A stretch of 64,000 bases of DNA from Desulfoarculaceae bacterium. GTDB lineage: Bacteria > Desulfobacterota > Desulfobulbia > Desulfobulbales > Desulfocapsaceae. The stretch lies in the NCBI GenBank assembly GCA_019429465.1, contig JAHYIV010000015.1, forward strand, positions 1 through 64,000, given 5' to 3'. A program made the position numbers and the translations under genes. A model generated the notes under the pieces. It worked only from the letters and a program-made list of their open reading frames with translations, was not told where the DNA came from and did not search any database. Positions 1 to 64,000 of the stretch are shown piece by piece (the first letter of the stretch is position 1; every line of letters begins with the position of its first letter).

Positions 1-126
1 CGAGACTCCGAATTATCTCGTCACTGCGGCGTACTCAAGTACGCCTCATTCCTCGAAATTTGCGCGCCTCGCATTTGACGCTTTTTACTTAGCCATCCCA
101 GAAATTGAGTTTTTACGAAACCATCA
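1..126 (-). repeat. MITE-A copy 1, cut by the window edge
   Basis: This is the reverse complement of the first 126 bases of the 181-bp element seen whole at 10439-10619 and 20153-20333. The visible end reads CGAAACCATCA and is followed by AGCT (127-130). The complete copies have 4-bp target duplications, so AGCT should also precede the missing 55 bases to the left. It lies 17 bp beyond the stop codon of kdsB. Confidence 0.9.
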
Positions 127-143
127 AGCTTCTACAGATAATC

Positions 144-887
144 CTACACCTTGTTTTTAAGAATCTCCTCGACCACGGCAATGTCTTCAGGACGGTCAAC
201 CCCGTGGCTTTTATGGGTGGTGATGACCACGTGGATGGGGATATTGTTTTCCAGCAGGCGCAGCTGTTCGAGCGATTCCTTTTGTTCCAGGACGCCCTTT
301 TCCAGGGCGACAAACTGTTCGAGGGTCTTCATGCGGAAGGCATAGATGCCGATGTGGCCGAGATAGCCATCCTCCCTGCCGTCACGGGGAAAGGGGATGG
401 GGAGCCGGGAGAAATAAAGGGCCTGGTTGTCCCTGCCCATGACCACCTTCACCCGATCAGGGTCTTGCGCCTCTTGGGCGCTTATTGCACGGGCCAGGGT
501 GGTGACCTGGACCTCTGGCGCGCGAAAGGGGGCGACGAGTGCAGTCAGCATTTCCGGTTCGAGTGCCGGTTCGTCACCCTGGATGTTGATAACCACTCCC
601 TCATCAGGCACCGCCAGCAGGCGCGCCGCCTCCAGTACCCGTTCGGTGCCGCAGCTATGGTTGGGGCTGGTCATGAGCACGGGGATGGAAAGGGACTCAG
701 CCGCGGAAAATATGCGCTCGTCATCGGTTGCCAGGACAACCTGCTGCAAAAGGGGACACTGGCAGGCCCGGGTATAGATATGCTGAATCATCGGTTTGCC
801 GAGGATGAGGGCCAGGGGTTTGCCCTCAAAGCGGGAAGAGGCGTAGCGGGTGGGGATGATGCCGTAGCATGGTGGCAGTGCGTTCAT
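144..887 (-). CDS. kdsB: 3-deoxy-manno-octulosonate cytidylyltransferase (CMP-Kdo synthetase)
   Basis: Activates Kdo with CTP to give CMP-Kdo, the sugar donor for the lipopolysaccharide inner core, in the cytoplasm. The 247-residue protein has the usual length for the family. The N-terminal nucleotide-binding stretch [16 protein letters not shown], the GDEP motif in [14 protein letters not shown] and the YFSRLPIPF segment are typical. It lies 9 bp downstream of waaA on the same strand, so donor synthesis and transfer are probably cotranscribed. A transposable repeat sits just beyond its stop codon. The identification is secure. Confidence 0.95.
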
Positions 888-896
888 GGTGCTCTT

Positions 897-2255
897 TTAT
901 TGATTGTTTGATGGAAAGAGAAGGTTGTTGATCTCGGTACATGTTTTTTCGGTTCCGCCGCGACGGTTTTTTACATAGGCCATAATCTTCTGCCGTGTCT
1001 GCTGGCGTTGCAAGGGAAGCGCGGCAGTGTGCAGCAGCAGCTCAGCTGCCTCCTGCCAGTTTTCTGCCTGCAGGACCAGGTGCTGATCAATAATCTCCTG
1101 ACCTACCCATAAAAATTGGTCCCAGTGCGGACCGATAACCGGCCTGATTCCGCAGGTGAGCGGCTCCAGAAAATTTTGACCGCCCAGGGGCGCCAGGCTG
1201 CCGCCGACAAAGGCGGCGGCAGCCAGCTGGTAGGCCGGGAGCATCTCACCCATGGTGTCCCAGAGGATGATGCTGCCGTCACTGACGGGTCCTGTGGTAC
1301 GAGACCGTAATTGCCAGGGGCAGTCGTGTTTGGTCAGGATATGTTGCCACTTTTTCAGGCGGTGCATGTGCCGGGGGAAGAGGGCGATGATGATTTGCTT
1401 ATTTTTTTCCCTGAGGTAACAGATCAGCTTGATGATATCCGCCTCTTCTTCCTCTCTGACCGAACCGAGGACAATCAGCTTGGCCGCTGCCGCCAGTCGC
1501 TCTTCATCCATCCCTGGAGCGGGCGACGCTGGGGCATCCGTGCCCTGCGTCCCACGTAGGCCGTCCCTGGCCGTCACGGCAGAAGGAAACAGGTGGGCCA
1601 GGGGATTATCGACAGCAGTTGGCCCACCTTGATTGCTGATGCGGTCAAACTTGATGTTGGACACGGTAGTCACGGTCTCCTGGCCAAAGAGGGTGGTAAA
1701 ACGCGCAGCGTCATCGGCGGATATGGCCAGAATGCTCACCGGCCTGAGATGGCGCCATAAGGCGGGCCAGAGGCGATAGCGGGCTAGACTGCGGCCGGTC
1801 ATTCTGCCGTTGGCCACCAGGACCTTCACGCCCTGCTCTCTGCAGCTGTGCAGGAGGCCCGGCCATAGTTCACTCTCCAGCAGCAGCATAAGCTTTGGCC
1901 GGATGGCGGCCACGGCCCTGGCCATGAGCACGGGGTGATCAAAGGGGAGATAGGCGAGGTGAATGGTCAGTCTGTCATTTTGCTGCAGGGCCTCAACCCT
2001 GGCCTTTTCCAGGATCTCCATGCCTTGACTGGTAGAGGTGGTCAGAAGCACCCGGATTGGCCGGGGCGGATCCAGTTTCCTGATGATCTCCCATGCCAGA
2101 AATGATTCTCCCACCGAGGCCGCCTGGATCCAGAGATCAGCGGCCGCGGGAATTTCCCGCAGGGTACGTTGCCTCAATCCCTGCTGCAGTCTCTGGTTGC
2201 GACTTAACAGAGGAATGGCAATGCACCATGCCATTTGATAGATCTGCATGGCCAT
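897..2255 (-). CDS. waaA: 3-deoxy-D-manno-octulosonic acid transferase (Kdo transferase)
   Basis: Transfers Kdo from CMP-Kdo to lipid A at the inner membrane. The 452-residue protein shows the GT30-type order: an N-terminal membrane-associated helix, the QAASVGES motif, SELWPGLL, SNIKFD, then the C-terminal GSVREEEE, FPRHMHRL and FLEPLTCGIRPVIGPH segments. It is about 25 residues longer than typical homologues because a low-similarity stretch containing SPAPGMDEER lies between the FPSA and LIVLGSVR segments. That stretch is encoded by the short palindromic repeat described separately. The start is the first methionine before MQIYQMAW. It pairs with kdsB immediately downstream. Confidence 0.93.
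   Translation of the reverse strand: MAMQIYQMAWCIAIPLLSRNQRLQQGLRQRTLREIPAAADLWIQAASVGESFLAWEIIRKLDPPRPIRVLLTTSTSQGMEILEKARVEALQQNDRLTIHLAYLPFDHPVLMARAVAAIRPKLMLLLESELWPGLLHSCREQGVKVLVANGRMTGRSLARYRLWPALWRHLRPVSILAISADDAARFTTLFGQETVTTVSNIKFDRISNQGGPTAVDNPLAHLFPSAVTARDGLRGTQGTDAPASPAPGMDEERLAAAAKLIVLGSVREEEEADIIKLICYLREKNKQIIIALFPRHMHRLKKWQHILTKHDCPWQLRSRTTGPVSDGSIILWDTMGEMLPAYQLAAAAFVGGSLAPLGGQNFLEPLTCGIRPVIGPHWDQFLWVGQEIIDQHLVLQAENWQEAAELLLHTAALPLQRQQTRQKIMAYVKNRRGGTEKTCTEINNLLFPSNNQ
1496..1575 (+). repeat. In-frame palindromic coding insert in waaA
   Basis: Contains the shared core GTCGCTCTTCATCCATCCCT followed by GGAGCGGGCGAC. The same core occurs inside dapF, purF, ispDF and nfo. Relative to the waaA reading direction it is inverted compared with the purF, ispDF and nfo copies, and is read as SPAPGMDEER. 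The exact boundaries are uncertain here because the flanking direct repeats are degenerate. It enlarges a loop between the two transferase lobes without breaking the frame. Confidence 0.7.
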
Positions 2256-2357
2256 CCGGATGGACAGCGGAGTTCTGGTCTCCGGGAGGGGTTTGTTGCT
2301 GGGTAGTTGAGTGGAAATTCGCGTGTCTCCAGGCTGGTCTTGTTTGACGGCTCTGTT

Positions 2358-2540
2358 CTATGACTGGACGGTAAAGTTGTTTTGTAACGGTTGGCTACGC
2401 TGCCTCGCCAGCAGCCAGGAGATCATGCTGGTTGGCGTCCGCCGCTGATAGACCATGTGCAGCAGGGCGCTGAGAAAGTGGACCTGGCCTACGATAAGGA
2501 AGGTGTAGGAAAAGGCCGGTTGAAGCCACTCTATGTGCAT
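2358..2540 (-). pseudogene. Possible N-terminal fragment of a cardiolipin synthase
   Basis: A 60-codon reading frame contains a hydrophobic helix followed by HMVYQRRTPTSMISWLLA. This resembles the PLDc_N membrane region of cardiolipin synthases (a hydrophobic stretch, then R-R-x-P-x-S-x-x-x-W-x-L). The similarity stops after WLLA and the frame ends 14 codons later. No HKD phospholipase motifs follow in any frame before waaA. I read it as a decayed fragment, but so short a match could be coincidental. The rest of 2256-2849 shows no gene, apart from a hairpin at 2731-2756. Confidence 0.4.
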
Positions 2541-2730
2541 GGGGCAAATGTGAGTTCGTTTTTCAGAGGTTGTTTGGTCGCAAGAATGAACGGTGTTATT
2601 TGCCTGCGGAAGGCAACAAAGTCAATGGCGCTGGCCTGAGCATTGACTTTGAGGGTGGCCCGTCACGGTTGTCATGGCCTTTTCCTGAATCCGGCAGTCG
2701 AGCCTTTTGTCTATCCGTTCATTGGTCTGC

Positions 2731-2756
2731 CTGGCAGGTCAAGCCTGACCTGCCAG
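2731..2756. terminator. Perfect 11-bp hairpin, terminator-like
   Basis: CTGGCAGGTCA and TGACCTGCCAG form a perfect stem with the 4-base loop AGCC. There is no U-run on either side, so it may not be a classical intrinsic terminator. It lies about 95 bp beyond the stop codon of the leftward gene that ends at 2850. Confidence 0.45.
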
Positions 2757-2849
2757 ATGTATAATCGCCCTAACGACATTTGGCAAGAGGGTCAGGTGGC
2801 TCTGTTCTCCTGTTGCCTCCCATAAAAAAGAACTCATTCTTCCTTTTTG

Positions 2850-4160
2850 TTAGTTTCCCTCTATCAGTTTACGGAATAGTTTGATCTGGGCGGCGCGGAT
2901 CTCATCCATCTTCAGGCGATAGATATCGATGGGGAAGAGGAAATCCGCCACCCCGGTGTCGAAGATCCGCTTGACCTCATACTCGTCATGGGCCACATCC
3001 CGCTGGTAGATATAGTTAAGATAGGAGCGGTTGGTGTGGATGATGAATTCCACCCGTATCCCTCCCAGTCTGGCAAAGAATTTCAACATCGGGGTCTGGT
3101 TGGAACTGCCCGTGGCCGTGTTCCCGTATTGACCGCCGGTCAGGGTGTCGGAGATATCCTCCAGGGTCATGAGCGAGCCTGCCTCTACGGCGCTGCGGGT
3201 CAGGTGGCGGATGAAACATTTGACATCACCCACCGAGTTGAGCACCGCCATCAGGCCCAGCTCGTCATCGACGGCCACGGCTGGATTTTTTTCGTTTTTG
3301 CGCAACAGCTTCAGGACCTTGGCCGCCGGCGGTTTTTTCCTGATGGTGACGTAGATCGGCACCTCCCGGCCCTGGCTGCGAAAACGGCGGCGCTTGATCA
3401 GGGTCAGTTTCTCGCCGGACGTGGGTGTCAGCGCTCGGGCCTGCTCTTCAGAGAGGACGGTCACTTCCCGGCAGCTGAAATCATCGGGGTGGTGGTGGCT
3501 GTGCAGATACTTGATCTCCAGATCGCCGATCTTGAGACTGGGGCTCCAGACATGGGCATTGAGAAAACGAAGGAAATCCGAGAACCTGGTCTCGATATCG
3601 GTCTCCCGTTCCCGCTGGTCGATGGACCCGGCGAGATTCATGAGCACCAGCTTGCGTTTGGCCTCAAAGCGGGCCTTGCGGTGAAAACGCTCGTCAAAGA
3701 CGATGAGCAGCAGGTCCACCGGGTCATTGGTGGTTTCGATCTCATTGGTGGTCTCGATATGCGAGCGATAGGGGGCCAGGACCTTGGCGCGCAGGGAATT
3801 GACCACATCATCGGCGGTGCGGGCGTAGTCGTGCAGGTAACGGCCGATGTCATGGCTGGCACCGTCGAGTCCGAACATGTTTCCTAACAGGATACGGGCG
3901 TGGGCCACGGTTTTTTGGCGCAGTTTGCGGTCATGGATCAGGGCCAGGATCTCATCAAAGGAGCTGATCCCCAGAAAATCGAAGATCTGACTGCGAACGG
4001 CGCGATATTTGGTCTTCAGCAGTTGGTTGCCTTCCAGTGTGCGCACCCAGTTCTTGGCCTCCCTGGAAAAGGGATGGGCAAAGGGTGGCAGTTCGCCCAC
4101 CGCAAAGGGGCCGTCCTGCAGCATGGATGTAAAGATGGATTTCTTGTTCAGGAGATTCAT
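2850..4160 (-). CDS. Conserved hypothetical protein, about 436 residues
   Basis: I do not recognise the family with confidence. The protein is soluble, rich in Arg/Lys and Asp/Glu, and has no signal peptide. A C-terminal part (GGIRVEFIIHTNRSYLN, then HDEYEVKRIFD and FLFPIDIY) loosely recalls nucleotidyltransferase-fold proteins of the RelA/SpoT type, but the catalytic residues cannot be assigned. The frame is open to 4199. I prefer the internal ATG at 4160 because CAGGA lies 7-8 bases upstream of it, while the first ATG has no ribosome-binding site. It stands alone between a repeat-scarred region and the broken uspA. Confidence 0.7.
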   Translation of the reverse strand: MNLLNKKSIFTSMLQDGPFAVGELPPFAHPFSREAKNWVRTLEGNQLLKTKYRAVRSQIFDFLGISSFDEILALIHDRKLRQKTVAHARILLGNMFGLDGASHDIGRYLHDYARTADDVVNSLRAKVLAPYRSHIETTNEIETTNDPVDLLLIVFDERFHRKARFEAKRKLVLMNLAGSIDQRERETDIETRFSDFLRFLNAHVWSPSLKIGDLEIKYLHSHHHPDDFSCREVTVLSEEQARALTPTSGEKLTLIKRRRFRSQGREVPIYVTIRKKPPAAKVLKLLRKNEKNPAVAVDDELGLMAVLNSVGDVKCFIRHLTRSAVEAGSLMTLEDISDTLTGGQYGNTATGSSNQTPMLKFFARLGGIRVEFIIHTNRSYLNYIYQRDVAHDEYEVKRIFDTGVADFLFPIDIYRLKMDEIRAAQIKLFRKLIEGN

Positions 4161-4824
4161 GGTGTTGATCCTGTTTTTTTTTAATATCTTCCGTGTCACT
4201 TAAACGCGTACCTGGTCCCTGCGCCTGTTCATGCCGTTACTCAGGGCAGATTCGAGTCTGCGCGGACCTGGAGCCAGTCATTTCTTAACAAAAATTCTCC
4301 CCCATCTCGTTGGGGAAGATCACTCAGATAAATAATACCCTTGTCGCTCAACATAACCTAGATCTCAATGAGGTGGCGTCGGATATTTGAGAATTTCTCT
4401 CAGGGAGAGAAGGAACTCATTTTTCGAGTCCCTAAGGAGGTAATGCTGTGATATTTATCCGGACAGGTTTTGGTGTGATGGCAGTGGAGAGCGAAAACAG
4501 AACATATCAACAGGGTTCCCTCTTTGTGATTCACCAAGAGAAGAGACTTGACCAGCCTGTTTGTCAGGCTAGTATACATTTACAGCAGCAATGCGCCACC
4601 AATAAATTTTTTGAAAAAACAGGAAAAAAGTATAAGATAAATCCAGTAATTGGTTGAGCATTGAGTCTATTGAGGCGGATGCAGAGGCAAGCAGTTGCAG
4701 GATTTAGGTATAACCTGAAGTAAAAAAAACAGTGAGTTGTGAAGTGAACAGGATCCAGAGAAAATCCGCCGCAACGGAATTAATCTTCATTCATAGCCGG
4801 GAAGCGATGGAAAGGGAGTCAGCC
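4161..4824. other. Intergenic region without a convincing gene
   Basis: A 69-codon frame from GTG at 4448 has a good AAGGAGG at 4434-4440, but its translation shows no recognisable domain, and an ATG TGA-type dead frame starts at the same site. The segment ATTTTTCGAGTCCCTAAG near 4418-4435 recurs at about 46859-46876, which points to a small dispersed repeat. I see nothing else that can be supported. Confidence 0.4.
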
Positions 4825-5276
4825 ATGTACTAATCCATATTAGTACCTCTTGATGGATCCAGACGGGCTGAAGCAATTTTGTGTCATGTCGAGCAAATGG
4901 CCATAAAATTTGGCGCCATGATTATTCTGCTCACCTGTGTCGAGCAAAAACTCGTCGTCTACACAGGGGACATGGAAATTCCCGCCATGATGCAGAGCGA
5001 TGAGGATATGGTGCAGCGGACCCAAACCGCGAAGTCATATCTCCAGGAAGTGCAGGCGAAACTGGAACAGCAGGGTATCCAGGTAAGCACGACGATCATG
5101 CAAGGCCCGCCGGTTGAAGCTCTTCTGGCTGTTGCCGCCCAGGAAAACGTTGATATGATCGCCATTGCCAGCCACGGACGCAGCGGTCTGGGCCGGGTTT
5201 TCTACGGCAGTGTGGCCGCGGGCGTCTGCAACGGGTGGATCGCCCTCTCCTTATTATCCGCGTCCCAGAGGACTGA
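4825..5276 (+). pseudogene. UspA-family universal stress protein, broken by a stop and a frameshift
   Basis: From ATG 4825, preceded by AGGGAG, the reading is M-Y-stop-S-I-L-V-P-L-D-G-S. That is the usual UspA start with TAA (4831-4833) as codon 3. The frame continues through MIILLTCV, a PVEALLAVA segment and the nucleotide-binding motif SHGRSGLGRVFYGSVA. Near 5232 one base is missing. Restoring it gives N-R-V-D-R-P-L-L-I-I-R-V-P-E-D and a stop at 5274-5276, exactly the normal UspA C-terminus and length (about 150 residues). TAA cannot be recoded as selenocysteine. The gene is either decayed or carries two sequencing errors. Confidence 0.88.
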
Positions 5277-5392
5277 GAAAAAAGCAGGCAGGTTTGTCGG
5301 CAACCCTCTTTTCTCTCTGTCCGTTACTGCACAGTTCAACCCCCTGGCTGCAGTGCAGGTCCTGAATCCCCTCATGGAAAAGGAGTGATGTT

Positions 5393-6223
5393 ATGGAGAA
5401 GTCAATGTTCAATTTTCAGGTTGATGAAAAGCGTTGTATCGAGTGTGGAGAATGTGCCCTGGAGTGTCCGGCCGGGGTCATTACCATGGATACCACCCCG
5501 CAATTCAATGAGGATGGAGGCTGTTTCCGGTGCCAGCACTGTCTTGCCGTCTGTCCGACCGGCGCCGTATCGATTCTCGGCAGGAATCCGGATGAGAGCC
5601 AAGCGCTCGCTGGTGCCTTTCCCTCCCCGGACCAGATGACCGCCCTGATCAAAGGACGCCGGTCCGTGCGCCGTTACCGTGATGAGGAGGTAGCCGCCGA
5701 CCTGATCGACGAGCTCCTGGACTGTGCCGGCCATGCCCCCACCGGGGTCAATGCCCAGGGCGTGCTGTTTACCGTGGTCAAAGAGCGTGCGGTCATGAAT
5801 GCGCTGCGCCAGGAGATCATGGAACGGCTCGGGAGGCTCAAGGAGAGCGGCGGGCTGCCGGAGGGCTTTGTCGGCCAGTATATGGGCGGAGCCGTCAAGG
5901 GCTGGCTGGAGGAGGGCAGGGATATCATCTTCCGGGGCGCGCCCCACCTGCTCATCTCCAGCGCCCCCAAGGCCGCCCCCTGTCCGGCCCAGGACACCCT
6001 GATCGCCCTCACCACCTTTCAGCTGATCGCCCACGCCCGTGGCCTCGGTACGGTCTGGGACGGCATGTTCATGATGGCGCTCTCTCTCTGCCCGGATCTG
6101 GCAGGGAGGCTCGGTATCCCGGAACAGCACCTGCTGGGCTACGCCATGGTCTTTGGCTGGCCGGCCGTCGAGTATCACCGCACCGTGCAGCGTGGGCCGG
6201 CCCAGGTCAATGTGGTGAGCTGA
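5393..6223 (+). CDS. Ferredoxin-nitroreductase fusion protein
   Basis: The first 60 residues hold two 4Fe-4S motifs, CIECGECALECP (from Cys15) and CFRCQHCLAVCP (from Cys44). From about residue 80 there is an FMN-dependent nitroreductase domain starting with KGRRSVRRYRDEEV. It probably passes electrons from the iron-sulfur clusters to flavin and then to an unknown substrate, in the cytoplasm. The length of 276 is normal for this fused family in anaerobes. It follows the uspA remnant by about 115 bp. The physiological substrate cannot be read from the sequence. Confidence 0.9.
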   Translation: MEKSMFNFQVDEKRCIECGECALECPAGVITMDTTPQFNEDGGCFRCQHCLAVCPTGAVSILGRNPDESQALAGAFPSPDQMTALIKGRRSVRRYRDEEVAADLIDELLDCAGHAPTGVNAQGVLFTVVKERAVMNALRQEIMERLGRLKESGGLPEGFVGQYMGGAVKGWLEEGRDIIFRGAPHLLISSAPKAAPCPAQDTLIALTTFQLIAHARGLGTVWDGMFMMALSLCPDLAGRLGIPEQHLLGYAMVFGWPAVEYHRTVQRGPAQVNVVS

Positions 6224-6674
6224 GGGCGGCGGCTCTGGTCTCTCCTGTGCACGCAGCGGGGCACCCGGTTCCATTCCGCATCCGATCAAAGGCTGCACAC
6301 CGCCAACGAATGACGGCTGGCCGCTGCAAGCCTCTGCTCCTCACTTTTTCAAGCCGAAGAAAATAAATAAGATATTGAAACAAGAAGGAAGAGGCCAGGC
6401 ACCATGGCGGCTCCCGGTTGCTTGATGAGAGGGCTCCAGCGGAGATGATATTTGCAATTCCGACCAGGATATGCTAATTTTGCACGCATCTTGCGTCCCT
6501 GGCGCCGAGGCAGTCATCAAGAGCGTCCGCCTCGGCCACAGCGGAATTCAGAGGTCAGGCGCATCTTCCAGCAGCGAGACGTCGTTTGCAAATAGACGGC
6601 ATCCCTGCCGGCCTGACCAGTCACCAGCAGATACTACACTCTGCAGTCACCTGCAAAACAACCAAGGAGCCCAC

Positions 6675-8900
6675 ATGGCCACACCACGGATCATCTATAC
6701 GGCAATCGACGAGGCGCCCGCTCTGGCGACCTGTTCCCTGTTCCCCATTCTTCAGGCCTACACCAAGGGTTCCGGCATTGAGCTCGAGCAGTATGATATC
6801 TCCCTGGCTGGCCGGATTATAGCCAACTTTCCTGAATACCTGACCGAAGAGCAACGTCTCCCCGACTATCTCACGGCCTTGAGTCAGCTCATCAGGCAGC
6901 CGTATGCCAATATCATCAAGCTGCCCAACATCAGCGCCTCGGAACCCCAGCTGTTGGAGGCCATCAAGGAGTTGCAGGGACAAGGCTATGCCATTCCGGA
7001 TTACCCCCGGGACCCCAGGACTGATGACGAGAAGAGTGTCTACGCCAAGTACTCAAAGGTGCTGGGCAGTGCTGTCAATCCTGTCCTGCGCGAGGGCAAC
7101 TCCGACCGGCGGGCAGCTGACTCGGTCAAGAAGTTTGGTCAGAAGAATCCGCACCGGCTGATGAAACCCTGGCCTGCAGAGAGCAAATCACGGGTCGCGC
7201 ACATGACCGCAGGAGATTTCTACAGCAGCGAACAATCCGTCACTCTCGAAAAAGCCTGTGATGTCCGCATTGAATTCGTGGCCGAAGATGGCGCAATCAC
7301 AGTTCTCAAGGAGAAATTGGGGCTCCTGGCAGGCGAGGTCGTCGATTCCTCGGTCATGAACGTCCGCGCCCTCCGCGCCTTCTACAGCGAGCAGATCGCC
7401 GCGGCAAAGAATGACGGCGTCCTGCTCTCCCTGCATCTCAAGGCCACTATGATGAAGGTCTCCGATCCGGTCATGTTCGGTCATTGCGTTACCGTCTTCT
7501 ATCAGGATGTCTTTACCAGGCACGCCGCAGTCATCAAGGAGCTGGGCGTCAATGTCAACAATGGCTTCAGTGACCTGCTGACCAGGATCGCGAATCTGCC
7601 GGAGGGGCAACGCCGCGAAATTGAGGCAGATATCGCGGCGGTCTATCAGAAGAGCTGCCAGCTGGCCATGGTCGACTCCAGCAAGGGCATCACCAATCTC
7701 CATCTGCCCAATAATGTCATTGTTGATGCCTCCATGCCCGTCGTGATCCGCGACGGCGGGCGGATGTGGGGGCCTGACGACAAGCTCCGCGACACCATCG
7801 CCATGATTCCCGATCGCTGCTACGCCACCATCTATCAGACAGTCATTGATGATTGCAACCGGAACGGGGCTTTTGATCCGGCCACCATGGGCAGCGTCGA
7901 TAATGTCGGCCTGATGGCGCAGAAGGCCGAGGAATACGGCTCGCACGACAAGACCTTCATCGCCCCGGGCGCCGGTACTATCCGCTTGGTGGATGGCGCC
8001 GGCATAACCCTGCTGGAACAGGGTGTCGAAAAAGATGACATCTTCAGGGCCTGCCAGACCAAGGATGCCCCGATCCAGGACTGGATTAAACTGGCTGTCA
8101 CCAGGGCCCGGGCAACCGGTGCCCCGGCAATCTTCTGGCTCGACGAAAACCGGGCCCACGACACCCAGCTCATCGCCAAGGTGACGACCTACCTGCCCAA
8201 TCACGACACCAGCGGCCTGGATATCAGGATCATGCATCCTGATGCGGGCATGCGCTTCTCGCTGGAGCGGATCAGAAAGGGAGAACGCACGATCTCAGTG
8301 ACCGGCAATATCCTGCGCGACTACCTCACGGACCTCTTCCCGATCCTGGAGCTGGGCACCAGCGCCAAGATGCTCTCTATCGTCCCGTTGATGAACGGCG
8401 GTGGCATGTTTGAGACCGGGGCCGGCGGTTCTGCCCCGAAACATGTGCAGCAATTCCTCAAAGAGGGCCATCTGCGTTGGGATTCCCTCGGTGAATTCTG
8501 CGCCCTGGTCCCGTCATTTGAGCACATCGCCGCCACCTTCAACCTCAAGAGCGCCGGCCTTTTGGCCAGAACCATGGATCAGGCCATCGGCCTGCATCTG
8601 GAAAACAGGCGCTCACCTTCGCGCAAGGTGGGGGAACTTGACACCCGGGGCAGTCATTTTTATCTGGCCCTCTATTGGGCACAGAGTCTTGCCGAGCAGA
8701 CCGAAGATACCGGTCTGCAGGCACGCTTTGGCAGGATGGCCGCAGCCCTTGCCGCGGATGAAGACAAGATTGTGAGCGAACTGGCCCAGGCCCAGGGCCA
8801 GCCCGTGGATATCGGCGGCTACTACCATCCGGACCAGGAAAAGCTGACCCGGGCCATGCGTCCGAGCGCGACCTTCAACGCCATCATCGATACGATGTAG
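6675..8900 (+). CDS. icd: Monomeric NADP-dependent isocitrate dehydrogenase
   Basis: Oxidatively decarboxylates isocitrate to 2-oxoglutarate. This is the large single-chain type (741 residues here), unrelated in length to the dimeric enzyme of about 415 residues. Supporting segments are [57 protein letters not shown], the AHMTAGDFY region and the C-terminal [15 protein letters not shown]. The start at 6675 follows AAGGAG by 5 bases. The frame stays open upstream to 6471, but that stretch has no family similarity. A strong terminator follows at 8981-9017, so it appears monocistronic. Confidence 0.96.
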
Positions 8901-8980
8901 CCAAGGAGCGCGGAGGCGGACAGCCAAGCGGGTATTGCCCCAGGTCATCCGCCTAGTCGAGTACTCATGCCGAATCATGC

Positions 8981-9017
8981 AAAAAGGCCCGCCATGTAAA
9001 TCATGGCGGGCCTTTTT
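8981..9017. terminator. Bidirectional intrinsic terminator after icd
   Basis: AAAAAGGCCCGCCATG and CATGGCGGGCCTTTTT form a perfect 16-bp stem around TAAAT. There is a U-run for rightward transcription and an A-run on the other side. Confidence 0.93.
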
Positions 9018-9536
9018 GTCTTTGCGTGATCCACGGATGGTGGATCATTGCTGCTGGGCAAAGCCACTCCAGAAGAGCTTCGTCTGATCCGTAAAAAATA
9101 TTCCGTGGGAAGAGGTAATGTCTCTTCTCTGCAAATAACCTCCTTCAACCCATCAACCTGGAAGGGCTTGATCTTCTGCCATGTTGCTGCTTCTGACTGA
9201 TCTGCCTGGTAATGCGGGCCTGGCCTTGTATGCTCATCTTGGCTGGCGAAAGACCCGGCTTGTTGGTCTCGGAAAATACATCGTTCCGTTCCCATCAAAA
9301 TTTACGGCACGAATGTATAATTGTACAATTGTGTATATTCGCTGCTGGTGATTATTCAAAAATGTAGTTTATATTGATGGCGATATTTGCTGTGTATCTT
9401 TGCTGTTTCAGGATGTTACACGCTGTGCGTGTGTTTTTTTGATGTTGGCATGGAACTTGTAACCATGAAGGTACACAGAAGACGGGCCTCAGGCCCTTGA
9501 CAATACTTTCATGAGGTAGAGAAAAGGAGAGAGAAA
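9018..9536 (+). other. Intergenic region with a weak sigma-54-like site
   Basis: Around 9205-9260 one frame reads N-A-G-L-A-L-Y-A-H-L-G-W-R-K, which resembles the end of a GNAT acetyltransferase. No complete gene surrounds it, so it may be a remnant. At 9445-9461, TTGGCATG-N4-TTGTA has the -24 GG of a sigma-54 promoter but GT instead of GC at -12. It would start transcription about 60 bases before the next gene. Both readings are tentative. Confidence 0.3.
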
Positions 9537-10319
9537 ATGAGTGCAGTCGCAAAGAAATTAATGGGCGGAGTTGCTGCAGCCGGGGTTTGTCTTGTCATGT
9601 CTTCCGGTATGGCCTGTGCCGAGGAAGAAAAACCGACGGCCGATCTGACCGTTGGGGCCTACAGTCAGTATATCTGGCGGGGCTTTGAGCTGAGCAAGGA
9701 CAGCATTGTGGTGCAGCCTTCCATGACGGTGGCCTACAAGGGTTTTTCCGCCAACCTCTGGGGGAACCTTGATACTGATCCCTCTTCCGGTACCACCGAT
9801 GAATCGAATAACTGGAATGAGACAGACATGACCCTGGCCTATGGCTGGGAAATGGGTCCGGCCGCTTTCTCTGTCGGCTACATCTACTACGCCCTTGAAG
9901 GTGATGATACCCAGGAATTTTTTGCCAGTGCCGCCCTGGATACCCTCCTGGCGCCGACCCTGACCGTCTACCGTGACACCGACGCCTTCCCCGGCTGGTA
10001 TGCGACCCTGGGGGTATCCCATTCTTTCCCGGTTTCAGAAGAGATCACCCTGGATCTGGGCGCTCTGGTAGGTTATCTCGCCGCGGATGAGGCCACAACC
10101 TATGCCGAAGCCGATGGCAGCAAGTACAGTAATTTTCATGACGGGGTGTTGTCAGTGGGCCTCACCGTGCCGGTGAACCAGTACATCACCGTCACCCCGA
10201 AGATCAGCTATACCTTCGCCTTGAGCAGTGATGCCGAGGATCTTATGCGGGATAGCAGCAAGGATGGAAACGACGATGACTTCATCTATGGCGGGGTGGC
10301 CGTGAGCCTGGCGTTTTAA
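9537..10319 (+). CDS. Outer-membrane beta-barrel protein, TorF/Gcw_chp-like
   Basis: A 260-residue exported protein: signal peptide of about 29 residues ending S-G-M-A-C-A, then alternating amphipathic strands and a C-terminal phenylalanine (VAVSLAF), as in outer-membrane barrels. The segment [20 protein letters not shown] matches the YxxRGxxxS start of the TorF/Gcw_chp putative porin family. The gene has AAAGGAGAG before its ATG. The substrate is unknown. It directly abuts the truncated modC, so a deletion probably brought the two together. Confidence 0.8.
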
Positions 10320-11502
10320 CAGGACTTTCCCGTTTTTCCCTGTTCGGCCATTCCGGTTCGGGCAAGACGACACTGCTGCGCTGTATAGCCGGGCTTGAGC
10401 GAGCACGGCAAGGATTTCTGGCAATCAATGGCCATATTTGATGGTTTCGTAAAAACTCAATTTCTGGGATGGCTAAGTAAAAAGCGTCAAATGCGAGGCG
10501 CGCAAATTTCGAGGAATGAGGCGTACTTGAGTACGCCGCAGTGACGAGATAATTCGGAGTCTCGTGACCTCGCTTACCTGCAGCAACGAAGCAGTTGGCG
10601 ACTTTTTACGACGCCATCATATTTGGCAGGATGATTCTATCTGGCTGCCCACCCACAAACGCCCTTTAGGCTATGTTTTTCAGGAGGCCAGTCTCTTTTC
10701 GCATCTGACCGTGCTTGGTAATCTGCGCTATGGCATAAAACGTGCCACTGCGGAGCAAAAGATAAGCCTCGATCAGGCAGTGGCGCTTCTTGGCATCGAT
10801 CATCTGCTTGACCGCAAGGGAGACCGGCTTTCCGGTGGCGAGCGCCAGCGGGTCAGTATTGCCAGGGCCTTGGCGGTCAGCCCCCGCCTGCTGCTTATGG
10901 ATGAACCTCTGGCAGCCCTTGACCATAAACGGAAACAGGAAATTTTGCCTTATCTGGAACGTCTGCATCGGGAGCTCGAGATCCCTGCCTTTTATGTCAG
11001 TCATTCTGCTGATGAAGTAGCCAGGCTGGCAGATCATCTTGTTGTTATGGAGGATGGCAAGGTGCTGACCAATGGCCCATTGGTCGAAACCATGGCCCGG
11101 ATTTTACCCGTCCGGATTGGTGAGGAGAGAGGCGCAGTGCTTGATGTTGTTGTGCAGGAAAGGGACGAGGAATGGCACCTTGTCCGGGTGAACTTCCCGG
11201 GTGGCAGTTTGTGGATACGTGACCCGGGATTTCCAGTAGGTCACAAGCTCCGGGTGAGAGTGCTGGCCCGTGATGTCAGCCTGACCCGACATCGCCCGAC
11301 GCCAACAAGCATCCAGAATGTATTGCCTGGGCGAGTGAGTATCGTGGTCGACGATGAACATCCCGGACTGGCATTGGCACGGATTCAGATTGGGGCATCA
11401 GTTGTGATTGCCCGCCTGACAAAAAAAGCGGTTGCGGCCTTTGAGCTGCTGCCCGGGCAAGAGGTATGGGTACAAGTGCAGTCAGTGTCCTTGATTGAAT
11501 AA
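10320..11502 (+). pseudogene. modC: Molybdate ABC transporter ATPase ModC, 5'-truncated and split by MITE-A
   Basis: The frame at 10322-10438 reads [20 protein letters not shown] (Walker A), then a 181-bp repeat supplies a TGA stop. After the repeat, from 10620, the same protein resumes at W-Q-D-D and continues through GYVFQEASLFSHLTV, the signature LSGGERQRVSIARAL, Walker B LLMDEPLAALD and a C-terminal molybdate-binding TOBE region (about residues 200-312 of the downstream frame). Removing the repeat and one 4-bp duplication restores a continuous frame. The first 20-25 codons of a normal ModC are also missing, since the preceding gene ends at 10319. No modA or modB is adjacent. The remnant cannot make a functional ATPase. 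Confidence 0.92.
10439..10619 (+). mobile_element. MITE-A copy 2, inserted in modC
   Basis: 181 bp with imperfect terminal inverted repeats (17 of 20 matching, ends TGATGG...CCATCA), flanked by the 4-bp duplication TATT (10435-10438 and 10620-10623). An internal palindrome, GGCGTACT-TG-AGTACGCC, lies near 10521-10538. There is no coding capacity. It is nearly identical to the copy at 20153-20333, so insertion is recent. The transposase family is not identifiable from the ends alone. Confidence 0.93.
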
Positions 11503-11920
11503 CGACGGGGTGGTCTTTGCAAAGCGGAGGTCAAGGAAGTCAGCCGGAGAGGACCGTACACGGCCCATCTGGCTGACCAGATTGGCTGAGGTGGCAAAAA
11601 AAAACTATCATTCTTCGAATAATTCGCATACGATAATTCTAAATAAAAAAAATGACCACTCTCCTTTCCCTTTCTTTCAGCAATTATTCAGTGGATACCT
11701 TTGCCGGTAACGGCGAAAATCGGCAGTTTCACTTCGCGCAGAGAGCCAAGGGCGGGATCGGGATCTCGCTGGAACGTTCCGGCCGGTTTTGTTCCCCTTG
11801 GGTCTGCAACAGGGAATGGACTCTTGGCGCATGGCATATATTTTCCGCTCCCCATTGGGAGTCGTACACAAGCCACCCCACTACCCCTATCAGTTCATTC
11901 ATAATTAAAAGGAGATATAC
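11503..11920. other. Intergenic region, no gene seen
   Basis: Short frames on both strands give no recognisable protein. An inverted pair GTCAGCCG and CTGGCTGAC (about 11539-11578) could form a weak hairpin after modC. Confidence 0.3.
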
Positions 11921-12076
11921 GTGAACATGACTTTAAGCCTTGCCCCCCTGGTATCGCTGATAGCCGGCATTCTTATTCTGGTTGCGCCGCGTCTGTTGAG
12001 ATACATCGTCGCCATCTATTTGATTGTTATCGGTTTGATCGGGTTATTCGGTGCGAACAGTTTTCATATTCGGTAA
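11921..12076 (+). CDS. DUF3096 small membrane protein
   Basis: A 51-residue peptide read from GTG 11921, or 49 residues from ATG 11927, preceded by AAAAGGAGATA. It is almost entirely two hydrophobic segments, LAPLVSLIAGILILVAPRLL and YIVAIYLIVIGLIGLFG, separated by an Arg-rich turn. This is the pattern of the DUF3096 family of two-helix inner-membrane peptides. The function is unknown. The gene is too short for most ORF cut-offs. Confidence 0.8.
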   Translation: MNMTLSLAPLVSLIAGILILVAPRLLRYIVAIYLIVIGLIGLFGANSFHIR

Positions 12077-12198
12077 TACGGACATCGGACGTCGGGCGTT
12101 GATCGTCTGACAAAGATGTCATGGTGGGGGAGGCGCGGATTGAATCTGTTCAGACTGAGGTCTTCCCTTTTCACTGTCCCATATCCAAGGAGAAAACT

Positions 12199-12903
12199 AT
12201 GAAAAAGAAACTCAGTGTTGTGGCGCTGACGGCAGTCCTGATGCTCTGGGGTTGCGGTCCGGATGAAAAAAAAGACGAGGCTCCGGTGTCGGAAACGATG
12301 GCCGTTGCCGAGCAGAGCCTGGAGAAGGCGATAGAAGCAACCGAGGCGGCTGAAGAACAGCTTGTGGAAACGACCAAGGAGGCTGCGGAAGAGATTAAGG
12401 CGGCGGATGAAGTGGTTGAAAAAACGATTATTGCCGAGGAAGAAAAGGTCGCGGAAGCGGCTGAGGCTGTTTCCGCTGCGGCTGTTTCAGCTGCGGCTGT
12501 TTCCGCTGCGGCCACAGAGGTGATTGAAGCGGTTGAAGAAAAGATTGAAATAAAGGCTGTACAAGAGGAAGCGGTAGCAGTGCAGGAAGAAAAGGTTGCG
12601 GCTGCCGAGAAGGTGGAAGAGAAAGCAGCAACTGTGGTGGCAGAGAGCAGGCAGCCGGTCACGACCACGGTGGAAAGCGTTGTCATTGACAACAAGAATG
12701 GCAAGGTTGTTTTATTGCATAAGAAACACGCCGAGGCCTTCGGCTGTGCTGCCTGCCACGGCGATCAGGAGCCTGGCCCGTTCGAGCTGGGAAAAGAGAA
12801 GGCCCATGCCCTGTGTCAGGGCTGTCATAAGGAAAAACAGGCCGGTCCCACCAGCTGCGCCAAGTGCCATCAGAAAAAGGTGCAGGCCGTCGAGGGCTGT
12901 TGA
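12199..12903 (+). CDS. Lipoprotein with Ala/Glu-rich stalk and three-haem cytochrome c domain
   Basis: The signal peptide ends in a lipobox (L-M-L-W-G-C, lipid on Cys16), so the protein is membrane-anchored and periplasmic. Residues 20-150 are a low-complexity Ala/Glu/Val/Lys stalk predicted to form a long helix, with a tandem A-V-S-A-A repeat. The C-terminal 60 residues hold three CxxCH haem sites (CAACH, CQGCH, CAKCH) plus extra His residues, as in class III c7-type cytochromes. It is probably a periplasmic electron carrier held away from the membrane. The frame is open to 12121, but ATG 12199 with AAGGAG and the signal peptide decides the start. Confidence 0.87.
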   Translation: MKKKLSVVALTAVLMLWGCGPDEKKDEAPVSETMAVAEQSLEKAIEATEAAEEQLVETTKEAAEEIKAADEVVEKTIIAEEEKVAEAAEAVSAAAVSAAAVSAAATEVIEAVEEKIEIKAVQEEAVAVQEEKVAAAEKVEEKAATVVAESRQPVTTTVESVVIDNKNGKVVLLHKKHAEAFGCAACHGDQEPGPFELGKEKAHALCQGCHKEKQAGPTSCAKCHQKKVQAVEGC

Positions 12904-13097
12904 TTATTGCCTTGTTTTCGTGACGGGCGACTCTCTGATTGCCAGAGAGCCGCCCTCTGGTCCTGTCAGCTGACCATTCCCGGTAATGAGCAGGGGCTTG
13001 GATCTCTTCCTTCTCAGGGCCGAAAGCAGGGAGGATCATTTCTGACGAACATCATCTTGCTCAGTGATTTTAATCGTATGGAATGAGGAGGCGCCTC

Positions 13098-14567
13098 ATG
13101 CCTGAGTCGCAGGATAAATCTTGTGATTTTGCCATATTCGGAGTTCTTGGTGATCTCTCCCGTCGCAAACTTATTCCGTCTCTCTATCAGCTGGACCGGG
13201 AAGGACTGCTCCATCCTGATACCCGGATCCTGGGGATTGCCCGTCATGAGCTCAGTGAGGCCGATTTTGCCCAGAAGATGCGGGAGGCCCTCGAGACCTT
13301 TGTCAAAGGCGGCCTCGATCCAGAGGTGACCGCGCGTCTGCTGGCCCGTCTGCGCTATGTCCTGATCCATATTGATCAACCCGGGGAGTATAAAAAACTG
13401 CTGGAGGTCACAGATCAGGACAAGCGGGTACTGGTCAATTACTTCTCCGTTGGTCCCCATCTCTTTGAAGATATCTGCCGGGGGCTGGATCACGCCGGCA
13501 TCATCACCCCTGAGACCAGGGTGGTGCTCGAGAAGCCCATCGGCCACGATCTTGCCTCATCGCGAGAGATCAATGATGTGGTGGCCGGGGTCTTTGGTGA
13601 GGATCAGGTCTACCGGATTGACCACTATCTGGGCAAGGAAACGGTGATGAATCTGCTGGCCCTGCGGTTTGCCAATTCTATTTTTATCACTAACTGGGAT
13701 CATGACACCATTGATCATGTCCAGATCACCGTGGCCGAAGAGGTGGGCATTGAGGGACGCTGGGGCTATTTCGATCAATCCGGCCAGTTGCGGGATATGG
13801 TGCAGAATCATCTGATCCAGATCCTCACCCTGGTGGCCATGGAGCCGCCGGCGAATATGGACGGTGACTCCATCCGCAACGAGAAGCTGAAGGTGCTCAA
13901 GGCCCTGCGTCCCATCACCGTTGACAATGCCCATGAGAAGACCGTGCGCGGCCAGTATGCGGCCGGTTTTATCAGGGGCAATCCGGTTCCCGGCTACCTG
14001 CAGGAAGAGGGCGGCAATCCCAAGTCCACCTCCGAGAGCTTTGTGGCCATCAAGGTGGATATCGACAACTGGCGCTGGGCCGGCGTCCCTTTTTATCTGC
14101 GCACCGGCAAGCGCATGACCACCAAGCGTTCGGAGGTCGTCATCTTTTTCAAACAACTGCCCCATAACATCTTCAAGGACAGTTTCAAGGAAAAGCTGCC
14201 GCCCAACAAGCTGGTGATCCGTCTCCAGCCCGATGAGGGGGTGGAGATCGAGATGCTCAACAAGGTGCCCGGCATCGGCAAGGGGATCAGGCTGCAGAAG
14301 ACCCTGCTCAACCTGAGTTTTTCCGATGCCTTTTCGGACGTGCACGTGGCTGACGCCTATGAGCGTCTGATCCTGGAGACCATGATCGGCAATCAGTCCC
14401 TCTTTATCCGCAGTGATGAGGTGGAGTGCTCCTGGGCCTGGATTGATTCCATCCAGGAGGCCTGGGCCGGCTCCAGCGAGCCGCCCCGGACCTATCCGGC
14501 CGGCTCCTGGGGGCCGGTGGCCTCGGTGGCGCTGCTGGCCCGCGACGGCCGGGAGTGGGAGGAGTAG
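13098..14567 (+). CDS. zwf: Glucose-6-phosphate 1-dehydrogenase
   Basis: Oxidises glucose 6-phosphate to 6-phosphogluconolactone with NAD(P)+. The N-terminal Rossmann segment FGVLGDLSRRKLIPSLYQL and the substrate-binding and catalytic motif RIDHYLGKETVMNL are clear, and 489 residues is normal. I take ATG 13098, which GAGGAGG precedes by 8 bases, rather than the ATG at 13083, which lies upstream of that site. It is the first gene of a four-gene cluster in pathway order (zwf-pgl-edd-eda). Confidence 0.96.
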   Translation: MPESQDKSCDFAIFGVLGDLSRRKLIPSLYQLDREGLLHPDTRILGIARHELSEADFAQKMREALETFVKGGLDPEVTARLLARLRYVLIHIDQPGEYKKLLEVTDQDKRVLVNYFSVGPHLFEDICRGLDHAGIITPETRVVLEKPIGHDLASSREINDVVAGVFGEDQVYRIDHYLGKETVMNLLALRFANSIFITNWDHDTIDHVQITVAEEVGIEGRWGYFDQSGQLRDMVQNHLIQILTLVAMEPPANMDGDSIRNEKLKVLKALRPITVDNAHEKTVRGQYAAGFIRGNPVPGYLQEEGGNPKSTSESFVAIKVDIDNWRWAGVPFYLRTGKRMTTKRSEVVIFFKQLPHNIFKDSFKEKLPPNKLVIRLQPDEGVEIEMLNKVPGIGKGIRLQKTLLNLSFSDAFSDVHVADAYERLILETMIGNQSLFIRSDEVECSWAWIDSIQEAWAGSSEPPRTYPAGSWGPVASVALLARDGREWEE

Positions 14568-14575
14568 GGGCGGCC

Positions 14576-15277
14576 ATGAAAGAGGGGCAAGTTTTGGAGT
14601 TTCCCTCTTCCGGGATGCTGGTGGCGGCGCTGGCGGCACGGATCAGCGAGCTGCTGCGAGAGGGTATCGATCAACGCGGTCAGGCCAGTCTGGCGGTCTC
14701 CGGCGGCAGCACCCCCGTTCCGCTCTTTGCACGCCTGGCGGAGATGGATCTGCCATGGGACAGGGTCACGGTCTCCCTGGTCGATGAACGCTGGGTCGAG
14801 CCGCAGGATCCCGATTCCAATGAGCATCTGGTCCGCACCCGGCTGCTGCGCCATAAGGCGGCCGCCGCCCGTTTTATCCCCATGAAGACGCCGGATGCCA
14901 CCGCCCTCCAGGGAGAAGAGGCCTGCGCCCTCGCGCAACTGGAGGCGCCCCGCCCCTATGACTGCCTGCTCCTGGGGATGGGTAATGATGGTCATACCGC
15001 CTCCCTCTTCCCCGGCGCCGCCAATCTGGATACAGCAGTTGATCTTAATTCCGGCAGGATCTGCATGGCCATCCGCCCGCCCTCTGCTCCCCATGAAAGG
15101 ATGACCCTGACCCTGCCCGCCATCCTTGCCAGCCGTCAGCTCTTCCTCCATCTGCAGGGCGAAGAGAAAAAAAAGGTGCTGGCCCTGGCGCAGGCGGCAG
15201 GGGATGCCCGGCAGATGCCCATCCGTTATGTCCTGCGCCAGGGAACCACGCCTGTGACTGTCTACTGGTCTCCCTGA
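14576..15277 (+). CDS. pgl: 6-phosphogluconolactonase (DevB type)
   Basis: Hydrolyses 6-phosphogluconolactone to 6-phosphogluconate. The 233-residue protein has the DevB/SOL motifs AVSGGSTPVPLFARL, VSLVDERWVEPQDPDSNEHL and LLGMGNDGHTASLFPG, the last carrying the catalytic His. It starts 8 bp after the zwf stop codon, behind a GGGAGG-rich stretch that overlaps the end of zwf, so translation is probably coupled. Confidence 0.95.
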   Translation: MKEGQVLEFPSSGMLVAALAARISELLREGIDQRGQASLAVSGGSTPVPLFARLAEMDLPWDRVTVSLVDERWVEPQDPDSNEHLVRTRLLRHKAAAARFIPMKTPDATALQGEEACALAQLEAPRPYDCLLLGMGNDGHTASLFPGAANLDTAVDLNSGRICMAIRPPSAPHERMTLTLPAILASRQLFLHLQGEEKKKVLALAQAAGDARQMPIRYVLRQGTTPVTVYWSP

Positions 15278-15329
15278 TTAAATTAGTCTTAGGGATGAGT
15301 ATTTTCCACGTCCCTTAAAGGAGAAAACC

Positions 15330-17162
<1,833 letters not shown>

Positions 17163-17194
17163 ACGCTTCTTTTACATCTTGAGACGAGGGACAC

Positions 17195-17857
17195 ATGAGA
17201 CAGCCGCAGTGGAAGATGCCACCATTGGAGATCCTGGAGGCCGGGCCGGTGGTGCCGGTCATGGTGATTCATGAACTGGCGCATGCCGTGCCTCTGGCCA
17301 GGGCGCTGGTGGCAGGCGGGGTCAGGGTGCTGGAGATTGTCCTGCGCACACCGGTGGCCCTCGATGCCATCCGGGCCATCGTCCGCGAGGTGCCTGAGGC
17401 CTTGACCGGCGCCGGGACGGTGGTCAACGCCCAGGATCTGGCTGCAGTGACCGGGGCCGGGGCCGTTTTTGCCATCAGTCCCGGTCTGACCCGGGAACTT
17501 CTTGATGCCGCCGTGCAGGGGTCCATTGCCCTGATTCCAGGAATAGCCACGATCTCCGAATTGATGCTGGGGCTGGATAAAGGCTACCGCCAGTTCAAAT
17601 TTTTTCCGGCAGAGGCCGCCGGTGGCATCGAGATGCTCAAGGCCATTGGCGGGCCCTTTCCCCAGGTAACCTTCTGTCCCACCGGCGGTATCTCCGCTGC
17701 CAATTACCTCAACTATCTGGCCTTGAAAAATGTGGCCTGCGTCGGCGGTTCCTGGATGGTCGCGGGTGATCTTATCGCGGCGCGGAACTGGACGGCAATC
17801 ACCGAACTGGCGGCCCGGACCATTGCTGCTGCCGATCACTCTTTATCCAGCCATTGA
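17195..17857 (+). CDS. eda: KDPG aldolase (2-dehydro-3-deoxyphosphogluconate aldolase)
   Basis: Cleaves KDPG to pyruvate and glyceraldehyde 3-phosphate. The 220-residue protein has the catalytic Glu in [11 protein letters not shown], the Schiff-base Lys in [14 protein letters not shown] and the phosphate-binding [15 protein letters not shown]. It closes the zwf-pgl-edd-eda cluster, 32 bp after edd. The set is complete for glucose 6-phosphate to pyruvate plus triose phosphate. Confidence 0.96.
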
Positions 17858-17946
17858 TCTCTTCATCGTTTTATACCTTCGCAAACAGAATTTCCCCCGC
17901 AGGCTACCGTAGGACAAGTCACAGAAGGGCGGATTCCTCTGACTTG

Positions 17947-20070
17947 TCAAACATCGCGGAGCGACAGGGCAATCCGTTTCCGTTGACGGTCAACCTCCAG
18001 CAGGCGCACCGTCACCTGCTGCCGCACCTGAATCACCTCTGCCGGATCCTTGACAAAACGGTCGGCCAGCTGACTGATGTGGATCAGACCGTCCTGGTGG
18101 ACTCCGATATCGACAAAGGCCCCGAATTTCGTCACATTGGTGACAATCCCCGGCAGCCGCATGCCGGGCTCCAGGTCATCGATGCTGTTGATCCCGGCGG
18201 CAAAGGCAAAGACTGCAAACGAGGCCCGGGGGTCGCGTCCGGGTTTGGCCAGTTCCGCCATGATGTCGGCCAGGGTCGGCAGGCCCACCGTATCCGTGAC
18301 ATAGCGCCCCACATCCAGCTGTGATCTGATTTCTCCCTGCCCCATCAGGTCGAGCACCTTGCCGCCGCAATCCCTGGCCATCTGTTCAACAATACTATAT
18401 TGCTCCGGATGCACACCGCTGGAGTCCAGGGGATTTTTAGCTCCACGGATGCGCAGGAAGCCGGCGCATTGTTCAAAGGCCTTGGCCCCCAGGCGAGGAA
18501 CCTTGAGCAGCTGGCTCCGGCTGCTGAACGGTCCATGCTCATTCCTGAAGGCAATAATATTTTTGGCGAGTACCGGACCGAGACCGGAAACAAAGGTGAG
18601 GAGCTCGATGCTGGCGCTGTTCACCTCCACCCCGACGCTGTTGACGCAGCTGATCACCACATCCTCCAGACTTTTTTTCAGGGCCGCCTGGTTGACGTCG
18701 TGCTGGTATTGACCGACGCCGATAGCCTTGGGATCGAGTTTCACCAGTTCGGCCAGAGGGTCCTGCAGTCGTCGGCCGATGGAGACCGCGCCCCGTACCG
18801 TCAGATCATGATCGGGAAACTCGGCCCTTGCCGTCTCTGAGGCGGAGTAGATCGAGGCGCCGCTTTCATCGACCATGGTAATCAGCGGATCATGCATCAG
18901 TCTGAGGGCGCGGACAAAGCTCTCTGTCTCGCGGCCTGCCGTGCCGTTGCCGATGGCAATGGCCTCGATGTTGAACTTCCCGGCCAGCTCCATGACCAGT
19001 TGGCCGGCCTCCCGGCTCTTGCGTTCGGAGAGGGTCGGATAGATGGTGGTGAAGTGGAGGAGCTTGCCCTGTCCGTCGAGGCAGACCAGTTTGGCACCGG
19101 TCCGAAAGCCGGGATCGAGGGCCATAACCCTTTTCTGGCCCATGGGCGGCGTCAGCAGCAGCTGTCGCAGATTGTCGGCAAAGACCTGGATTGCCTCCCG
19201 GTCCGCCCGTTCCTTTATCGTGATCCGCAGTTCGTTTTCCAGGGAGGGCGCCAGTAGTCGCTTGTAACTGTCATCACATGCCAGAGCGACCTGGCGGCCG
19301 GATTCAGAGCTGTTCTTCACATAGCGATGATGCAGCAGACCCTGGGTCGCATCTTCGGGGGGGCGCAGGGAAAGGGTCAGTATCTTTTCATTCTCCCCGC
19401 GCAGCATGGCCAGGAAACGATGGCCTGGTGTCGTGGCCGCCGCCTCCTGCCAGTCGAAATAATCCCGGAATTTGGAGCCTGCCTCCTGGTTCTTCTTGAT
19501 CACCGTGGAGACGATCCGGGCCTCATTGGCAAAGATATGGCGCAATCTGGCCCGGGTTGCGGGATCTTCACTGATCCATTCCGCCATGATATCCCTGGCC
19601 CCGGCCAGGGCCTCGTCTCTGTTTCGCACCTCTTTTTCCGGGTTGATAAAGTCTTGCGGTCGCAGTTCGCGGCCGTCCTGGGCAAAGATGGCGTGGGCCA
19701 GCGGCTCGAGTCCTTTTTCTTTGGCAATGCCGCTTCTGGTCCTTCGTTTGGGTCGGTGGGGCAGGTAGAGATCTTCGAGGGCGGTCAGATTGCTGGCCCC
19801 CTGGATTGCGGTGTTCAAGTCTCTGCTTAAAAGCTCTCGCTCGGCCAGGGAAGAGAGAATGGCCTGCCGCCGCTTATCAAGCTCGGCCAGTTGCGCCAGT
19901 CGATCACGAATGGCGGTAATCTGGGTCTCATCCAGTGAACCGGTGACCTCTTTCCGGTAGCGGGCAATAAAGGGGACCGTGGCCCCACCAGCTAACAGAG
20001 TCGAGGTAGCCGCCACCTGCCCAACGCTGACCTTCAGCTCCCGGGCAATAATTTTTTGATGCTGTTCCAT
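17947..20070 (-). CDS. tex: Tex-family RNA-binding transcription accessory protein
   Basis: A 707-residue protein with the full Tex layout: N-terminal helical region with ATVPFIARYRKEVTGSLDE, YqgF-like RNase H fold (VMALDPGFRTGAKLVCLDGQG), helix-hairpin-helix repeats (NIIAFRNEHGPFSSRSQLL) and a C-terminal S1 domain (GIVTNVTKFGAFVDIGVHQDG). Tex proteins bind nucleic acids and influence transcription or RNA turnover. It converges on eda with about 90 bp between them. Confidence 0.95.
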   Translation of the reverse strand: MEQHQKIIARELKVSVGQVAATSTLLAGGATVPFIARYRKEVTGSLDETQITAIRDRLAQLAELDKRRQAILSSLAERELLSRDLNTAIQGASNLTALEDLYLPHRPKRRTRSGIAKEKGLEPLAHAIFAQDGRELRPQDFINPEKEVRNRDEALAGARDIMAEWISEDPATRARLRHIFANEARIVSTVIKKNQEAGSKFRDYFDWQEAAATTPGHRFLAMLRGENEKILTLSLRPPEDATQGLLHHRYVKNSSESGRQVALACDDSYKRLLAPSLENELRITIKERADREAIQVFADNLRQLLLTPPMGQKRVMALDPGFRTGAKLVCLDGQGKLLHFTTIYPTLSERKSREAGQLVMELAGKFNIEAIAIGNGTAGRETESFVRALRLMHDPLITMVDESGASIYSASETARAEFPDHDLTVRGAVSIGRRLQDPLAELVKLDPKAIGVGQYQHDVNQAALKKSLEDVVISCVNSVGVEVNSASIELLTFVSGLGPVLAKNIIAFRNEHGPFSSRSQLLKVPRLGAKAFEQCAGFLRIRGAKNPLDSSGVHPEQYSIVEQMARDCGGKVLDLMGQGEIRSQLDVGRYVTDTVGLPTLADIMAELAKPGRDPRASFAVFAFAAGINSIDDLEPGMRLPGIVTNVTKFGAFVDIGVHQDGLIHISQLADRFVKDPAEVIQVRQQVTVRLLEVDRQRKRIALSLRDV

Positions 20071-20152
20071 TGAAAATATTTCCTGGGGGTAGAGAAGGGA
20101 CAGGGAGAGGCCGAGGCTTGACCAACGGCTACCACCATCAATTGTTTAAGTT

Positions 20153-20333
20153 TGATGGTTTCGTAAAAACTCAATTTCTGGGATGGCTAAGTAAAAAGCG
20201 TCAAATGCGAGGCGCGCAAATTTCGAGGAATGAGGCGTACTTGAGTACGCCGCAGTGACGAGATAATTCGGAGTCTCGCAAGCTCGCTTACCTGCAGCAA
20301 CGAAGCAGTTGGCGACTTTTTACGACGCCATCA
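20153..20333 (+). mobile_element. MITE-A copy 3, complete
   Basis: A full 181-bp copy flanked by the 4-bp duplication AGTT (20149-20152 and 20334-20337). The same length and ends as the copy in modC, with nearly identical interior sequence. It lies about 80 bp upstream of tex, in the tex/PEP-CTERM divergent region. Confidence 0.94.
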
Positions 20334-20512
20334 AGTTTATCTGTCTTTTCGGCCAAGATGCCCATCCTTTTTCTGCCACTATAACGAGTTAATAGAATCC
20401 CGACAATACCGGGAGAGGATTACTCGTCAATGGAGGCAGGCCCATGTTGTACATGCGCAAAAATACTGGCTGCATTTATTGTCTGCATCAACATGAACCG
20501 GGCACCTGTTAA

Positions 20513-20588
20513 CCCCGATGAACGGGATAAGTGCCTTTCGCAGATTATTTTCTTGTAAAAAAAACAAGAAAATAATCTGTAAGGCACT
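20513..20588 (+). repeat. ATAAG double-hairpin repeat, type R, copy 1
   Basis: A small hairpin CCCGATGAACGGG, then ATAAG, then a long hairpin with arms AGTGCC-TT(TCG) plus CAGATTATTTTCTTG, and the complement CAAGAAAATAATCTG plus T-AAGGCACT around a poly-A loop. The same unit recurs at 25582, 46628 and 52343. The remaining bases of 20334-20750 are AT-rich and hold no gene. Confidence 0.88.
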
Positions 20589-20752
20589 GATATGCGATAA
20601 CATGCTGAAAAAATTCATTAAAAACATATTATTCCGGAATAGAGGAAATTTGTTTTCCCAAAAAGCGTAAAAACTGGTGAAAGTTGGCGTACGATTACCG
20701 CCTTGTTGCCTTAATTGTATGTAATTATTGTTGTTAATATTTTATTGATTGG

Positions 20753-20769
20753 TTGGCGCATTTTTTGCT
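20753..20769 (+). promoter_or_regulatory. Sigma-54 (-24/-12) promoter of the PEP-CTERM gene
   Basis: TTGGCGCA-N4-TTGCT matches the consensus YTGGCACG-N4-TTGCW, with GG at -24 and GC at -12 at the exact spacing. Transcription would begin near 20780, about 70 bases before the start codon at 20851. Genes for PEP-CTERM proteins are known in several lineages to depend on RpoN with the PrsK/PrsR two-component pair, and rpoN itself lies 1.3 kb downstream of this gene. Confidence 0.8.
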
Positions 20770-20850
20770 TATTTTTTGGAGCGTTAGAAGACCTCATGAG
20801 AGGTGATAAACAGCAACAGCCAAACATTATCTGAAAAAAAGGGGGGTAAA

Positions 20851-21393
20851 ATGAAGAAGACATTACTGACAGCATTAGCCACAGGCGTGATGATGTTTGG
20901 CATGGCGGACATGGCCAGGACTGCTCCTATTACCTACAGCGAACTGTACGAGCCAGATATTTTGATGGCTTATGATACTGGTACAGCGACACACTCATGG
21001 ACTTTCGATATAACCGATAATGTTGGATATACTTCAGGTCAGGTGTTCAGTAATGGTACGATTACTTTGAATCTTGAGGATGATGGCGGCCCCGGTGATG
21101 GTGCAGAAAGAGCGACATTTACTTTTTATGGCGGTAGCGGACCGGTTGATAAGCAGATTAATTATGGCACGTGGGGCGGCTATTTTGTTGTAGATTCCAG
21201 CGCATTTAGTGATGGTAAGATTGGGGCCATGCTGGTTGCTACTGCCGGTGATTTTTATTTCCGGAGTCCGCAGCTGGATGTTGTCGGCAATGTTACTGCT
21301 CCACCCAACTCCGTTCCCGAGCCCGCCACCATGCTTCTTCTGGGAACGGGACTCGTAGGCTTGATCGGTGCCAGGCGTAAAATGAAGGCATGA
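20851..21393 (+). CDS. PEP-CTERM sorting-domain protein
   Basis: A 180-residue secreted protein: N-terminal signal peptide (KKTLLTALATGVMMFGMADMA), a Gly/Asp/Thr-rich beta-type body, and a C-terminal sorting signal VPEPATMLLLGTGLVGLIGARRKMKA made of the PEP motif, a transmembrane segment and a basic tail. Such proteins are processed by an exosortase and are usually linked to extracellular matrix formation. No exosortase lies in the window. GGGGGG precedes the ATG at 20851. The upstream frame to 20803 is not supported. Its role beyond surface display is unknown. Confidence 0.9.
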   Translation: MKKTLLTALATGVMMFGMADMARTAPITYSELYEPDILMAYDTGTATHSWTFDITDNVGYTSGQVFSNGTITLNLEDDGGPGDGAERATFTFYGGSGPVDKQINYGTWGGYFVVDSSAFSDGKIGAMLVATAGDFYFRSPQLDVVGNVTAPPNSVPEPATMLLLGTGLVGLIGARRKMKA

Positions 21394-21407
21394 TATCCTC
21401 TTCAGCA

Positions 21408-21455
21408 GGGCAGAGACACCAAGGCAGGGTCATTCATTTGGCTCTGCCTTTTTTT
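21408..21455 (+). terminator. Intrinsic terminator after the PEP-CTERM gene
   Basis: GGCAGAG (about 21410) pairs with CTCTGCC (about 21442), followed by a run of seven T residues. Confidence 0.8.
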
Positions 21456-21533
21456 GTCCCCTTGATTTTCCGGAATTCGGTAAATTTATGATCAACAAAA
21501 AAATCGAAGCTCGTAACTTAAAAAAAATTGAAA

Positions 21534-22448
21534 TCAGATATTGAGAAGCAGCAGCAACTGGTGCAGTACGGGCAAGGTCGCGAAACTGAGAACAATGCCG
21601 ATGCCGACCAGTGCCGCTGTCAGGGCGGGCGAGAGATTGGCCAGGATGGCCAGGGCTCCTGCTGAAACCATTGGCGGCATGCCGGCCTCAAAGATTGAAA
21701 CCTGTACCGCCTCTCCATCCAGACCGACTGCCTTGCATACCAGCAATGCTGTGATCGGGGCGATGATAAGTTTTATGGCAAGACCAACGGAGAGTTGAGA
21801 CATTACTCTTCTGTCTAACCGGAGCGTCAATTGAAAGCCCACGGCAATCATGACCAGGGGGATCAGGGTGGCGGACAAGAGGGTTAAAAGGTTGACGGCC
21901 AGGGGTGGATACGGAAAAGCCTTGAGACTCAGGGCGAGCACCAGGGCCAGCAGTGGAGGAAATGAAAGAACCCTCCTGGCAACACTCTCCAGGGTCGGCC
22001 TGCTGTCACCGGTTCCATAAAGGGCGAGCACCAGGGAGCCATAGGTCGCCAGGGCCAGGAAGGAACCAAGTTGATCGTATAACAAGGCGTATGGAATCGC
22101 CTGCTCGCCAAAAAATGCCTGCACCATGGGAATACCTAAAAAAGAGGTATTCCCAAGCGGAATTAACAGGAGCAGGCAGCCGGTGGTCGGTCGGTCCCAG
22201 TGCAGCAATCTGGACAGAATCAGGACCAGGCCACCAGAAAAAAGCAGCATTACCCAGGGCATCAGCGCCGGGACGAGTAAGTCTTGCGAGAAGTTCAACT
22301 CGGGGATCTTGAGCAGGACCAGGGCTGGTAAGGATATAAAGATGACAAACAGATTCAGTACCTTTCCGGTGTCAACGGGAAAGGTCGGCATTCGTTTTAT
22401 GGTCATGCCGATAAGGAGGCATGTTAGTGTCACGACAAAATTTTCCAT
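21534..22448 (-). CDS. AEC-family (auxin efflux carrier-type) transporter
   Basis: A 304-residue integral membrane protein with about ten hydrophobic segments in two halves. The central NTSFLGIPMVQAFFG and the C-terminal EAGMPPMVSAGALA resemble the crossover regions of the AEC/bile-acid transporter superfamily. Relatives export malonate or malate, or are uncharacterised, so the substrate cannot be assigned. It lies downstream of rpoN on the same strand with a 200-bp gap that shows no other feature. Confidence 0.85.
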   Translation of the reverse strand: MENFVVTLTCLLIGMTIKRMPTFPVDTGKVLNLFVIFISLPALVLLKIPELNFSQDLLVPALMPWVMLLFSGGLVLILSRLLHWDRPTTGCLLLLIPLGNTSFLGIPMVQAFFGEQAIPYALLYDQLGSFLALATYGSLVLALYGTGDSRPTLESVARRVLSFPPLLALVLALSLKAFPYPPLAVNLLTLLSATLIPLVMIAVGFQLTLRLDRRVMSQLSVGLAIKLIIAPITALLVCKAVGLDGEAVQVSIFEAGMPPMVSAGALAILANLSPALTAALVGIGIVLSFATLPVLHQLLLLLNI

Positions 22449-22648
22449 AAGGGATTCTGAAATGAGTCCTACCTGAGTTTTGCTTGGCTTTGGGCCAGAT
22501 TCGGCTGCACCGCTTGGGTAAAATTGCAGATGCAGTTACGCTGCGTCGAGAAATGTACGATCAAGGTGCGGTCAAAGAGGACTCGAAAAGGGGAAGAAAG
22601 ATGGTCTGCCCGTAGGTTCCGCGTCCCTGCCAGGAGAGCTGATGCTGA

Positions 22649-24100
22649 TCAGTTCTTCCGGCGATGCTTTACCGGCAGGATCTTCATCTGTTCCCGGTAC
22701 TTGGCCACGGTCCGCCTGGCAAGCTGGATATTGTTGCCGGCAAGTTTCTGAGAGATGGCTTCGTCGCTGAGTGGTTTGTGCGGATCTTCATCTCTGATCA
22801 GCTGGCGGATCCGTTCGCGGATGGATTCGGCGGCCAGGGGATCAGAGCCCTCCCTGGGAATGGAGGTGGAGAAGAAATATTTGAGCTCATAGATACCCTG
22901 TGGGGTATGGACATACTTGTTGGAGGTGACCCGGCTGATAGTTGACTCGTGCATCTCGATGTCTTCGGCCACGTCCCGGAGAATGAGGGGTTTGAGTCGG
23001 GTGGGACCATATTCAAAAAAATCATGCTGAAAACGGAGGATGCTCTCCATCGTCTTGAAGATGGTGCGCTGCCGCTGGTGAATAGATTTGAGGAACCATT
23101 CGGCATCTTTGATTTTTTCCTTGATATAGGCGCGCGAATCCTTTTGCAGGTCGGGGTTGCTCTGCAGCAGTTCCTGGTAATGAGAGGAAAGCTTGAGATG
23201 GGGCAGATCGTCGTCATTGAGCTGCACCACGTACTGGCCATCAATCTTTTTCACATAGATGTCCGGAATGATATAGTTGGTGGCTTCTTCGGCGTAGGGC
23301 AGTCCCGGGTAGGGGGTCAGCTCGGAGGTTATAAAGTCAATGGCCTTGACGATTTCAGGCTTCTTGCGTCCGGTTGCCCTGGCAATTTCTGCATGGTTGC
23401 CGGTCTGGAGGAGGTTCAGGTGGTGGCGGACGATCTCGGCGGCCAGGGAATCTCCCATGCCCTTGCGTTCAAGCTGGAGAAAGAGGGATTCGCCGACGTC
23501 TCTGGCTGCGATCCCCGGCGGGTCAAGGTCCTGGATAAGCTCGAGTACATATTCGGCCGTGTCCTGATCACAGCCGGTCTCCGCCATGATCTCGGGCAGG
23601 TCAACCTCAAGAAAACCGTAGCGGTTGAGGTTGCCGACGATAAAGAAGGCGATGTCCCATTCTTCCGAGTCGAGATCGCTGTGGGCCAGTTGCCACTGGA
23701 GATAGGCAGAGAGCCCCGGCTTCTGCGAGATGAAATCAAATTGACTGGGGGCATCGGCCGCCGGGGTTTCGTGGGAAAAGGAGAGGTTGTCGTCAAAGGT
23801 ATTGGCGTAATCCTCCCAGTTGGTCTCGGGGATGATGGCTTCCGCCCTGACTGGTTCGGTGAAATCAGATTCCTGGCCGTTTCCCTGGGTTTCTTCGACT
23901 GCTGAAAGGCTCTGGGGGTTGGATGTCTCTTCCTGGACGCTGAAATCCTCTTCGAGGGCCGGATTCTGTTCCAGCTCCGCCTGCAGGGCGTTGCTCAGCT
24001 CGAGCCGGTTGAGCTGCAAAAGCCTGATGGCTTGACGCAACTGCTGGGTCATTACCAGTTTCTGGGTCAGCTTGAGCTGTTGTCGGAGTTCCAGGGCCAT
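22649..24100 (-). CDS. rpoN: RNA polymerase sigma-54 factor
   Basis: Directs RNA polymerase to -24/-12 promoters. The 483-residue protein has the Gln/Leu-rich region I (LELRQQLKLTQKLVMTQQLRQAIRLLQL), an acidic region II, the core-binding and HTH regions, and the diagnostic RpoN box ARRTVAKYRE near the C-terminus. Start at 24100; the frame is open further upstream, but that part overlaps lptB and lacks family similarity. It is the last gene of lptA-lptB-rpoN, a conserved order. The usual hpf and ptsN do not follow. Confidence 0.96.
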   Translation of the reverse strand: MALELRQQLKLTQKLVMTQQLRQAIRLLQLNRLELSNALQAELEQNPALEEDFSVQEETSNPQSLSAVEETQGNGQESDFTEPVRAEAIIPETNWEDYANTFDDNLSFSHETPAADAPSQFDFISQKPGLSAYLQWQLAHSDLDSEEWDIAFFIVGNLNRYGFLEVDLPEIMAETGCDQDTAEYVLELIQDLDPPGIAARDVGESLFLQLERKGMGDSLAAEIVRHHLNLLQTGNHAEIARATGRKKPEIVKAIDFITSELTPYPGLPYAEEATNYIIPDIYVKKIDGQYVVQLNDDDLPHLKLSSHYQELLQSNPDLQKDSRAYIKEKIKDAEWFLKSIHQRQRTIFKTMESILRFQHDFFEYGPTRLKPLILRDVAEDIEMHESTISRVTSNKYVHTPQGIYELKYFFSTSIPREGSDPLAAESIRERIRQLIRDEDPHKPLSDEAISQKLAGNNIQLARRTVAKYREQMKILPVKHRRKN

Positions 24101-24107
24101 AGCGGTG

Positions 24108-24830
24108 TTACATGCTGAAGTTTTCGCCCAGATACATCTTGCGGGCAACTTCACTCGTGATGATGTCGGCGGCCACGCCACTGGTGAGAATCTGACCGGC
24201 GTTCATGATATAGGCAAAGTCACAGACCTGCAAGGTCTCCCGGACGTTGTGGTCAGAGATGAGGACGCCGATACCTTTGTCCTTGAGGCCGATGATGATC
24301 TTCTGCAGGTCGGCGACCGCCAGGGGGTCAATACCGGCAAAGGGTTCATCCAGCAGGATAAAGTTCGGGCGGGTGGCAAGAGCGCGCATGATCTCCACCC
24401 GCCGGCGCTCGCCTCCCGAGAGGGCATGGCCCTTGTTGTCTCGCAGGTGCTCGATTTTCAGGTCCGTCATCAGCTCATCGATCCGGTTCTTGATCTCGTT
24501 TCTGGGCAGGCCCAGCGGTTCGAGGATGATGCGCACGTTTTCTTCAACGGTCAGCTTTTTGAAGACAGATGGCTCCTGGGCCAGGTAGGAAATGCCCTTC
24601 AAGGCCCGTTTGTGGATGGGCAGGGTGGTGATGTCCTCGCCGTTGAGCAGTACCTGACCGCCGTCGGGGCGGATAAAACCGGCAATGGTATAGAACGAGG
24701 TGGTCTTGCCGGCGCCGTTTGGACCCAGCAGGCCAACGACCATACCGGTATTCACCTGCAGACTTACGCCATCGACCACGGTGCGGCTGCGATAGCGTTT
24801 GACAATGTTATGGGTTTCAAGTTGGGCCAT
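24108..24830 (-). CDS. lptB: LPS export ABC transporter ATP-binding protein
   Basis: Powers lipopolysaccharide extraction from the inner membrane with LptFG. Walker A GLLGPNGAGKTTSF, Q-loop YLAQEPSVFKKL, signature LSGGERRRVEIMRAL, Walker B FILLDEPFAGIDPLA and the switch histidine SDHNVRETL are all present in 240 residues. It sits between lptA (9 bp upstream) and rpoN (7 bp downstream). Confidence 0.97.
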   Translation of the reverse strand: MAQLETHNIVKRYRSRTVVDGVSLQVNTGMVVGLLGPNGAGKTTSFYTIAGFIRPDGGQVLLNGEDITTLPIHKRALKGISYLAQEPSVFKKLTVEENVRIILEPLGLPRNEIKNRIDELMTDLKIEHLRDNKGHALSGGERRRVEIMRALATRPNFILLDEPFAGIDPLAVADLQKIIIGLKDKGIGVLISDHNVRETLQVCDFAYIMNAGQILTSGVAADIITSEVARKMYLGENFSM

Positions 24831-24839
24831 GAGTGGATG

Positions 24840-25358
24840 CTATTCAGGGATGATGGTGGCTCTGACCCGGCCGCTTTTTTGGTCGGACTCAGGAGATGGA
24901 TCAGCAGGGATGACCTCGGAGCGCCCCTCGTCAAGGTAGTAGACGATGGTCCCGCCGGACACCTGGTTTTTTCCCTGCCAGGCCTTGGCGTTCCCGGTAA
25001 GGATAACCTTTCTCTCCTTGGCCAGGTAGTCCATTTTGTCCCCGGTGCCAAGCCAGTCGCCTCTGGTGACCTCAACATTGCCTGTACAGAGAAGATTTTT
25101 GACTTCCTGCCCCTGGCCATCGTCAGCCTGGCGGTAATAAACGGTCATCTCGTTTGAGCGGATCTGCACATCCGCCTGGGTGGCGAGGACGTTGCCGGAG
25201 AAGAGGACGCTGTTTTTCTGTTCGAGGGAGACCATCCGGTCTGCCTCGACGTTGATAGGGGCTTTGTCGGCAGACCATCCGGGCGCGGCCAGTGCCAGCA
25301 GAAGCAGAAACAGGGCGCCGCGGAAAAAATGAGGCTTGGCGAGGAGGGGCGTTCGCAT
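24840..25358 (-). CDS. lptA: LPS transport periplasmic protein LptA
   Basis: Forms the periplasmic bridge for lipopolysaccharide. From ATG 25358 the protein has a signal peptide (FFRGALFLLLLALAAPGWSA), then the OstA/LptA beta-jellyroll with INVEADRMVSLEQKNSVLFSGNV and repeated turns (TGNVEVTRGDW, LTGNAKAWQGKNQVSG), about 172 residues. The frame extends to 25409, but the extra residues would precede the signal peptide. lptC and kdsC, which commonly lie upstream, are absent here. Confidence 0.9.
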   Translation of the reverse strand: MRTPLLAKPHFFRGALFLLLLALAAPGWSADKAPINVEADRMVSLEQKNSVLFSGNVLATQADVQIRSNEMTVYYRQADDGQGQEVKNLLCTGNVEVTRGDWLGTGDKMDYLAKERKVILTGNAKAWQGKNQVSGGTIVYYLDEGRSEVIPADPSPESDQKSGRVRATIIPE

Positions 25359-25581
25359 GGAGAGACTCCTGTTCAGATTGAAAGCTATAGAGAAAGGTTG
25401 GAAAAGCAATGCAATTATTGCGCCTATGATACTCGGAGCTGAAAAAATTGTAAAGGAGCGGCTTGGTAAAAGCTTGTCAAAAGAGCAGAAAGAGTGCTTT
25501 ACTTAGCGTGTGCAAATCAGTACAATGTGGAGAAATATCAGCTAATTTTAACAGTTATTTATGGGATTTCAGGAGTGCTGG

Positions 25582-25658
25582 CCCCGATGAACGGGATAGG
25601 TGCCTTTCGCAGATTATCTTCTGGCAAAAAAACAAGAAAATAATCTGTAAGACACTAA
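25582..25658 (+). repeat. ATAAG double-hairpin repeat, type R, copy 2
   Basis: The same unit as at 20513, with base changes in one arm (TTATCTTCTGG instead of TTATTTTCTTG, and GACACT at the end). It lies 20 bp upstream of the argB start codon, so it falls in the leader of the arginine operon transcript or overlaps its promoter. Confidence 0.85.
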
Positions 25659-25678
25659 TTAGATAGAGGATATCAACA

Positions 25679-26572
25679 ATGAAAGAAGAAAGCATTGAAC
25701 GGGCCAAGGTGCTCATTGAATCTTTACCTTATATGCAGACGTTTCGTCATAAGACGGTCGTGATCAAGTATGGCGGTCATGCCATGGTTGACGAGAATCT
25801 GAAGAAGCAGTTTGCCCTCGATGTGATCCTGATGAAACATATCGGCATCAATCCGGTGATCGTCCATGGCGGCGGGCCGCAGATCAATCTCCTGCTCGAT
25901 CGTCTGCGGATCAAGCCCAGTTATGTCCAGGGGATGCGGGTCACCGACGGTGAGACCATGGATGTGGTGGAGATGGTGCTGGTGGGTAAGGTCAACAAGG
26001 AGATCGTCGGCAATATCAATCATTGCGGGGGCCGGGCCGTGGGCCTTTCCGGACGGGACGGCGATCTGGTCTGTGCCGAAAAACTGCAGGTCAGTAAAAA
26101 ATTGGATGTTGCGGCCCTGGAAAACGCGCCTCCCGAGCTCATCGATCTGGGCCGGGTGGGCCGGGTGACCCGCGTCAACGCCGAGGTCCTCAGGAGCCTG
26201 GAGCGCGACGACTTTATCCCGGTGATCGCCCCGGTGGGTGTGGGTGCGGATGGAGCCGCCTTTAATATCAATGCCGATCTGGTGGCCGGGGCCATCGCCG
26301 CCGAATTGAAGGCGGCCAAGCTGATCCTGCTCACCGATGTGGAGGGGGTCAAGGACCGTCAGGGGTCGCTGATTCATTCCCTGATCAGGGCCGATATTGA
26401 GTCCCTGATCGATAATGAGACGATTGTCGGCGGCATGATCCCCAAGGTGCGTTGTTGCGGAGAGGCGCTGGCGCGGGGAGTGACCAAGGCCCATATCATA
26501 GATGGCCGCGTTGAGCATGCCATTCTGCTGGAGATGTTTACCCATGAGGGTGTCGGGACGGAGATTGTGTGA
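25679..26572 (+). CDS. argB: Acetylglutamate kinase
   Basis: Phosphorylates N-acetylglutamate in arginine synthesis. The 297-residue protein shows the amino-acid kinase signatures [58 protein letters not shown] and GGMIPKV. An N-terminal extension ([14 protein letters not shown]) is typical of the arginine-regulated hexameric type, so feedback control is likely. Its stop codon overlaps the argD ATG. Confidence 0.97.
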
Positions 26573-27783
26573 TGGCGAGCGCAAACAAGGAAATAGCGGC
26601 AAGGAGTGATCGGGTGTTTATAGGAACCTATAGCCGGTATCCGGCGACTATGGTCAAGGGGGTCGGCTGCCGATTGACCGATGCGGAGGGCAAGGAATAC
26701 CTGGACTTTCTGGCGGGTATTGCCGTCTGTGGTCTTGGCCATTGCCATCCGGCGGTGACAGCGGCCATCTGCCACCAGGCCGGCGTTCTGGTGCACGTCT
26801 CTAATCTCTATTATACCGAAGCGCAGACCGAGCTTGCCGAGCTGCTGACAACGAACTCTTTTGCCGATCGGGTCTTTCTGGCCAACAGCGGGGCCGAGGC
26901 CAACGAAGCGGCCATAAAGCTGGCCCGGATTCGGGGTGGAGAGGGGCGCTACAGGATTATCTCTCTGTCAGGCTCCTTCCACGGCCGGACCCTGGCCACG
27001 GTTGCCGCCACCGGGCAGGCCAAATTTCAAAAGGGATTTGAGCCCATGCCCGAGGGCTTTTCTCATGCCCCTTTTGGTGATCTTGCGGCCCTTGAGGCCA
27101 TGATCACCGATCAGACCTGCGCTATCCTCTGTGAACCCCTGCAGGGAGAAGGGGGGGTGCGTCCCCTTGATCGCGACTACCTGCAGGGGCTGCGGGCACT
27201 TTGCGACAGGCATGACCTGCTGCTGATCTTTGATGAGATTCAGACCGGTATGGGGCGCACCGGCACCCTCTTTGCCTATGAACAGCTGGGGGTGGTCCCC
27301 GATATCATGACCCTGGCCAAGGCCCTGGGTAATGGCCTGCCCATTGGGGCCATGGTGACGACAAAAGAGATTGCCGCCGCCTTTACCCCGGGCAGCCATG
27401 CCTCCACCTTTGGCGGCAATCCGGTGGCCTCGGCCGCGGCAGTCGCCACCATGAAGGTGATGCTGGCGGATGGCTTTCTGGCGGAGGTCCGCGCCAAGGG
27501 GGATTATCTGCATGAACAGTTACAGGGGCTGGCTGGTCGTTTTCCCGCTCTGGCGACCGAGGTCCGTGGTCTGGGGCTGATTCAGGGCCTGGTACTGACC
27601 GAGGAGGCGGTGGAGAAAGGAGGGACTATAGTGGCCCGGATGTTTGCCAAAGGCTGCCTGATAAACTTTGCCGGCAACGTGGCCCTGCGTTTTCTGCCGC
27701 CGCTGATTGTCAGCCGGGGAGAGATTGACCAGATGATTGCGCTCCTGGCCGAGGTCCTGGCCGAGGTTTCAGGGGAGATATGA
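26572..27783 (+). CDS. argD: Acetylornithine aminotransferase
   Basis: A PLP enzyme that converts N-acetylglutamate semialdehyde to N-acetylornithine. Class III aminotransferase motifs are clear: FLANSGAEANEAAIKLAR, LLIFDEIQTGMGRTG, the PLP Lys in MTLAKALGNGLPIGAM, and STFGGNPVAS. 403 residues from the ATG that overlaps the argB stop codon, so the two are translationally coupled. Confidence 0.96.
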   Translation: MASANKEIAARSDRVFIGTYSRYPATMVKGVGCRLTDAEGKEYLDFLAGIAVCGLGHCHPAVTAAICHQAGVLVHVSNLYYTEAQTELAELLTTNSFADRVFLANSGAEANEAAIKLARIRGGEGRYRIISLSGSFHGRTLATVAATGQAKFQKGFEPMPEGFSHAPFGDLAALEAMITDQTCAILCEPLQGEGGVRPLDRDYLQGLRALCDRHDLLLIFDEIQTGMGRTGTLFAYEQLGVVPDIMTLAKALGNGLPIGAMVTTKEIAAAFTPGSHASTFGGNPVASAAAVATMKVMLADGFLAEVRAKGDYLHEQLQGLAGRFPALATEVRGLGLIQGLVLTEEAVEKGGTIVARMFAKGCLINFAGNVALRFLPPLIVSRGEIDQMIALLAEVLAEVSGEI

Positions 27784-27935
27784 GGGCTGAATTTCCTGAG
27801 AGTGGGAAATTCTTTGCAAATCATTCTTTTTTTTTGTAGATATTGTCTTTTCCCCTTACGGATAAGCATTGGGCTTGGGGGTCGAGCAAATTTGACAGGA
27901 AACTCTTTTCCTGTCTGGCACTGAGACGGATCTTC

Positions 27936-28850
27936 ATGGTAAGGCATCTGCGGTCATTACAGGATTTTACAAAGGACGAACTGGGCGGTTTCATTCAACG
28001 GGCCCTGGAGCTGAAAAAAGAACGTCAGGACGGCTTGCAGCATCGCCTGCTTGACGGCAAGACCATTGGGCTGATCTTTGAGAAACCCTCCACCCGCACC
28101 AGGGTCTCTTTCGAGGCCGCCATGTATGGGCTGGGCGGCCAGGTGATCTTTCTCTCCGGCCGGGACACCCAGCTTGCCCGCTCCGAGCCCCTGAAGGATA
28201 TGGCCCGGGTCATGGCCCGTTATGTGGATGGCCTGGTGGTAAGGACCTTCGGCCAGGATGTAGTGGATGAACTGGCCCGATATTCATCGGTGCCGGTTGT
28301 CAATGCCCTGTCGGATCTGCATCATCCCTGTCAGATCCTCAGTGACGTGATGACCGTCATTGAAAAGAAAGGCCCCATTGAAACTCTGAAGATTGCCTGG
28401 GTGGGAGATGGCAATAACGTGGCCAACTCCTGGATCCAGGCCGCCGAGATCCTCGGCTTTGAACTGATTCTGGCCTGTCCCGAAGGCTATGATCCTGATC
28501 CCGGGATCCTGCACAAGGGGCGCTCCAATGCGGCCAAACCGATTGTCCTGGTGCGCAGTCCGGAACAGGCCGTGGCCGAGGCCGATGTGATCAATGTCGA
28601 TGTCTGGACCTCCATGGGGAAGGAGGGAGAGGAGGAGAGCCGTCTGGAGGCCTTTCGCGGTTATCAGATGAATAATGGTCTGCTGGCCAAGGCGCCGCCT
28701 GAGGCCATTGTCCTCCATTGTCTGCCGGCGCATCGTGGCGAGGAGATAACGGCAGAGGTCCTGGAGTCAGAGCGGTGCGTGGCCTTTGACCAGGCGGAAA
28801 ATAAGATGCATATGCATAAGGCGATTCTTGAAAAACTGATCGGAGGATAA
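27936..28850 (+). CDS. argF: Ornithine carbamoyltransferase
   Basis: Makes citrulline from ornithine and carbamoyl phosphate. Motifs: carbamoyl-phosphate site [23 protein letters not shown], and the ornithine-binding [10 protein letters not shown], in 304 residues. The frame is open from 27843, but family similarity begins at ATG 27936 ([11 protein letters not shown]). The 150-bp gap after argD contains a weak hairpin and a T-run, so partial termination or an internal promoter is possible. Confidence 0.96.
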
Positions 28851-28852
28851 AG

Positions 28853-30052
28853 ATGACGGATGTGAAGAAGATTGTGCTGGCATACTCCGGCGGGCTTGAT
28901 ACCTCGGTGATATTGAAATGGCTGGCCGAGGAATATCGGTGCCCCATTGTCGCCTATGCCGCCGACGTGGGCCAGGAGGAAGACTGGGATGCGGTGCGGG
29001 CCAAGGGGCTGGCCACCGGCGCTGAAAAGGTCATTATCTCGGATCTGAAACAGGAATTTGTGGAAGACTATATCTTTCCGGCCTTTCGCGCCAATGCCAT
29101 CTATGAGGGCTCCTACCTGCTGGGAACCTCGCTGGCCCGGCCGATCATTGCCAGGGAACAGGTGCGGATTGCCCATGCCGAGGGCGCGGATGCGGTCAGT
29201 CACGGCGCCACCGGCAAGGGCAATGATCAGGTGCGCTTTGAGCTGGCCTATCTGGGCATTGATCCCAGCCTGACCATTATCGCCCCCTGGCGGACCTGGG
29301 ATCTCAATTCCCGGCAAAAGCTGGTGCAGTATGCCCAGGAGCATAATATCCCGGTGCCGGTGACCAAGGAAAAACCCTACAGCTCGGATGAGAATCTCCT
29401 CCATATCAGCTTTGAGGGCGGCATTCTGGAAGACCCGTGGAACGAGCCGGACGAGGCCATGTTCAAGCTGACCGTGTCGCCTGAAAAGGCGCCCGATGTC
29501 CCCACCTATCTGGAGATCGAGTTTGCGGGCGGTGACCCGGTGGCCCTCGACGGCGTGAAGATGGCGCCCCTGCCCCTGTTCATGAAGTTGAACGAACTGG
29601 GCGGGGCCAATGGTATCGGTCGTCTGGATTTGGTGGAGAACCGTTTTGTGGGCATGAAGTCCCACGGCGTCTATGAGACCCCGGGCGGCACCGTCCTGCG
29701 CGCGGCCCACCGCGATCTGGAGACCATCACCATGGACCGCGAGGTGATGCGGATCAGGGACTCCCTGGTGGCGCGCTATGCCGAGCTGATCTATAACGGC
29801 TTCTGGTTCTCGCCCGAGCGGGAGCTGCTGCAGACCACCATGGATGCCACCCAGAAAACGGTGAACGGCACCGTGCGCCTCAAATTATACAAAGGCAACT
29901 GTATCCCGGTGGGCCGCAGGTCCGACCAGTCCCTGTATCAGGAGAGTTACGCCACCTTTGAGGAAGATCAGGTCTATGATCAGGCCGATGCCGGCGGCTT
30001 TATCCGTCTCAATGGCCTCCGTCTGCGCATTCAGGCCATGCAGAAAAAATAG
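28853..30052 (+). CDS. argG: Argininosuccinate synthase
   Basis: Joins citrulline and aspartate using ATP. The PP-loop [46 protein letters not shown] and the [18 protein letters not shown] segment are characteristic, and the length of 399 is normal. It starts 2 bp after argF. argH, which should follow, is displaced 3.1 kb to the right by an accessory insert. Confidence 0.97.
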
Positions 30053-30160
30053 ACAAGGGGGCTCATCTTCACCTGTCAGGCATAACAGTGGACCTTCTTG
30101 GTTTGCATGGCTCAGGCAGAAAATAATTCGTTTCCGTTTTTCTTTGCAGAACAAAAAAAC

Positions 30161-30211
30161 GTAATAGGCAGAATCAGTCTATCACAAACCTTTGCTGATT
30201 CTGCCTATTAC
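30161..30211. terminator. 17-bp perfect inverted repeat after argG
   Basis: GTAATAGGCAGAATCAG (30161-30177) and its exact complement (30195-30211) flank a 17-base loop. An A-run precedes it, so it would work best as a terminator for leftward transcription or as a boundary of the accessory insert. The same stretch separates argG from the two small UGA-containing genes. Confidence 0.6.
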
Positions 30212-30237
30212 ACTGATAGAAGCCAAAAAATATATCT

Positions 30238-30648
30238 ATGCTCAATAAATCGAATGTCTATATCATATTGTTTGTATGTTTTCTTTTTGTAGCTTATCTG
30301 CTGAGTTTCAATGCTCATGCAAAGGAGGTTGGCGAAGTGATAAGCGTAAAAGTCCTATCCATAAAAGGTTGTGAAGCTACTCCACCGACTATCGATCTAG
30401 TCAAATCTGTAGCCCAAGAATTGAAAATCAAAATCAAACTTACACATGTAGTCGTTGAAACTTCCGAAATTGCGACAAAAGAACGTTTTATTGGAAGCCC
30501 AACTGTCCAGATCAACGGTTTAGACATAGATCCAAGTGCAAGGGAAATTCAACAATTTGGAGTAACTTGACGTAGGTACGGGGCATCGGTGGTGCCTCCA
30601 AAAGAAATGGTAGCCAGGGCATTTGATGAAGCTATAAAAAATCAATAG
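30238..30648 (+). CDS. Thioredoxin-like protein with in-frame UGA, putative selenoprotein (SaoT-like)
   Basis: 136 codons with TGA at codon 111 (30568-30570). An N-terminal membrane segment or signal (IILFVCFLFVAYLLSFNAHA) is followed by a small thioredoxin-like fold: VKVLSIKGCEATPPTIDLV, then RFIGSPTVQINGLDI. In this family a conserved Cys stands in a C-R-x-Y motif near the C-terminus. Here it reads U-R-R-Y, and the frame continues with family-like V-P-P-K-E-M-V-A-R-A-F. Seventeen bases after the TGA is a GGU loop closed by GGCATC/GGTGCC, as expected for a bacterial SECIS. SaoT-type (seleno)proteins are associated with organometal handling. The naming is inference; a plain nonsense mutation is the alternative. 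Confidence 0.75.
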
Positions 30649-30657
30649 GGGCATAAA

Positions 30658-30882
30658 GTGACACAAGAAAAAATCTGTTATTGCTTCAACTACACAGCAG
30701 AAGATATTAGAAATGACTTTCAAAAAAACGGGGAGTCCACAATTATGGTCCGCATCATGAACGAAAAGAAAAACGGAAAATGTAATTGTGAGTCTACTAA
30801 CCCCAAGGGCAGGTGATGTCTCGCAGATGTTCGCCAGGTGGTGAATGAGGCACAAGGAATTAAAGAACTGAAAAGCTTCTAA
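30658..30882 (+). CDS. Small Cys-rich metallochaperone-like protein with in-frame UGA, putative selenoprotein
   Basis: A 74-codon gene from GTG 30658 (AGGGG upstream) with TGA at codon 53 (30814-30816). The translation E-K-I-C-Y-C-F-N-Y-T-A-E-D-I, then G-K-C-N-C-E-S-T-N-P-K-G-R-U-C-L-A-D-V-R-Q-V-V matches the small (2Fe-2S)/metal-binding chaperone family, which has adjacent cysteines (C-C) after N-P-K-G. The TGA replaces the first of them. A 6-bp hairpin TTCGCC-AGGT-GGTGAA begins 13 bases after the TGA, close to the bacterial SECIS pattern. It starts 9 bp after the preceding gene, and its stop codon TAA lies inside the attC site. Both genes look like one cassette. Confidence 0.78.
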
Positions 30883-30967
30883 CAATGCTACTGCACCTGA
30901 CCGCGAGAACGGCGGCGGCGCTACGCGTCAAGTTTCTTGGCGCGGCAGGTGAGTAGCGGCGTTATGC
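30877..30967 (+). other. attC: Integron attC recombination site 1
   Basis: Outer core TTCTAAC at the left and GTTATGC at the right. Between them, GCTACT-(G)-CACCTG-(A)-CCGC pairs perfectly with GCGG-CAGGTG-AGTAGC, leaving two extrahelical bases on one strand. A 3-nt unpaired spacer (AAT/GGC) separates this from the AAC/GTT ends, and the central loop is variable. This is the folded architecture that integron integrases recognise. The stop codon of the preceding gene is the TAA of the core, as in typical gene cassettes. Confidence 0.88.
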
Positions 30968-31000
30968 ATTAAGAAAAAAACTTGCCTCACCCTGTCGCAG

Positions 31001-31024
31001 AGTTTATAGTCTAGAGTATAAACT
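31001..31024. promoter_or_regulatory. Palindromic operator upstream of the vapBC-type module
   Basis: AGTTTATAG-TCTAGA-GTATAAACT is a 24-bp near-perfect palindrome with one mismatched pair. It overlaps a promoter-like TATAGT/TATAAA stretch and ends 25 bases before the antitoxin start. Toxin-antitoxin operons are usually repressed by their own antitoxin at such sites. Confidence 0.7.
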
Positions 31025-31048
31025 TAACCAGACGTGAGAGGTGACACA

Positions 31049-31294
31049 ATGCAAGCTACAGCTAAAGACCTTCGATTTCACGCCAAAGAATTATTGAACA
31101 CTGTGAGCAGGGGCGAAGAAGTAGTTATCACATACCGAGGAAAGCCTTGTGCCAAGCTTGTCCCCATAGAAGAAGAAAAAAGTGCCTTTCCCGAAACCAA
31201 CGAATTGTTTGGCATTTGGAAGGACAACGCTCAAACAGAAGATGTAGAAAACTACATTAAAACAATTAGAAAAGGGCGTTTCGATGCTCATTGA
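31049..31294 (+). CDS. Phd/YefM-type antitoxin
   Basis: 81 residues beginning MQATAKDLRFHAKELLNTVSRGEEVVITYRGKPCAKLVP, the DNA-binding Phd/YefM fold, with an acidic C-terminal tail that should wrap the toxin. GAGAGGTG precedes the ATG at 31049. The frame open from 31034 adds only MRGDT. It overlaps the toxin gene by 11 bases. It probably represses its own promoter through the palindrome at 31001-31024. Confidence 0.9.
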   Translation: MQATAKDLRFHAKELLNTVSRGEEVVITYRGKPCAKLVPIEEEKSAFPETNELFGIWKDNAQTEDVENYIKTIRKGRFDAH

Positions 31295-31661
31295 TACCGA
31301 TGTGCTCATCTGGTACATGCGAGGTAACACAAAGGCATTAGATGAATTAGAAAAGCATAAAAACTTTTCTATATCCGTCGTTACCTACATGGAGCTAGTC
31401 CAGGGAATGAGAAACAATAAAGAATTAACAGCACTCCGCAAGGCCTTAAAGAGCTGGAACTGCAATATTATCTACATAAGTGAAGAAATCTCAAGCAAAG
31501 CCATGTTCTATATTGAACAGCACTACCTGAGCCACTCCATGCAAATTGCCGACGCATTAATAGGTGCCACGGCAGCATCTTACGGAATGCCATTATTAAC
31601 TGGCAACGACAAACACTACAAAGTCGTCAAAGAAATCGCCTTAAAGAAATTCCGGCCATAA
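31284..31661 (+). CDS. vapC: PIN-domain ribonuclease toxin (VapC family)
   Basis: 125 residues with the PIN acidic residues: IDTDVLIWYMRG at the start, VVTYMELVQGM in the middle, and IADALIGATAASYGMPLLTGNDKHY at the end. VapC toxins cleave RNA, often initiator tRNA. It overlaps the antitoxin upstream. Base composition is AT-richer than the surrounding arginine genes, which fits acquisition as part of the cassette cluster. Confidence 0.92.
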   Translation: MLIDTDVLIWYMRGNTKALDELEKHKNFSISVVTYMELVQGMRNNKELTALRKALKSWNCNIIYISEEISSKAMFYIEQHYLSHSMQIADALIGATAASYGMPLLTGNDKHYKVVKEIALKKFRP

Positions 31662-31868
31662 ATTCAAAACACTGTAATAGCTATTGGTCTTATTACTTTT
31701 ATCTCTGGATTAGTGATGTTACTAATTGCAGCTTTTAAAAAATACTGAATAGGCTATTATAATAGCAACCAAAAATTGGACACATATATTTTCTGGTAGG
31801 TCGGCGCATAAGATACGGTGTGCGCCTGCTTGACACAAAAAAAATCTCGTTGAGAGGAGGGATTTAAA
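31662..31868 (+). other. Gene-free spacer with a membrane-helix remnant
   Basis: One frame ends V-I-A-I-G-L-I-T-F-I-S-G-L-V-M-L-L-I-A-A-F-K-K-Y-stop near 31746, which looks like the last transmembrane segment of a lost gene. A GGCGCA/TGTGCGCC hairpin near 31803-31828 and a TTGACA box just after it may be the promoter of the next module. No attC is seen here. Confidence 0.4.
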
Positions 31869-32078
31869 GTGCTTCGTGAATTTAATGTCGTTATAGAAAA
31901 AGATGAGGATGGTTATTTTGTTGCCTCTGTTCCCGCTCTTCGTGGATGTCACACCCAGGCTAAGTCTTTAGATACTTTAATAAAAAGAACAAGAGAGGCT
32001 ATTGCACTTTGTCTTGAAGTGGAAGACCCGGTATCAAATGAGTTTGTTGGCGTCCAACGTATAGCCGTTAACTGCTAA
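31869..32078 (+). CDS. hicB: HicB-like antitoxin (short form)
   Basis: 69 residues with the partial RNase-H-like HicB fold: FNVVIEKDEDGYFVASVPALRGCHTQAKSLDTLIKRTREAIALCLE. The start is GTG 31869, with a strong GAGGAGGG 8 bases upstream. It lacks a separate C-terminal DNA-binding domain. It precedes the toxin, the less common gene order. Confidence 0.9.
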   Translation: MLREFNVVIEKDEDGYFVASVPALRGCHTQAKSLDTLIKRTREAIALCLEVEDPVSNEFVGVQRIAVNC

Positions 32079-32081
32079 CAC

Positions 32082-32306
32082 ATGAGCACCTTTCCATCCC
32101 TCACTGGCAGTCGGCTTATACGTGCTTTGAGCAAGGTCGGGTTTGTTGACGTCCGCATCAAAGGCAGTCATCATTTTCTCCAACATCCCGATGGCAGATG
32201 TACTGTTGTTCCTGTTCATCGTGGCGAGCATATTGGCAGAGGACTTATTGCTCAAATCCTGCGAGATTGTGAAATGACATCCAACGAACTTCAAAAAAAT
32301 CTATGA
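32082..32306 (+). CDS. hicA: HicA-like mRNA interferase toxin
   Basis: 74 residues with the dsRNA-binding-like HicA fold and the catalytic His in IKGSHHFLQHPDGR, followed by VVPVHRGEHIGRGLIAQILRD. It lies 3 bp after hicB. It is followed closely by attC site 2. Confidence 0.92.
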   Translation: MSTFPSLTGSRLIRALSKVGFVDVRIKGSHHFLQHPDGRCTVVPVHRGEHIGRGLIAQILRDCEMTSNELQKNL

Positions 32307-32339
32307 TCCACCTAAGGTTTTGAATTGACAGCAAAAATC

Positions 32340-32429
32340 GCCGAACAAGGCAATGCACTCGGACGGCGGGAACCTGCTGCTTTTTTATTAAAGTTCAGTG
32401 TCCGCCGCCGGTGATTTTGGTCGTTAACG
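32340..32429 (+). other. attC: Integron attC recombination site 2
   Basis: AAC at 32344 and GTT at 32423 bound an imperfect palindrome in which CAC-(T)-CGG-(A)-CGGCGG pairs with CCGCCG-CCG-GTG. This leaves two extrahelical bases in the same geometry as site 1. The outer cores are degenerate (GCCGAAC, GTTAACG). The internal spacer is longer and unpaired. Confidence 0.75.
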
Positions 32430-32498
32430 CAATAAACTACACCCGCTGCAAAAGCGGCGGCAATGATATCATGTAAGAAATTGAGATGGAGGCGCCAG

Positions 32499-32705
32499 AT
32501 GAACATTTCTGAATTAAAGAAAATGAGCACTTCAGAACGATTGCAAGCCATGGAGGCACTTTGGGATAGCCTTTTATATGAAAATGATGCAGTCGAAACT
32601 CCTGAGTGGCATGAAAAAATACTTCAGGAAAGAAAAGAGAAAATTGCAAGCGGGTGCGCAACATTCATCTCACTCGCTGAGCTCAAAAAAATTCATCACC
32701 AATGA
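32499..32705 (+). CDS. Addiction-module antitoxin (TIGR02574-like)
   Basis: 68 residues, NISELKKMSTSERLQAMEALWDSLL, then a helix with PEWHEKILQERKEKI and a short tail. This is the pattern of the small RelB/ParD-like addiction-module component that pairs with RelE/ParE toxins. GATGGAGG lies upstream of the ATG at 32499. Its stop codon overlaps the toxin ATG by 4 bases. Confidence 0.88.
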   Translation: MNISELKKMSTSERLQAMEALWDSLLYENDAVETPEWHEKILQERKEKIASGCATFISLAELKKIHHQ

Positions 32706-33010
32706 AAATAAATGATGTTTTCATATTGGATGAAGCCGTAGACGATTTGAATGAAGGCAAAGCATTTTACGATCTTCAGACAACAGGGGTTGGTGATTAT
32801 TTCTGGGACTGTTTAATCTCAGATATAGAATCCCTTATTATATATGCTGGCATTCACAGTAAAAAACTTGGCCTGTTTCAAATGTTTGCCAAGCGATTTC
32901 CCTATACCGTTTACTACGAACTCGTTGAAAACATTGCGTATGTTGTTGCTGTTTTGCCTATGCGCAGAAATCCATCATGGATTACAAGAAAAATCAAGGA
33001 AAGGTGCTAA
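32702..33010 (+). CDS. RelE/ParE-superfamily toxin
   Basis: 102 residues with the RelE/ParE layout: EAVDDLNEGKAFYDLQTTGVGDYFWDCL, central FAKRFPYTVYYELVENIAYVVAVLPMRRNPSWI and a basic C-terminus. It may cleave mRNA on the ribosome or poison gyrase; the branch cannot be told by eye. Its stop codon lies within the half attC that follows. Confidence 0.9.
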   Translation: MKINDVFILDEAVDDLNEGKAFYDLQTTGVGDYFWDCLISDIESLIIYAGIHSKKLGLFQMFAKRFPYTVYYELVENIAYVVAVLPMRRNPSWITRKIKERC

Positions 33011-33040
33011 GCGGGTCACCTGACCGCCGGGAGCGGCTGA
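33006..33040 (+). other. Truncated attC site 3 (left half)
   Basis: GCTAAGCGGGTCACCTGACCGC resembles the left half of an attC. It shares CACCTGACCGC with site 1 and contains the toxin stop codon. No complementary right half follows before argH, so the array appears cut here. The rest of 33041-33179 shows no gene. Confidence 0.55.
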
Positions 33041-33179
33041 TTTTCAAGCCCACGTTCAGTGTAGGAATTAGGGACAGAGGCAGACCCCGTTTTACGTTCC
33101 AAGAGACATCTTTAAGTTTTACAGGAAAAATGATAAACATCATCAGTGTTGTCAATAAATGAGTAATCAGGAAAAAAAC

Positions 33180-34559
33180 ATGTCCAAGAAACTGTGGGGT
33201 GGGCGTTTCGAGGGGGCTACGGCCGCCTCGGTTGAGGCCTTTACCGCCTCCATTCATTACGATTCCCGCCTGTATAAATACGATATTGCCGGCAGCCGCG
33301 CCCATGCGACCATGCTGGCCGCCAATGGTCTGCTGTCCGCTTCGGAGCTTACGTCCATCGTTGCGGGGCTTGCCGGGATTGAGGCCGAGATTGAGGCCGG
33401 CACCTTTGAATTCAGGCAGGAGCTGGAAGATATTCACATGAATATTGAAAAGGCCCTGGTGGATCGCATCGGCGCGGCCGGCGCCAGGCTGCACAGCGCC
33501 CGCAGCCGCAACGATCAGATCGCCCTCGACCTGCGCCTCTATCTGCGGGATGAGTGCGACCGTCTCATGGAGCTGCTGGATGCCACGCGTCGGGCCTTTG
33601 TGGTCCTGGCCAGAAAGTATTTAGGCGCCGTGATGCCCGGCTACACCCATCTGCAGCGGGCCCAGCCGGTGCTGATCTCGCACCATATGCTGGCCTATTT
33701 TGAGATGTTCGGCCGGGATCGGGAGCGTCTGGTTGACTGCCGGAAGCGGATCAATATCATGCCCCTGGGTGCCGCCGCCCTGGCCGGGACCGGTCTGCCC
33801 ATCGACCGGCAGCAGGTCGCCGATCTCCTCGGCTTTGCCGCCATTACCGCCAACTCCATGGATACCACCGGTGACCGGGATTTTGCCATCGAGTTTGTCA
33901 GCTGCTGCACCCTGATTCAGCTCCACCTCTCCCGGCTCTCCGAGGAGCTGGTGCTCTGGTCCAGTCAGGAATTCTCCTTTGTCGCTATTGCCGATCGCTT
34001 CTGTACCGGCTCCTCCATCATGCCGCAGAAAAAAAACCCGGATATCCCGGAGCTTATCCGCGGCAAGACCGGACGGGTGGTCGGCAGTCTCATGGCCCTG
34101 TGCACCCTGCTGAAAGGTCTGCCGCTCACCTATAACCGTGATCTGCAGGAGGATAAAGAACCGGTTTTTGATGCGGTGGATACGGTTTCGGCGTCCCTGG
34201 CCATTACCGCCGAGCTGCTGGCCAATCTTGTGTTCAACACCGCCCGCATGGAAGCGGCAACCAGGACCGGTTTTATGACGGCCACGGATCTTGCCGACTA
34301 TCTGGTCCTGAAGAATATCCCCTTCCGGGAGGCCCATGGTATTGTCGGCCGGGCGGTGGCTTTTTGTATTGCTAAGGGCTGTGAACTCACCGATCTGACG
34401 CTTGAGGAAATGGGACTATTCTCTCCGGTGATCGGCAAGGATGTTTTTGAGGTGTTGAGCGTGCAGGGTTCTGTCAACAGCCGGATCTCAGCCGGCGGGA
34501 CAGGTCGCCAGCGCGTGGAAGAGGCCCTTGATCTGGCAGAACAGACAATAGGAATATAA
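33180..34559 (+). CDS. argH: Argininosuccinate lyase
   Basis: Splits argininosuccinate to arginine and fumarate. The fumarase/aspartase signature GSSIMPQKKNPD, the HLQRAQPVLISHH segment and ARSRNDQIALDLRLYLRD are clear. I take ATG 33180 (MSKKLWGGRF), behind CAGGAAAA, rather than the first in-frame ATG at 33159. It is separated from argG by the toxin-antitoxin/attC insert and now heads a lysine-pathway cluster. Confidence 0.97.
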   Translation: MSKKLWGGRFEGATAASVEAFTASIHYDSRLYKYDIAGSRAHATMLAANGLLSASELTSIVAGLAGIEAEIEAGTFEFRQELEDIHMNIEKALVDRIGAAGARLHSARSRNDQIALDLRLYLRDECDRLMELLDATRRAFVVLARKYLGAVMPGYTHLQRAQPVLISHHMLAYFEMFGRDRERLVDCRKRINIMPLGAAALAGTGLPIDRQQVADLLGFAAITANSMDTTGDRDFAIEFVSCCTLIQLHLSRLSEELVLWSSQEFSFVAIADRFCTGSSIMPQKKNPDIPELIRGKTGRVVGSLMALCTLLKGLPLTYNRDLQEDKEPVFDAVDTVSASLAITAELLANLVFNTARMEAATRTGFMTATDLADYLVLKNIPFREAHGIVGRAVAFCIAKGCELTDLTLEEMGLFSPVIGKDVFEVLSVQGSVNSRISAGGTGRQRVEEALDLAEQTIGI

Positions 34560-35618
34560 ATGATGATACTTGCCTTTCGAGCACATCGTGTCGGGGCGCT
34601 GCTGCTGGTCGGGGCCTTGTTTTTTGGCGGCTGCGGATATAAGACATTGCCGGTGCCTCCTGATACCATTGTGCCAAGGGCCATTGAGGATCTGCGTTAT
34701 TCCGTCGATGAAAAGGGTGTCACCCTCAGCTGGTCGTATCCGCTGCAGACTATCAAGGGGACCGATCTTACGCGGATTGCCTCGTTTGAGATCTATCGGG
34801 CCGTCGTCTCTGTCGACAGTTACTGTGCCACCTGTCCCATTCCCTTCGGCGAGCCCATTGTCGTCCCGGGTGGGATGATTGGCGGCGATGGCAGGCGGAA
34901 AGGGACCTATGAGAGCGCGCTCCTCCGTTCGGGAGAAAAATATTTCTTCAAGGTGCGTTCCCGCACCAGCTGGTGGGCGGCAAGCGCTGATTCCAATATT
35001 GTGACCTTTGTCTGGCATATGCCGGCCAAGGCCCCCGATGGTCTGCAGGCGGAAGCGGGCGACCGCCTGGTACGTTTGCAGTGGCAGCCGGTGACCAGAT
35101 TGATGGATGAGCAGCAGCTTGATCTGCCAGTCCGTTATCAGGTGTGGCGCAGTCTTGACGGCAAGACCTTTACCGAGCTTGGCGAAGCCGGCACAGAGAC
35201 AAGCTCTGCCGATGCCGCGGTCCAGAATGGGCAGACCTATTTTTATAAGATCCAGTCTGTCCTGCAGGTTGCCGGCCATGCGGTCGCCGGCGGCGTGAGC
35301 AAGGTGATAACGGCAGTGCCGGTGGATATGACACCGCCGGAACCACCAACCGGGGTGACGGTGGTGGCCACAGGCAGAGGGTTTAAGATCTTTTGGGAAA
35401 ATTCTACCGCCAGCGATCTTCAGGGGTATTATGTCTACCGTCGCCGTGCTGACCAGAAGAAGAGAGAGCGTATCGGTGATGTCCCGGCCAGGTATGTAAT
35501 CTACGAGGACAATAATGTTTCGGCAGACGGATCGTTTTATTACTCTGTGTCGGCCTATGACAGCATGACGCCGGCGAATGAGAGTAGTCCCTCTGCCGAG
35601 GCAACGGTGCGCTACTAG
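34560..35618 (+). CDS. Lipoprotein with fibronectin type III-like repeats
   Basis: The signal peptide ends in a lipobox (L-F-F-G-G-C, Cys around residue 25). The mature start C-G-Y-K-T-L-P-V-P-P resembles the small LptM/YifL lipoproteins that are encoded next to dapF in many proteobacteria. The body (352 residues in all) carries at least two FnIII-like units, around EDLRYSVDEKGVTLSWSYP and PPTGVTVVATGRGFKIFWENS. The ATG follows the argH stop codon directly. The position between argH and lysA, ahead of dapF, fits an outer-membrane assembly role, but function is unproven. Confidence 0.8.
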   Translation: MMILAFRAHRVGALLLVGALFFGGCGYKTLPVPPDTIVPRAIEDLRYSVDEKGVTLSWSYPLQTIKGTDLTRIASFEIYRAVVSVDSYCATCPIPFGEPIVVPGGMIGGDGRRKGTYESALLRSGEKYFFKVRSRTSWWAASADSNIVTFVWHMPAKAPDGLQAEAGDRLVRLQWQPVTRLMDEQQLDLPVRYQVWRSLDGKTFTELGEAGTETSSADAAVQNGQTYFYKIQSVLQVAGHAVAGGVSKVITAVPVDMTPPEPPTGVTVVATGRGFKIFWENSTASDLQGYYVYRRRADQKKRERIGDVPARYVIYEDNNVSADGSFYYSVSAYDSMTPANESSPSAEATVRY

Positions 35619-35771
35619 AAGCTGAATTGACTACGGTGAGGGGCCGTTGCCAGGCAGCCATGGATGGCTGCAGGAGTGAGCGGTTCCTGTTGCTGTTTTT
35701 GATATTCAGACGGCCGTCTTATTTTTTATCGCCGTTTGCCTTTTTTTATCCTTCAACTTTTCGAGGATGTC

Positions 35772-37070
35772 TTGAATCATTTTGTCTCAAAAAACGGTGA
35801 GCTCTTCTGTGAGCAGGTGGCAGTGGCAGGCATTGCCAGGGAGGTGGGAACCCCTTTCTACCTCTATTCCAAGGCGACCTTGATCCGACACTTTCAGGCC
35901 TTTGATTCCGCCTTTGCCGGTATTGATCATCTGACCTGTTTTGCGGTCAAGGCCTGTTCCAATATTGCCATCCTCAACCTCTTCGCGGGTCTTGGCGGCG
36001 GTGCCGATATTGTCTCCGGCGGCGAGCTGTACCGGGCGCTTGCCGCCGGTGTCGACCCGCAGCGGATCATCTATTCAGGCGTGGGCAAAACCGAACAGGA
36101 GCTGCATTATGCCCTCGAGGCGGGCATCCTGCTTTTTAATGTGGAATCCGCCCAGGAGCTTGCACGTCTGCAGGAGGTGGCGGCAGACAAGGGGGTCAAG
36201 GCCCCGGTCTCCTTTCGCGTCAATCCTGATGTCGATCCCCAGACTCATGCCTATATCTCCACCGGGCTGGCCAAGAATAAATTCGGCATTCCCATTGACG
36301 AGGCCTTTGACCTCTATGTCCAGGCGACGGGTATGGAGAATATCGAGGTCAAGGGGGTGAGCTGTCATATCGGTTCACAGTTGACCCTGATTTCTCCCTT
36401 TATCGAGTCCTTGCGCAAGGTGAAGACCTTTGTCGAAAGACTGGCGGCCAAGGGTATCGGTATTGATTTTATCGATCTGGGCGGCGGTGTCGGTATCACC
36501 TATGATGAGGAACAACCGCCCCATCCACGCGACTATGCAGCGGCGATCATGAAGGAGCTGCAGGGGTTCACGGCGACGCTGATCCTGGAGCCGGGCCGGG
36601 TCATTGTCGGCAATGCCGGTATCCTGGTAACCGAGGTCCAGTATACCAAGAGCAACCGCCGGACAGGGATGAAGAGCGATCAGGACGCGGGTCTGGTCAA
36701 GAAATTTGTGGTGGTGGATGCGGCCATGAATGACCTGGCCCGGCCCAGCCTCTATGGCGCCTATCATGCCATTGTGCCTGTTGTTGAGGAGAAGGGCGCC
36801 GGGCGTGAGGTGGTCGATATCGTGGGGCCGATCTGTGAGACGGGAGATTTCCTGGCCAGGGATCGGGAGCTGCCGAGGGTGGAGCAGGGTGATCTGCTGG
36901 CGGTGATGAGCGCCGGGGCCTATGGCTTCAGCATGTCCTCCAACTATAACTCCCGGCCCCGGGTGGCCGAGGTGCTGGTGGATGGCAGTCATTACGCGAT
37001 AATCCGCCGTCGGGAGACCTTTGAGTCACTTATTGAGGGTGAGACCATCCCAAGCGGTGCCGAGGAGTAA
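35772..37070 (+). CDS. lysA: Diaminopimelate decarboxylase
   Basis: Decarboxylates meso-diaminopimelate to lysine with PLP. The PLP Lys is in TCFAVKACSNIAIL. VKGVSCHIGSQ, DLGGGVGITY, ILEPGRVIVGNAG and GPICETGDFLARDREL are family motifs. The start is chosen as TTG 35772 (M-N-H-F), with GAGG 5-8 bases upstream; the frame is open to 35736. 432 residues. dapF starts 1 bp after the stop codon. Confidence 0.95.
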   Translation: MNHFVSKNGELFCEQVAVAGIAREVGTPFYLYSKATLIRHFQAFDSAFAGIDHLTCFAVKACSNIAILNLFAGLGGGADIVSGGELYRALAAGVDPQRIIYSGVGKTEQELHYALEAGILLFNVESAQELARLQEVAADKGVKAPVSFRVNPDVDPQTHAYISTGLAKNKFGIPIDEAFDLYVQATGMENIEVKGVSCHIGSQLTLISPFIESLRKVKTFVERLAAKGIGIDFIDLGGGVGITYDEEQPPHPRDYAAAIMKELQGFTATLILEPGRVIVGNAGILVTEVQYTKSNRRTGMKSDQDAGLVKKFVVVDAAMNDLARPSLYGAYHAIVPVVEEKGAGREVVDIVGPICETGDFLARDRELPRVEQGDLLAVMSAGAYGFSMSSNYNSRPRVAEVLVDGSHYAIIRRRETFESLIEGETIPSGAEE

Positions 37071-37071
37071 T

Positions 37072-37968
37072 ATGGGTATTGATTTTCCGGTTCCTTTTAC
37101 CAAGATGAGCGGTGCGGGCAATGATTTTATTATCATCGATCATCGCCTGCCGCTGATACCAGAGGCGGATCAGCCGCGGTTTGCCAAACAAGTGTGCCGC
37201 CGCATGTTTTCCGCCGGGGCCGATGGTCTGATTCTGCTTGAAGATTCTGCCGTGGCTGATTTCCGCTGGCGCTTTTATAACGGCGACGGTTCGGTGGCGG
37301 AGATGTGCGGCAATGGGGCCCGTTGCGCCGCCCGTTTTGCCTATGCCAAAGGGATAGCCGGTTCCCGCATGTCCTTTGAGACCCTGGCCGGCATTATTGA
37401 GGCCGAGATCTGCAGTGACGACGACAGTGTCCGGTCGCCCTTTAGCCATCCCTGGAGCGGGCGACACTCCGGCGTCCCTGCCGTACGGTTGCGGATGACA
37501 GACCCCTTTGATTTCAGGACGGATCTGCCGGTCATCCTCGATGGTCAGGAAAAAGCTCTCTCCTTTGTCAACAGCGGCGTGCCGCATGCCGTCTTGTTTG
37601 TCGAAGATGAAGAGGATATTCCGCTGCGGGAGTGGGGCAGGATCGTGCGCTTCCATCCCCTGTTCCAGCCTGCCGGCACCAATGTTAATTTTGTGCGGAA
37701 GGTGGCGGAGAATACCATTCGTGTTCGGACCTATGAGCGGGGTGTCGAGGATGAGACCATGGCCTGCGGCACCGGAGCGGTGGCATCCGCCATTTTTGCA
37801 GCCATTAAAGGACTGGTGCGGTCGCCAGTGGCAGTGGACACCTCAGGCGGTGATCGTCTGACGATTCTTTTTGATCTGCAGGATGGCCCGCAGGCGGAGA
37901 ATGTCTTTCTCCAGGGTCCGGCCAGAATTATCTATGAAGGAAATCTGACGGCGGAATCATTGCTCTGA
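37072..37968 (+). CDS. dapF: Diaminopimelate epimerase
   Basis: Interconverts LL- and meso-diaminopimelate with a two-cysteine mechanism. Both catalytic cysteines are present, in AEMCGNGARCAARFA and ETMACGTGAVASAIF. 298 residues, of which 18 (S-P-F-S-H-P-W-S-G-R-H-S-G-V-P-A-V-R) are an in-frame palindromic repeat insertion between GIIEAEICSDDDSVR and LRMTDP. Homologues run straight across this point. The insert falls in a surface loop between strands, so the enzyme is probably active. Confidence 0.95.
   Translation: MGIDFPVPFTKMSGAGNDFIIIDHRLPLIPEADQPRFAKQVCRRMFSAGADGLILLEDSAVADFRWRFYNGDGSVAEMCGNGARCAARFAYAKGIAGSRMSFETLAGIIEAEICSDDDSVRSPFSHPWSGRHSGVPAVRLRMTDPFDFRTDLPVILDGQEKALSFVNSGVPHAVLFVEDEEDIPLREWGRIVRFHPLFQPAGTNVNFVRKVAENTIRVRTYERGVEDETMACGTGAVASAIFAAIKGLVRSPVAVDTSGGDRLTILFDLQDGPQAENVFLQGPARIIYEGNLTAESLL
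37435..37488 (+). repeat. 54-bp in-frame palindromic coding insert in dapF
   Basis: Contains CATCCCTGGAGCGGGCGACA, the shared core. GTCCGGTCG and GTACGGTTG flank it as an imperfect direct repeat at a spacing of exactly 54 bp. It is read in a different frame from the purF and nfo copies, giving S-H-P-W-S-G-R-H. Confidence 0.85.
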
Positions 37969-38004
37969 GCCGTCATTGCAAGAGAATTGGACCATTAAAA
38001 TAAG

Positions 38005-38158
38005 GTAACTATCCAGCTTAATGCCGGGAAAATGCCAAAACACATGTCACGTAACTATTCAGCAGTGCCTTATATGCGAGAAAGAGGCCTGCGAAGTGTA
38101 CTGATTCGTACATGAGCAGACCGAAGACGAAGCAGATGAGGTGCTGCTGGATAGTTAC
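38005..38158 (+). mobile_element. MITE-B copy 1 (IS66-type ends)
   Basis: 154 bp bounded by the perfect inverted repeat GTAACTATCCAGC/GCTGGATAGTTAC and the 8-bp direct repeat AAAATAAG (37997-38004, 38159-38166). A second inverted-repeat-like block, GTAACTATTCAGCAGTGCC, lies inside near 38047. No coding capacity. It is inserted between dapF and dapA, 40 bp before the dapA start. Confidence 0.93.
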
Positions 38159-38205
38159 AAAATAAGAATGTTTCTGTCACGCATGTCATCTCAGGAGAAA
38201 AAATT

Positions 38206-39087
38206 ATGAAGAAGTATTACGGCGCCAGCGTTGCCATCGTCACCCCCTTTATCGATGGGGAAGTGGATGAGCAGGGTCTGATCGATCTTATTGAATTTCA
38301 GATTGCGGGTGGAACTCACGGCATTGTCCCCTGCGGGACGACGGGTGAATCGGCAACCCTCGATTTCGACGAGCACAAGCGGGTCATTGAACTGACCGTC
38401 AAGACGGTTGCCGGCCGGGTTCCGGTTATTGCCGGGACCGGCGCCAATAACACCCGTGAGGCCATTGAGCTGACGCAGAGCGCCAAGGACAGCGGCGCGG
38501 ATGCGGTTCTGTCCGTGACCCCTTATTATAACAAGCCCAGCCAGGAAGGTCTCTACCTGCACTATAAGGCCATAGCCGAGGCCGTTGATATTCCGATGTT
38601 GTTGTATAATGTGCCCAGCCGGACCGCGGTCAACATGTTGCCGGAAACAGTGGCCCGCCTGGCCGGGGTCAAGAACATTATCGGCATCAAAGAGGCCTGC
38701 GGCAGTCTGCAGCAGATCAGCGATGTGATCCGGCTCTGTCCAGCTGAGTTCATTCTCCTCTCCGGTGATGACTTTACCTGCATGCCCACGGTCTTGATCG
38801 GCGGCAAGGGGGTCATTTCCGTGACCTCAAATGTGGAGCCCCGGGGCATGGCTGATCTTATGGAGGCCGCGCTGGCTGGTGATCTGAAAAGGGCCAATGA
38901 GATTCACTACCGTCTCTTCCCGCTGATGAATGCCATGTTTTTTGCACCCAATCCCGTGCCTGCCAAAAAAGGGGTTGAGTTGATGGGCAGGATCAAGGAC
39001 GGTCTGCCCCGGTTGCCTCTGTCGGCAATTGATGATGCGGCCCTGGTCAGATTGACTGCGGCGATGAAGGACGCGGGCTTGGTCTAA
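38206..39087 (+). CDS. dapA: 4-hydroxy-tetrahydrodipicolinate synthase
   Basis: Condenses pyruvate with aspartate semialdehyde, entering the lysine/peptidoglycan pathway. Shows PCGTTGESATLDFDEHKRV, the catalytic Tyr in LLYNVPSRTAVNM and the Schiff-base Lys in IGIKEACGSLQQIS, in 293 residues. CAGGAG precedes the ATG. The upstream transposable repeat may have altered coupling to dapF. Confidence 0.97.
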   Translation: MKKYYGASVAIVTPFIDGEVDEQGLIDLIEFQIAGGTHGIVPCGTTGESATLDFDEHKRVIELTVKTVAGRVPVIAGTGANNTREAIELTQSAKDSGADAVLSVTPYYNKPSQEGLYLHYKAIAEAVDIPMLLYNVPSRTAVNMLPETVARLAGVKNIIGIKEACGSLQQISDVIRLCPAEFILLSGDDFTCMPTVLIGGKGVISVTSNVEPRGMADLMEAALAGDLKRANEIHYRLFPLMNAMFFAPNPVPAKKGVELMGRIKDGLPRLPLSAIDDAALVRLTAAMKDAGLV

Positions 39088-39151
39088 GAAGCGTTTCATT
39101 GAGAGTCAGACTGCTTTGTTGAGGACCATAGTGAGAGAAAAGGACGAGAGA

Positions 39152-39961
39152 ATGATCAATGTTATAGTGGCCGGGGCCTCCGGTCGTATGGGGCAGCGGG
39201 TCGGGTATATGGTGCAGGAGCACCCTGGCTTGCATTATGCGGCGGCCTTCGAGGCCCCTGGAAGTCCGGCTATTGGCCGTGATCCTGGAGAGATGGCTGG
39301 CTGGGGCCGGGCCGGGATTGCGATTGCTGGAGGCCTGGAGGCGGTGATTGACCAGGGTGATGTCCTGATCGATTTCACCTTTCATGAGGCAACCATGCGG
39401 TTTGCCCGTTTGGCGGCACAGAAGAATAAGGCCATGGTCATCGGCACTACCGGGCTGACGCCGGAAAATCTGGCCGAGCTGGCAGAACTGGCCCGACATT
39501 TTCCCTGTGTCCAGGCCCCGAATATGGCGGTCGGTGTCAATGTCCTTTTTAAACTGGCCGCCAGGACAGCCGCCATCCTTGGTGATGACTATGATATTGA
39601 GATTGTTGAGGCCCATCATAACAAGAAAAAAGATGCCCCCAGCGGCACGGCCCTGAAACTGGCCGAGATGGCTGCATCAGGGGTGAATCGTGATCTGGCC
39701 GAAGTCGGAGTTTATGAGCGGCATGGGATGATTGGCGAGCGTACCAAAAAAGAGATCGGCATCCAGACGATCCGTGGCGGAGACATTGTCGGCGAGCATA
39801 CCATTTATTTTGCCGGTCCTGGCGAGCGCATTGAGATTACCCATCGAGCCCACAGTCGGGATAACTTTGCCAAGGGAGCGGTCACTGCCGCGGCCTGGGT
39901 CGTCGGCAAAAAGCCCGGCCTGTACTCCATGTTTGATGTCCTGGGTCTGCAGGACCTCTAG
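39152..39961 (+). CDS. dapB: 4-hydroxy-tetrahydrodipicolinate reductase
   Basis: Reduces the DapA product with NAD(P)H. N-terminal Rossmann motif VAGASGRMGQRV, IGTTGLTP, and the substrate-binding EIVEAHHNKKKDAPSGTALKLAE are present, and 269 residues is normal. The ATG at 39152 matches the family start; the frame is open from 39116. Confidence 0.96.
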   Translation: MINVIVAGASGRMGQRVGYMVQEHPGLHYAAAFEAPGSPAIGRDPGEMAGWGRAGIAIAGGLEAVIDQGDVLIDFTFHEATMRFARLAAQKNKAMVIGTTGLTPENLAELAELARHFPCVQAPNMAVGVNVLFKLAARTAAILGDDYDIEIVEAHHNKKKDAPSGTALKLAEMAASGVNRDLAEVGVYERHGMIGERTKKEIGIQTIRGGDIVGEHTIYFAGPGERIEITHRAHSRDNFAKGAVTAAAWVVGKKPGLYSMFDVLGLQDL

Positions 39962-39976
39962 AGTGTGAGATCGGAA

Positions 39977-40519
39977 ATGACCCTGGCCTTTCTTGGTTTC
40001 GGCTCAAATCTGGGTGATGGTCGGCAGCTTGTTCAGAGCGCCTGGAATCGACTTGCCGCGGAGGAAAGGGTCGTCCCCCTGCAGTTGTCATCGCTGTACG
40101 TTACCGAGGCGGTCGGCATGGTCAGCTCGTCTCTTTTTACCAATGCGGTCGGCATGGTGGAAACGGAACTGGGGCCTTTAGAGCTGCTGCATCTGTTGCT
40201 GCGGGTTGAGACGGAGCATGGACGCGAGCGTGATGGGGATGCAGCGGGCTATCAGGATCGTTCCCTTGATCTGGACCTGCTCTATTTTGGTGATACGGTG
40301 TGCCGTCTGCCGGAGCTTATCCTGCCGCATCCCCATATTGCCAGTCGTCTTTTTGTCCTGGCCCCGCTGGCCCAGATAGAGCCATGCTTCCGCGATCCTC
40401 TAAGCGGCCAGACGGTAGAGGAGATGTATCAGCAGCTGCTCTGTCGCATTCAGCGTGGAGAAGTCCCGGCGCAGTCAATCTCCCGGATTGAACGCTGGAT
40501 AGTTACGAGGAAAGAATGA
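39977..40519 (+). CDS. folK: 2-amino-4-hydroxy-6-hydroxymethyldihydropteridine pyrophosphokinase
   Basis: Folate-pathway kinase (HPPK). LAFLGFGSNLGDGRQLVQSA, SSLYVTEAVGM and the signature DRSLDLDLLYFGD with PHPHIASRLFVLAPL identify it. About 180 residues. The start could be GTG 39965 or ATG 39977; homologues favour the ATG (M-T-L-A-F-L). It follows dapB by 15 bp or less. Confidence 0.94.
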   Translation: MTLAFLGFGSNLGDGRQLVQSAWNRLAAEERVVPLQLSSLYVTEAVGMVSSSLFTNAVGMVETELGPLELLHLLLRVETEHGRERDGDAAGYQDRSLDLDLLYFGDTVCRLPELILPHPHIASRLFVLAPLAQIEPCFRDPLSGQTVEEMYQQLLCRIQRGEVPAQSISRIERWIVTRKE

Positions 40520-40601
40520 TTAGACATTTGTCAGTGGGCGACTATAATAAACATATGAATTTTTCTGTTCATAGAATAGTCAGTGGAAAGGGGGTGGCAA
40601 A

Positions 40602-40871
40602 GTGACTCCTCTCAAGTTGGTAGTCCTGGCCATTCTTTTTTATGTCGGGTATCGTCTGCTTGTCGGCGCTGTCAGGAACAAATTCGCCAACAAGCCGTCT
40701 GTAGAAAAGCCCTCTCCCCAGGTTTCTGATCTGCTGGTGGAGGATCCGGTGTGTCATACCCTTGTTCCCCAAGGTCAGGCAATACGATTGCAGCATGAAA
40801 ATCAGATTTATTATTTCTGCAGCGAGGCATGTTGCAGTCAATTTATTAAAGAGAAAGGAGAGAAAAATTGA
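40602..40871 (+). CDS. Membrane-anchored YHS/TRASH-like metal-binding protein
   Basis: 89 residues: an N-terminal hydrophobic anchor ([21 protein letters not shown]), a Pro/Ser linker, then [41 protein letters not shown]. The last part has the spaced cysteines of YHS/TRASH metal-binding domains. The start is GTG 40602 behind GGAAAGGGGG. Its stop codon overlaps the tal TTG start codon (TTGA), suggesting translational coupling. The metal is unknown. Confidence 0.82.
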
Positions 40872-41512
40872 AGTTTTTTATTGATACCGCCAATATAGAT
40901 GAGATTAAAAAAGGTGTTGCCATGGGCATGGTCGATGGCGTTACCACTAATCCCTCGCTGATCGCCAGGGAAAACAAGCCCTTTGAGGAGATTATCAAAG
41001 AGATCTGCCTGGTGGTCGATGGCCCGGTCTCTGCCGAGGTGATCAGTCTTGAGGCGGAGGGTATGGTTAAAGAGGCCAAGATCCTGGCGGCCATGAGTGA
41101 TAATGTTGTGATCAAGATTCCCATGATCATGGCGGGGATGAAAGCGGTCAAAGAACTCACTTCTTTGGGAATCAACACCAATGTCACCCTGGTTTTTTCA
41201 GCAGCTCAGGCGCTTCTTGCCGCTAAGGCCGGTGCTACCTATGTCAGCCCCTTTGTCGGGCGACTTGACGATATTGGACAGCATGGGATGGAGTTGATCA
41301 GTGAAATCATGACGGTCTATCGTAATTATGATTACCAGACTGAGGTTATTGTGGCCAGCGTCAGAAATCCCCTCCATGTTCTGGATGCGGCGATGATAGG
41401 TGCTGATATTGCCACCATCCCGCTCAAGGTGATTGAGCAGTTGGCAAAACATCCCTTAACTACCATTGGTGTGGAGCAGTTTCTGGCCGATTGGGAAAAG
41501 AGAAAAAAATAA
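40868..41512 (+). CDS. tal: Transaldolase, small type (fructose-6-phosphate aldolase-like)
   Basis: 214 residues, the short TalC/FSA form. [31 protein letters not shown], the Schiff-base Lys in [12 protein letters not shown] and [20 protein letters not shown] are characteristic. It starts with TTG 40868, overlapping the previous stop codon. It probably works in the non-oxidative pentose phosphate pathway; aldolase activity cannot be excluded. Confidence 0.93.
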
Positions 41513-41692
41513 TCTCCTGCTCAAGCGTTCGGCCTGTTATTGATCTGGCAGTCAGCATTCCGTTCAAGGAACATGGCCAGAGAAGGGCAGGGAAGTCTGT
41601 GTTGTTGTTGTTGAAAACGGTTGGGTCCTCCGCTGATGACTGAGAGCTGAAGGCCTGGAGTTGTCAAAGTTGTCGTGATAAAAAAGGTGGAA

Positions 41693-42382
41693 ATGGGAAC
41701 ATCCAGGCGATTGATGGCAGTGGCAGTGGCGGCGTTCCTGTTGTCTGGACCGTCTCCGATCTGGGCTGAGATGTATACCTATGTGGATGATAAAGGGACA
41801 CGCTTTTATACCAATGTCCCTGCTGCCAGTCAGTCTCTGCTCTATCAGCCTGAGGGCGTGGTGATCACTCAACCGTCAGGTCAGGCCTGGCCCGAGGTAC
41901 GGGTCGGCGGTCGCCGCAATTCTCGGAAGAACAGCCTTGCTTATGATCATCATATTCAGCGGAGCGGTTTCCGTTACAATATCGACCCTCAACTGATCAA
42001 GGCAATCATCAAGGCAGAGTCTGATTTTGATTGCTATGCCAGTTCTCCAAAGGGGGCTCAGGGGCTCATGCAGCTCATGCCAGCCACAGCCCGGGATCTC
42101 AATGTCTCCAATCCCTTTGATCCGCGGTCTAATATAGATGGGGGAAGCCGCTATTTCCGCACGATACTTGACACCTTTAATGGGGATATCCCCTTGAGTC
42201 TTGCCGCTTATAATGCCGGGCCCAACCGGGTTAAGCGCACGAACAGGATCCCGCAGATCCCTGAGACTGTAGAATATGTCCAGCGCGTTCTCCGTCACTA
42301 TAAAGGGTATAAAACAGTTGGGCTGCCCGCACCCTCTGCAGGTTCTGTTATCAAGGTAGGTGATCTGCTGGTGGTGAGATGA
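41693..42382 (+). CDS. Lytic transglycosylase (SLT domain) with DUF4124 N-terminus
   Basis: Exported protein: signal peptide ending S-P-I-W-A, a DUF4124-like strand region (MYTYVDDKGTRFYTNVP) and a C-terminal SLT domain with the catalytic Glu in IIKAESDFDCYASSPKGAQGLMQLMPATA and LAAYNAGPNRV. It cleaves peptidoglycan in the periplasm. The start at ATG 41693 follows AGGTGG; GTG 41675 is an alternative. 229 residues. Confidence 0.92.
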   Translation: MGTSRRLMAVAVAAFLLSGPSPIWAEMYTYVDDKGTRFYTNVPAASQSLLYQPEGVVITQPSGQAWPEVRVGGRRNSRKNSLAYDHHIQRSGFRYNIDPQLIKAIIKAESDFDCYASSPKGAQGLMQLMPATARDLNVSNPFDPRSNIDGGSRYFRTILDTFNGDIPLSLAAYNAGPNRVKRTNRIPQIPETVEYVQRVLRHYKGYKTVGLPAPSAGSVIKVGDLLVVR

Positions 42383-42416
42383 GCTCTCTAACATGGTTGT
42401 TTTCTGGGAGTAAGAA

Positions 42417-42989
42417 ATGGACCAACTGGTGACATTGCCAAACATATTGACTGGACTTCGTTTTGCCATGATTCCAGTGCTCATCCTCTTGTTTTCGATA
42501 GAGCAGACCGTCGTTATTGGCCTGGCGACCTTTTTCGTTTTTGTCTTTGCGGCGCTGACTGATCTGGTGGATGGCTACTATGCCAGAAAATACCAGATCG
42601 AGACGACCCTTGGGAAACTGATGGATCCCCTTGCTGACAAGGTTCTGGTCGCAACCGCCCTGATTATGCTTATTCCTCTGGGGCGAATTCCGGCCTGGGT
42701 CTGTCTGCTGATCATCTGCCGTGAGATCATTATTACCGGGGTCAGGGGGCTGGCCGCCTCGACCGGTGTGGTGGTGGCTGCCGGACAAATGGGAAAGATC
42801 AAGAGTAATTTCCAGTATTTCGGAATTAGTTTTCTGGTTTTTCCTCTGGGTGTCCTGCCAGTGCCCTATCTCCATCAGATAGGGCAGCTCCTGCTCTATA
42901 TCAGCCTGGTCATGGCTATCTGGTCGGGGATAGATTATTTTTATAATCTACGACATATATTTCAGGAAACAGCCAAGACAGAAGGGTGA
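42417..42989 (+). CDS. pgsA: CDP-diacylglycerol-glycerol-3-phosphate 3-phosphatidyltransferase
   Basis: Inner-membrane enzyme that makes phosphatidylglycerol phosphate. The CDP-alcohol motif DLVDGYYARKYQIETTLGKLMDPLADK fits D-G-x2-A-R-x8-G-x3-D-x3-D, and there are several transmembrane segments. 190 residues, starting PNILTGLRFAMIPV as in homologues. It starts 34 bp after the transglycosylase. Confidence 0.96.
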   Translation: MDQLVTLPNILTGLRFAMIPVLILLFSIEQTVVIGLATFFVFVFAALTDLVDGYYARKYQIETTLGKLMDPLADKVLVATALIMLIPLGRIPAWVCLLIICREIIITGVRGLAASTGVVVAAGQMGKIKSNFQYFGISFLVFPLGVLPVPYLHQIGQLLLYISLVMAIWSGIDYFYNLRHIFQETAKTEG

Positions 42990-43073
42990 ATGCCCATTTT
43001 TCTTGACAGGCAAGAACAGGGGAGGTATTAAGCCGTAATTATAAAAGAACTCTGCTGTTTATATGATAAATTT

Positions 43074-43227
43074 GTAACTATCCAGCTTAATGCCGGGAAA
43101 ATGTCAAAACACATGTCACGTAACTATTCAGCAGTGCCTCATATGCAAGAAAGAGGCCTGCGAAGTGTACTGATTCGTACATGAGCAGACCGATGACGAA
43201 GCAGATGAGGTGCTGCTGGATAGTTAC
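43074..43227 (+). mobile_element. MITE-B copy 2 (IS66-type ends)
   Basis: 154 bp, nearly identical to the copy at 38005, with the same 13-bp ends. It is flanked by the 8-bp duplication ATAAATTT (43066-43073, 43228-43235). It lies 15 bp upstream of tRNA-Leu, so it has probably displaced or replaced part of that promoter. Confidence 0.94.
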
Positions 43228-43241
43228 ATAAATTTTTTATT

Positions 43242-43328
43242 GCCGGAGTGGTGAAACTGGTAGACGCACGGGACTCAAAATCCCGCGGGAGCAATCCCAT
43301 GTCGGTTCGATTCCGACCTCCGGCACCA
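43242..43328 (+). tRNA. tRNA-Leu (anticodon CAA)
   Basis: Acceptor stem GCCGGAG pairs with CTCCGGC. The D-arm contains TGGTAGACG, the anticodon loop CTCAAAA gives CAA, there is a long variable arm (GGGAGCAATCCCA) and the T-loop is GGTTCGATTCC. CCA is encoded. Confidence 0.96.
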
Positions 43329-43334
43329 ATAATG

Positions 43335-43372
43335 AAAGTCGAATCCTTGTCAATCAAGGATTCGACTTTTTT
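43335..43372 (+). terminator. Intrinsic terminator after tRNA-Leu
   Basis: AAGTCGAATCCTTG and CAAGGATTCGACTT form a perfect 14-bp stem around TCAAT, followed by TTTT. Confidence 0.93.
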
Positions 43373-43457
43373 GTTTTGGCAGAGAATGGCGGTGGCATTT
43401 CTGCCACGAGTGGGAATCTGTTGTATTTTAAAATCGGTCGAAGAGGGAGAGGTGAGA

Positions 43458-43667
43458 ATGATGCTGGAAAAAGAAGTGGGAGAGGCCCTTGTGAGGGTGG
43501 TCAGGGACCCGCAGGGTTCCGAGAGTCAGGAAAGCTTTGCCAGGGCCATGGAATTGACCAAGGCCTATGCCGGCTCAGGTTCAGCCACCCATTTCAGTGC
43601 TGTGGCCAGGCTTTTTTATGATCTGTTTGAGATGTTTGAGACGGGCGCTGATCCCCGGAAGAAATAG
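43458..43667 (+). CDS. Small hypothetical protein, 69 residues
   Basis: MMLEKEVGEALVRVVRDPQG, then an amphipathic helical body ending ARLFYDLFEMFETGADPRKK. GAGAGGTGAG precedes the ATG. The family is not recognised. The frame extends back through tRNA-Leu, which cannot be coding, so 43458 is the earliest credible start. It converges with the ferredoxin-HD gene. Confidence 0.6.
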   Translation: MMLEKEVGEALVRVVRDPQGSESQESFARAMELTKAYAGSGSATHFSAVARLFYDLFEMFETGADPRKK

Positions 43668-43701
43668 TGGTACGGGCTATGAATCCCTGTTGCAGGGGGA
43701 A

Positions 43702-44817
43702 TCAGGGTGGTGGGGTTCTCTTCAGAAAAGCGCTCAGGTCTTCCAACTCATCCTCGCAGAGCCTGAGAATTTTTTTGAGATAGGTGATATTTTTGTCAAT
43801 ATTAATGTAGTAGAGATTTTCATTGATCTGCCATCGCTTATCAAAATGTGTCTGCATTGCCTGAGCGGTGTTGGAGAAGGATTTTTCCAGTCTTTCGGTA
43901 ATGATGTTGTGATAAAAAATAGTAGTATCTTGGATGAAATCAATCGCCGAATCACGAGTTTCCAGCCCTCCCTCTTTGAGCTCCTGATATAAAAAAGGCA
44001 AGCGTTCAAGGTAGTATCGGTCGGCCATCTGGGCCAGAATATCAGCTGATCCCAGGACATATCCAGCCAGTTTTGCTTCAGGTGACGGAAAGGGAATCTC
44101 TTGTGGGGCAAGGGCCAGATCTGTACAATGGATAACCGAGGAACATTCCTGGATAAGGAGATCTGAAAGCTTGTTTCCGGCCAGATATTGCTTCATAAGA
44201 GTTATGGAGCGCTCTTCGTGCATTTGACTATAGATCGCCCCCGATGTCACCTTATCCGAAGTCTCCGTGAGCAGGCCGGTGTCATGCAGATACGCACTGT
44301 ATAAGGCGAGCTCCAGGGTATGGATGGAAATATCCTGACCGCTACAGCTCAGGCCATGCAGCAGTCTTGCTGTGGCCAGGACGACGCTGCAGGTATGTTT
44401 GAGGTTGTGGTATTGTGTCGTGCTGGAGCGGAATCCTGGATAGGTTCCTCCAAACATTCTTGCCACATCATGATGCAGCTGCCGGAGCCTGACCGGGTTG
44501 AAGGATGGCTGGATCAGGGCGGCAAGGGAAAGAGTTTCGTCGAAAGGATCACTTGTTTTGCCCGATTCAAATATTTTTGTTAATTGCTGATGGCTCATGG
44601 CCTGCGTAATCGTCAGGTCAGTGCCCTTGGTCAAGGAGATACATTTGGCCGGACAATAGGCCGCGGCCTCTTCAACCAGGGGTGTGATTTCCGCATTAGG
44701 ATTGATCACCACCCCCTTGTCTCCAGTCTCATCCATCGCGAAGACATCAGGACAAACCTCTGCGCATGATCCGCAGCCATTACATTCGTAACTATCGAGA
44801 GCGATTGAGTTTTTCAA
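43702..44817 (-). CDS. Ferredoxin-HD domain fusion protein
   Basis: 371 residues. The N-terminus is a single-cluster 4Fe-4S ferredoxin, YECNGCGSCAEVCPDVF with the fourth Cys in AAYCPAKCISL. From about residue 120 comes an HD-type metal-dependent phosphohydrolase fold: TTQYHNLKHTCSVVLATARLL, then LALYSAYLHDTGLL, where His and His-Asp form the metal site. The pairing suggests a phosphodiesterase or nucleotidase whose activity responds to redox state, or an HD domain used as a sensor. The substrate is unknown. It stands alone on its strand, beside the double-hairpin repeat that follows purF. Confidence 0.85.
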   Translation of the reverse strand: MKNSIALDSYECNGCGSCAEVCPDVFAMDETGDKGVVINPNAEITPLVEEAAAYCPAKCISLTKGTDLTITQAMSHQQLTKIFESGKTSDPFDETLSLAALIQPSFNPVRLRQLHHDVARMFGGTYPGFRSSTTQYHNLKHTCSVVLATARLLHGLSCSGQDISIHTLELALYSAYLHDTGLLTETSDKVTSGAIYSQMHEERSITLMKQYLAGNKLSDLLIQECSSVIHCTDLALAPQEIPFPSPEAKLAGYVLGSADILAQMADRYYLERLPFLYQELKEGGLETRDSAIDFIQDTTIFYHNIITERLEKSFSNTAQAMQTHFDKRWQINENLYYINIDKNITYLKKILRLCEDELEDLSAFLKRTPPP

Positions 44818-44938
44818 GGCACTTTTGTTTGTTGAAGGCTGATGTCAAGCCATTGTTACAATATCATCTTGACTTGAAGAGAGTGAAGAGGGCATAAGGA
44901 CTGTGTACCGCCTCCTTGGCTGTTATTATCGGTAAGTC

Positions 44939-45050
44939 GCCGCTTCCAGGAAACAGCCGGCAAAGATTGGCGGTTTCTTGGAAGCGGCATAAGAAGCCGT
45001 AAATGAAACAAGCAGGAAAAGGCCCCTGCTTGTTTCATAACGGCTTCTAA
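44939..45050 (+). repeat. ATAAG double-hairpin repeat, type S, copy 1
   Basis: First hairpin: GCCGCTTCCAGGAAAC pairs with GTTTCTTGGAAGCGGC. Then ATAAG, then GAAGCCGT enclosing ATGAAACAAGCAGG and its complement, closed by AACGGCTTC. On the minus strand it begins TTAG, which provides the purF stop codon (45047-45049). The stem sequences differ from the other S copies but pair just as well. Confidence 0.85.
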
Positions 45051-46573
45051 ATATCCAGTGCTCCCTTATGGAAATCGAGGTCTGGAGCTACGGGGTAGTT
45101 GCCATCGAAACAGGCCAGGCAGTAATTTTCCTTTCCCAGGCCAGCGGCCTCAACCAGTCCTTCCAGGCTGAGATAATGAAGAGAGTCCAGCCCCAGATAG
45201 TCGGCAATATCGGCCACGGAACGCTTGGCGGCGATCAGTTCTGTTGAAGAGGGAAAATCAATGCCATAATAGCAGGCGTTCCGGGTTGGCGGGCAGCTGA
45301 CCAGCATGTGGACCTCCTTGGCCCCGGCGTCGCGAAGCGAGCGAACCCTGCTTTTGCCGGTGGTTCCTCTGATAATTGAGTCTTCGACAATGACAATCCG
45401 TTTATCTTGCAGCAGAGAGCGGACCGGATTCAGCTTGACCCTGACGTTGAAGTCGCGCATGGACTGGGTGGGATTGATGAAGGTCCTGCCTACATAGTGG
45501 TTCCTGATCATACCCATCTCCAGGGGCAGGCCGGAGGCCTGTGAATAGCCAAGGGCCGCATAGTTGCCGGAGTCGGGAAAGGGCATGACAAAGTCAGCGT
45601 CTATGGGGCATTCCCTGGCCAGGATCTCTCCCATTCGTTTTCGGGCTTGATAAACATTGATGCCGAATATATCCGAGTCGGGCCTGGCAAAATAGACCTG
45701 CTCAAAGATACAGAAGCTTGGTTTCTGCTTGGGCCAGGGGAAGATGGAGCGCATCCCGTCATCGGTAATGATAAGCATCTCACCCGGCTCGATATCACGC
45801 ACATACTTGGCCTCAATCAGGTCTAAGGCGCAGGTCTCCGAGGCGACAACCCAACCGCCATTATTGAGTTGTCCCAGGCAGAGCGGCCTGAATCCTCCTG
45901 GATCACGTACGGCTACCAGCGTGTCCTGGGTCATCATCAGGATGGAGTAGGCGCCTTTGAGGCAGGAAAAAGAATCGGTGAGGGCGAGGTCCAGGCCAAG
46001 ATGGGCGGTGCGGGCCATGAGGTGCAGTATGACCTCGCTGTCCATGCCGGTCTGGAAAATGGAGCCCTTTTCTTCCAGATCATGGCGCAGTTCGATGGCA
46101 TTGACCAGGTTGCCATTGTGGGCAACGGCCAGGGTTGTCCCCTTGTGGGTTACCATCAGAGGCTGGGTGTTGGTGATGTGAGAGGAGCCGGTGGTGGAAT
46201 AGCGGACATGACCAACAGCCATATGTCCAGGCAACCCCTTGAGGATGGTCTCGGTAAAAATCTCTGGAACCAGGCCCATGTCTTTATGGATAGAGACCTT
46301 TTTCCCATCTGAGGTGACAATCCCGGCGCTTTCCTGACCCCGGTGCTGGAGGGCATAGAGTCCAAAATAGGTTAATTTTGCCGCATATTTATGGCCAAAG
46401 ATACCACAAACACCACACTCATGCCTCGGTCGCCCTGACTCAGGCTGGTCGCAGGCCAGGGATGGCCCAGTGTCGCCCGCTCCAGGGATGGATGAAGAGC
46501 GACCGCAGGCCAGGGATGGCCCAGTGTTTTGTGTATCAAGGACGGTGCTGGAGCTATCATTGCTGTTTGTCAT
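45047..46573 (-). CDS. purF: Amidophosphoribosyltransferase
   Basis: First committed step of purine synthesis. Catalytic Cys in HECGVCGIFGHKYAAK, then LYALQHRGQESAGIV, the PRPP motif RIVIVEDSIIRGTTGKSRVRSLRDAG and AGLGKENYCLACFDGNYP. From ATG 46573 (508 residues) it has a propeptide of about 50 residues before the catalytic Cys, much longer than the roughly 11 residues in Bacillus. Part of this is the in-frame repeat (G-R-S-S-S-I-P-G-A-G-D-T). The propeptide should be removed to expose Cys. The stop codon is supplied by a structured repeat. Confidence 0.95.
   Translation of the reverse strand: MTNSNDSSSTVLDTQNTGPSLACGRSSSIPGAGDTGPSLACDQPESGRPRHECGVCGIFGHKYAAKLTYFGLYALQHRGQESAGIVTSDGKKVSIHKDMGLVPEIFTETILKGLPGHMAVGHVRYSTTGSSHITNTQPLMVTHKGTTLAVAHNGNLVNAIELRHDLEEKGSIFQTGMDSEVILHLMARTAHLGLDLALTDSFSCLKGAYSILMMTQDTLVAVRDPGGFRPLCLGQLNNGGWVVASETCALDLIEAKYVRDIEPGEMLIITDDGMRSIFPWPKQKPSFCIFEQVYFARPDSDIFGINVYQARKRMGEILARECPIDADFVMPFPDSGNYAALGYSQASGLPLEMGMIRNHYVGRTFINPTQSMRDFNVRVKLNPVRSLLQDKRIVIVEDSIIRGTTGKSRVRSLRDAGAKEVHMLVSCPPTRNACYYGIDFPSSTELIAAKRSVADIADYLGLDSLHYLSLEGLVEAAGLGKENYCLACFDGNYPVAPDLDFHKGALDI
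46450..46527 (-). repeat. In-frame palindromic coding insert in purF
   Basis: A 24-bp sequence at 46450-46473 is repeated exactly at 46504-46527, so 54 bp were added. Between the copies lies the shared core that encodes G-R-S-S-S-I-P-G-A-G-D-T. It is in the purF propeptide, ahead of the catalytic cysteine. Confidence 0.88.
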
Positions 46574-46627
46574 ATCTGTTGCTCGTGAGCTCTTGGGTGA
46601 TAAAGTAAGGGGCACGGAAAATACTAA

Positions 46628-46708
46628 CCCCGATGAACGGGATAAGTGCCTTTCGCAGATTATTTTCTTGCAAAAAAAAAAACAAGAAAATAATCTGTAA
46701 GGCACTAA
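46628..46708 (+). repeat. ATAAG double-hairpin repeat, type R, copy 3
   Basis: CCCGATGAACGGG-ATAAG-TGCC, then a 15-bp stem (CAGATTATTTTCTTG and complement) around a poly-A loop, closed by GGCACT. It lies in the purF leader, 55 bp upstream of the start codon. Confidence 0.88.
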
Positions 46709-47168
46709 TTTATAATACCATCTTGCTTCCCGTCATCGGGCCATCTTTGACTGCACCTCAATCGCAAAATCCTCGATGGAGCGCAACTATATCTGCGGTT
46801 TTACTCGATCGGTGCCGCCAGATCGGGCCCAGATCCGCCGCAATTCAGGGACATCACTATTTTTCGAGTCCCTAAGATGGTATTTTGATGGCAAGACGGA
46901 AGTCGCTCTTTATACCTTAATAACTTCCTGCGCGGCGACCATCTCTGGAATATCCCTGCTTTTTCGGCATTGTGCCAGCTATTTTTCATGTGCCCAAAAG
47001 GGCAAAGGCACAAAGAGGAAATTACCTTTGTGCCTTTGAACTAAATCTGATACTAATCATTTATAATGATGTTCTGCAGAAATTCAACAAGAAAGAATGG
47101 TGTGGTCCTTTTTTTCTATTGAACTGTCCTCGAAAGAGACCGTGTTGAAGAAGGGGAGGTGATGGAAA
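46709..47168. other. Intergenic region between purF and selD
   Basis: No gene is seen. A 13-bp hairpin (CAAAGGCACAAAG/CTTTGTGCCTTTG) lies at 47003-47038. The segment ATTTTTCGAGTCCCTAAG at about 46859 is shared with 4418. The selD ribosome-binding site GGGAGGTGATGG lies just before 47169. Confidence 0.5.
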
Positions 47169-48221
47169 ATGATAAAGCTGACAAGTACAGTTAAAGCTGC
47201 TGGTTGAGCGGCTAAGCTGGGCCCAGGGGACCTGGGTCGGATACTTTGCGGGATAACCCTGCCCAGGGATCCGAATCTGATTGTGGGCGCTGAAACCGGC
47301 GATGATGCCGGGGTCTACCGTCTCAATGACGAGACAGCCCTGATCCAGACTTTGGATTTCTTCACCCCCATTGTTGACGATCCCTTCAGTTTTGGCCAGA
47401 TCGCCGCGGCCAATGCCCTGAGTGATGTCTATGCCATGGGCGGCAGGCCGCTCCTGGCCATGAATATCCTGGCCTGTCCGGTGAAGACCATGGATATCTC
47501 GGTCTTCCGGGAGGTGATCCGCGGTGGCCTGGACAAGGTGCAGGAGGCGGGCGCTCTGCTGGTGGGAGGGCATTCTATTGAAGATGCAGAGCTGAAATAT
47601 GGCCTCTCGATCACGGGTGTGGTGCGTCCCGATCAGGTCCTGCTCAATGCCGGGGCCCGCCCCGGCGACCGGCTGATCCTGACCAAACCCCTGGGTCTTG
47701 GGATCCTGTCGACCGCCATCAAGGGGAATCTGGCGGGCCCGGAGGTGGAGCCCCGTATTGTCGAGGTGATGGTGACCCTGAACCGGCTGGCTTCCGTGAT
47801 CATGCAGGCGGTCCGGGGCCGTGGCGGAGAGGTGCATGCCTGCACCGATATTACCGGTTTCGGGTTGCTGGGGCATCTCTCCGAGATGCTGCTGGCCTCG
47901 GGTGTGGCCGCCAGGATCGTCGGCGAACAGGTGCCGGTGCTGGCCGGGGTCAGGGACTTTGTTGATATGGGGATCATCCCGGAAGGCGCGCATGTCAACA
48001 GGAAGCATTATGGTCCGGCGCTTAAGGGCAGGCGGCCTGAACAGGATGCACTCGAGCTGATCCTGGCAGATCCGCAGACCTCCGGCGGCCTGCTGATTGC
48101 CGCCAGCCCAGATACTGCTGCCGCTATCCTTCAGGAGATGCGGGTGCAGGGATATCCCCTGGCCTGCGCCGAGATCGGTGAGATTGTCGCCGGAGCTCCC
48201 GGCCGGATCGAGCTCATTTGA
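47169..48221 (+). CDS. selD: Selenophosphate synthase, itself a selenoprotein (UGA at codon 13)
   Basis: Makes selenophosphate, the selenium donor for selenocysteine. From ATG 47169 (GGGAGGTGATGG upstream) the frame reads K-L-T-S-T-V-K-A-A-G-U-A-A-K-L-G-P-G-D-L, where TGA (47205-47207) stands at the catalytic Cys/Sec position of SelD. It then continues into VGAETGDDAGVY, TLDFFTPIVDDPFSFGQIAAANALSDVYAMGG, GGHSIEDAELKYGLSITG and DPQTSGGLLIA. 350 residues. A GGCCCAG/CTGGGTC hairpin starting about 10 bases after the TGA can serve as SECIS. Calling the ATG-less frame from 47283 would lose the active site. Confidence 0.95.
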
Positions 48222-48247
48222 GCTGGATTAAAGTTGCCCCTGACAGC

Positions 48248-49114
48248 TCATCTCTTTCTTAATTGCTGAAAATTTTTTGCCAATTTAACAGGAATGGCGA
48301 GACATGCCTTGCCTATTCGCCTCAGAGGGCTTGTGATCAGGTGCTTTTGATAGATTCGACCCCAGCTTTTTGACGAGATTTTTGCTTTATCGTCAGGGAC
48401 AGAAGCGAGAACTCTATCGTAAACGATTTTTCGGGAGAGTTCTGATTCTGGCATTGATTTTTTTCGCAGAAATTCGTCAATTATAGGAGTCACTTGTGGG
48501 TGAAAAGTAAAAGGTTCCATGATCAAGGCGATGAGCTTGAATTGAAGTGCGGGATATTTTTTTTCAATGGCGTCTCGAAATCGTATGGATTCGGACTCAA
48601 GTCTGGATAATTTTGCAACTATTGAATAATCATTCCTCTCAGCGTAAACACTGTTTATCGGCTCGTCATACTGTCGATAGTAAAGAAAGATGGTTTGACG
48701 GTCTGTGTCTTGCAACATCTTTTTGAATCGTTCACTTTTCCTCTTGAACGATTGCAGGGTGTCGGTGGTGTGTTTGTAGTGAAAGAAAGAAATATTAGGA
48801 AAAGATTTGCTCACTAATATGTTTTGGATTGTTCCTGGGAGATTGCTACATAATGAAATAGGTTTCAGTTCAATATAGGTATTCCATTTGGGGTGAGGGT
48901 AAAAGAGTAAGTCGTCAACTTCCTGGAAATTCTGAAAATTATTCAGAATGATCCGGGTGCATGCCTCAAGTCCGTCATCCAAATTCCAGAGATAATCAAA
49001 AAAGAGGGCAGGCTGTTCCGGAAAGTATTTTCTGATGAGTTCTGTTTTGACAGTGCAGCCGCCACCAAGTGAAATGACATTGAGATGGTTGATAAACGGA
49101 TGGCGGATTTTCAT
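48248..49114 (-). CDS. DUF1796-family putative papain-like cysteine peptidase
   Basis: 288 residues starting with NVISLGGGCTVKTELIRKYFPEQPALFFDYLWNLDDG. This fits the S-L-G-x-x-C ... P-F-D-W start of the DUF1796 family. Later segments (ISFFHYKHT, FLYYRQYDEPINSVYAERNDYSIVAKL) carry the expected His and Asn/Asp region. The gene is clearly AT-richer than selD and the peptidase beside it, so recent acquisition is likely. Such genes often sit in surface-polysaccharide loci, but none is here. Confidence 0.78.
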   Translation of the reverse strand: MKIRHPFINHLNVISLGGGCTVKTELIRKYFPEQPALFFDYLWNLDDGLEACTRIILNNFQNFQEVDDLLFYPHPKWNTYIELKPISLCSNLPGTIQNILVSKSFPNISFFHYKHTTDTLQSFKRKSERFKKMLQDTDRQTIFLYYRQYDEPINSVYAERNDYSIVAKLSRLESESIRFRDAIEKKYPALQFKLIALIMEPFTFHPQVTPIIDEFLRKKSMPESELSRKIVYDRVLASVPDDKAKISSKSWGRIYQKHLITSPLRRIGKACLAIPVKLAKNFQQLRKR

Positions 49115-49146
49115 TTTTTCAGAAGGTGAGAGCGACAGGTGGCAGT

Positions 49147-50310
49147 TCAGACTGCCACGATGGCGAAGAGCAACTCGGTCAGGCGGATCAGGTCTTTCAA
49201 GTCAAGACATTCGTCGGTGGTATGGACCTTGTCCATGCCGGTGGCGATGATGGCGGTGGGCAGACCGAAGCTGTTGAAGATATTGGCGTCGCTGCCGCCC
49301 CCGGCAATATGAAACTCTAAGTTACGGCCCAGGATCCTGCCGGCCTCGCTGACTCGTGCCAGCACTGGATCACCCGGCTCAAGGCGCATGGCCGGGTAGT
49401 CCAGCTGGACCGTGATCGTAACCGATGGCGCCGGGGCCGACGTCTCACCTTCGTCTTGCTGACATGGCGGGAGCGGTGAGCATTCAACCACCTGCTGAAA
49501 GGTCCGCTTGATCTCTTCGGTGTGAGCTGCCAGCTTCTGCAGGGAATGGCTTCTGACCTCACCTTCAACGGTGATGTGGTCCGGGATAATGTTGGTCGCC
49601 ACCCCCCCATGAATGAGTCCGAGGTTGGCGGTTGATTCCTCATCAAGACGTCCGAGGTGGAGCCTGGCAATGGCCTTTGCGGTCAGGCACAGGGCGCTGA
49701 TTCCCTGTTCCGGATGGAGTCCGGCATGGGCGGCAATGCCGTGGACCTCAATCTTCAGCTTGTTGGAGGCAGGCGCCCCGGTGATGATCCGGTCGATGCC
49801 GGTCGAGTCGAGTGCGTATCCATACCGGGAGGTCATCCCGGCACAATCCAGGGCCTTGGCCCCGAGCAGACCTATCTCTTCGCAGGTGGTGAAGAGGAGT
49901 TCCAGCGGGCCATGGTCGATCCTGTTTTCCCGGAGCATGCGGATAAGCTCAATGAGGGCGGCAATCCCTGATTTGTCGTCACTGCCGAGCACGGTATCAC
50001 CGCGGCTGGTGAAGATGTCGCCGTTTTGCACCACCTCTACCCCGCAGCCAGGTTCCACCGTGTCCATGTGACAGGCAAAAAAAATCGTTTCCGGAGCCGG
50101 TCTGTTCCCAGGAATGGAGATGATGAGATTGCCGCAGTCAGAGCCGGTCTGTCTCGCAGATCGATCCTCGACGATGGTCGCGGCCCCCAGTTCCTCAAAG
50201 GTTCTTCTCAGGTAGTCAGATACCCCTTTTTCCCTGCGGGATGGACTGTCTATTTCGCAGAGTTGGACAAAGGTGCGTGCCAGTCGTTCCTGGTTGATAG
50301 GGATGTTCAT
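49147..50310 (-). CDS. M20-family metallopeptidase (PepT-like)
   Basis: 387 residues. Zinc-ligand motifs are ACHMDTVEPG, GSDDKSGIAAL and TCEEIGLLGAKAL, with a dimerisation domain around HGIAAHAGLHPEQGISALCL and a C-terminal GGGSDANIFNSFGLPTAIIATG. It is most similar in layout to tripeptidase T and related M20 peptidases, and acts in the cytoplasm. It starts 18 bp after ispDF on the same strand, probably in one transcript. Confidence 0.9.
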   Translation of the reverse strand: MNIPINQERLARTFVQLCEIDSPSRREKGVSDYLRRTFEELGAATIVEDRSARQTGSDCGNLIISIPGNRPAPETIFFACHMDTVEPGCGVEVVQNGDIFTSRGDTVLGSDDKSGIAALIELIRMLRENRIDHGPLELLFTTCEEIGLLGAKALDCAGMTSRYGYALDSTGIDRIITGAPASNKLKIEVHGIAAHAGLHPEQGISALCLTAKAIARLHLGRLDEESTANLGLIHGGVATNIIPDHITVEGEVRSHSLQKLAAHTEEIKRTFQQVVECSPLPPCQQDEGETSAPAPSVTITVQLDYPAMRLEPGDPVLARVSEAGRILGRNLEFHIAGGGSDANIFNSFGLPTAIIATGMDKVHTTDECLDLKDLIRLTELLFAIVAV

Positions 50311-50327
50311 TGCTCTTCTTTCCTTTT

Positions 50328-51563
50328 TTATTTCCTTGTCAGCAGAACCACGGCATGGCAGCTGATTCCTTCTTTCCGGCCGGTAAAGCCCATCTTTTCG
50401 GTGGTGGTGGCCTTCAGGTTGATCTGTTCAGCCTTGACCTGGCAGGCCCTGGCCAAGATCTGGCGCATGGTGTCAATATGGGGTGCCAGCTTCGGGGCCT
50501 GGCAGATGATGGTGATGTCACCATTGGCGACTGCAAAACCTTTGCCGGCGGCCAGTTCCATGACCTCTTCCAGCAGGATGATGGAGGAGATATCCTTGAA
50601 GCGCTGTTCCGAGTCCGGGAAATGGCGACCGATATCACCCATCCCGAGGGCGCCGAGCACGGCGTCGCAGAGGGCGTGGGTGACGACATCGGCATCAGAG
50701 TGGCCTGCCAGCCCCAGCTCGTGCGGGATGGTGACTCCGGCCAGGACAAGGTTTCTGCCGGCAACAAGACAATGGGCATCATAGCCGTGGCCGATACGCA
50801 TGGTGGGGGTAGAGTCTGTCTGCATAATTTTTTCCGCCAGGATCAGGTCGTCGGGTCGGGTGATTTTGATGTTGGTCTCGGAGCCTTCAATCAGGGTGAC
50901 TGCAATCCCTGCCTGTTCCAGCAGGGCAGCCTCATCGGTTACCTCCCTGTTATCAAGTGCGGCATAGGCCTGTCTGAGCAGTGAGATCCGGGCGGCCTGC
51001 GGGGTCTGGGCCTGCCACAGATCCTGTCGGTCAATGGTTGCCGCTATGGTATGATCCGGATTGGCCCTTTTGAGGGTGTCTTTGACCGGTATGGCGGCAA
51101 TGGCTGCACCATGCTGCCATGCGGCCTCAAGGCATTGCCGGATAAGGTCCGGCGTCACCAAGGGACGGGCGCCATCATGGACCAGAACGATCTCGGAGGC
51201 ATCCGTCAGGCACGCCATGCCGGCCAGCACAGAATCCTGTCGTCTCCGGCCTCCGGCAGTGACAGTGATGGTGTGGTCGGTCAGTTGATGGTCGGTGAGG
51301 AGCTGACGGGTGCTGGCGATGAAGTCCTGCGGGACAACAACGATTATGCGGTTGATCGCGACGGAAGCGGCGCCGGCCATGGACGGTCCAGTGGCGCGCT
51401 CTCCAGGGATGGATGAGGAGCGGTCGGCGGAAGCGGCGACAAAGGCCCGAATGGTATGGATCAGAATGGGGATGCCGGCAAGGAGATGGTACTGTTTCGG
51501 GTGGCTCAGGCCCATCCTGGTTCCGCTTCCGGCGGCAGGGATAATGACGGCGGCATATGGCAT
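50328..51563 (-). CDS. ispDF: Bifunctional IspD/IspF isoprenoid enzyme
   Basis: Two steps of the methylerythritol phosphate pathway fused in 411 residues. IspD (about 1-250): IPAAGSGTRMGLSHPKQY, LVHDGARPLV, DEAALLEQAG, ETNIKITRPDDL. IspF (about 255-411): RIGHGYDAHCLVAGRNLVLAGV, GLAGHSDADVVTHALCDA, GDIGRHFPDS. Between AFVAASA and INRIIVVVP the protein carries a 22-residue in-frame palindromic insert (D-R-S-S-S-I-P-G-E-R-A-T-G-P-S). The fusion is common in this group of bacteria. Confidence 0.95.
   Translation of the reverse strand: MPYAAVIIPAAGSGTRMGLSHPKQYHLLAGIPILIHTIRAFVAASADRSSSIPGERATGPSMAGAASVAINRIIVVVPQDFIASTRQLLTDHQLTDHTITVTAGGRRRQDSVLAGMACLTDASEIVLVHDGARPLVTPDLIRQCLEAAWQHGAAIAAIPVKDTLKRANPDHTIAATIDRQDLWQAQTPQAARISLLRQAYAALDNREVTDEAALLEQAGIAVTLIEGSETNIKITRPDDLILAEKIMQTDSTPTMRIGHGYDAHCLVAGRNLVLAGVTIPHELGLAGHSDADVVTHALCDAVLGALGMGDIGRHFPDSEQRFKDISSIILLEEVMELAAGKGFAVANGDITIICQAPKLAPHIDTMRQILARACQVKAEQINLKATTTEKMGFTGRKEGISCHAVVLLTRK
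51363..51438 (-). repeat. In-frame palindromic coding insert in ispDF
   Basis: GGAAGCGGCG at 51363-51372 recurs at 51429-51438, a 66-bp insertion bounded by a direct repeat. The core between them encodes R-S-S-S-I-P-G in the same frame as the purF and nfo copies. Confidence 0.87.
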
Positions 51564-51656
51564 GGGAGAGATAAGAAGGATAGCCCGTTGTTAAAAAATG
51601 TAAAATTAAAACGTAGTGATCGGCATAAGAAGCTGGTCCGAAGCGCTTGTCTGCTG

Positions 51657-51890
51657 TCGGCGCGACGCCTCTGAAAGAAACAGCCGGAAAGGACTGCTGT
51701 TTCTTTGTCGCGGCATAAGGTGCCGTAAGGAAGTTTGAGCAAAAAAGGACTTGCTCAAACTGGTTTATGTTATCGGCGCGAGGCCTCTGAAAGAAACAGC
51801 CGGAAAGGACTGCTGTTTCTTTGTCGCGGCATAAGGTGCCGTAAGGAAGTTTGAGCAAAAAAGGACTTGCTCAAACTTCTAACGGCACCT
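51657..51890 (+). repeat. ATAAG double-hairpin repeat, type S, copy 2 (tandem pair)
   Basis: Two units at a 116-bp period. Each has an AAGAAACAGC/GCTGTTTCTT hairpin, then GCGGC-ATAAG-GTGCCGT, then an AGTTTGAGCAA/TTGCTCAAACT hairpin. Only the second unit ends in AACGGCACCT, so the first is a truncated duplicate. A more decayed trace (CGGCATAAGAAGC) lies at 51621. It abuts the 3' end of rnpB. It is not a CRISPR: there are only two units and no spacer diversity. Confidence 0.87.
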
Positions 51891-51898
51891 AAAAAAAC

Positions 51899-52252
51899 GA
51901 AGTGGGCTATAAGCCGAATTCTGTCCCCCGCAAGCGGGGCCATGATCATTTCACTGTGGATGCCGGTTGCCCGGCACCTCTTGCAACCTACCCGGAGACA
52001 ATGAGCGGGCCGCCCTTAAACGTCTCCCTATTTGGTCTTGCTCCGAATGGGGTTTGCCGTGCCCTGAATGTCACCATCCAGGCGGTGAGCTCTTACCTCG
52101 CCGTTTCACCCTTACCCAGCACCATCCTGGGCGGTTTATTTTCTGTGGCACTTTCCCCCGGTCACCCGGCGTTCGCGTTACGAACCATCCTGCCCTGCGG
52201 AGTTCGGACTTTCCTCCCCGGCACAAGGCCGGAGCGATCATGCACCCACTTC
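51899..52252 (-). ncRNA. rnpB: RNase P RNA, bacterial class A
   Basis: Catalytic RNA for tRNA 5' maturation. Reading leftward, P1 GAAGTGGG at 52252 pairs with CCCACTTC at 51899. Conserved core blocks are GAGGAAAGTCCGAACTCC, GGGTGACCGGGGGAAAGTGCCACAGAAA, TAAGGGTGAAACGGCGAGGTAAGAG and the 3' ACAGAATTCGGCTTATAG. A T-run (TTTTTTT) follows the 3' end, directly before a structured repeat. Confidence 0.97.
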
Positions 52253-52342
52253 AACCGTATGATAACGCAGGAACGAAAAAGTTCAAAGGAGAAAGTCAAT
52301 GAGAATCTGATTGTCTCGGCAGGAGGGTTGCCAACGGCCGAA

Positions 52343-52420
52343 CCCAGATGAACGGGATAAGTGCCTTTCGCAGATTATTTTCCGGCAAAAAAAAACAAGA
52401 AAATAATCTGTAAGGCACTA
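52343..52420 (+). repeat. ATAAG double-hairpin repeat, type R, copy 4
   Basis: The same unit as at 20513, with CCCAGATGAACGGG as its first hairpin and TTTTCCGGC in one arm. It lies between the zinc-ribbon gene and rnpB, 30 bp beyond the zinc-ribbon stop codon. Confidence 0.86.
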
Positions 52421-52449
52421 ACAGGTGGCAGGTTCTCTCATTGGTTTTT

Positions 52450-53169
52450 TTATTCCTGATCGTCTGGTGGCAGATGGTAGATGAGGCGTTGACAGACTGG
52501 ACATTCAAGGTGCCGATCCCCGCGCAGCAGCACGTTGAACTGCTGGGGAGGGATACTCATGAAACAGCCCTGGCAGACGCCTTCGAGCACGTTGCTTACG
52601 GCTAGACCATGGCGGCGCTGCCGCAGGATCGTGTATTTACCGAGGAGCTTTGCATCCACTTTATGGGCATGCTTTTGCCGTTTGCTGCTCTGCCCTTGTT
52701 TGCTTTTGCTGATGGCGTCAATGTTTTTTTTCGTCTTGGTTGTGGCTTCCGCCAGGTTGTTTGTTTCTTCCTGCAAGAGCTCCTGTTGTCTGGTGACCTG
52801 CTCTGTCAGAGACTCCACCTCTTCCATGATGGCGACAATTTTTTCCTCTTTGTCCTTTATGTTCTGTTTGCCGTCTTCGATTTCCTTGAGCAGGGCGGTC
52901 TGTTCCCGGCCGGTTTGAACCTGCATCATTTTTGATTGACGGGATTTTACATGGGCCAGCTCTTCCCCCAGCTCCAGATCCAGAGTGCGTCGTTCCTTTT
53001 CCAGGGTGCTGATCTGCTCGTGGAGGTCGTCAATGTCATGCTCTCTTTGAGCAAGCATGGCGCTTTGCTGGTCGAGAGCGTCCTGCTCCTGTTGTATTTC
53101 GTTGTCAATGGTGTCGAGTTGCAGGTCGATTTTTTGCAGTGCAATGAGTTGAGAAATGACGTCGTTCAA
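52450..53169 (-). CDS. Coiled-coil protein with C4 zinc ribbon (zf-RING_7 type)
   Basis: 239 residues: a long N-terminal antiparallel coiled coil (about 1-165) followed by a zinc ribbon, CQGCFMSIPPQQFNVLLRGDRHLECPVCQRLIY. Homologues are widespread and commonly sit next to the Nif3-like gene, as here (32 bp). Function is not established; nucleic-acid or metallochaperone roles have been proposed. The start at 53169 matches NDVISQLIALQKIDLQLD. Confidence 0.9.
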   Translation of the reverse strand: MNDVISQLIALQKIDLQLDTIDNEIQQEQDALDQQSAMLAQREHDIDDLHEQISTLEKERRTLDLELGEELAHVKSRQSKMMQVQTGREQTALLKEIEDGKQNIKDKEEKIVAIMEEVESLTEQVTRQQELLQEETNNLAEATTKTKKNIDAISKSKQGQSSKRQKHAHKVDAKLLGKYTILRQRRHGLAVSNVLEGVCQGCFMSIPPQQFNVLLRGDRHLECPVCQRLIYHLPPDDQE

Positions 53170-53201
53170 TGTGTTCTCCTGGTTCGTTTGGTTATATGGG
53201 A

Positions 53202-54068
53202 TTATTCTTGTGGTTGCATGTTTGGTCGTTCTTGCTGGGTTAATGGTACGGTTGTTTTGTTATAAGAGCGAAAAGGGTGTTTTTCTGTCTGGGTCAAGAA
53301 TATCGCCAATGGCCAACTCTTTGCTGCGGCCAGGGTCTGGAGTTTGCCTTGCAGGAAGGGCATGACTGGTTGTTCTGTACCATAATGGGTGCCATCGATG
53401 ATACAGAACCCACATTCCTCGGCCCAGCGGGCAGTGGAATGTTTGATTTCTGCGGAGAGATACAGGTCGGCGCCTCTGGTTCGCGCTGTCTCTGCCAGCT
53501 CTGACCCGCTTCCGCCGCAGAGGGCGACGGTCTTGACTTGTTCCGGAATCCTGCCGGTTATCTGGATGGTTGCGAGCTGCAGGGTCTGGAGGAGTTTATC
53601 CAGAAAGGCAGTCCCGGACAGAGGAGGTTCAAAGATGCCAATGCGGCCCAGGCCGGTTGCACCTGTTGCCGCAATGGCGTCGGGACGAAGCGGCCTCAGG
53701 GATGTAAGTCCCAGGGCCCAGCCCAGGGCGTCGCTGACTCCACTGGCGGCGTGGTCAAGATTGGTATGGCAACTGATGATATTGATCTTGTGAGCCAGTG
53801 CCTTTTCAAGAAAGATACCGGTAGGGGTGTTGGTGATGACTGTGGTCAGTGGATGGAAGATAAGGGGGTGGTGGGTGATAATGGTGTTTGCCCCGCGGGC
53901 AATGGCTTCATCCAGGAGCCGGATACTTGGGTCGAGGCCCAGCAGTATCGAGGTGACATCTCTGTCCGGATTGCCCGTAAGAAGTCCCACGTTATCCCAG
54001 CTCTCGGCCAGCGAAAAGGGGGCAAACTGATCAAGGCAGGCCAGTATGTGGCTAACTCGCACCTTCAT
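53202..54068 (-). CDS. Nif3-like dinuclear metal centre protein
   Basis: 288 residues of the DUF34/NIF3 family: FAPFSLAESWDNVGLLTG, TIITHHPLIFHPL, ISCHTNLDHAASGVSDALG, and the C-terminal metal His in DLYLSAEIKHSTARWAEE and IIDGTHYGTEQPVMPFL. The family is sometimes annotated as GTP cyclohydrolase 1 type 2, which is not supported. It is in an operon with the zinc-ribbon protein. Confidence 0.92.
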   Translation of the reverse strand: MKVRVSHILACLDQFAPFSLAESWDNVGLLTGNPDRDVTSILLGLDPSIRLLDEAIARGANTIITHHPLIFHPLTTVITNTPTGIFLEKALAHKINIISCHTNLDHAASGVSDALGWALGLTSLRPLRPDAIAATGATGLGRIGIFEPPLSGTAFLDKLLQTLQLATIQITGRIPEQVKTVALCGGSGSELAETARTRGADLYLSAEIKHSTARWAEECGFCIIDGTHYGTEQPVMPFLQGKLQTLAAAKSWPLAIFLTQTEKHPFRSYNKTTVPLTQQERPNMQPQE

Positions 54069-54104
54069 GCTGTCAGCCTCCAGGCGGGCCTGGGGCCAGG
54101 CAAT

Positions 54105-54140
54105 AAAAAAAGGTACATCCCGGCAGGGGTGTACCTTTTT
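54105..54140. terminator. Bidirectional hairpin terminator
   Basis: AAAAAAAGGTACATCCC and GGGGTGTACCTTTTT pair around GGCA, with A- and T-runs on the two sides. It lies upstream of the Nif3-like gene and can insulate it from tRNA transcription arriving from the right. Confidence 0.85.
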
Positions 54141-54280
54141 ATTTCATCTTGCCCGGGCCAGTAATGAGCATCCTGGCTGGCCAGATGGTGTAAGGGAAAT
54201 GCTGCCTTCCCTGTCTTGTTTATGAAAAAAAATAATGTATTCAAGGAACCTGGTGGTTGGATTCAGATTCTGCAATAATA

Positions 54281-54357
54281 TGGTGGGCGCAGTAGGACTC
54301 GAACCTACGACCGACCGGTTATGAGCCGGTGGCTCTAGCCAGCTGAGCTATGCGCCC
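54281..54357 (-). tRNA. tRNA with anticodon CAU (Met elongator or Ile2)
   Basis: On the minus strand: acceptor GGGCGCA/TGCGCCC, D-arm AGCTCAGCTGGCTAGAGC, anticodon loop CTCATAA (CAU), T-arm GTAGGTTCGAGTCCTAC, encoded CCA. The A after U-A-C position and stem do not by themselves decide between elongator Met and lysidine-modified Ile2. It is not the initiator: the anticodon stem lacks the three G-C pairs in initiator form. Confidence 0.9.
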
Positions 54358-54632
54358 TTTCTGACAACAAAACTCTCAATATAAGATATAGTCGGCTTTC
54401 TTGTCAAGGGAAAAATTTTGTGTATGAGAAGGAGGCCCGGTATTCGGGTCTGTCGCCCCGGCCTCTCTCTGCCTGTACCCGGTCGGCTGATCTTTCCGCT
54501 GTTGCCAGTGATTGTTGGTGCAGGTATAGTAGCCTTATGTGGGGGGTGTTCAAGGGTGAAAAGAAAAAAGGAGCCGGATGGTGATTGGTCTGACAGGGTC
54601 ACGATTTTCCAGCGCTCGCAGCCAGGTGTATT

Positions 54633-56483
54633 ATGTATAATAATCTTCTTTATTTCTTCGCCGCCATCTTTCTCCTCAGTATGGCTCCGAACACCGGATC
54701 TCCTTTTTTGCCAGACTGGGCCTCGGGATCTTTTTTGGTCCTGAGCCTGATCGGTTACGGGCGGTCGGTGCGGTTTCTCCACAAGAGAGCAGGCAACCAC
54801 AGCTCAGCGGCCTATTTCAAGGTGGAACAGCAGGCCTCGGTCCTGGCCATTGTTTTCTTTGGCCTGACAGTCTATGTCTGTGACCTCAAGGTTTACCTTT
54901 CTGTCCTGTCCTGGAAGCAGGCCCTGCCTTCTCTGGTGAATGTCGCCGGCCTGCTCCTCTTTTTTCTTTATCTGGCGATCATGTGGAGGGCAGCCAGGCC
55001 TCATTATCAGAGAATCTTTGGCCGCGGTTACACCACCGCCGCCTTTATTGTCTTGAATATCAAGGTCAATCTCCCCATCGTCCTGCCCTGGGTGCTGTTC
55101 TCTTTCTGTTATGACCTTTTTTCCCTTCTACCCTGGCCTGGCCTGCAAGCCTTGTCGCTCTCCGCTTGGGGTGATCTTTCTTTTTATCTCCTGTTTCTCT
55201 TTTTTGTTCTGCTTGTCTTTCCGCCCTTGGTGCGTCGTCTCTGGGGTTGCACCAGGATGCCTCCAGGCCCGCTCAGGGATCAGCTCACGGCCTTTTGTGC
55301 CAGACAAAATTTTACAGCCGACTTCTATCTCTGGCCGCTCTTTGAGGGGCGGATGCTTACGGCCGGGGTAATGGGCTTTGTGCCTGGTCTGCGCTATATA
55401 TTGATTACTCCCGCTCTTCTTGAACTATTGACCCTGGAAGAACTGGAGGCGGTTATGGCCCATGAGATTGGCCATGTCAAGGAAAGGCACATCCTGCTCT
55501 ATCTGGCGTTGATCGTTGGATTCAGCCTGATGATTGGTCTTTGCGCAGAGCCATGGACCTACTTTCTCCTTTCCCGTGACTTTTTTTATTTCCTGATCCG
55601 CTGGAGCGGGATGTCACCTGAGGCCATGCAGCTTGTTGGCACCTCCGTCCCCTTGCTCCTGGGCATGCTTCTCTATTTTCGTTATCTGTTTGGCTATTTT
55701 ATCAGAAATTTTGAGAGGCAGGCAGATCTTCATGTCTTCTCGGCTATCGGCAGTCATCACGGCAGCAGTCAGGCTCTGGCCTCGGCCCTGGAAAAGATCG
55801 CTCTGGTGAGTGGTAATAGCCGGGATCAACCAAGCTGGCATCATTTCGGCATTGGTGAGCGGGTGGCATATCTGGAAAAATGTGAACAGGATCCGCGGGA
55901 GAGGGGACGTCATAGGCGAAAGGTGTGGCTCAGTCTGGCAGCCTATCTGCTTGCGCTGGCAGCGGTTATAATCCTGTCGCGGCAGATGCCTGTGGAGGGG
56001 CTTGCCCTTCAGTATGAGGAACGGTATATTGAGGCTGTCTTGCGGCAGAAGGTGGATCAGGAAACAGACAAGGGGCTGTGGCTCCAGCTGACCGGTGACC
56101 TGATGCAGCAGAATAAGATGGAGAAAAAGGCCCTTGAGGCCTACGAAAAGGCCCTGGCGTATGAGCCCGTCAGTCCTGATCTCATGAATAATCTGGCCTG
56201 GCTGCTGTTGACCAGCGAGGATCTGCGGCTGCGTGATCCACCTCGGGCCCTGGTCCTGGCCCGTTCTGCCGTATTGTTGAAACCGCTGGGGTCTTTTCTT
56301 GATACCCTGGGTCTGGCCTATTGGGCCAACGGACGGATTGAAGAGGCGGTGGCAGCCGAACAGCAGGCGGCTCTTGCCGATCCGGCGGGTCGGGAATATT
56401 ATCAGCAACAGGGTGAGCGTTTCCGGAGCAGGAATTATGAGCAGGAATTGCAGGAGAAACATAAATACGTGCAGGGGGAGTAA
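54633..56483 (+). CDS. M48-family membrane metalloprotease with C-terminal TPR
   Basis: 616 residues. Five or so N-terminal transmembrane segments lead to a cytoplasmic HtpX/Ste24-like zinc domain with H-E-x-x-H in EAVMAHEIGHVKERH and the third ligand region NFERQADLHVF. Another membrane helix follows (LAAYLLALAAVIILS), then a tetratricopeptide-like region (KKALEAYEKALAYEPVSPDLMNNLAWLL, LDTLGLAYWANGRIEEAVAAEQ). Probably a membrane-protein quality-control protease whose TPR docks partners. nfo follows after 3 bp. Confidence 0.88.
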   Translation: MYNNLLYFFAAIFLLSMAPNTGSPFLPDWASGSFLVLSLIGYGRSVRFLHKRAGNHSSAAYFKVEQQASVLAIVFFGLTVYVCDLKVYLSVLSWKQALPSLVNVAGLLLFFLYLAIMWRAARPHYQRIFGRGYTTAAFIVLNIKVNLPIVLPWVLFSFCYDLFSLLPWPGLQALSLSAWGDLSFYLLFLFFVLLVFPPLVRRLWGCTRMPPGPLRDQLTAFCARQNFTADFYLWPLFEGRMLTAGVMGFVPGLRYILITPALLELLTLEELEAVMAHEIGHVKERHILLYLALIVGFSLMIGLCAEPWTYFLLSRDFFYFLIRWSGMSPEAMQLVGTSVPLLLGMLLYFRYLFGYFIRNFERQADLHVFSAIGSHHGSSQALASALEKIALVSGNSRDQPSWHHFGIGERVAYLEKCEQDPRERGRHRRKVWLSLAAYLLALAAVIILSRQMPVEGLALQYEERYIEAVLRQKVDQETDKGLWLQLTGDLMQQNKMEKKALEAYEKALAYEPVSPDLMNNLAWLLLTSEDLRLRDPPRALVLARSAVLLKPLGSFLDTLGLAYWANGRIEEAVAAEQQAALADPAGREYYQQQGERFRSRNYEQELQEKHKYVQGE

Positions 56484-56486
56484 CAG

Positions 56487-57398
56487 ATGCCATTTTTAGG
56501 GGCCCATGAGTCGGTGGCAGGAGGGCTTCACCTTGCCTTTGACCGGTTAGAACAGGTGGGCGGGGAGGCCCTGCAGATCTTTACCAGAAATCAGCGCCAG
56601 TGGCATCCGCAGCCGTTAACGGCAGACGAGATCTCCCTGTTTCAGGCGGCCTGGAGCAAGGCTGAATCCCTGCCCGTCGGTCGCTCTTCATCCATCCCTG
56701 GAGCGAGCGACACTAGGGCATTCCTGCCCGTCGCCTCGCATGCCTCGTACCTGATTAATCTGGCCAGCGGCAAGCAGGAGCTGACGGAGAAATCCATCGC
56801 CGCCTTTATCGCTGAGATCCAGCGTTGCGAGCAGCTTGGCATTCCCTTTGTCGTTATCCATCCAGGTTCCCATGGCGGTGATGGAGTGGCAGCAGGGCTT
56901 GTTCGTTTTACCAGGGCCCTTGACCAGGTAATGGCGGCAACAGGGCCTGAGGTGACGGTTTTACTCGAGACGACGGCCGGTCAGGGGACCAGCCTGGGCA
57001 GTCGTTTTGAGGAGCTGGCCTTCATCATTGAGCATTCACAGGTGCCGGAGAGGCTCGGGGTCTGTGTGGATACCTGCCATATCTTTGCCGCCGGCTACGA
57101 TATCAGGACCTTGCCTGCCTATTGCCGGACCATGGAAGAGTTTGAGCGGCTGGTCGGGGTTGAACGGATCAAATTTTTTCATCTCAATGATTCGAAGAAG
57201 GAGCTGGGCAGCCGGGTGGACCGGCACGAGCATATCGGGCAGGGGGCAATCGGGCTTACCGGATTTGCCGGTCTGCTCAATGATCCCCGTTTTGCCGACC
57301 ACCCCATGACCATTGAGACCGAAAAAGGTGCTGATCTGCAGGAGGATCGGGATAATCTGCGGGTATTGCGCAGGCTCATTGAAGGCAGGCATGAATAG
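56487..57398 (+). CDS. nfo: Deoxyribonuclease IV (endonuclease IV)
   Basis: AP endonuclease of base-excision repair, with three zinc ions. GAHESVAGGLHLAFDRLEQ, TRNQRQWHP, HPGSHGGDG, LLETTAGQGTSLGSRFEELA, GVCVDTCHIFAAGYDI, FHLNDSKKELGSRVDRHEHIGQG and ETEKG fit throughout. 303 residues include an 18-residue in-frame repeat insert between the segments WSKAESL and PVASHASYLINL, where homologues are continuous. Confidence 0.95.
   Translation: MPFLGAHESVAGGLHLAFDRLEQVGGEALQIFTRNQRQWHPQPLTADEISLFQAAWSKAESLPVGRSSSIPGASDTRAFLPVASHASYLINLASGKQELTEKSIAAFIAEIQRCEQLGIPFVVIHPGSHGGDGVAAGLVRFTRALDQVMAATGPEVTVLLETTAGQGTSLGSRFEELAFIIEHSQVPERLGVCVDTCHIFAAGYDIRTLPAYCRTMEEFERLVGVERIKFFHLNDSKKELGSRVDRHEHIGQGAIGLTGFAGLLNDPRFADHPMTIETEKGADLQEDRDNLRVLRRLIEGRHE
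56680..56733 (+). repeat. 54-bp in-frame palindromic coding insert in nfo
   Basis: CCTGCCCGTCG at 56669-56679 is exactly repeated at 56723-56733, so 54 bp were added with an 11-bp flanking duplication. The core reads G-R-S-S-S-I-P-G-A-S-D-T. Deleting it restores the family sequence E-S-L-P-V-A-S-H-A. Confidence 0.9.
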
Positions 57399-57407
57399 GA
57401 AACCGGT

Positions 57408-59207
57408 ATGAATCTATTAAACAGCGACGAACTCCTTGATCTCCTCGAACGACAGCAGCTGCTCACCGGTCGTCAGCGGCAGCGGATAACCCTGGAAAAG
57501 GGAAAGCAGCGGCTCAAGTTGCTGAAACGAGCTGACGACAATGGGGGTGGGGCCGATAAGAGCTATCCCGATCTTGTGGATATTATCGACTCTTTCCAGT
57601 TGGAGATAGGCGGCCGGAAAGGGGTGGCGCTGGATGCAGAGGCCATTATGCAGGCTGTGGCTCGTGAGTATAAACTGCCCTTTAAAAAACTTGATCCGCT
57701 GATTCTCGACATGGATATTGTCACCAGGAGTATCCCCAAAAATTTTGCCGTGTCCCACCTGCTGCTCCCCTTTAATCTGCAGAACGGCATCCTTGAGATC
57801 GCCATCTATCATCCCGACAATACAACCGTGCTTGCCGATATCGAGCAGGCCAATCAGGTCACGGTCCGGCCCTATCTTGCCACCAAGGCTGATATTAAAA
57901 AGATTCAGTCCGAATTTTTTGGTTTTCAGAAGTCAATCAGGGCCGCGGAGAGCCAGTTTGCCGGACCAGGAGTAGGTGGCTCGGTCGATATTGGTAATCT
58001 GGAGCAGTTTGTCAAGATTTCTGCCACCAAAGAGATCTCCTCCTCCGATCAGCATATCAAGTCAGCGGTTAATCATCTCTTTCATTACGCGCTCGATCAG
58101 CAGGCCAGTGATATCCATATTGAGCCCAAACGTGACGCCTGTATGGTCAGATTCCGCATTGACGGCATGCTCCATCCGATCTACAAGCTGCCCAAGGTGG
58201 TACATGCGGCCATCACCGCCCGGATCAAGTCTTTAGCCCGGATGGATATCTCGGAAAAGCGCAGGCCCCAGGATGGCCGGATCAAGCTGGGCGTCGGCGG
58301 TAAAAAAGAGGTTGAGATCCGGGTCTCCACCGTGCCCGTGGCCTTTGGTGAAAAAACGGTCATGCGGATCCTCGATTCGGATATGATCTTTCAGAATCTG
58401 GATGATCTGGCCTTTTCCCAGCGGGACCGGCAGGTCTTTGAGTCCTTTATCGCCGCCCCGCATGGCATCGTGCTGGTAACCGGGCCGACCGGCAGCGGCA
58501 AATCCACCACCCTCTATTCGACCCTGAAAAAGATTGCCACCCCGGAAAAGAATATCGTCACCATCGAAGACCCCGTGGAGATGGTGCATGAAGAGTTTAA
58601 TCAGATCTCGGTGCAGCCCCTGATTGATGTGACCTTCTCCACCATCCTCCGCAATATCCTGCGCCAGGATCCCGATATCATCATGATTGGCGAGATCCGT
58701 GATCTGGAGACCGCGGCCCATGCGGTGCAGGCGGCGATGACCGGTCATCTGGTGCTTTCCACCCTCCATACCAATGACGCGGTCTCCTCCATTGTCCGGC
58801 TGATGGACATGGGGCTTGAGCCCTTTCTGATCAGCTCCACCCTTCTGGGCTGCGTGGCCCAGCGACTGGTCCGCACCATCTGTCCGCAATGTGTGGAGAG
58901 CTTTCAGATGGAGCAGGAAGAGCTGCTGAAACTGGGGTTCCCGGTCCCAGGCAGCGGCACCATCGAACTGAAGCGGGGCAAGGGTTGCCGCCACTGTCGC
59001 GGTACCGGGTATAAGGGGCGATGCGGGGTCTTCGAGGTCTTTGTCTTCTCCGAGCAGATCAGCAGGATGCTGCGGGGTGGAGAAGGAGTCAATGAGATGC
59101 GAAAGCTTGCAATTCGTGAAGGAATGACTACATTACGAGAAGATGCATGGCAAAAAGTGAAGGCCGGGGTCACCACCTATCAGGAGGCCCTGCGGGTGAC
59201 GGCTTAG
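57408..59207 (+). CDS. Type II/IV secretion system ATPase (GspE/PilB family)
   Basis: Hexameric ATPase for pilus assembly or type II secretion. N-terminal T2SSE_N region (about 60-180), then SDIHIEPKRDACMVRFRIDGML, Walker A GPTGSGKSTTLYSTL, Asp box IVTIEDPVEM, Walker B IIMIGEIRDLETAAHAVQ, His box STLHTNDAVSS, and the tetracysteine zinc site (CPQC...CRHCRGTGYKGRCG) found in PilB/GspE but not PilT. 599 residues. No other pilus or secretion gene is adjacent, so the machine it serves cannot be told. Confidence 0.93.
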   Translation: MNLLNSDELLDLLERQQLLTGRQRQRITLEKGKQRLKLLKRADDNGGGADKSYPDLVDIIDSFQLEIGGRKGVALDAEAIMQAVAREYKLPFKKLDPLILDMDIVTRSIPKNFAVSHLLLPFNLQNGILEIAIYHPDNTTVLADIEQANQVTVRPYLATKADIKKIQSEFFGFQKSIRAAESQFAGPGVGGSVDIGNLEQFVKISATKEISSSDQHIKSAVNHLFHYALDQQASDIHIEPKRDACMVRFRIDGMLHPIYKLPKVVHAAITARIKSLARMDISEKRRPQDGRIKLGVGGKKEVEIRVSTVPVAFGEKTVMRILDSDMIFQNLDDLAFSQRDRQVFESFIAAPHGIVLVTGPTGSGKSTTLYSTLKKIATPEKNIVTIEDPVEMVHEEFNQISVQPLIDVTFSTILRNILRQDPDIIMIGEIRDLETAAHAVQAAMTGHLVLSTLHTNDAVSSIVRLMDMGLEPFLISSTLLGCVAQRLVRTICPQCVESFQMEQEELLKLGFPVPGSGTIELKRGKGCRHCRGTGYKGRCGVFEVFVFSEQISRMLRGGEGVNEMRKLAIREGMTTLREDAWQKVKAGVTTYQEALRVTA

Positions 59208-59290
59208 GGAAATTACGAATTACGAAGTACGAGTTCTTAGTTCTTAATTCTTAATTTGTAATTCATAATTCACAATTGTACGGAGCAGAC
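59208..59290. other. AT-rich, internally repetitive spacer
   Basis: Short iterations of AATTACGAA and TTCTTAATTC followed by AATTCATAATTC give self-complementary structure. No gene. The smpB start codon at 59291 follows GTACGGAGCAGAC. Confidence 0.5.
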
Positions 59291-59752
59291 ATGGCCGAAA
59301 AGATCGTATGTCGTAATAAAAAGGCCTTCCATGATTACTCCATGGAGTCAACCATGGAGGCCGGTATGGTTTTGACCGGGCCCGAGGTGAAGTCACTGCG
59401 GGCAGGGAAGGCCAATCTGCGTGACGGCTATGCCCAGATCAATGATCGGGGCGAGCTGATGCTGCTCAACGTCCACATCTCCTTCTACACCTTTGCCACT
59501 CATAACCCGAATGAACCTCTGCGCTCACGGAAACTTCTGCTGCATAAGCGGGAGATTAACAAACTGATTGGCAAATTGCGGGAGAAAGGCCTTGCTTTGA
59601 TCCCCCTGAAGATATACTTTAATGAAAAAGGCAAGGCCAAGGTGGAACTTGGGCTGGCCCGTGGTAAAAGGCAGTATGACAAGCGTGCTTCTCTCAAGGA
59701 GCAGCAGAGCGATCGCGAGATCCAGCGGGTCATGCGCCGCAATGAAATTTAG
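59291..59752 (+). CDS. smpB: SsrA-binding protein
   Basis: Partner of tmRNA in ribosome rescue. [42 protein letters not shown], the [17 protein letters not shown] core and the basic C-terminal tail [25 protein letters not shown] are diagnostic, and 153 residues is normal. ATG 59291 matches homologues. Its TAG stop codon is the TTAG of a structured repeat. Its partner RNA gene ssrA lies 290 bp downstream. Confidence 0.97.
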
Positions 59753-59857
59753 GTGCCGTTATGCAAGCAGCAAAGCTTTTTCTTGCTTCTTGCATTTACG
59801 GCACCGTATGCCGCTATCCAGAAACAGCAATCTTTTCCGGCTGGTTCTGGAAGTGGC
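59749..59857 (-). repeat. ATAAG double-hairpin repeat, type S, copy 3 (inverted)
   Basis: Reads TTAGGTGCCGTT, ATGCAAG...CTTGCAT hairpin, ACGGCACC, then GCCGCTATCCAGAA pairing with TTCTGGAAGTGGC. The linker is CGTAT here instead of CTTAT. It overlaps the smpB stop codon and faces copy 4 in opposite orientation. Confidence 0.82.
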
Positions 59858-59911
59858 TCTGGCAGAGAACACACAAGAGACTTTTATGATCATTTAGTAG
59901 GTCATATCTTG

Positions 59912-60025
59912 TAGGCGCCACCCAAAGAAAAATCCGGAAAAGATTGGCTGTTTCTTTGGGGCGGCATAAAAATCCGTAAAAGACTTGAGCAGAAAAAGAC
60001 TGGCTCAAGTCTTAACGGCTTCTAA
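59912..60025 (+). repeat. ATAAG double-hairpin repeat, type S, copy 4
   Basis: GCGCCACCCAAAGAAA pairs with TTTCTTTGGGGCGGC, then ATAAA, then ATCCGT-AAAAGACTTGAGCAG pairing with CTGGCTCAAGTCTT-AACGG. It ends 15 bp upstream of ssrA. The stem sequences are unlike copies 1-3 while the loop AATC..TTTTCCGG is shared (reverse strand). Confidence 0.83.
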
Positions 60026-60040
60026 CCTTTAACCATTATG

Positions 60041-60400
60041 GGGGCGAAACGGATTCGACGGGGATATGTAAGCTCTACGTTGCATGCCGAGCTTCTGTCT
60101 GCTCGTAAAACTGATAGAACTTTAATTATAATCGCCGACGATTATAACTACGCAGTAGCAGCTTAGTCTGCTCTGCCGTTCCCCCGGTCTCTGCCCGCAA
60201 GACCGGATCGGAGCGCCGACTCTGTGGGCTGGTCCTCCGGCAGCACCTGTTTGCCGGAAGATGAGAACCAAGCAGGTTAGCAATAGGATATCTAAGCTCC
60301 GGCGGAGCTCCTGGCGCGAAAACTAAAGCCCGGAACTAAGCATGTAGATACGGGAGGGGAGTATTTTCGGACGCGGGTTCGACTCCCGCCGCCTCCACCA
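60041..60400 (+). ncRNA. ssrA: Transfer-messenger RNA
   Basis: 5' GGGGCGAAACGGATTCGACG and 3' GGGTTCGACTCCCGCCGCCTCCACCA form the tRNA-like part with encoded CCA. The tag frame GCC GAC GAT TAT AAC TAC GCA GTA GCA GCT TAG (60134-60166) gives ADDYNYAVAA. Pseudoknot-rich GC blocks follow. A terminator is at 60416-60459. ssrA is a frequent integration target, and accessory genes follow it here. Confidence 0.97.
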
Positions 60401-60415
60401 TTTTGAAAAGACAGA

Positions 60416-60459
60416 CCCGTCCACTAACCACGTCCGGTTAGTGGGCGGGTTTTCTTTTT
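60416..60459 (+). terminator. Intrinsic terminator after ssrA
   Basis: ACCCGTCCACTAACC and GGTTAGTGGGCGGGT form a 14-15-bp stem around ACGTCC, followed by TTTTCTTTTTC. Confidence 0.92.
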
Positions 60460-61076
60460 CTGCGCATTGTCAGCGACCTACGCCGCTTTCAGGGTGTCGG
60501 CGCTGCCGGCCCGATCACTCCCGTTTCGGGACTACGGCTTGCGCGGCAAACGGAGCGCGAGCCGCAGGCGAGTCCCGCAGGGATGCGACCGCGTCAGCGG
60601 GGCACAAATCCGTCATACCCCGCTTCTCTTTCGCCTCGAAATTCTCCGTATTCCTACCCCCCATTCTCCGGACCTCGTCCGGTGTCCTGCATTGTTTCCT
60701 GCAACCGCTGTTCGGCGATCTGATGAACAGGGATGTTCGAATGCCGCGAAGCACAGGACGTGCGAGAGCGGCCTTCGGCAAACTGATTGATACTTTTCAT
60801 GATTTAAGTCAAACAGGTCGTTGATGTCCATGGTCGGTCGCTCCTCGTTGTGGTTTATGCCCTTACTTACCGGAGAGACGGAGAAGGTGTCGGGCGTCTG
60901 GTGAAATTTTTTCGTGTCTGCTCTCATGGCCCTTATTTACCGGGTGACTGCGGGAAGTGTCGGAAAAAATCCCGCAAATAACCCAGATTTCCCGTTTTCT
61001 TCTTGTCTTTGTGGGTGTCCAGGTTTATCTTTCTTTATCAATTTTTCACTACGAATCTCTTCCGAACGGTGAGGTC
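60460..61076. other. Accessory spacer after ssrA, no certain gene
   Basis: A leftward frame beginning MDINDLFDLNHEKYQSVCRR (60831 leftward, with GAGGAGCG upstream) has a good ribosome-binding site but soon becomes unrecognisable, and may be a truncated gene. Two imperfect direct repeats of a CCCTTA-TTACCGG unit occur at about 60861 and 60930. No integrase is visible. Confidence 0.4.
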
Positions 61077-61274
61077 ATGGATAAAATCGACAAATGGCTG
61101 ACCATTGATGAACTGGCGGCCTACATCAAGATGAGCCGGACCAAGCTCTACGGCATGGCCCAGCGTGGTGAGGTTCCCGCTTCCAAGATAGGCACCCAGT
61201 GGCGTTTCGACCGGGAGGAGATCGACCAGTGGATGAAGGCGCACGCGACCGGTAAGGGGGGAATCAAGGAATGA
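61077..61274 (+). CDS. Excisionase-like helix-turn-helix protein
   Basis: 65 residues: WLTIDELAAYIKMSRTKLYGMAQRGEVPASKIGTQWRFDREEIDQWM. This is the MerR-like winged HTH of the excisionase/HTH_17 family. GTGAGG lies before the ATG. Its stop codon overlaps the ATG of the restriction-modification gene (ATGA), so the pair is translationally coupled and this protein may control that system. Confidence 0.9.
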   Translation: MDKIDKWLTIDELAAYIKMSRTKLYGMAQRGEVPASKIGTQWRFDREEIDQWMKAHATGKGGIKE

Positions 61275-64000
61275 TCAGTCAGGACAATTTCATCGCGCTG
61301 CTGGCGTCCCTCGGCTTTGCCAAGAACAAATCCATCTACAGCAAGACCATCGGCGCAACCTCTTTAAGCGTCGATGTCACCAAGCAGACCATCCATTATC
61401 CCGAATCTGACGGGCTGGTCGTTAACGAACGACAGACCTGCAACTTTTCGGCGAATGAAAACTTTGTCGTGTTTGAGTGCGTTCATCGCCTGCTGGAAAA
61501 AGGCTACAAACCGGAACACATCGAGCTGGAACCGAAATGGAAGCTGGGGCGCGGGGCCAGCGGTGGCCGCGCCGATATTCTGGTCAAGGATAATTTCGGC
61601 AAGCCGTTGCTGATCATCGAGTGCAAGACCGCCGGGGCCGAGTTCAAAAAGGCCTGGAACAAGACCCTGCAGGACGGCGATCAGCTCTTCAGTTACGCCC
61701 AGCAGATCAGCGAGACCCGGTTTCTTTGTCTTTATGCCTCGGATTTTGAAACCGCCGAGCTGAGCTACCAGAGCCATATCATCGCCCACCGGGATAACGA
61801 TCAGTACCTGGTCGCCAATCCGCATTTCAAAACCTTCCGTAGCGTTACCGACGTCAAGGAGCGTTTCGCGGTCTGGCGCGACACCTACAAACTCGATTTC
61901 ACCACCAAGGGTATTTTCGAGGACAACATCCAGCTCTACCGGTCGGGCATGGACAAGTTCCTCGGCGAGGACATCACCTGCATCAACCAGAACGACGTCA
62001 ACAACGCCCTGCGTTTCATCCGTCAGAACCCGGACGCCACCCAGCGGGCGGTGTGGAATCTGTTCATTCAACAGAAATTTTTCACCAACAACGACTTTTC
62101 CTTTATCGATGTCCACAACGAACGGCTCTTTTACCAGAACGCCGACGTGCTGCTGAAACTCCTGCAGATGTGGCAGGACATCCGCCTGACCAACCCCAAC
62201 GGCCACAACCAGTTTCTTAGGCGACATGTTCGAGGGCTTCCTCGACCAGGGCGTCAAACAGAGCGAGGGGCAGTTTTTCACCCATGCCCATCTGCCGCTT
62301 CATCCTGATGAGCCTGCCGCTGGAAAGCCTGGTGCGCGACAACCCCACGCCGCCCATGGCCATCGATTACGCCTGCGGCGCGGGCTACTTCCTCACCGAG
62401 CTGGCCTTGCAGCTTCAGCCGCTGCTGGAGCAGCACAAGCCCTTGGTCAATCCGGCCGAGTACCACAAGTCGATGGTCGGCATCGAAAAGGAGTACCGGC
62501 TCTCCAAGGTCGCCAAGGTGTACGGCCAGCAGGGCATCCAGGTCTGCTACGGTGACGGTCTGGTGAACAGCCACGAGGCCTTTCCCGATATCCGCGACGG
62601 CCATTTCGATCTGCTGGTCGCCAATCCGCCCTACAGCGTGCGCGGCTTCCTCGAAACCCTGCCCGAGGAGGAGCGCAAGGCCTACTCGCTCACCGACTCC
62701 ACCAACGACGCCGAGACGGCCAACAGCATCGAAGCCTTCTTTATCGAGCGCGCCAAGCAACTCCTCAAGACGGGGGGCGTGGCCGCCATCATCCTGCCGT
62801 CTTCGATCCTCTCCAACGGCGGTTCCACCTACATCCGCGCCCGCGAAATCCTGTTGCAGTATTTCGATATTGTCGCCATCGCCGAATTCGGCAGTGGCAC
62901 CTTCGGCAAGACCGGCACCAACACCGTTACCCTGTTCCTGCGCCGCAAGCCGACCCAGCCGGACACCGCCGAGCACTACCGCGAACGAGTGGAGGAATGG
63001 TTCAAGGGATGCGCTACCAGAAAACGCAAGCAGGCGATCTACAAGGACGGCCACCTGATCGAACAATATTGCGCCCATATCAATGTGCCCCTGACCGACT
63101 ACCAGAGCCTGCTGCGCGGCGAGGCGGAAGGAAGCTGGAAGCAGCAGGCGCATTTTCAGCCCTACCACGACAAGTTCGACAAGAGTACCGAGCTGGTCAA
63201 CCTGCGCAAGCAGAAGAAATTCAAGGCCCTGGGCAAGGCCGAACAGACAGCGGAGATCGCCAAGCGCTACCTGGGCTATGTCCAGTCCATCGAGCGCGAC
63301 AAGCTCTATCATTTCTGCCTTGCCTCGGATCAGGCCAATCCGGTGCTGATCATTCGCAGCCCGTCCGGCACCAAGGAGATCAAGCAGTTCCTCGGCTACG
63401 AGTGGTCCAGCGCCAAGGGGGGCGGAAGGTATCAAGTTGATCGAGGATGCCAGCGGTAAGCACATCACTGCCCTGTATGACGGGCCGGATCACGCCAAAT
63501 CGATGCGTTTCACCCGCGCTAACCCGGCCAAGCTCAGCAGCCACATTGCCGCGAATTTCGATGGGACGCTTGGATCTATTCCGGATGGATTGAGCGAGGT
63601 GGCCAACCCGGAGCGGCTGGTGGATATGTTGGATTTTTCTCGGGTCGTTTTTGAAAAGCAGCTGTCTCTTTCTGCCAGTAAGAAGATTGAAGTTGTCAGC
63701 AAGTGGCCTCTGAAAAGAGCCTCCGAGTTACTCGAAATAATCAGCGGCGGCACGCCTGACACCGGAAACCCGGCATATTGGAACGGAGATGTTCCCTGGT
63801 TGAGTGTGGCCGATTTCAGTACGGTTGACCGCTATGTCTCGACGGCTGAGAAAAGCATTACCTGATGCGGGCTTAAAAAACAGCAGTACCAAACTCTTGC
63901 AGGTGAACGACATCATTATCTCGGCCCGTGGCACTGTTGGTGCCATGGCGCAACTGACCAAACCCATGGCCTTTAACCAGTCATGCTATGGCTTACGTTC
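61271..64000 (+). pseudogene. Restriction-methylase-specificity fusion, multiply frameshifted and cut by the window end
   Basis: Read through corrected frames, the protein has an N-terminal HsdR_N-like nuclease (GGRADILVKDNFGKPLLIIECKTAG, PD-(D/E)xK type), then an N6-adenine methylase (AIDYACGAGYFLTELAL for SAM, NPPYSVRGF for catalysis), then an HsdS-type target-recognition domain (ISGGTPDTGNPAYWNGDVPWLSVADF). Breaks fall near 62213-62222 (+1), 62281 (two bases missing), 63420 (extra G) and 63863 (extra T, making TGA). Family-like sequence resumes exactly after each break. It is either a decaying single-chain RMS system or a stretch with indel errors. It continues beyond 64000. Confidence 0.87.

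What the first reader, a model, noticed from the sequence alone, without database searches (positions are those of the whole stretch)
30238..30882. Two adjacent small selenoprotein genes in a cassette-like context
Both genes carry one in-frame TGA at the place of a conserved Cys (C-R-x-Y in the thioredoxin-like protein, C-C after N-P-K-G in the Cys-rich protein). Both resume family-like sequence after it and have a GGU-loop hairpin about 17-20 bases downstream. The window also encodes SelD with UGA in its active site, so the organism should decode UGA. Conventional calling truncates the first and misses the second. Selenoproteins ending at an attC site would be a new kind of integron cargo.
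Basis: partly seen in the sequence, partly recalled or inferred. Interest (0 to 1): 0.88.

Follow-up and report, generated by a model that had tools for sequence, protein, structure and literature searches.

The report
Two selenoprotein genes before attC site
A Desulfobulbales-like bacterium carries two small selenium-protein genes, of families found in mercury and arsenic resistance operons, directly in front of a gene-cassette recombination site, which suggests that integrons can carry selenoprotein genes.

Summary
Both genes carry one in-frame TGA exactly where relatives have Sec or Cys. The genome encodes selA, selB, tRNA-Sec and a UGA-containing selD. SECIS-type hairpins follow both TGAs; such hairpins are enriched in both families, and in gene 2's family the hairpin covaries. 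Both proteins belong to listed selenoprotein families: DF (NF049942, 2025) and the CopZ-like [2Fe-2S] protein form 1 (GxUC). Sec insertion itself is not shown.

The cassette context also holds and is the new part. The pair lies in a 3.1-kb insertion between argG and argH, which are neighbours in eight relatives. The insertion holds two attC-like sites (30877-30967, 32340-32429) in one orientation, with the extrahelical-base layout of attC sites beside integron integrases of the same order; 690 kb of other loci gave no equally good hit. Gene 2's stop codon lies inside the R'' box. This is a small CALIN with toxin-antitoxin cargo. The same pair occurs in three other genomes without attC, once in a mer operon, so soft-metal handling is the likeliest role. 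I found no report of selenoprotein cassettes in a partial library. The left cassette boundary and present mobility are unresolved.

The parts
30238..30648 (+). ORF 1, DF family (seleno)protein, thioredoxin-like, N-terminal hydrophobic segment; Sec codon TGA 30568-30570
   Evidence: NF049942 105.2 bits over cut-off 70; TGA/Cys column invariant in 30 sequences; thioredoxin-like model, mean pLDDT 92.7
30580..30598 (+). SECIS-like hairpin of ORF 1, loop GGU at 30588-30590
30658..30882 (+). ORF 2, CopZ-like [2Fe-2S] selenoprotein form 1 (GxUC); Sec codon TGA 30814-30816
   Evidence: NF047645 partial match, E 7e-15, positions 85-137; 27 read-through relatives with the same motif
30828..30847 (+). 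SECIS-like hairpin of ORF 2, loop AGGU at 30836-30839
   Evidence: covariation in 26 sequences
30877..30967 (+). attC 1; R'' TTCTAAC contains the ORF 2 stop codon, R' GTTATGC
   Evidence: scanner score 18.4, best in 64 kb; fold of bottom strand z -3.4, 0 of 200 shuffles as good
31034..31661 (+). Phd-family antitoxin and PIN-domain (VapC-like) toxin
31869..32306 (+). HicB-like antitoxin and HicA toxin
32340..32429 (+). attC 2; R'' GCCGAAC, R' GTTAACG
   Evidence: scanner score 15.1; bottom-strand fold weaker, 13 of 200 shuffles as good
32463..33010 (+). addiction-module antitoxin and weak ParE-like toxin
30053..33158 (.). insertion between argG and argH
   Evidence: argG and argH adjacent in eight relatives
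30161..30211 (.). perfect 17-bp inverted repeat upstream of ORF 1, role unknown

Best explanation
ORF 1 and ORF 2 form a two-gene unit whose UGAs are decoded as selenocysteine by the host's SelA/SelB/tRNA-Sec/SelD system, guided by SECIS hairpins just downstream of each UGA. The unit is an integron gene cassette: it ends in an attC, which an integron integrase would recombine as a folded bottom strand, and it was inserted with toxin-antitoxin cassettes between argG and argH, leaving a CALIN. ORF 1 is probably an exported thioredoxin-like protein whose Cys45 and Sec111 bind or reduce a soft metal(loid); ORF 2 is a small [2Fe-2S] protein whose Sec-Cys pair would take over, bind or release the metal. 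Shown: conserved TGA/Cys positions, SECIS-like hairpins, decoding genes, attC anatomy, insertion, recurrent gene pair. Inferred: Sec insertion in vivo, capture and mobility by IntI, export, and the metal function (mercury or arsenic class).
For: Families and aligned TGA; decoding genes; hairpins; two same-strand attC-like sites within the insertion, none as good in 690 kb of other loci; same layout in arrays beside integrases of the same order; insertion relative to eight relatives; ORF 2 stop inside R''. Pair with both genes in three other genomes, once as MerR-DF-CopZ-MerT-MerP; Cys forms in mer operons; Sec CopZ-like genes beside ArsP, LMWPc and TauE.
Against: No left attC or attI found, so the 5' edge of the cassette is undefined. 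The best integrase match of the genome is broken. attC 2 folds only moderately well. The scanner was relaxed after I had seen attC 2 by eye, and several integrase loci gave no hit with it. No other DF or CopZ locus examined has an attC. No MerT match in this genome, though that search's controls rang nowhere. Several DF genes have ordinary metabolic neighbours.
Confidence: 0.7

Rival explanations
1. The selenoprotein genes are real, but residents: attC-bearing toxin-antitoxin cassettes inserted just downstream of them, so the pair itself was never a cassette.
For: No left boundary is recognisable, and the same pair occurs elsewhere without attC.
Against: The R'' box overlaps the ORF 2 stop codon, so attC 1 sits where the attC of this gene's own cassette would be. 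No DF gene was found in the 16 congeners listed without a match, and argG-argH is closed in relatives, so the pair is itself an acquisition.
Confidence: 0.18
2. Same selenoprotein cassette, but the proteins act in general thiol redox or Fe-S chemistry, not in metal handling.
For: Thioredoxin-like fold; several DF relatives sit beside ordinary metabolic genes; no MerT match here.
Against: Repeated placement of both families in mer or ars settings, including one operon holding both.
Confidence: 0.3
3. The TGAs are ordinary stop codons or sequencing errors and the genes are decayed.
For: The assembly is a fragmented draft of 72 contigs; no protein evidence exists.
Against: TGA at the identical codon in many independent genomes, intact frame after it, conserved hairpins and the full decoding machinery.
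Confidence: 0.03
4. The attC-like sites are chance inverted repeats in an island brought in by other means.
For: Scanner made here, not the curated attC model; attC 2 has a modest fold z-score.
Against: Two of two best hits in 64 kb fall in the 3.1-kb insertion, on one strand, each at the end of a gene set; none as good in 690 kb of other loci; shared extrahelical-base layout with integrase-linked arrays.
Confidence: 0.08

Closest known systems
Hypothetical protein DF, NF049942 (deep-Sep paper, PMC12013277)
   Same: ORF 1 is over the family cut-off and has Sec at the family position.
   Different: The paper found a Sec form in one species only, without TGA-containing homologues; here many genomes have it, and this copy lies before an attC.
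(2Fe-2S)-binding protein, CopZ family form 1, GxUC (PMC13188914 Table 1)
   Same: ORF 2 has G-R-U-C and the CxC...CxC...UC residues.
   Different: Stand-alone short form that matches only positions 85-137 of the 138-position CopZ profile NF047645; lies in a cassette beside DF.
CALIN elements (clusters of attC lacking an integrase; PMC9024848, PMC8618304)
   Same: Two attC-like sites, toxin-antitoxin cargo, no integrase beside them.
   Different: Cargo includes two genes that need UGA recoding.
Multi-selenoprotein operons such as SAO and Tso (PMC13188914)
   Same: Adjacent selenoprotein genes with a likely shared role.
   Different: Other protein families; the review does not describe them as integron cargo in the sections read.

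Membership tests
DF family (NF049942) | Score over the curated cut-off and Sec/Cys at the conserved (U/C)RxY site | tested here: met
   105.2 bits against 70; alignment
CopZ-like (2Fe-2S) selenoprotein form 1 | GxUC motif in a Fer2_BFD-like domain | tested here: met
   GRUC; relatives share the motif; Pfam Fer2_BFD only weak, E 0.0015, under its cut-off
CopZ_Nterm_CC (NF047645) | Whole-protein score over the curated cut-off of 100 bits | tested here: not met
   55.5 bits, C-terminal part of the profile only
Bacterial selenoprotein gene | Sec-decoding machinery in the genome | tested here: met
   selA, selB, tRNA-Sec, selD
Bacterial selenoprotein gene | SECIS hairpin shortly downstream of the UGA | tested here: met
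   own pattern, not bSECISearch
Bacterial selenoprotein gene | Sec present in the protein | not testable with these tools
   needs 75Se labelling or mass spectrometry
CALIN | At least two clustered attC sites and no integrase nearby (PMC9024848) | tested here: met
   two sites 1.4 kb apart; no integron-integrase match on the window's contig among those listed
Integron gene cassette | attC at the 3' end of the gene | tested here: met
   ORF 2 stop inside R'' of attC 1
Integron gene cassette | Defined 5' boundary at a recombination point | tested here: inconclusive
   none recognised in 30053-30237
Integron gene cassette | Recombination by an integron integrase | not testable with these tools
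   needs a recombination assay

The most novel reading that the evidence does not exclude
Integrons capture and spread whole selenoprotein operons: a two-selenoprotein soft-metal cassette moves between Sec-decoding bacteria, so there is a mobile gene pool that works only in hosts that recode UGA and that standard annotation misses.
Probability: 0.45. Interest if true: 0.75.

Novelty: new variant of a known kind. Interest (0 to 1): 0.6.

Why it matters
Standard gene calling cuts both genes at UGA, so selenoprotein cassettes would be missed in integron surveys. Such cargo would be useful only in hosts that decode Sec, a host-limited gene pool that can be looked for directly. The recurrent DF-CopZ pair, once inside a mer operon, also gives two uncharacterised selenoprotein families a testable role in soft-metal handling.

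Tried and rejected
DNA searches with the attC region found nothing relevant in plasmids, E. coli genomes or this genome, not surprising since attC sites conserve structure more than sequence. Viral contigs gave no relative of ORF 2. Its background and positive controls were run afterwards with that final version. No attC of comparable score near DF or CopZ genes of other genomes. SECIS fold z-scores were uninformative and were replaced by a comparison with random TGAs. No sigma-70-like promoter upstream of ORF 1. PDB sequence search found nothing for ORF 1. Paper searches for selenoprotein cassettes gave nothing relevant; one relevant paper was not held.

Full report
Observation. Reading TGA as Sec gives a 136-aa frame at 30238-30648 and a 74-aa frame at 30658-30882, nine bases apart. 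Under table 11 both stop at the TGA. The first belongs to the DF family (NF049942, 105.2 bits, cut-off 70). The second matches the C-terminal part of the CopZ N-terminal-domain profile, below that profile's cut-off, and Fer2_BFD weakly.

Is the TGA real? In 395 genomes of the phylum, the DF relatives that I read carry TGA or Cys at the (U/C)RxY site. In an alignment of 30 sequences C45 and position 111 are invariant Cys/Sec columns. Some relatives also have TGA at the first Cys (L035 and L037, L156), which suggests that the two positions work together. CopZ-like hits occur in 62 of 395 genomes, nearly all with a TGA; the 27 that I read through, this one included, share ICYCF...NPKGR-U-CL-DVR with small variations. 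Both are listed selenoprotein families: hypothetical protein DF, and CopZ family form 1, GxUC (PMC13188914). The DF paper (PMC12013277) found its Sec form in one species.

Decoding. selA, selB and tRNA-Sec are in the genome. selD with TGA in its GUAAK motif lies near 47205. SECIS-type hairpins by my own pattern follow the Sec TGA in 17 of 27 CopZ-like and 9 of 16 DF genes, against 5.5% of random TGAs of the same loci. Two of the 29 printed CopZ rows are regex matches at TAA codons and are not counted. On 26 CopZ-like sequences the hairpin is 89% paired and 4 of 7 pairs change on both sides; none of 500 shuffles reached this, and slid versions fell to 30-56% paired. The stretch is also coding and the sequences are related, so this is supportive, not proof.

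Context. argG and argH are adjacent in eight relatives, with gaps of roughly 20 to 240 bases. Here 3.1 kb lie between them, holding the two genes, a Phd/PIN pair, HicBA and an antitoxin/ParE-like pair. A scanner for attC anatomy (RYYYAAC and GTTRRRY boxes, paired arms with extrahelical bases) scored 18.4 for 30877-30967 and 15.1 for 32340-32429, both on the + strand; one other place in the 64 kb, near a tRNA-Leu, reached 14. In 690 kb of other loci no hit reached 15. This scanner was relaxed after I had noticed attC 2 by eye, so its score for attC 2 is not a blind result; the controls were run afterwards.

Positive control. Integron-integrase matches over the cut-off occur in 133 of 243 genomes of the class. 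With the final scanner, DNA beside several of these integrases shows arrays. In L141 nine sites score higher on the expected strand, with patterns such as GGGT(C)AACCTG(A)CGGCGG and GCAT(C)AAC(G)CAG(A)CGGCGG, the layouts of window sites 1 and 2. Several other integrase loci gave no site, some of them because the contig ends there. The ORF 2 stop codon lies within TTCTAAC of attC 1. The bottom strand of attC 1 folds better than all 200 shuffles; attC 2 less so (13 of 200 as good). Two clustered attC without an integrase meet the published reporting rule for a CALIN. Off-target insertion by an IntI elsewhere in the genome is one published route to a CALIN, and cassettes with two ORFs are known. 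The best integrase match of this genome lies on another contig, in two pieces with a stop.

Function. DF and CopZ-like genes stand together in three other genomes of the order, both with TGA; in one of them the DF frame also has a frameshift. That one, L174, reads MerR, DF, CopZ-like, MerT and a MerP-like frame with GMTCDLU. Cys forms lie behind MerR and a MerT/HMA fusion, behind MerR and an alkylmercury-lyase gene on a plasmid, behind MerR-MerT-cation transporter, or inside a gene annotated merA. Sec CopZ-like genes neighbour ArsP, LMWPc and TauE genes. The DF model is a confident thioredoxin-like fold by secondary structure and Foldseek, with moderate TM-scores. I therefore favour soft-metal binding or reduction. 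Against a purely mercury role: ordinary neighbours of several DF genes and no MerT match here, in a search whose controls rang nowhere.

Open points. The left cassette boundary, present mobility, Sec insertion and the start codon of ORF 1 are not settled. An in-frame GTG at 30337, preceded by AAAGGAGGT at 30321-30329, could give a short form without the hydrophobic segment. Paper searches found no report of selenoproteins as integron cassettes, but the library is partial.

Noticed in passing
L174:1-2100, minus strand (G581:C18): A mer-type operon MerR-DF-CopZ-MerT-MerP-like with TGA at Sec positions in DF, CopZ and the MerP-like frame (GMTCDLU), near a TrbI-like conjugation gene: possibly three selenoproteins in one mercury operon.
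   Followed up: partly
window 30321-30339: Strong Shine-Dalgarno AAAGGAGGT before an in-frame GTG at 30337 in ORF 1; starting there would remove the hydrophobic N-terminus, so two protein forms are conceivable.
   Followed up: partly
window 30161-30211: Perfect 17-bp inverted repeat (17-base spacer) upstream of ORF 1; operator, terminator or boundary relic not decided.
   Followed up: no
G000:C65:111904-112128 (L092): Second Sec CopZ-like gene in this genome, upstream of a TauE/SafE-like gene, with an insertion inside the domain.
   Followed up: partly
G000:C21:73685-74640 (L048, L049): Integron-integrase match split over two frames with an internal TAA near a contig end; no attC found in 20 kb beside it.
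   Followed up: partly
L035, L037, L156: DF relatives with two TGAs, at the first Cys and at the C-terminal Sec position.
   Followed up: no
L148, L150, L151, L155, L171: DF relatives whose N-terminal extensions end in lipobox-like segments, suggesting exported lipoprotein forms.
   Followed up: no
window 43118-43229: Third-best attC-like hit (score 14), just before tRNA-Leu; almost equally scored on both strands, without extrahelical bases, so probably another inverted repeat.
   Followed up: no
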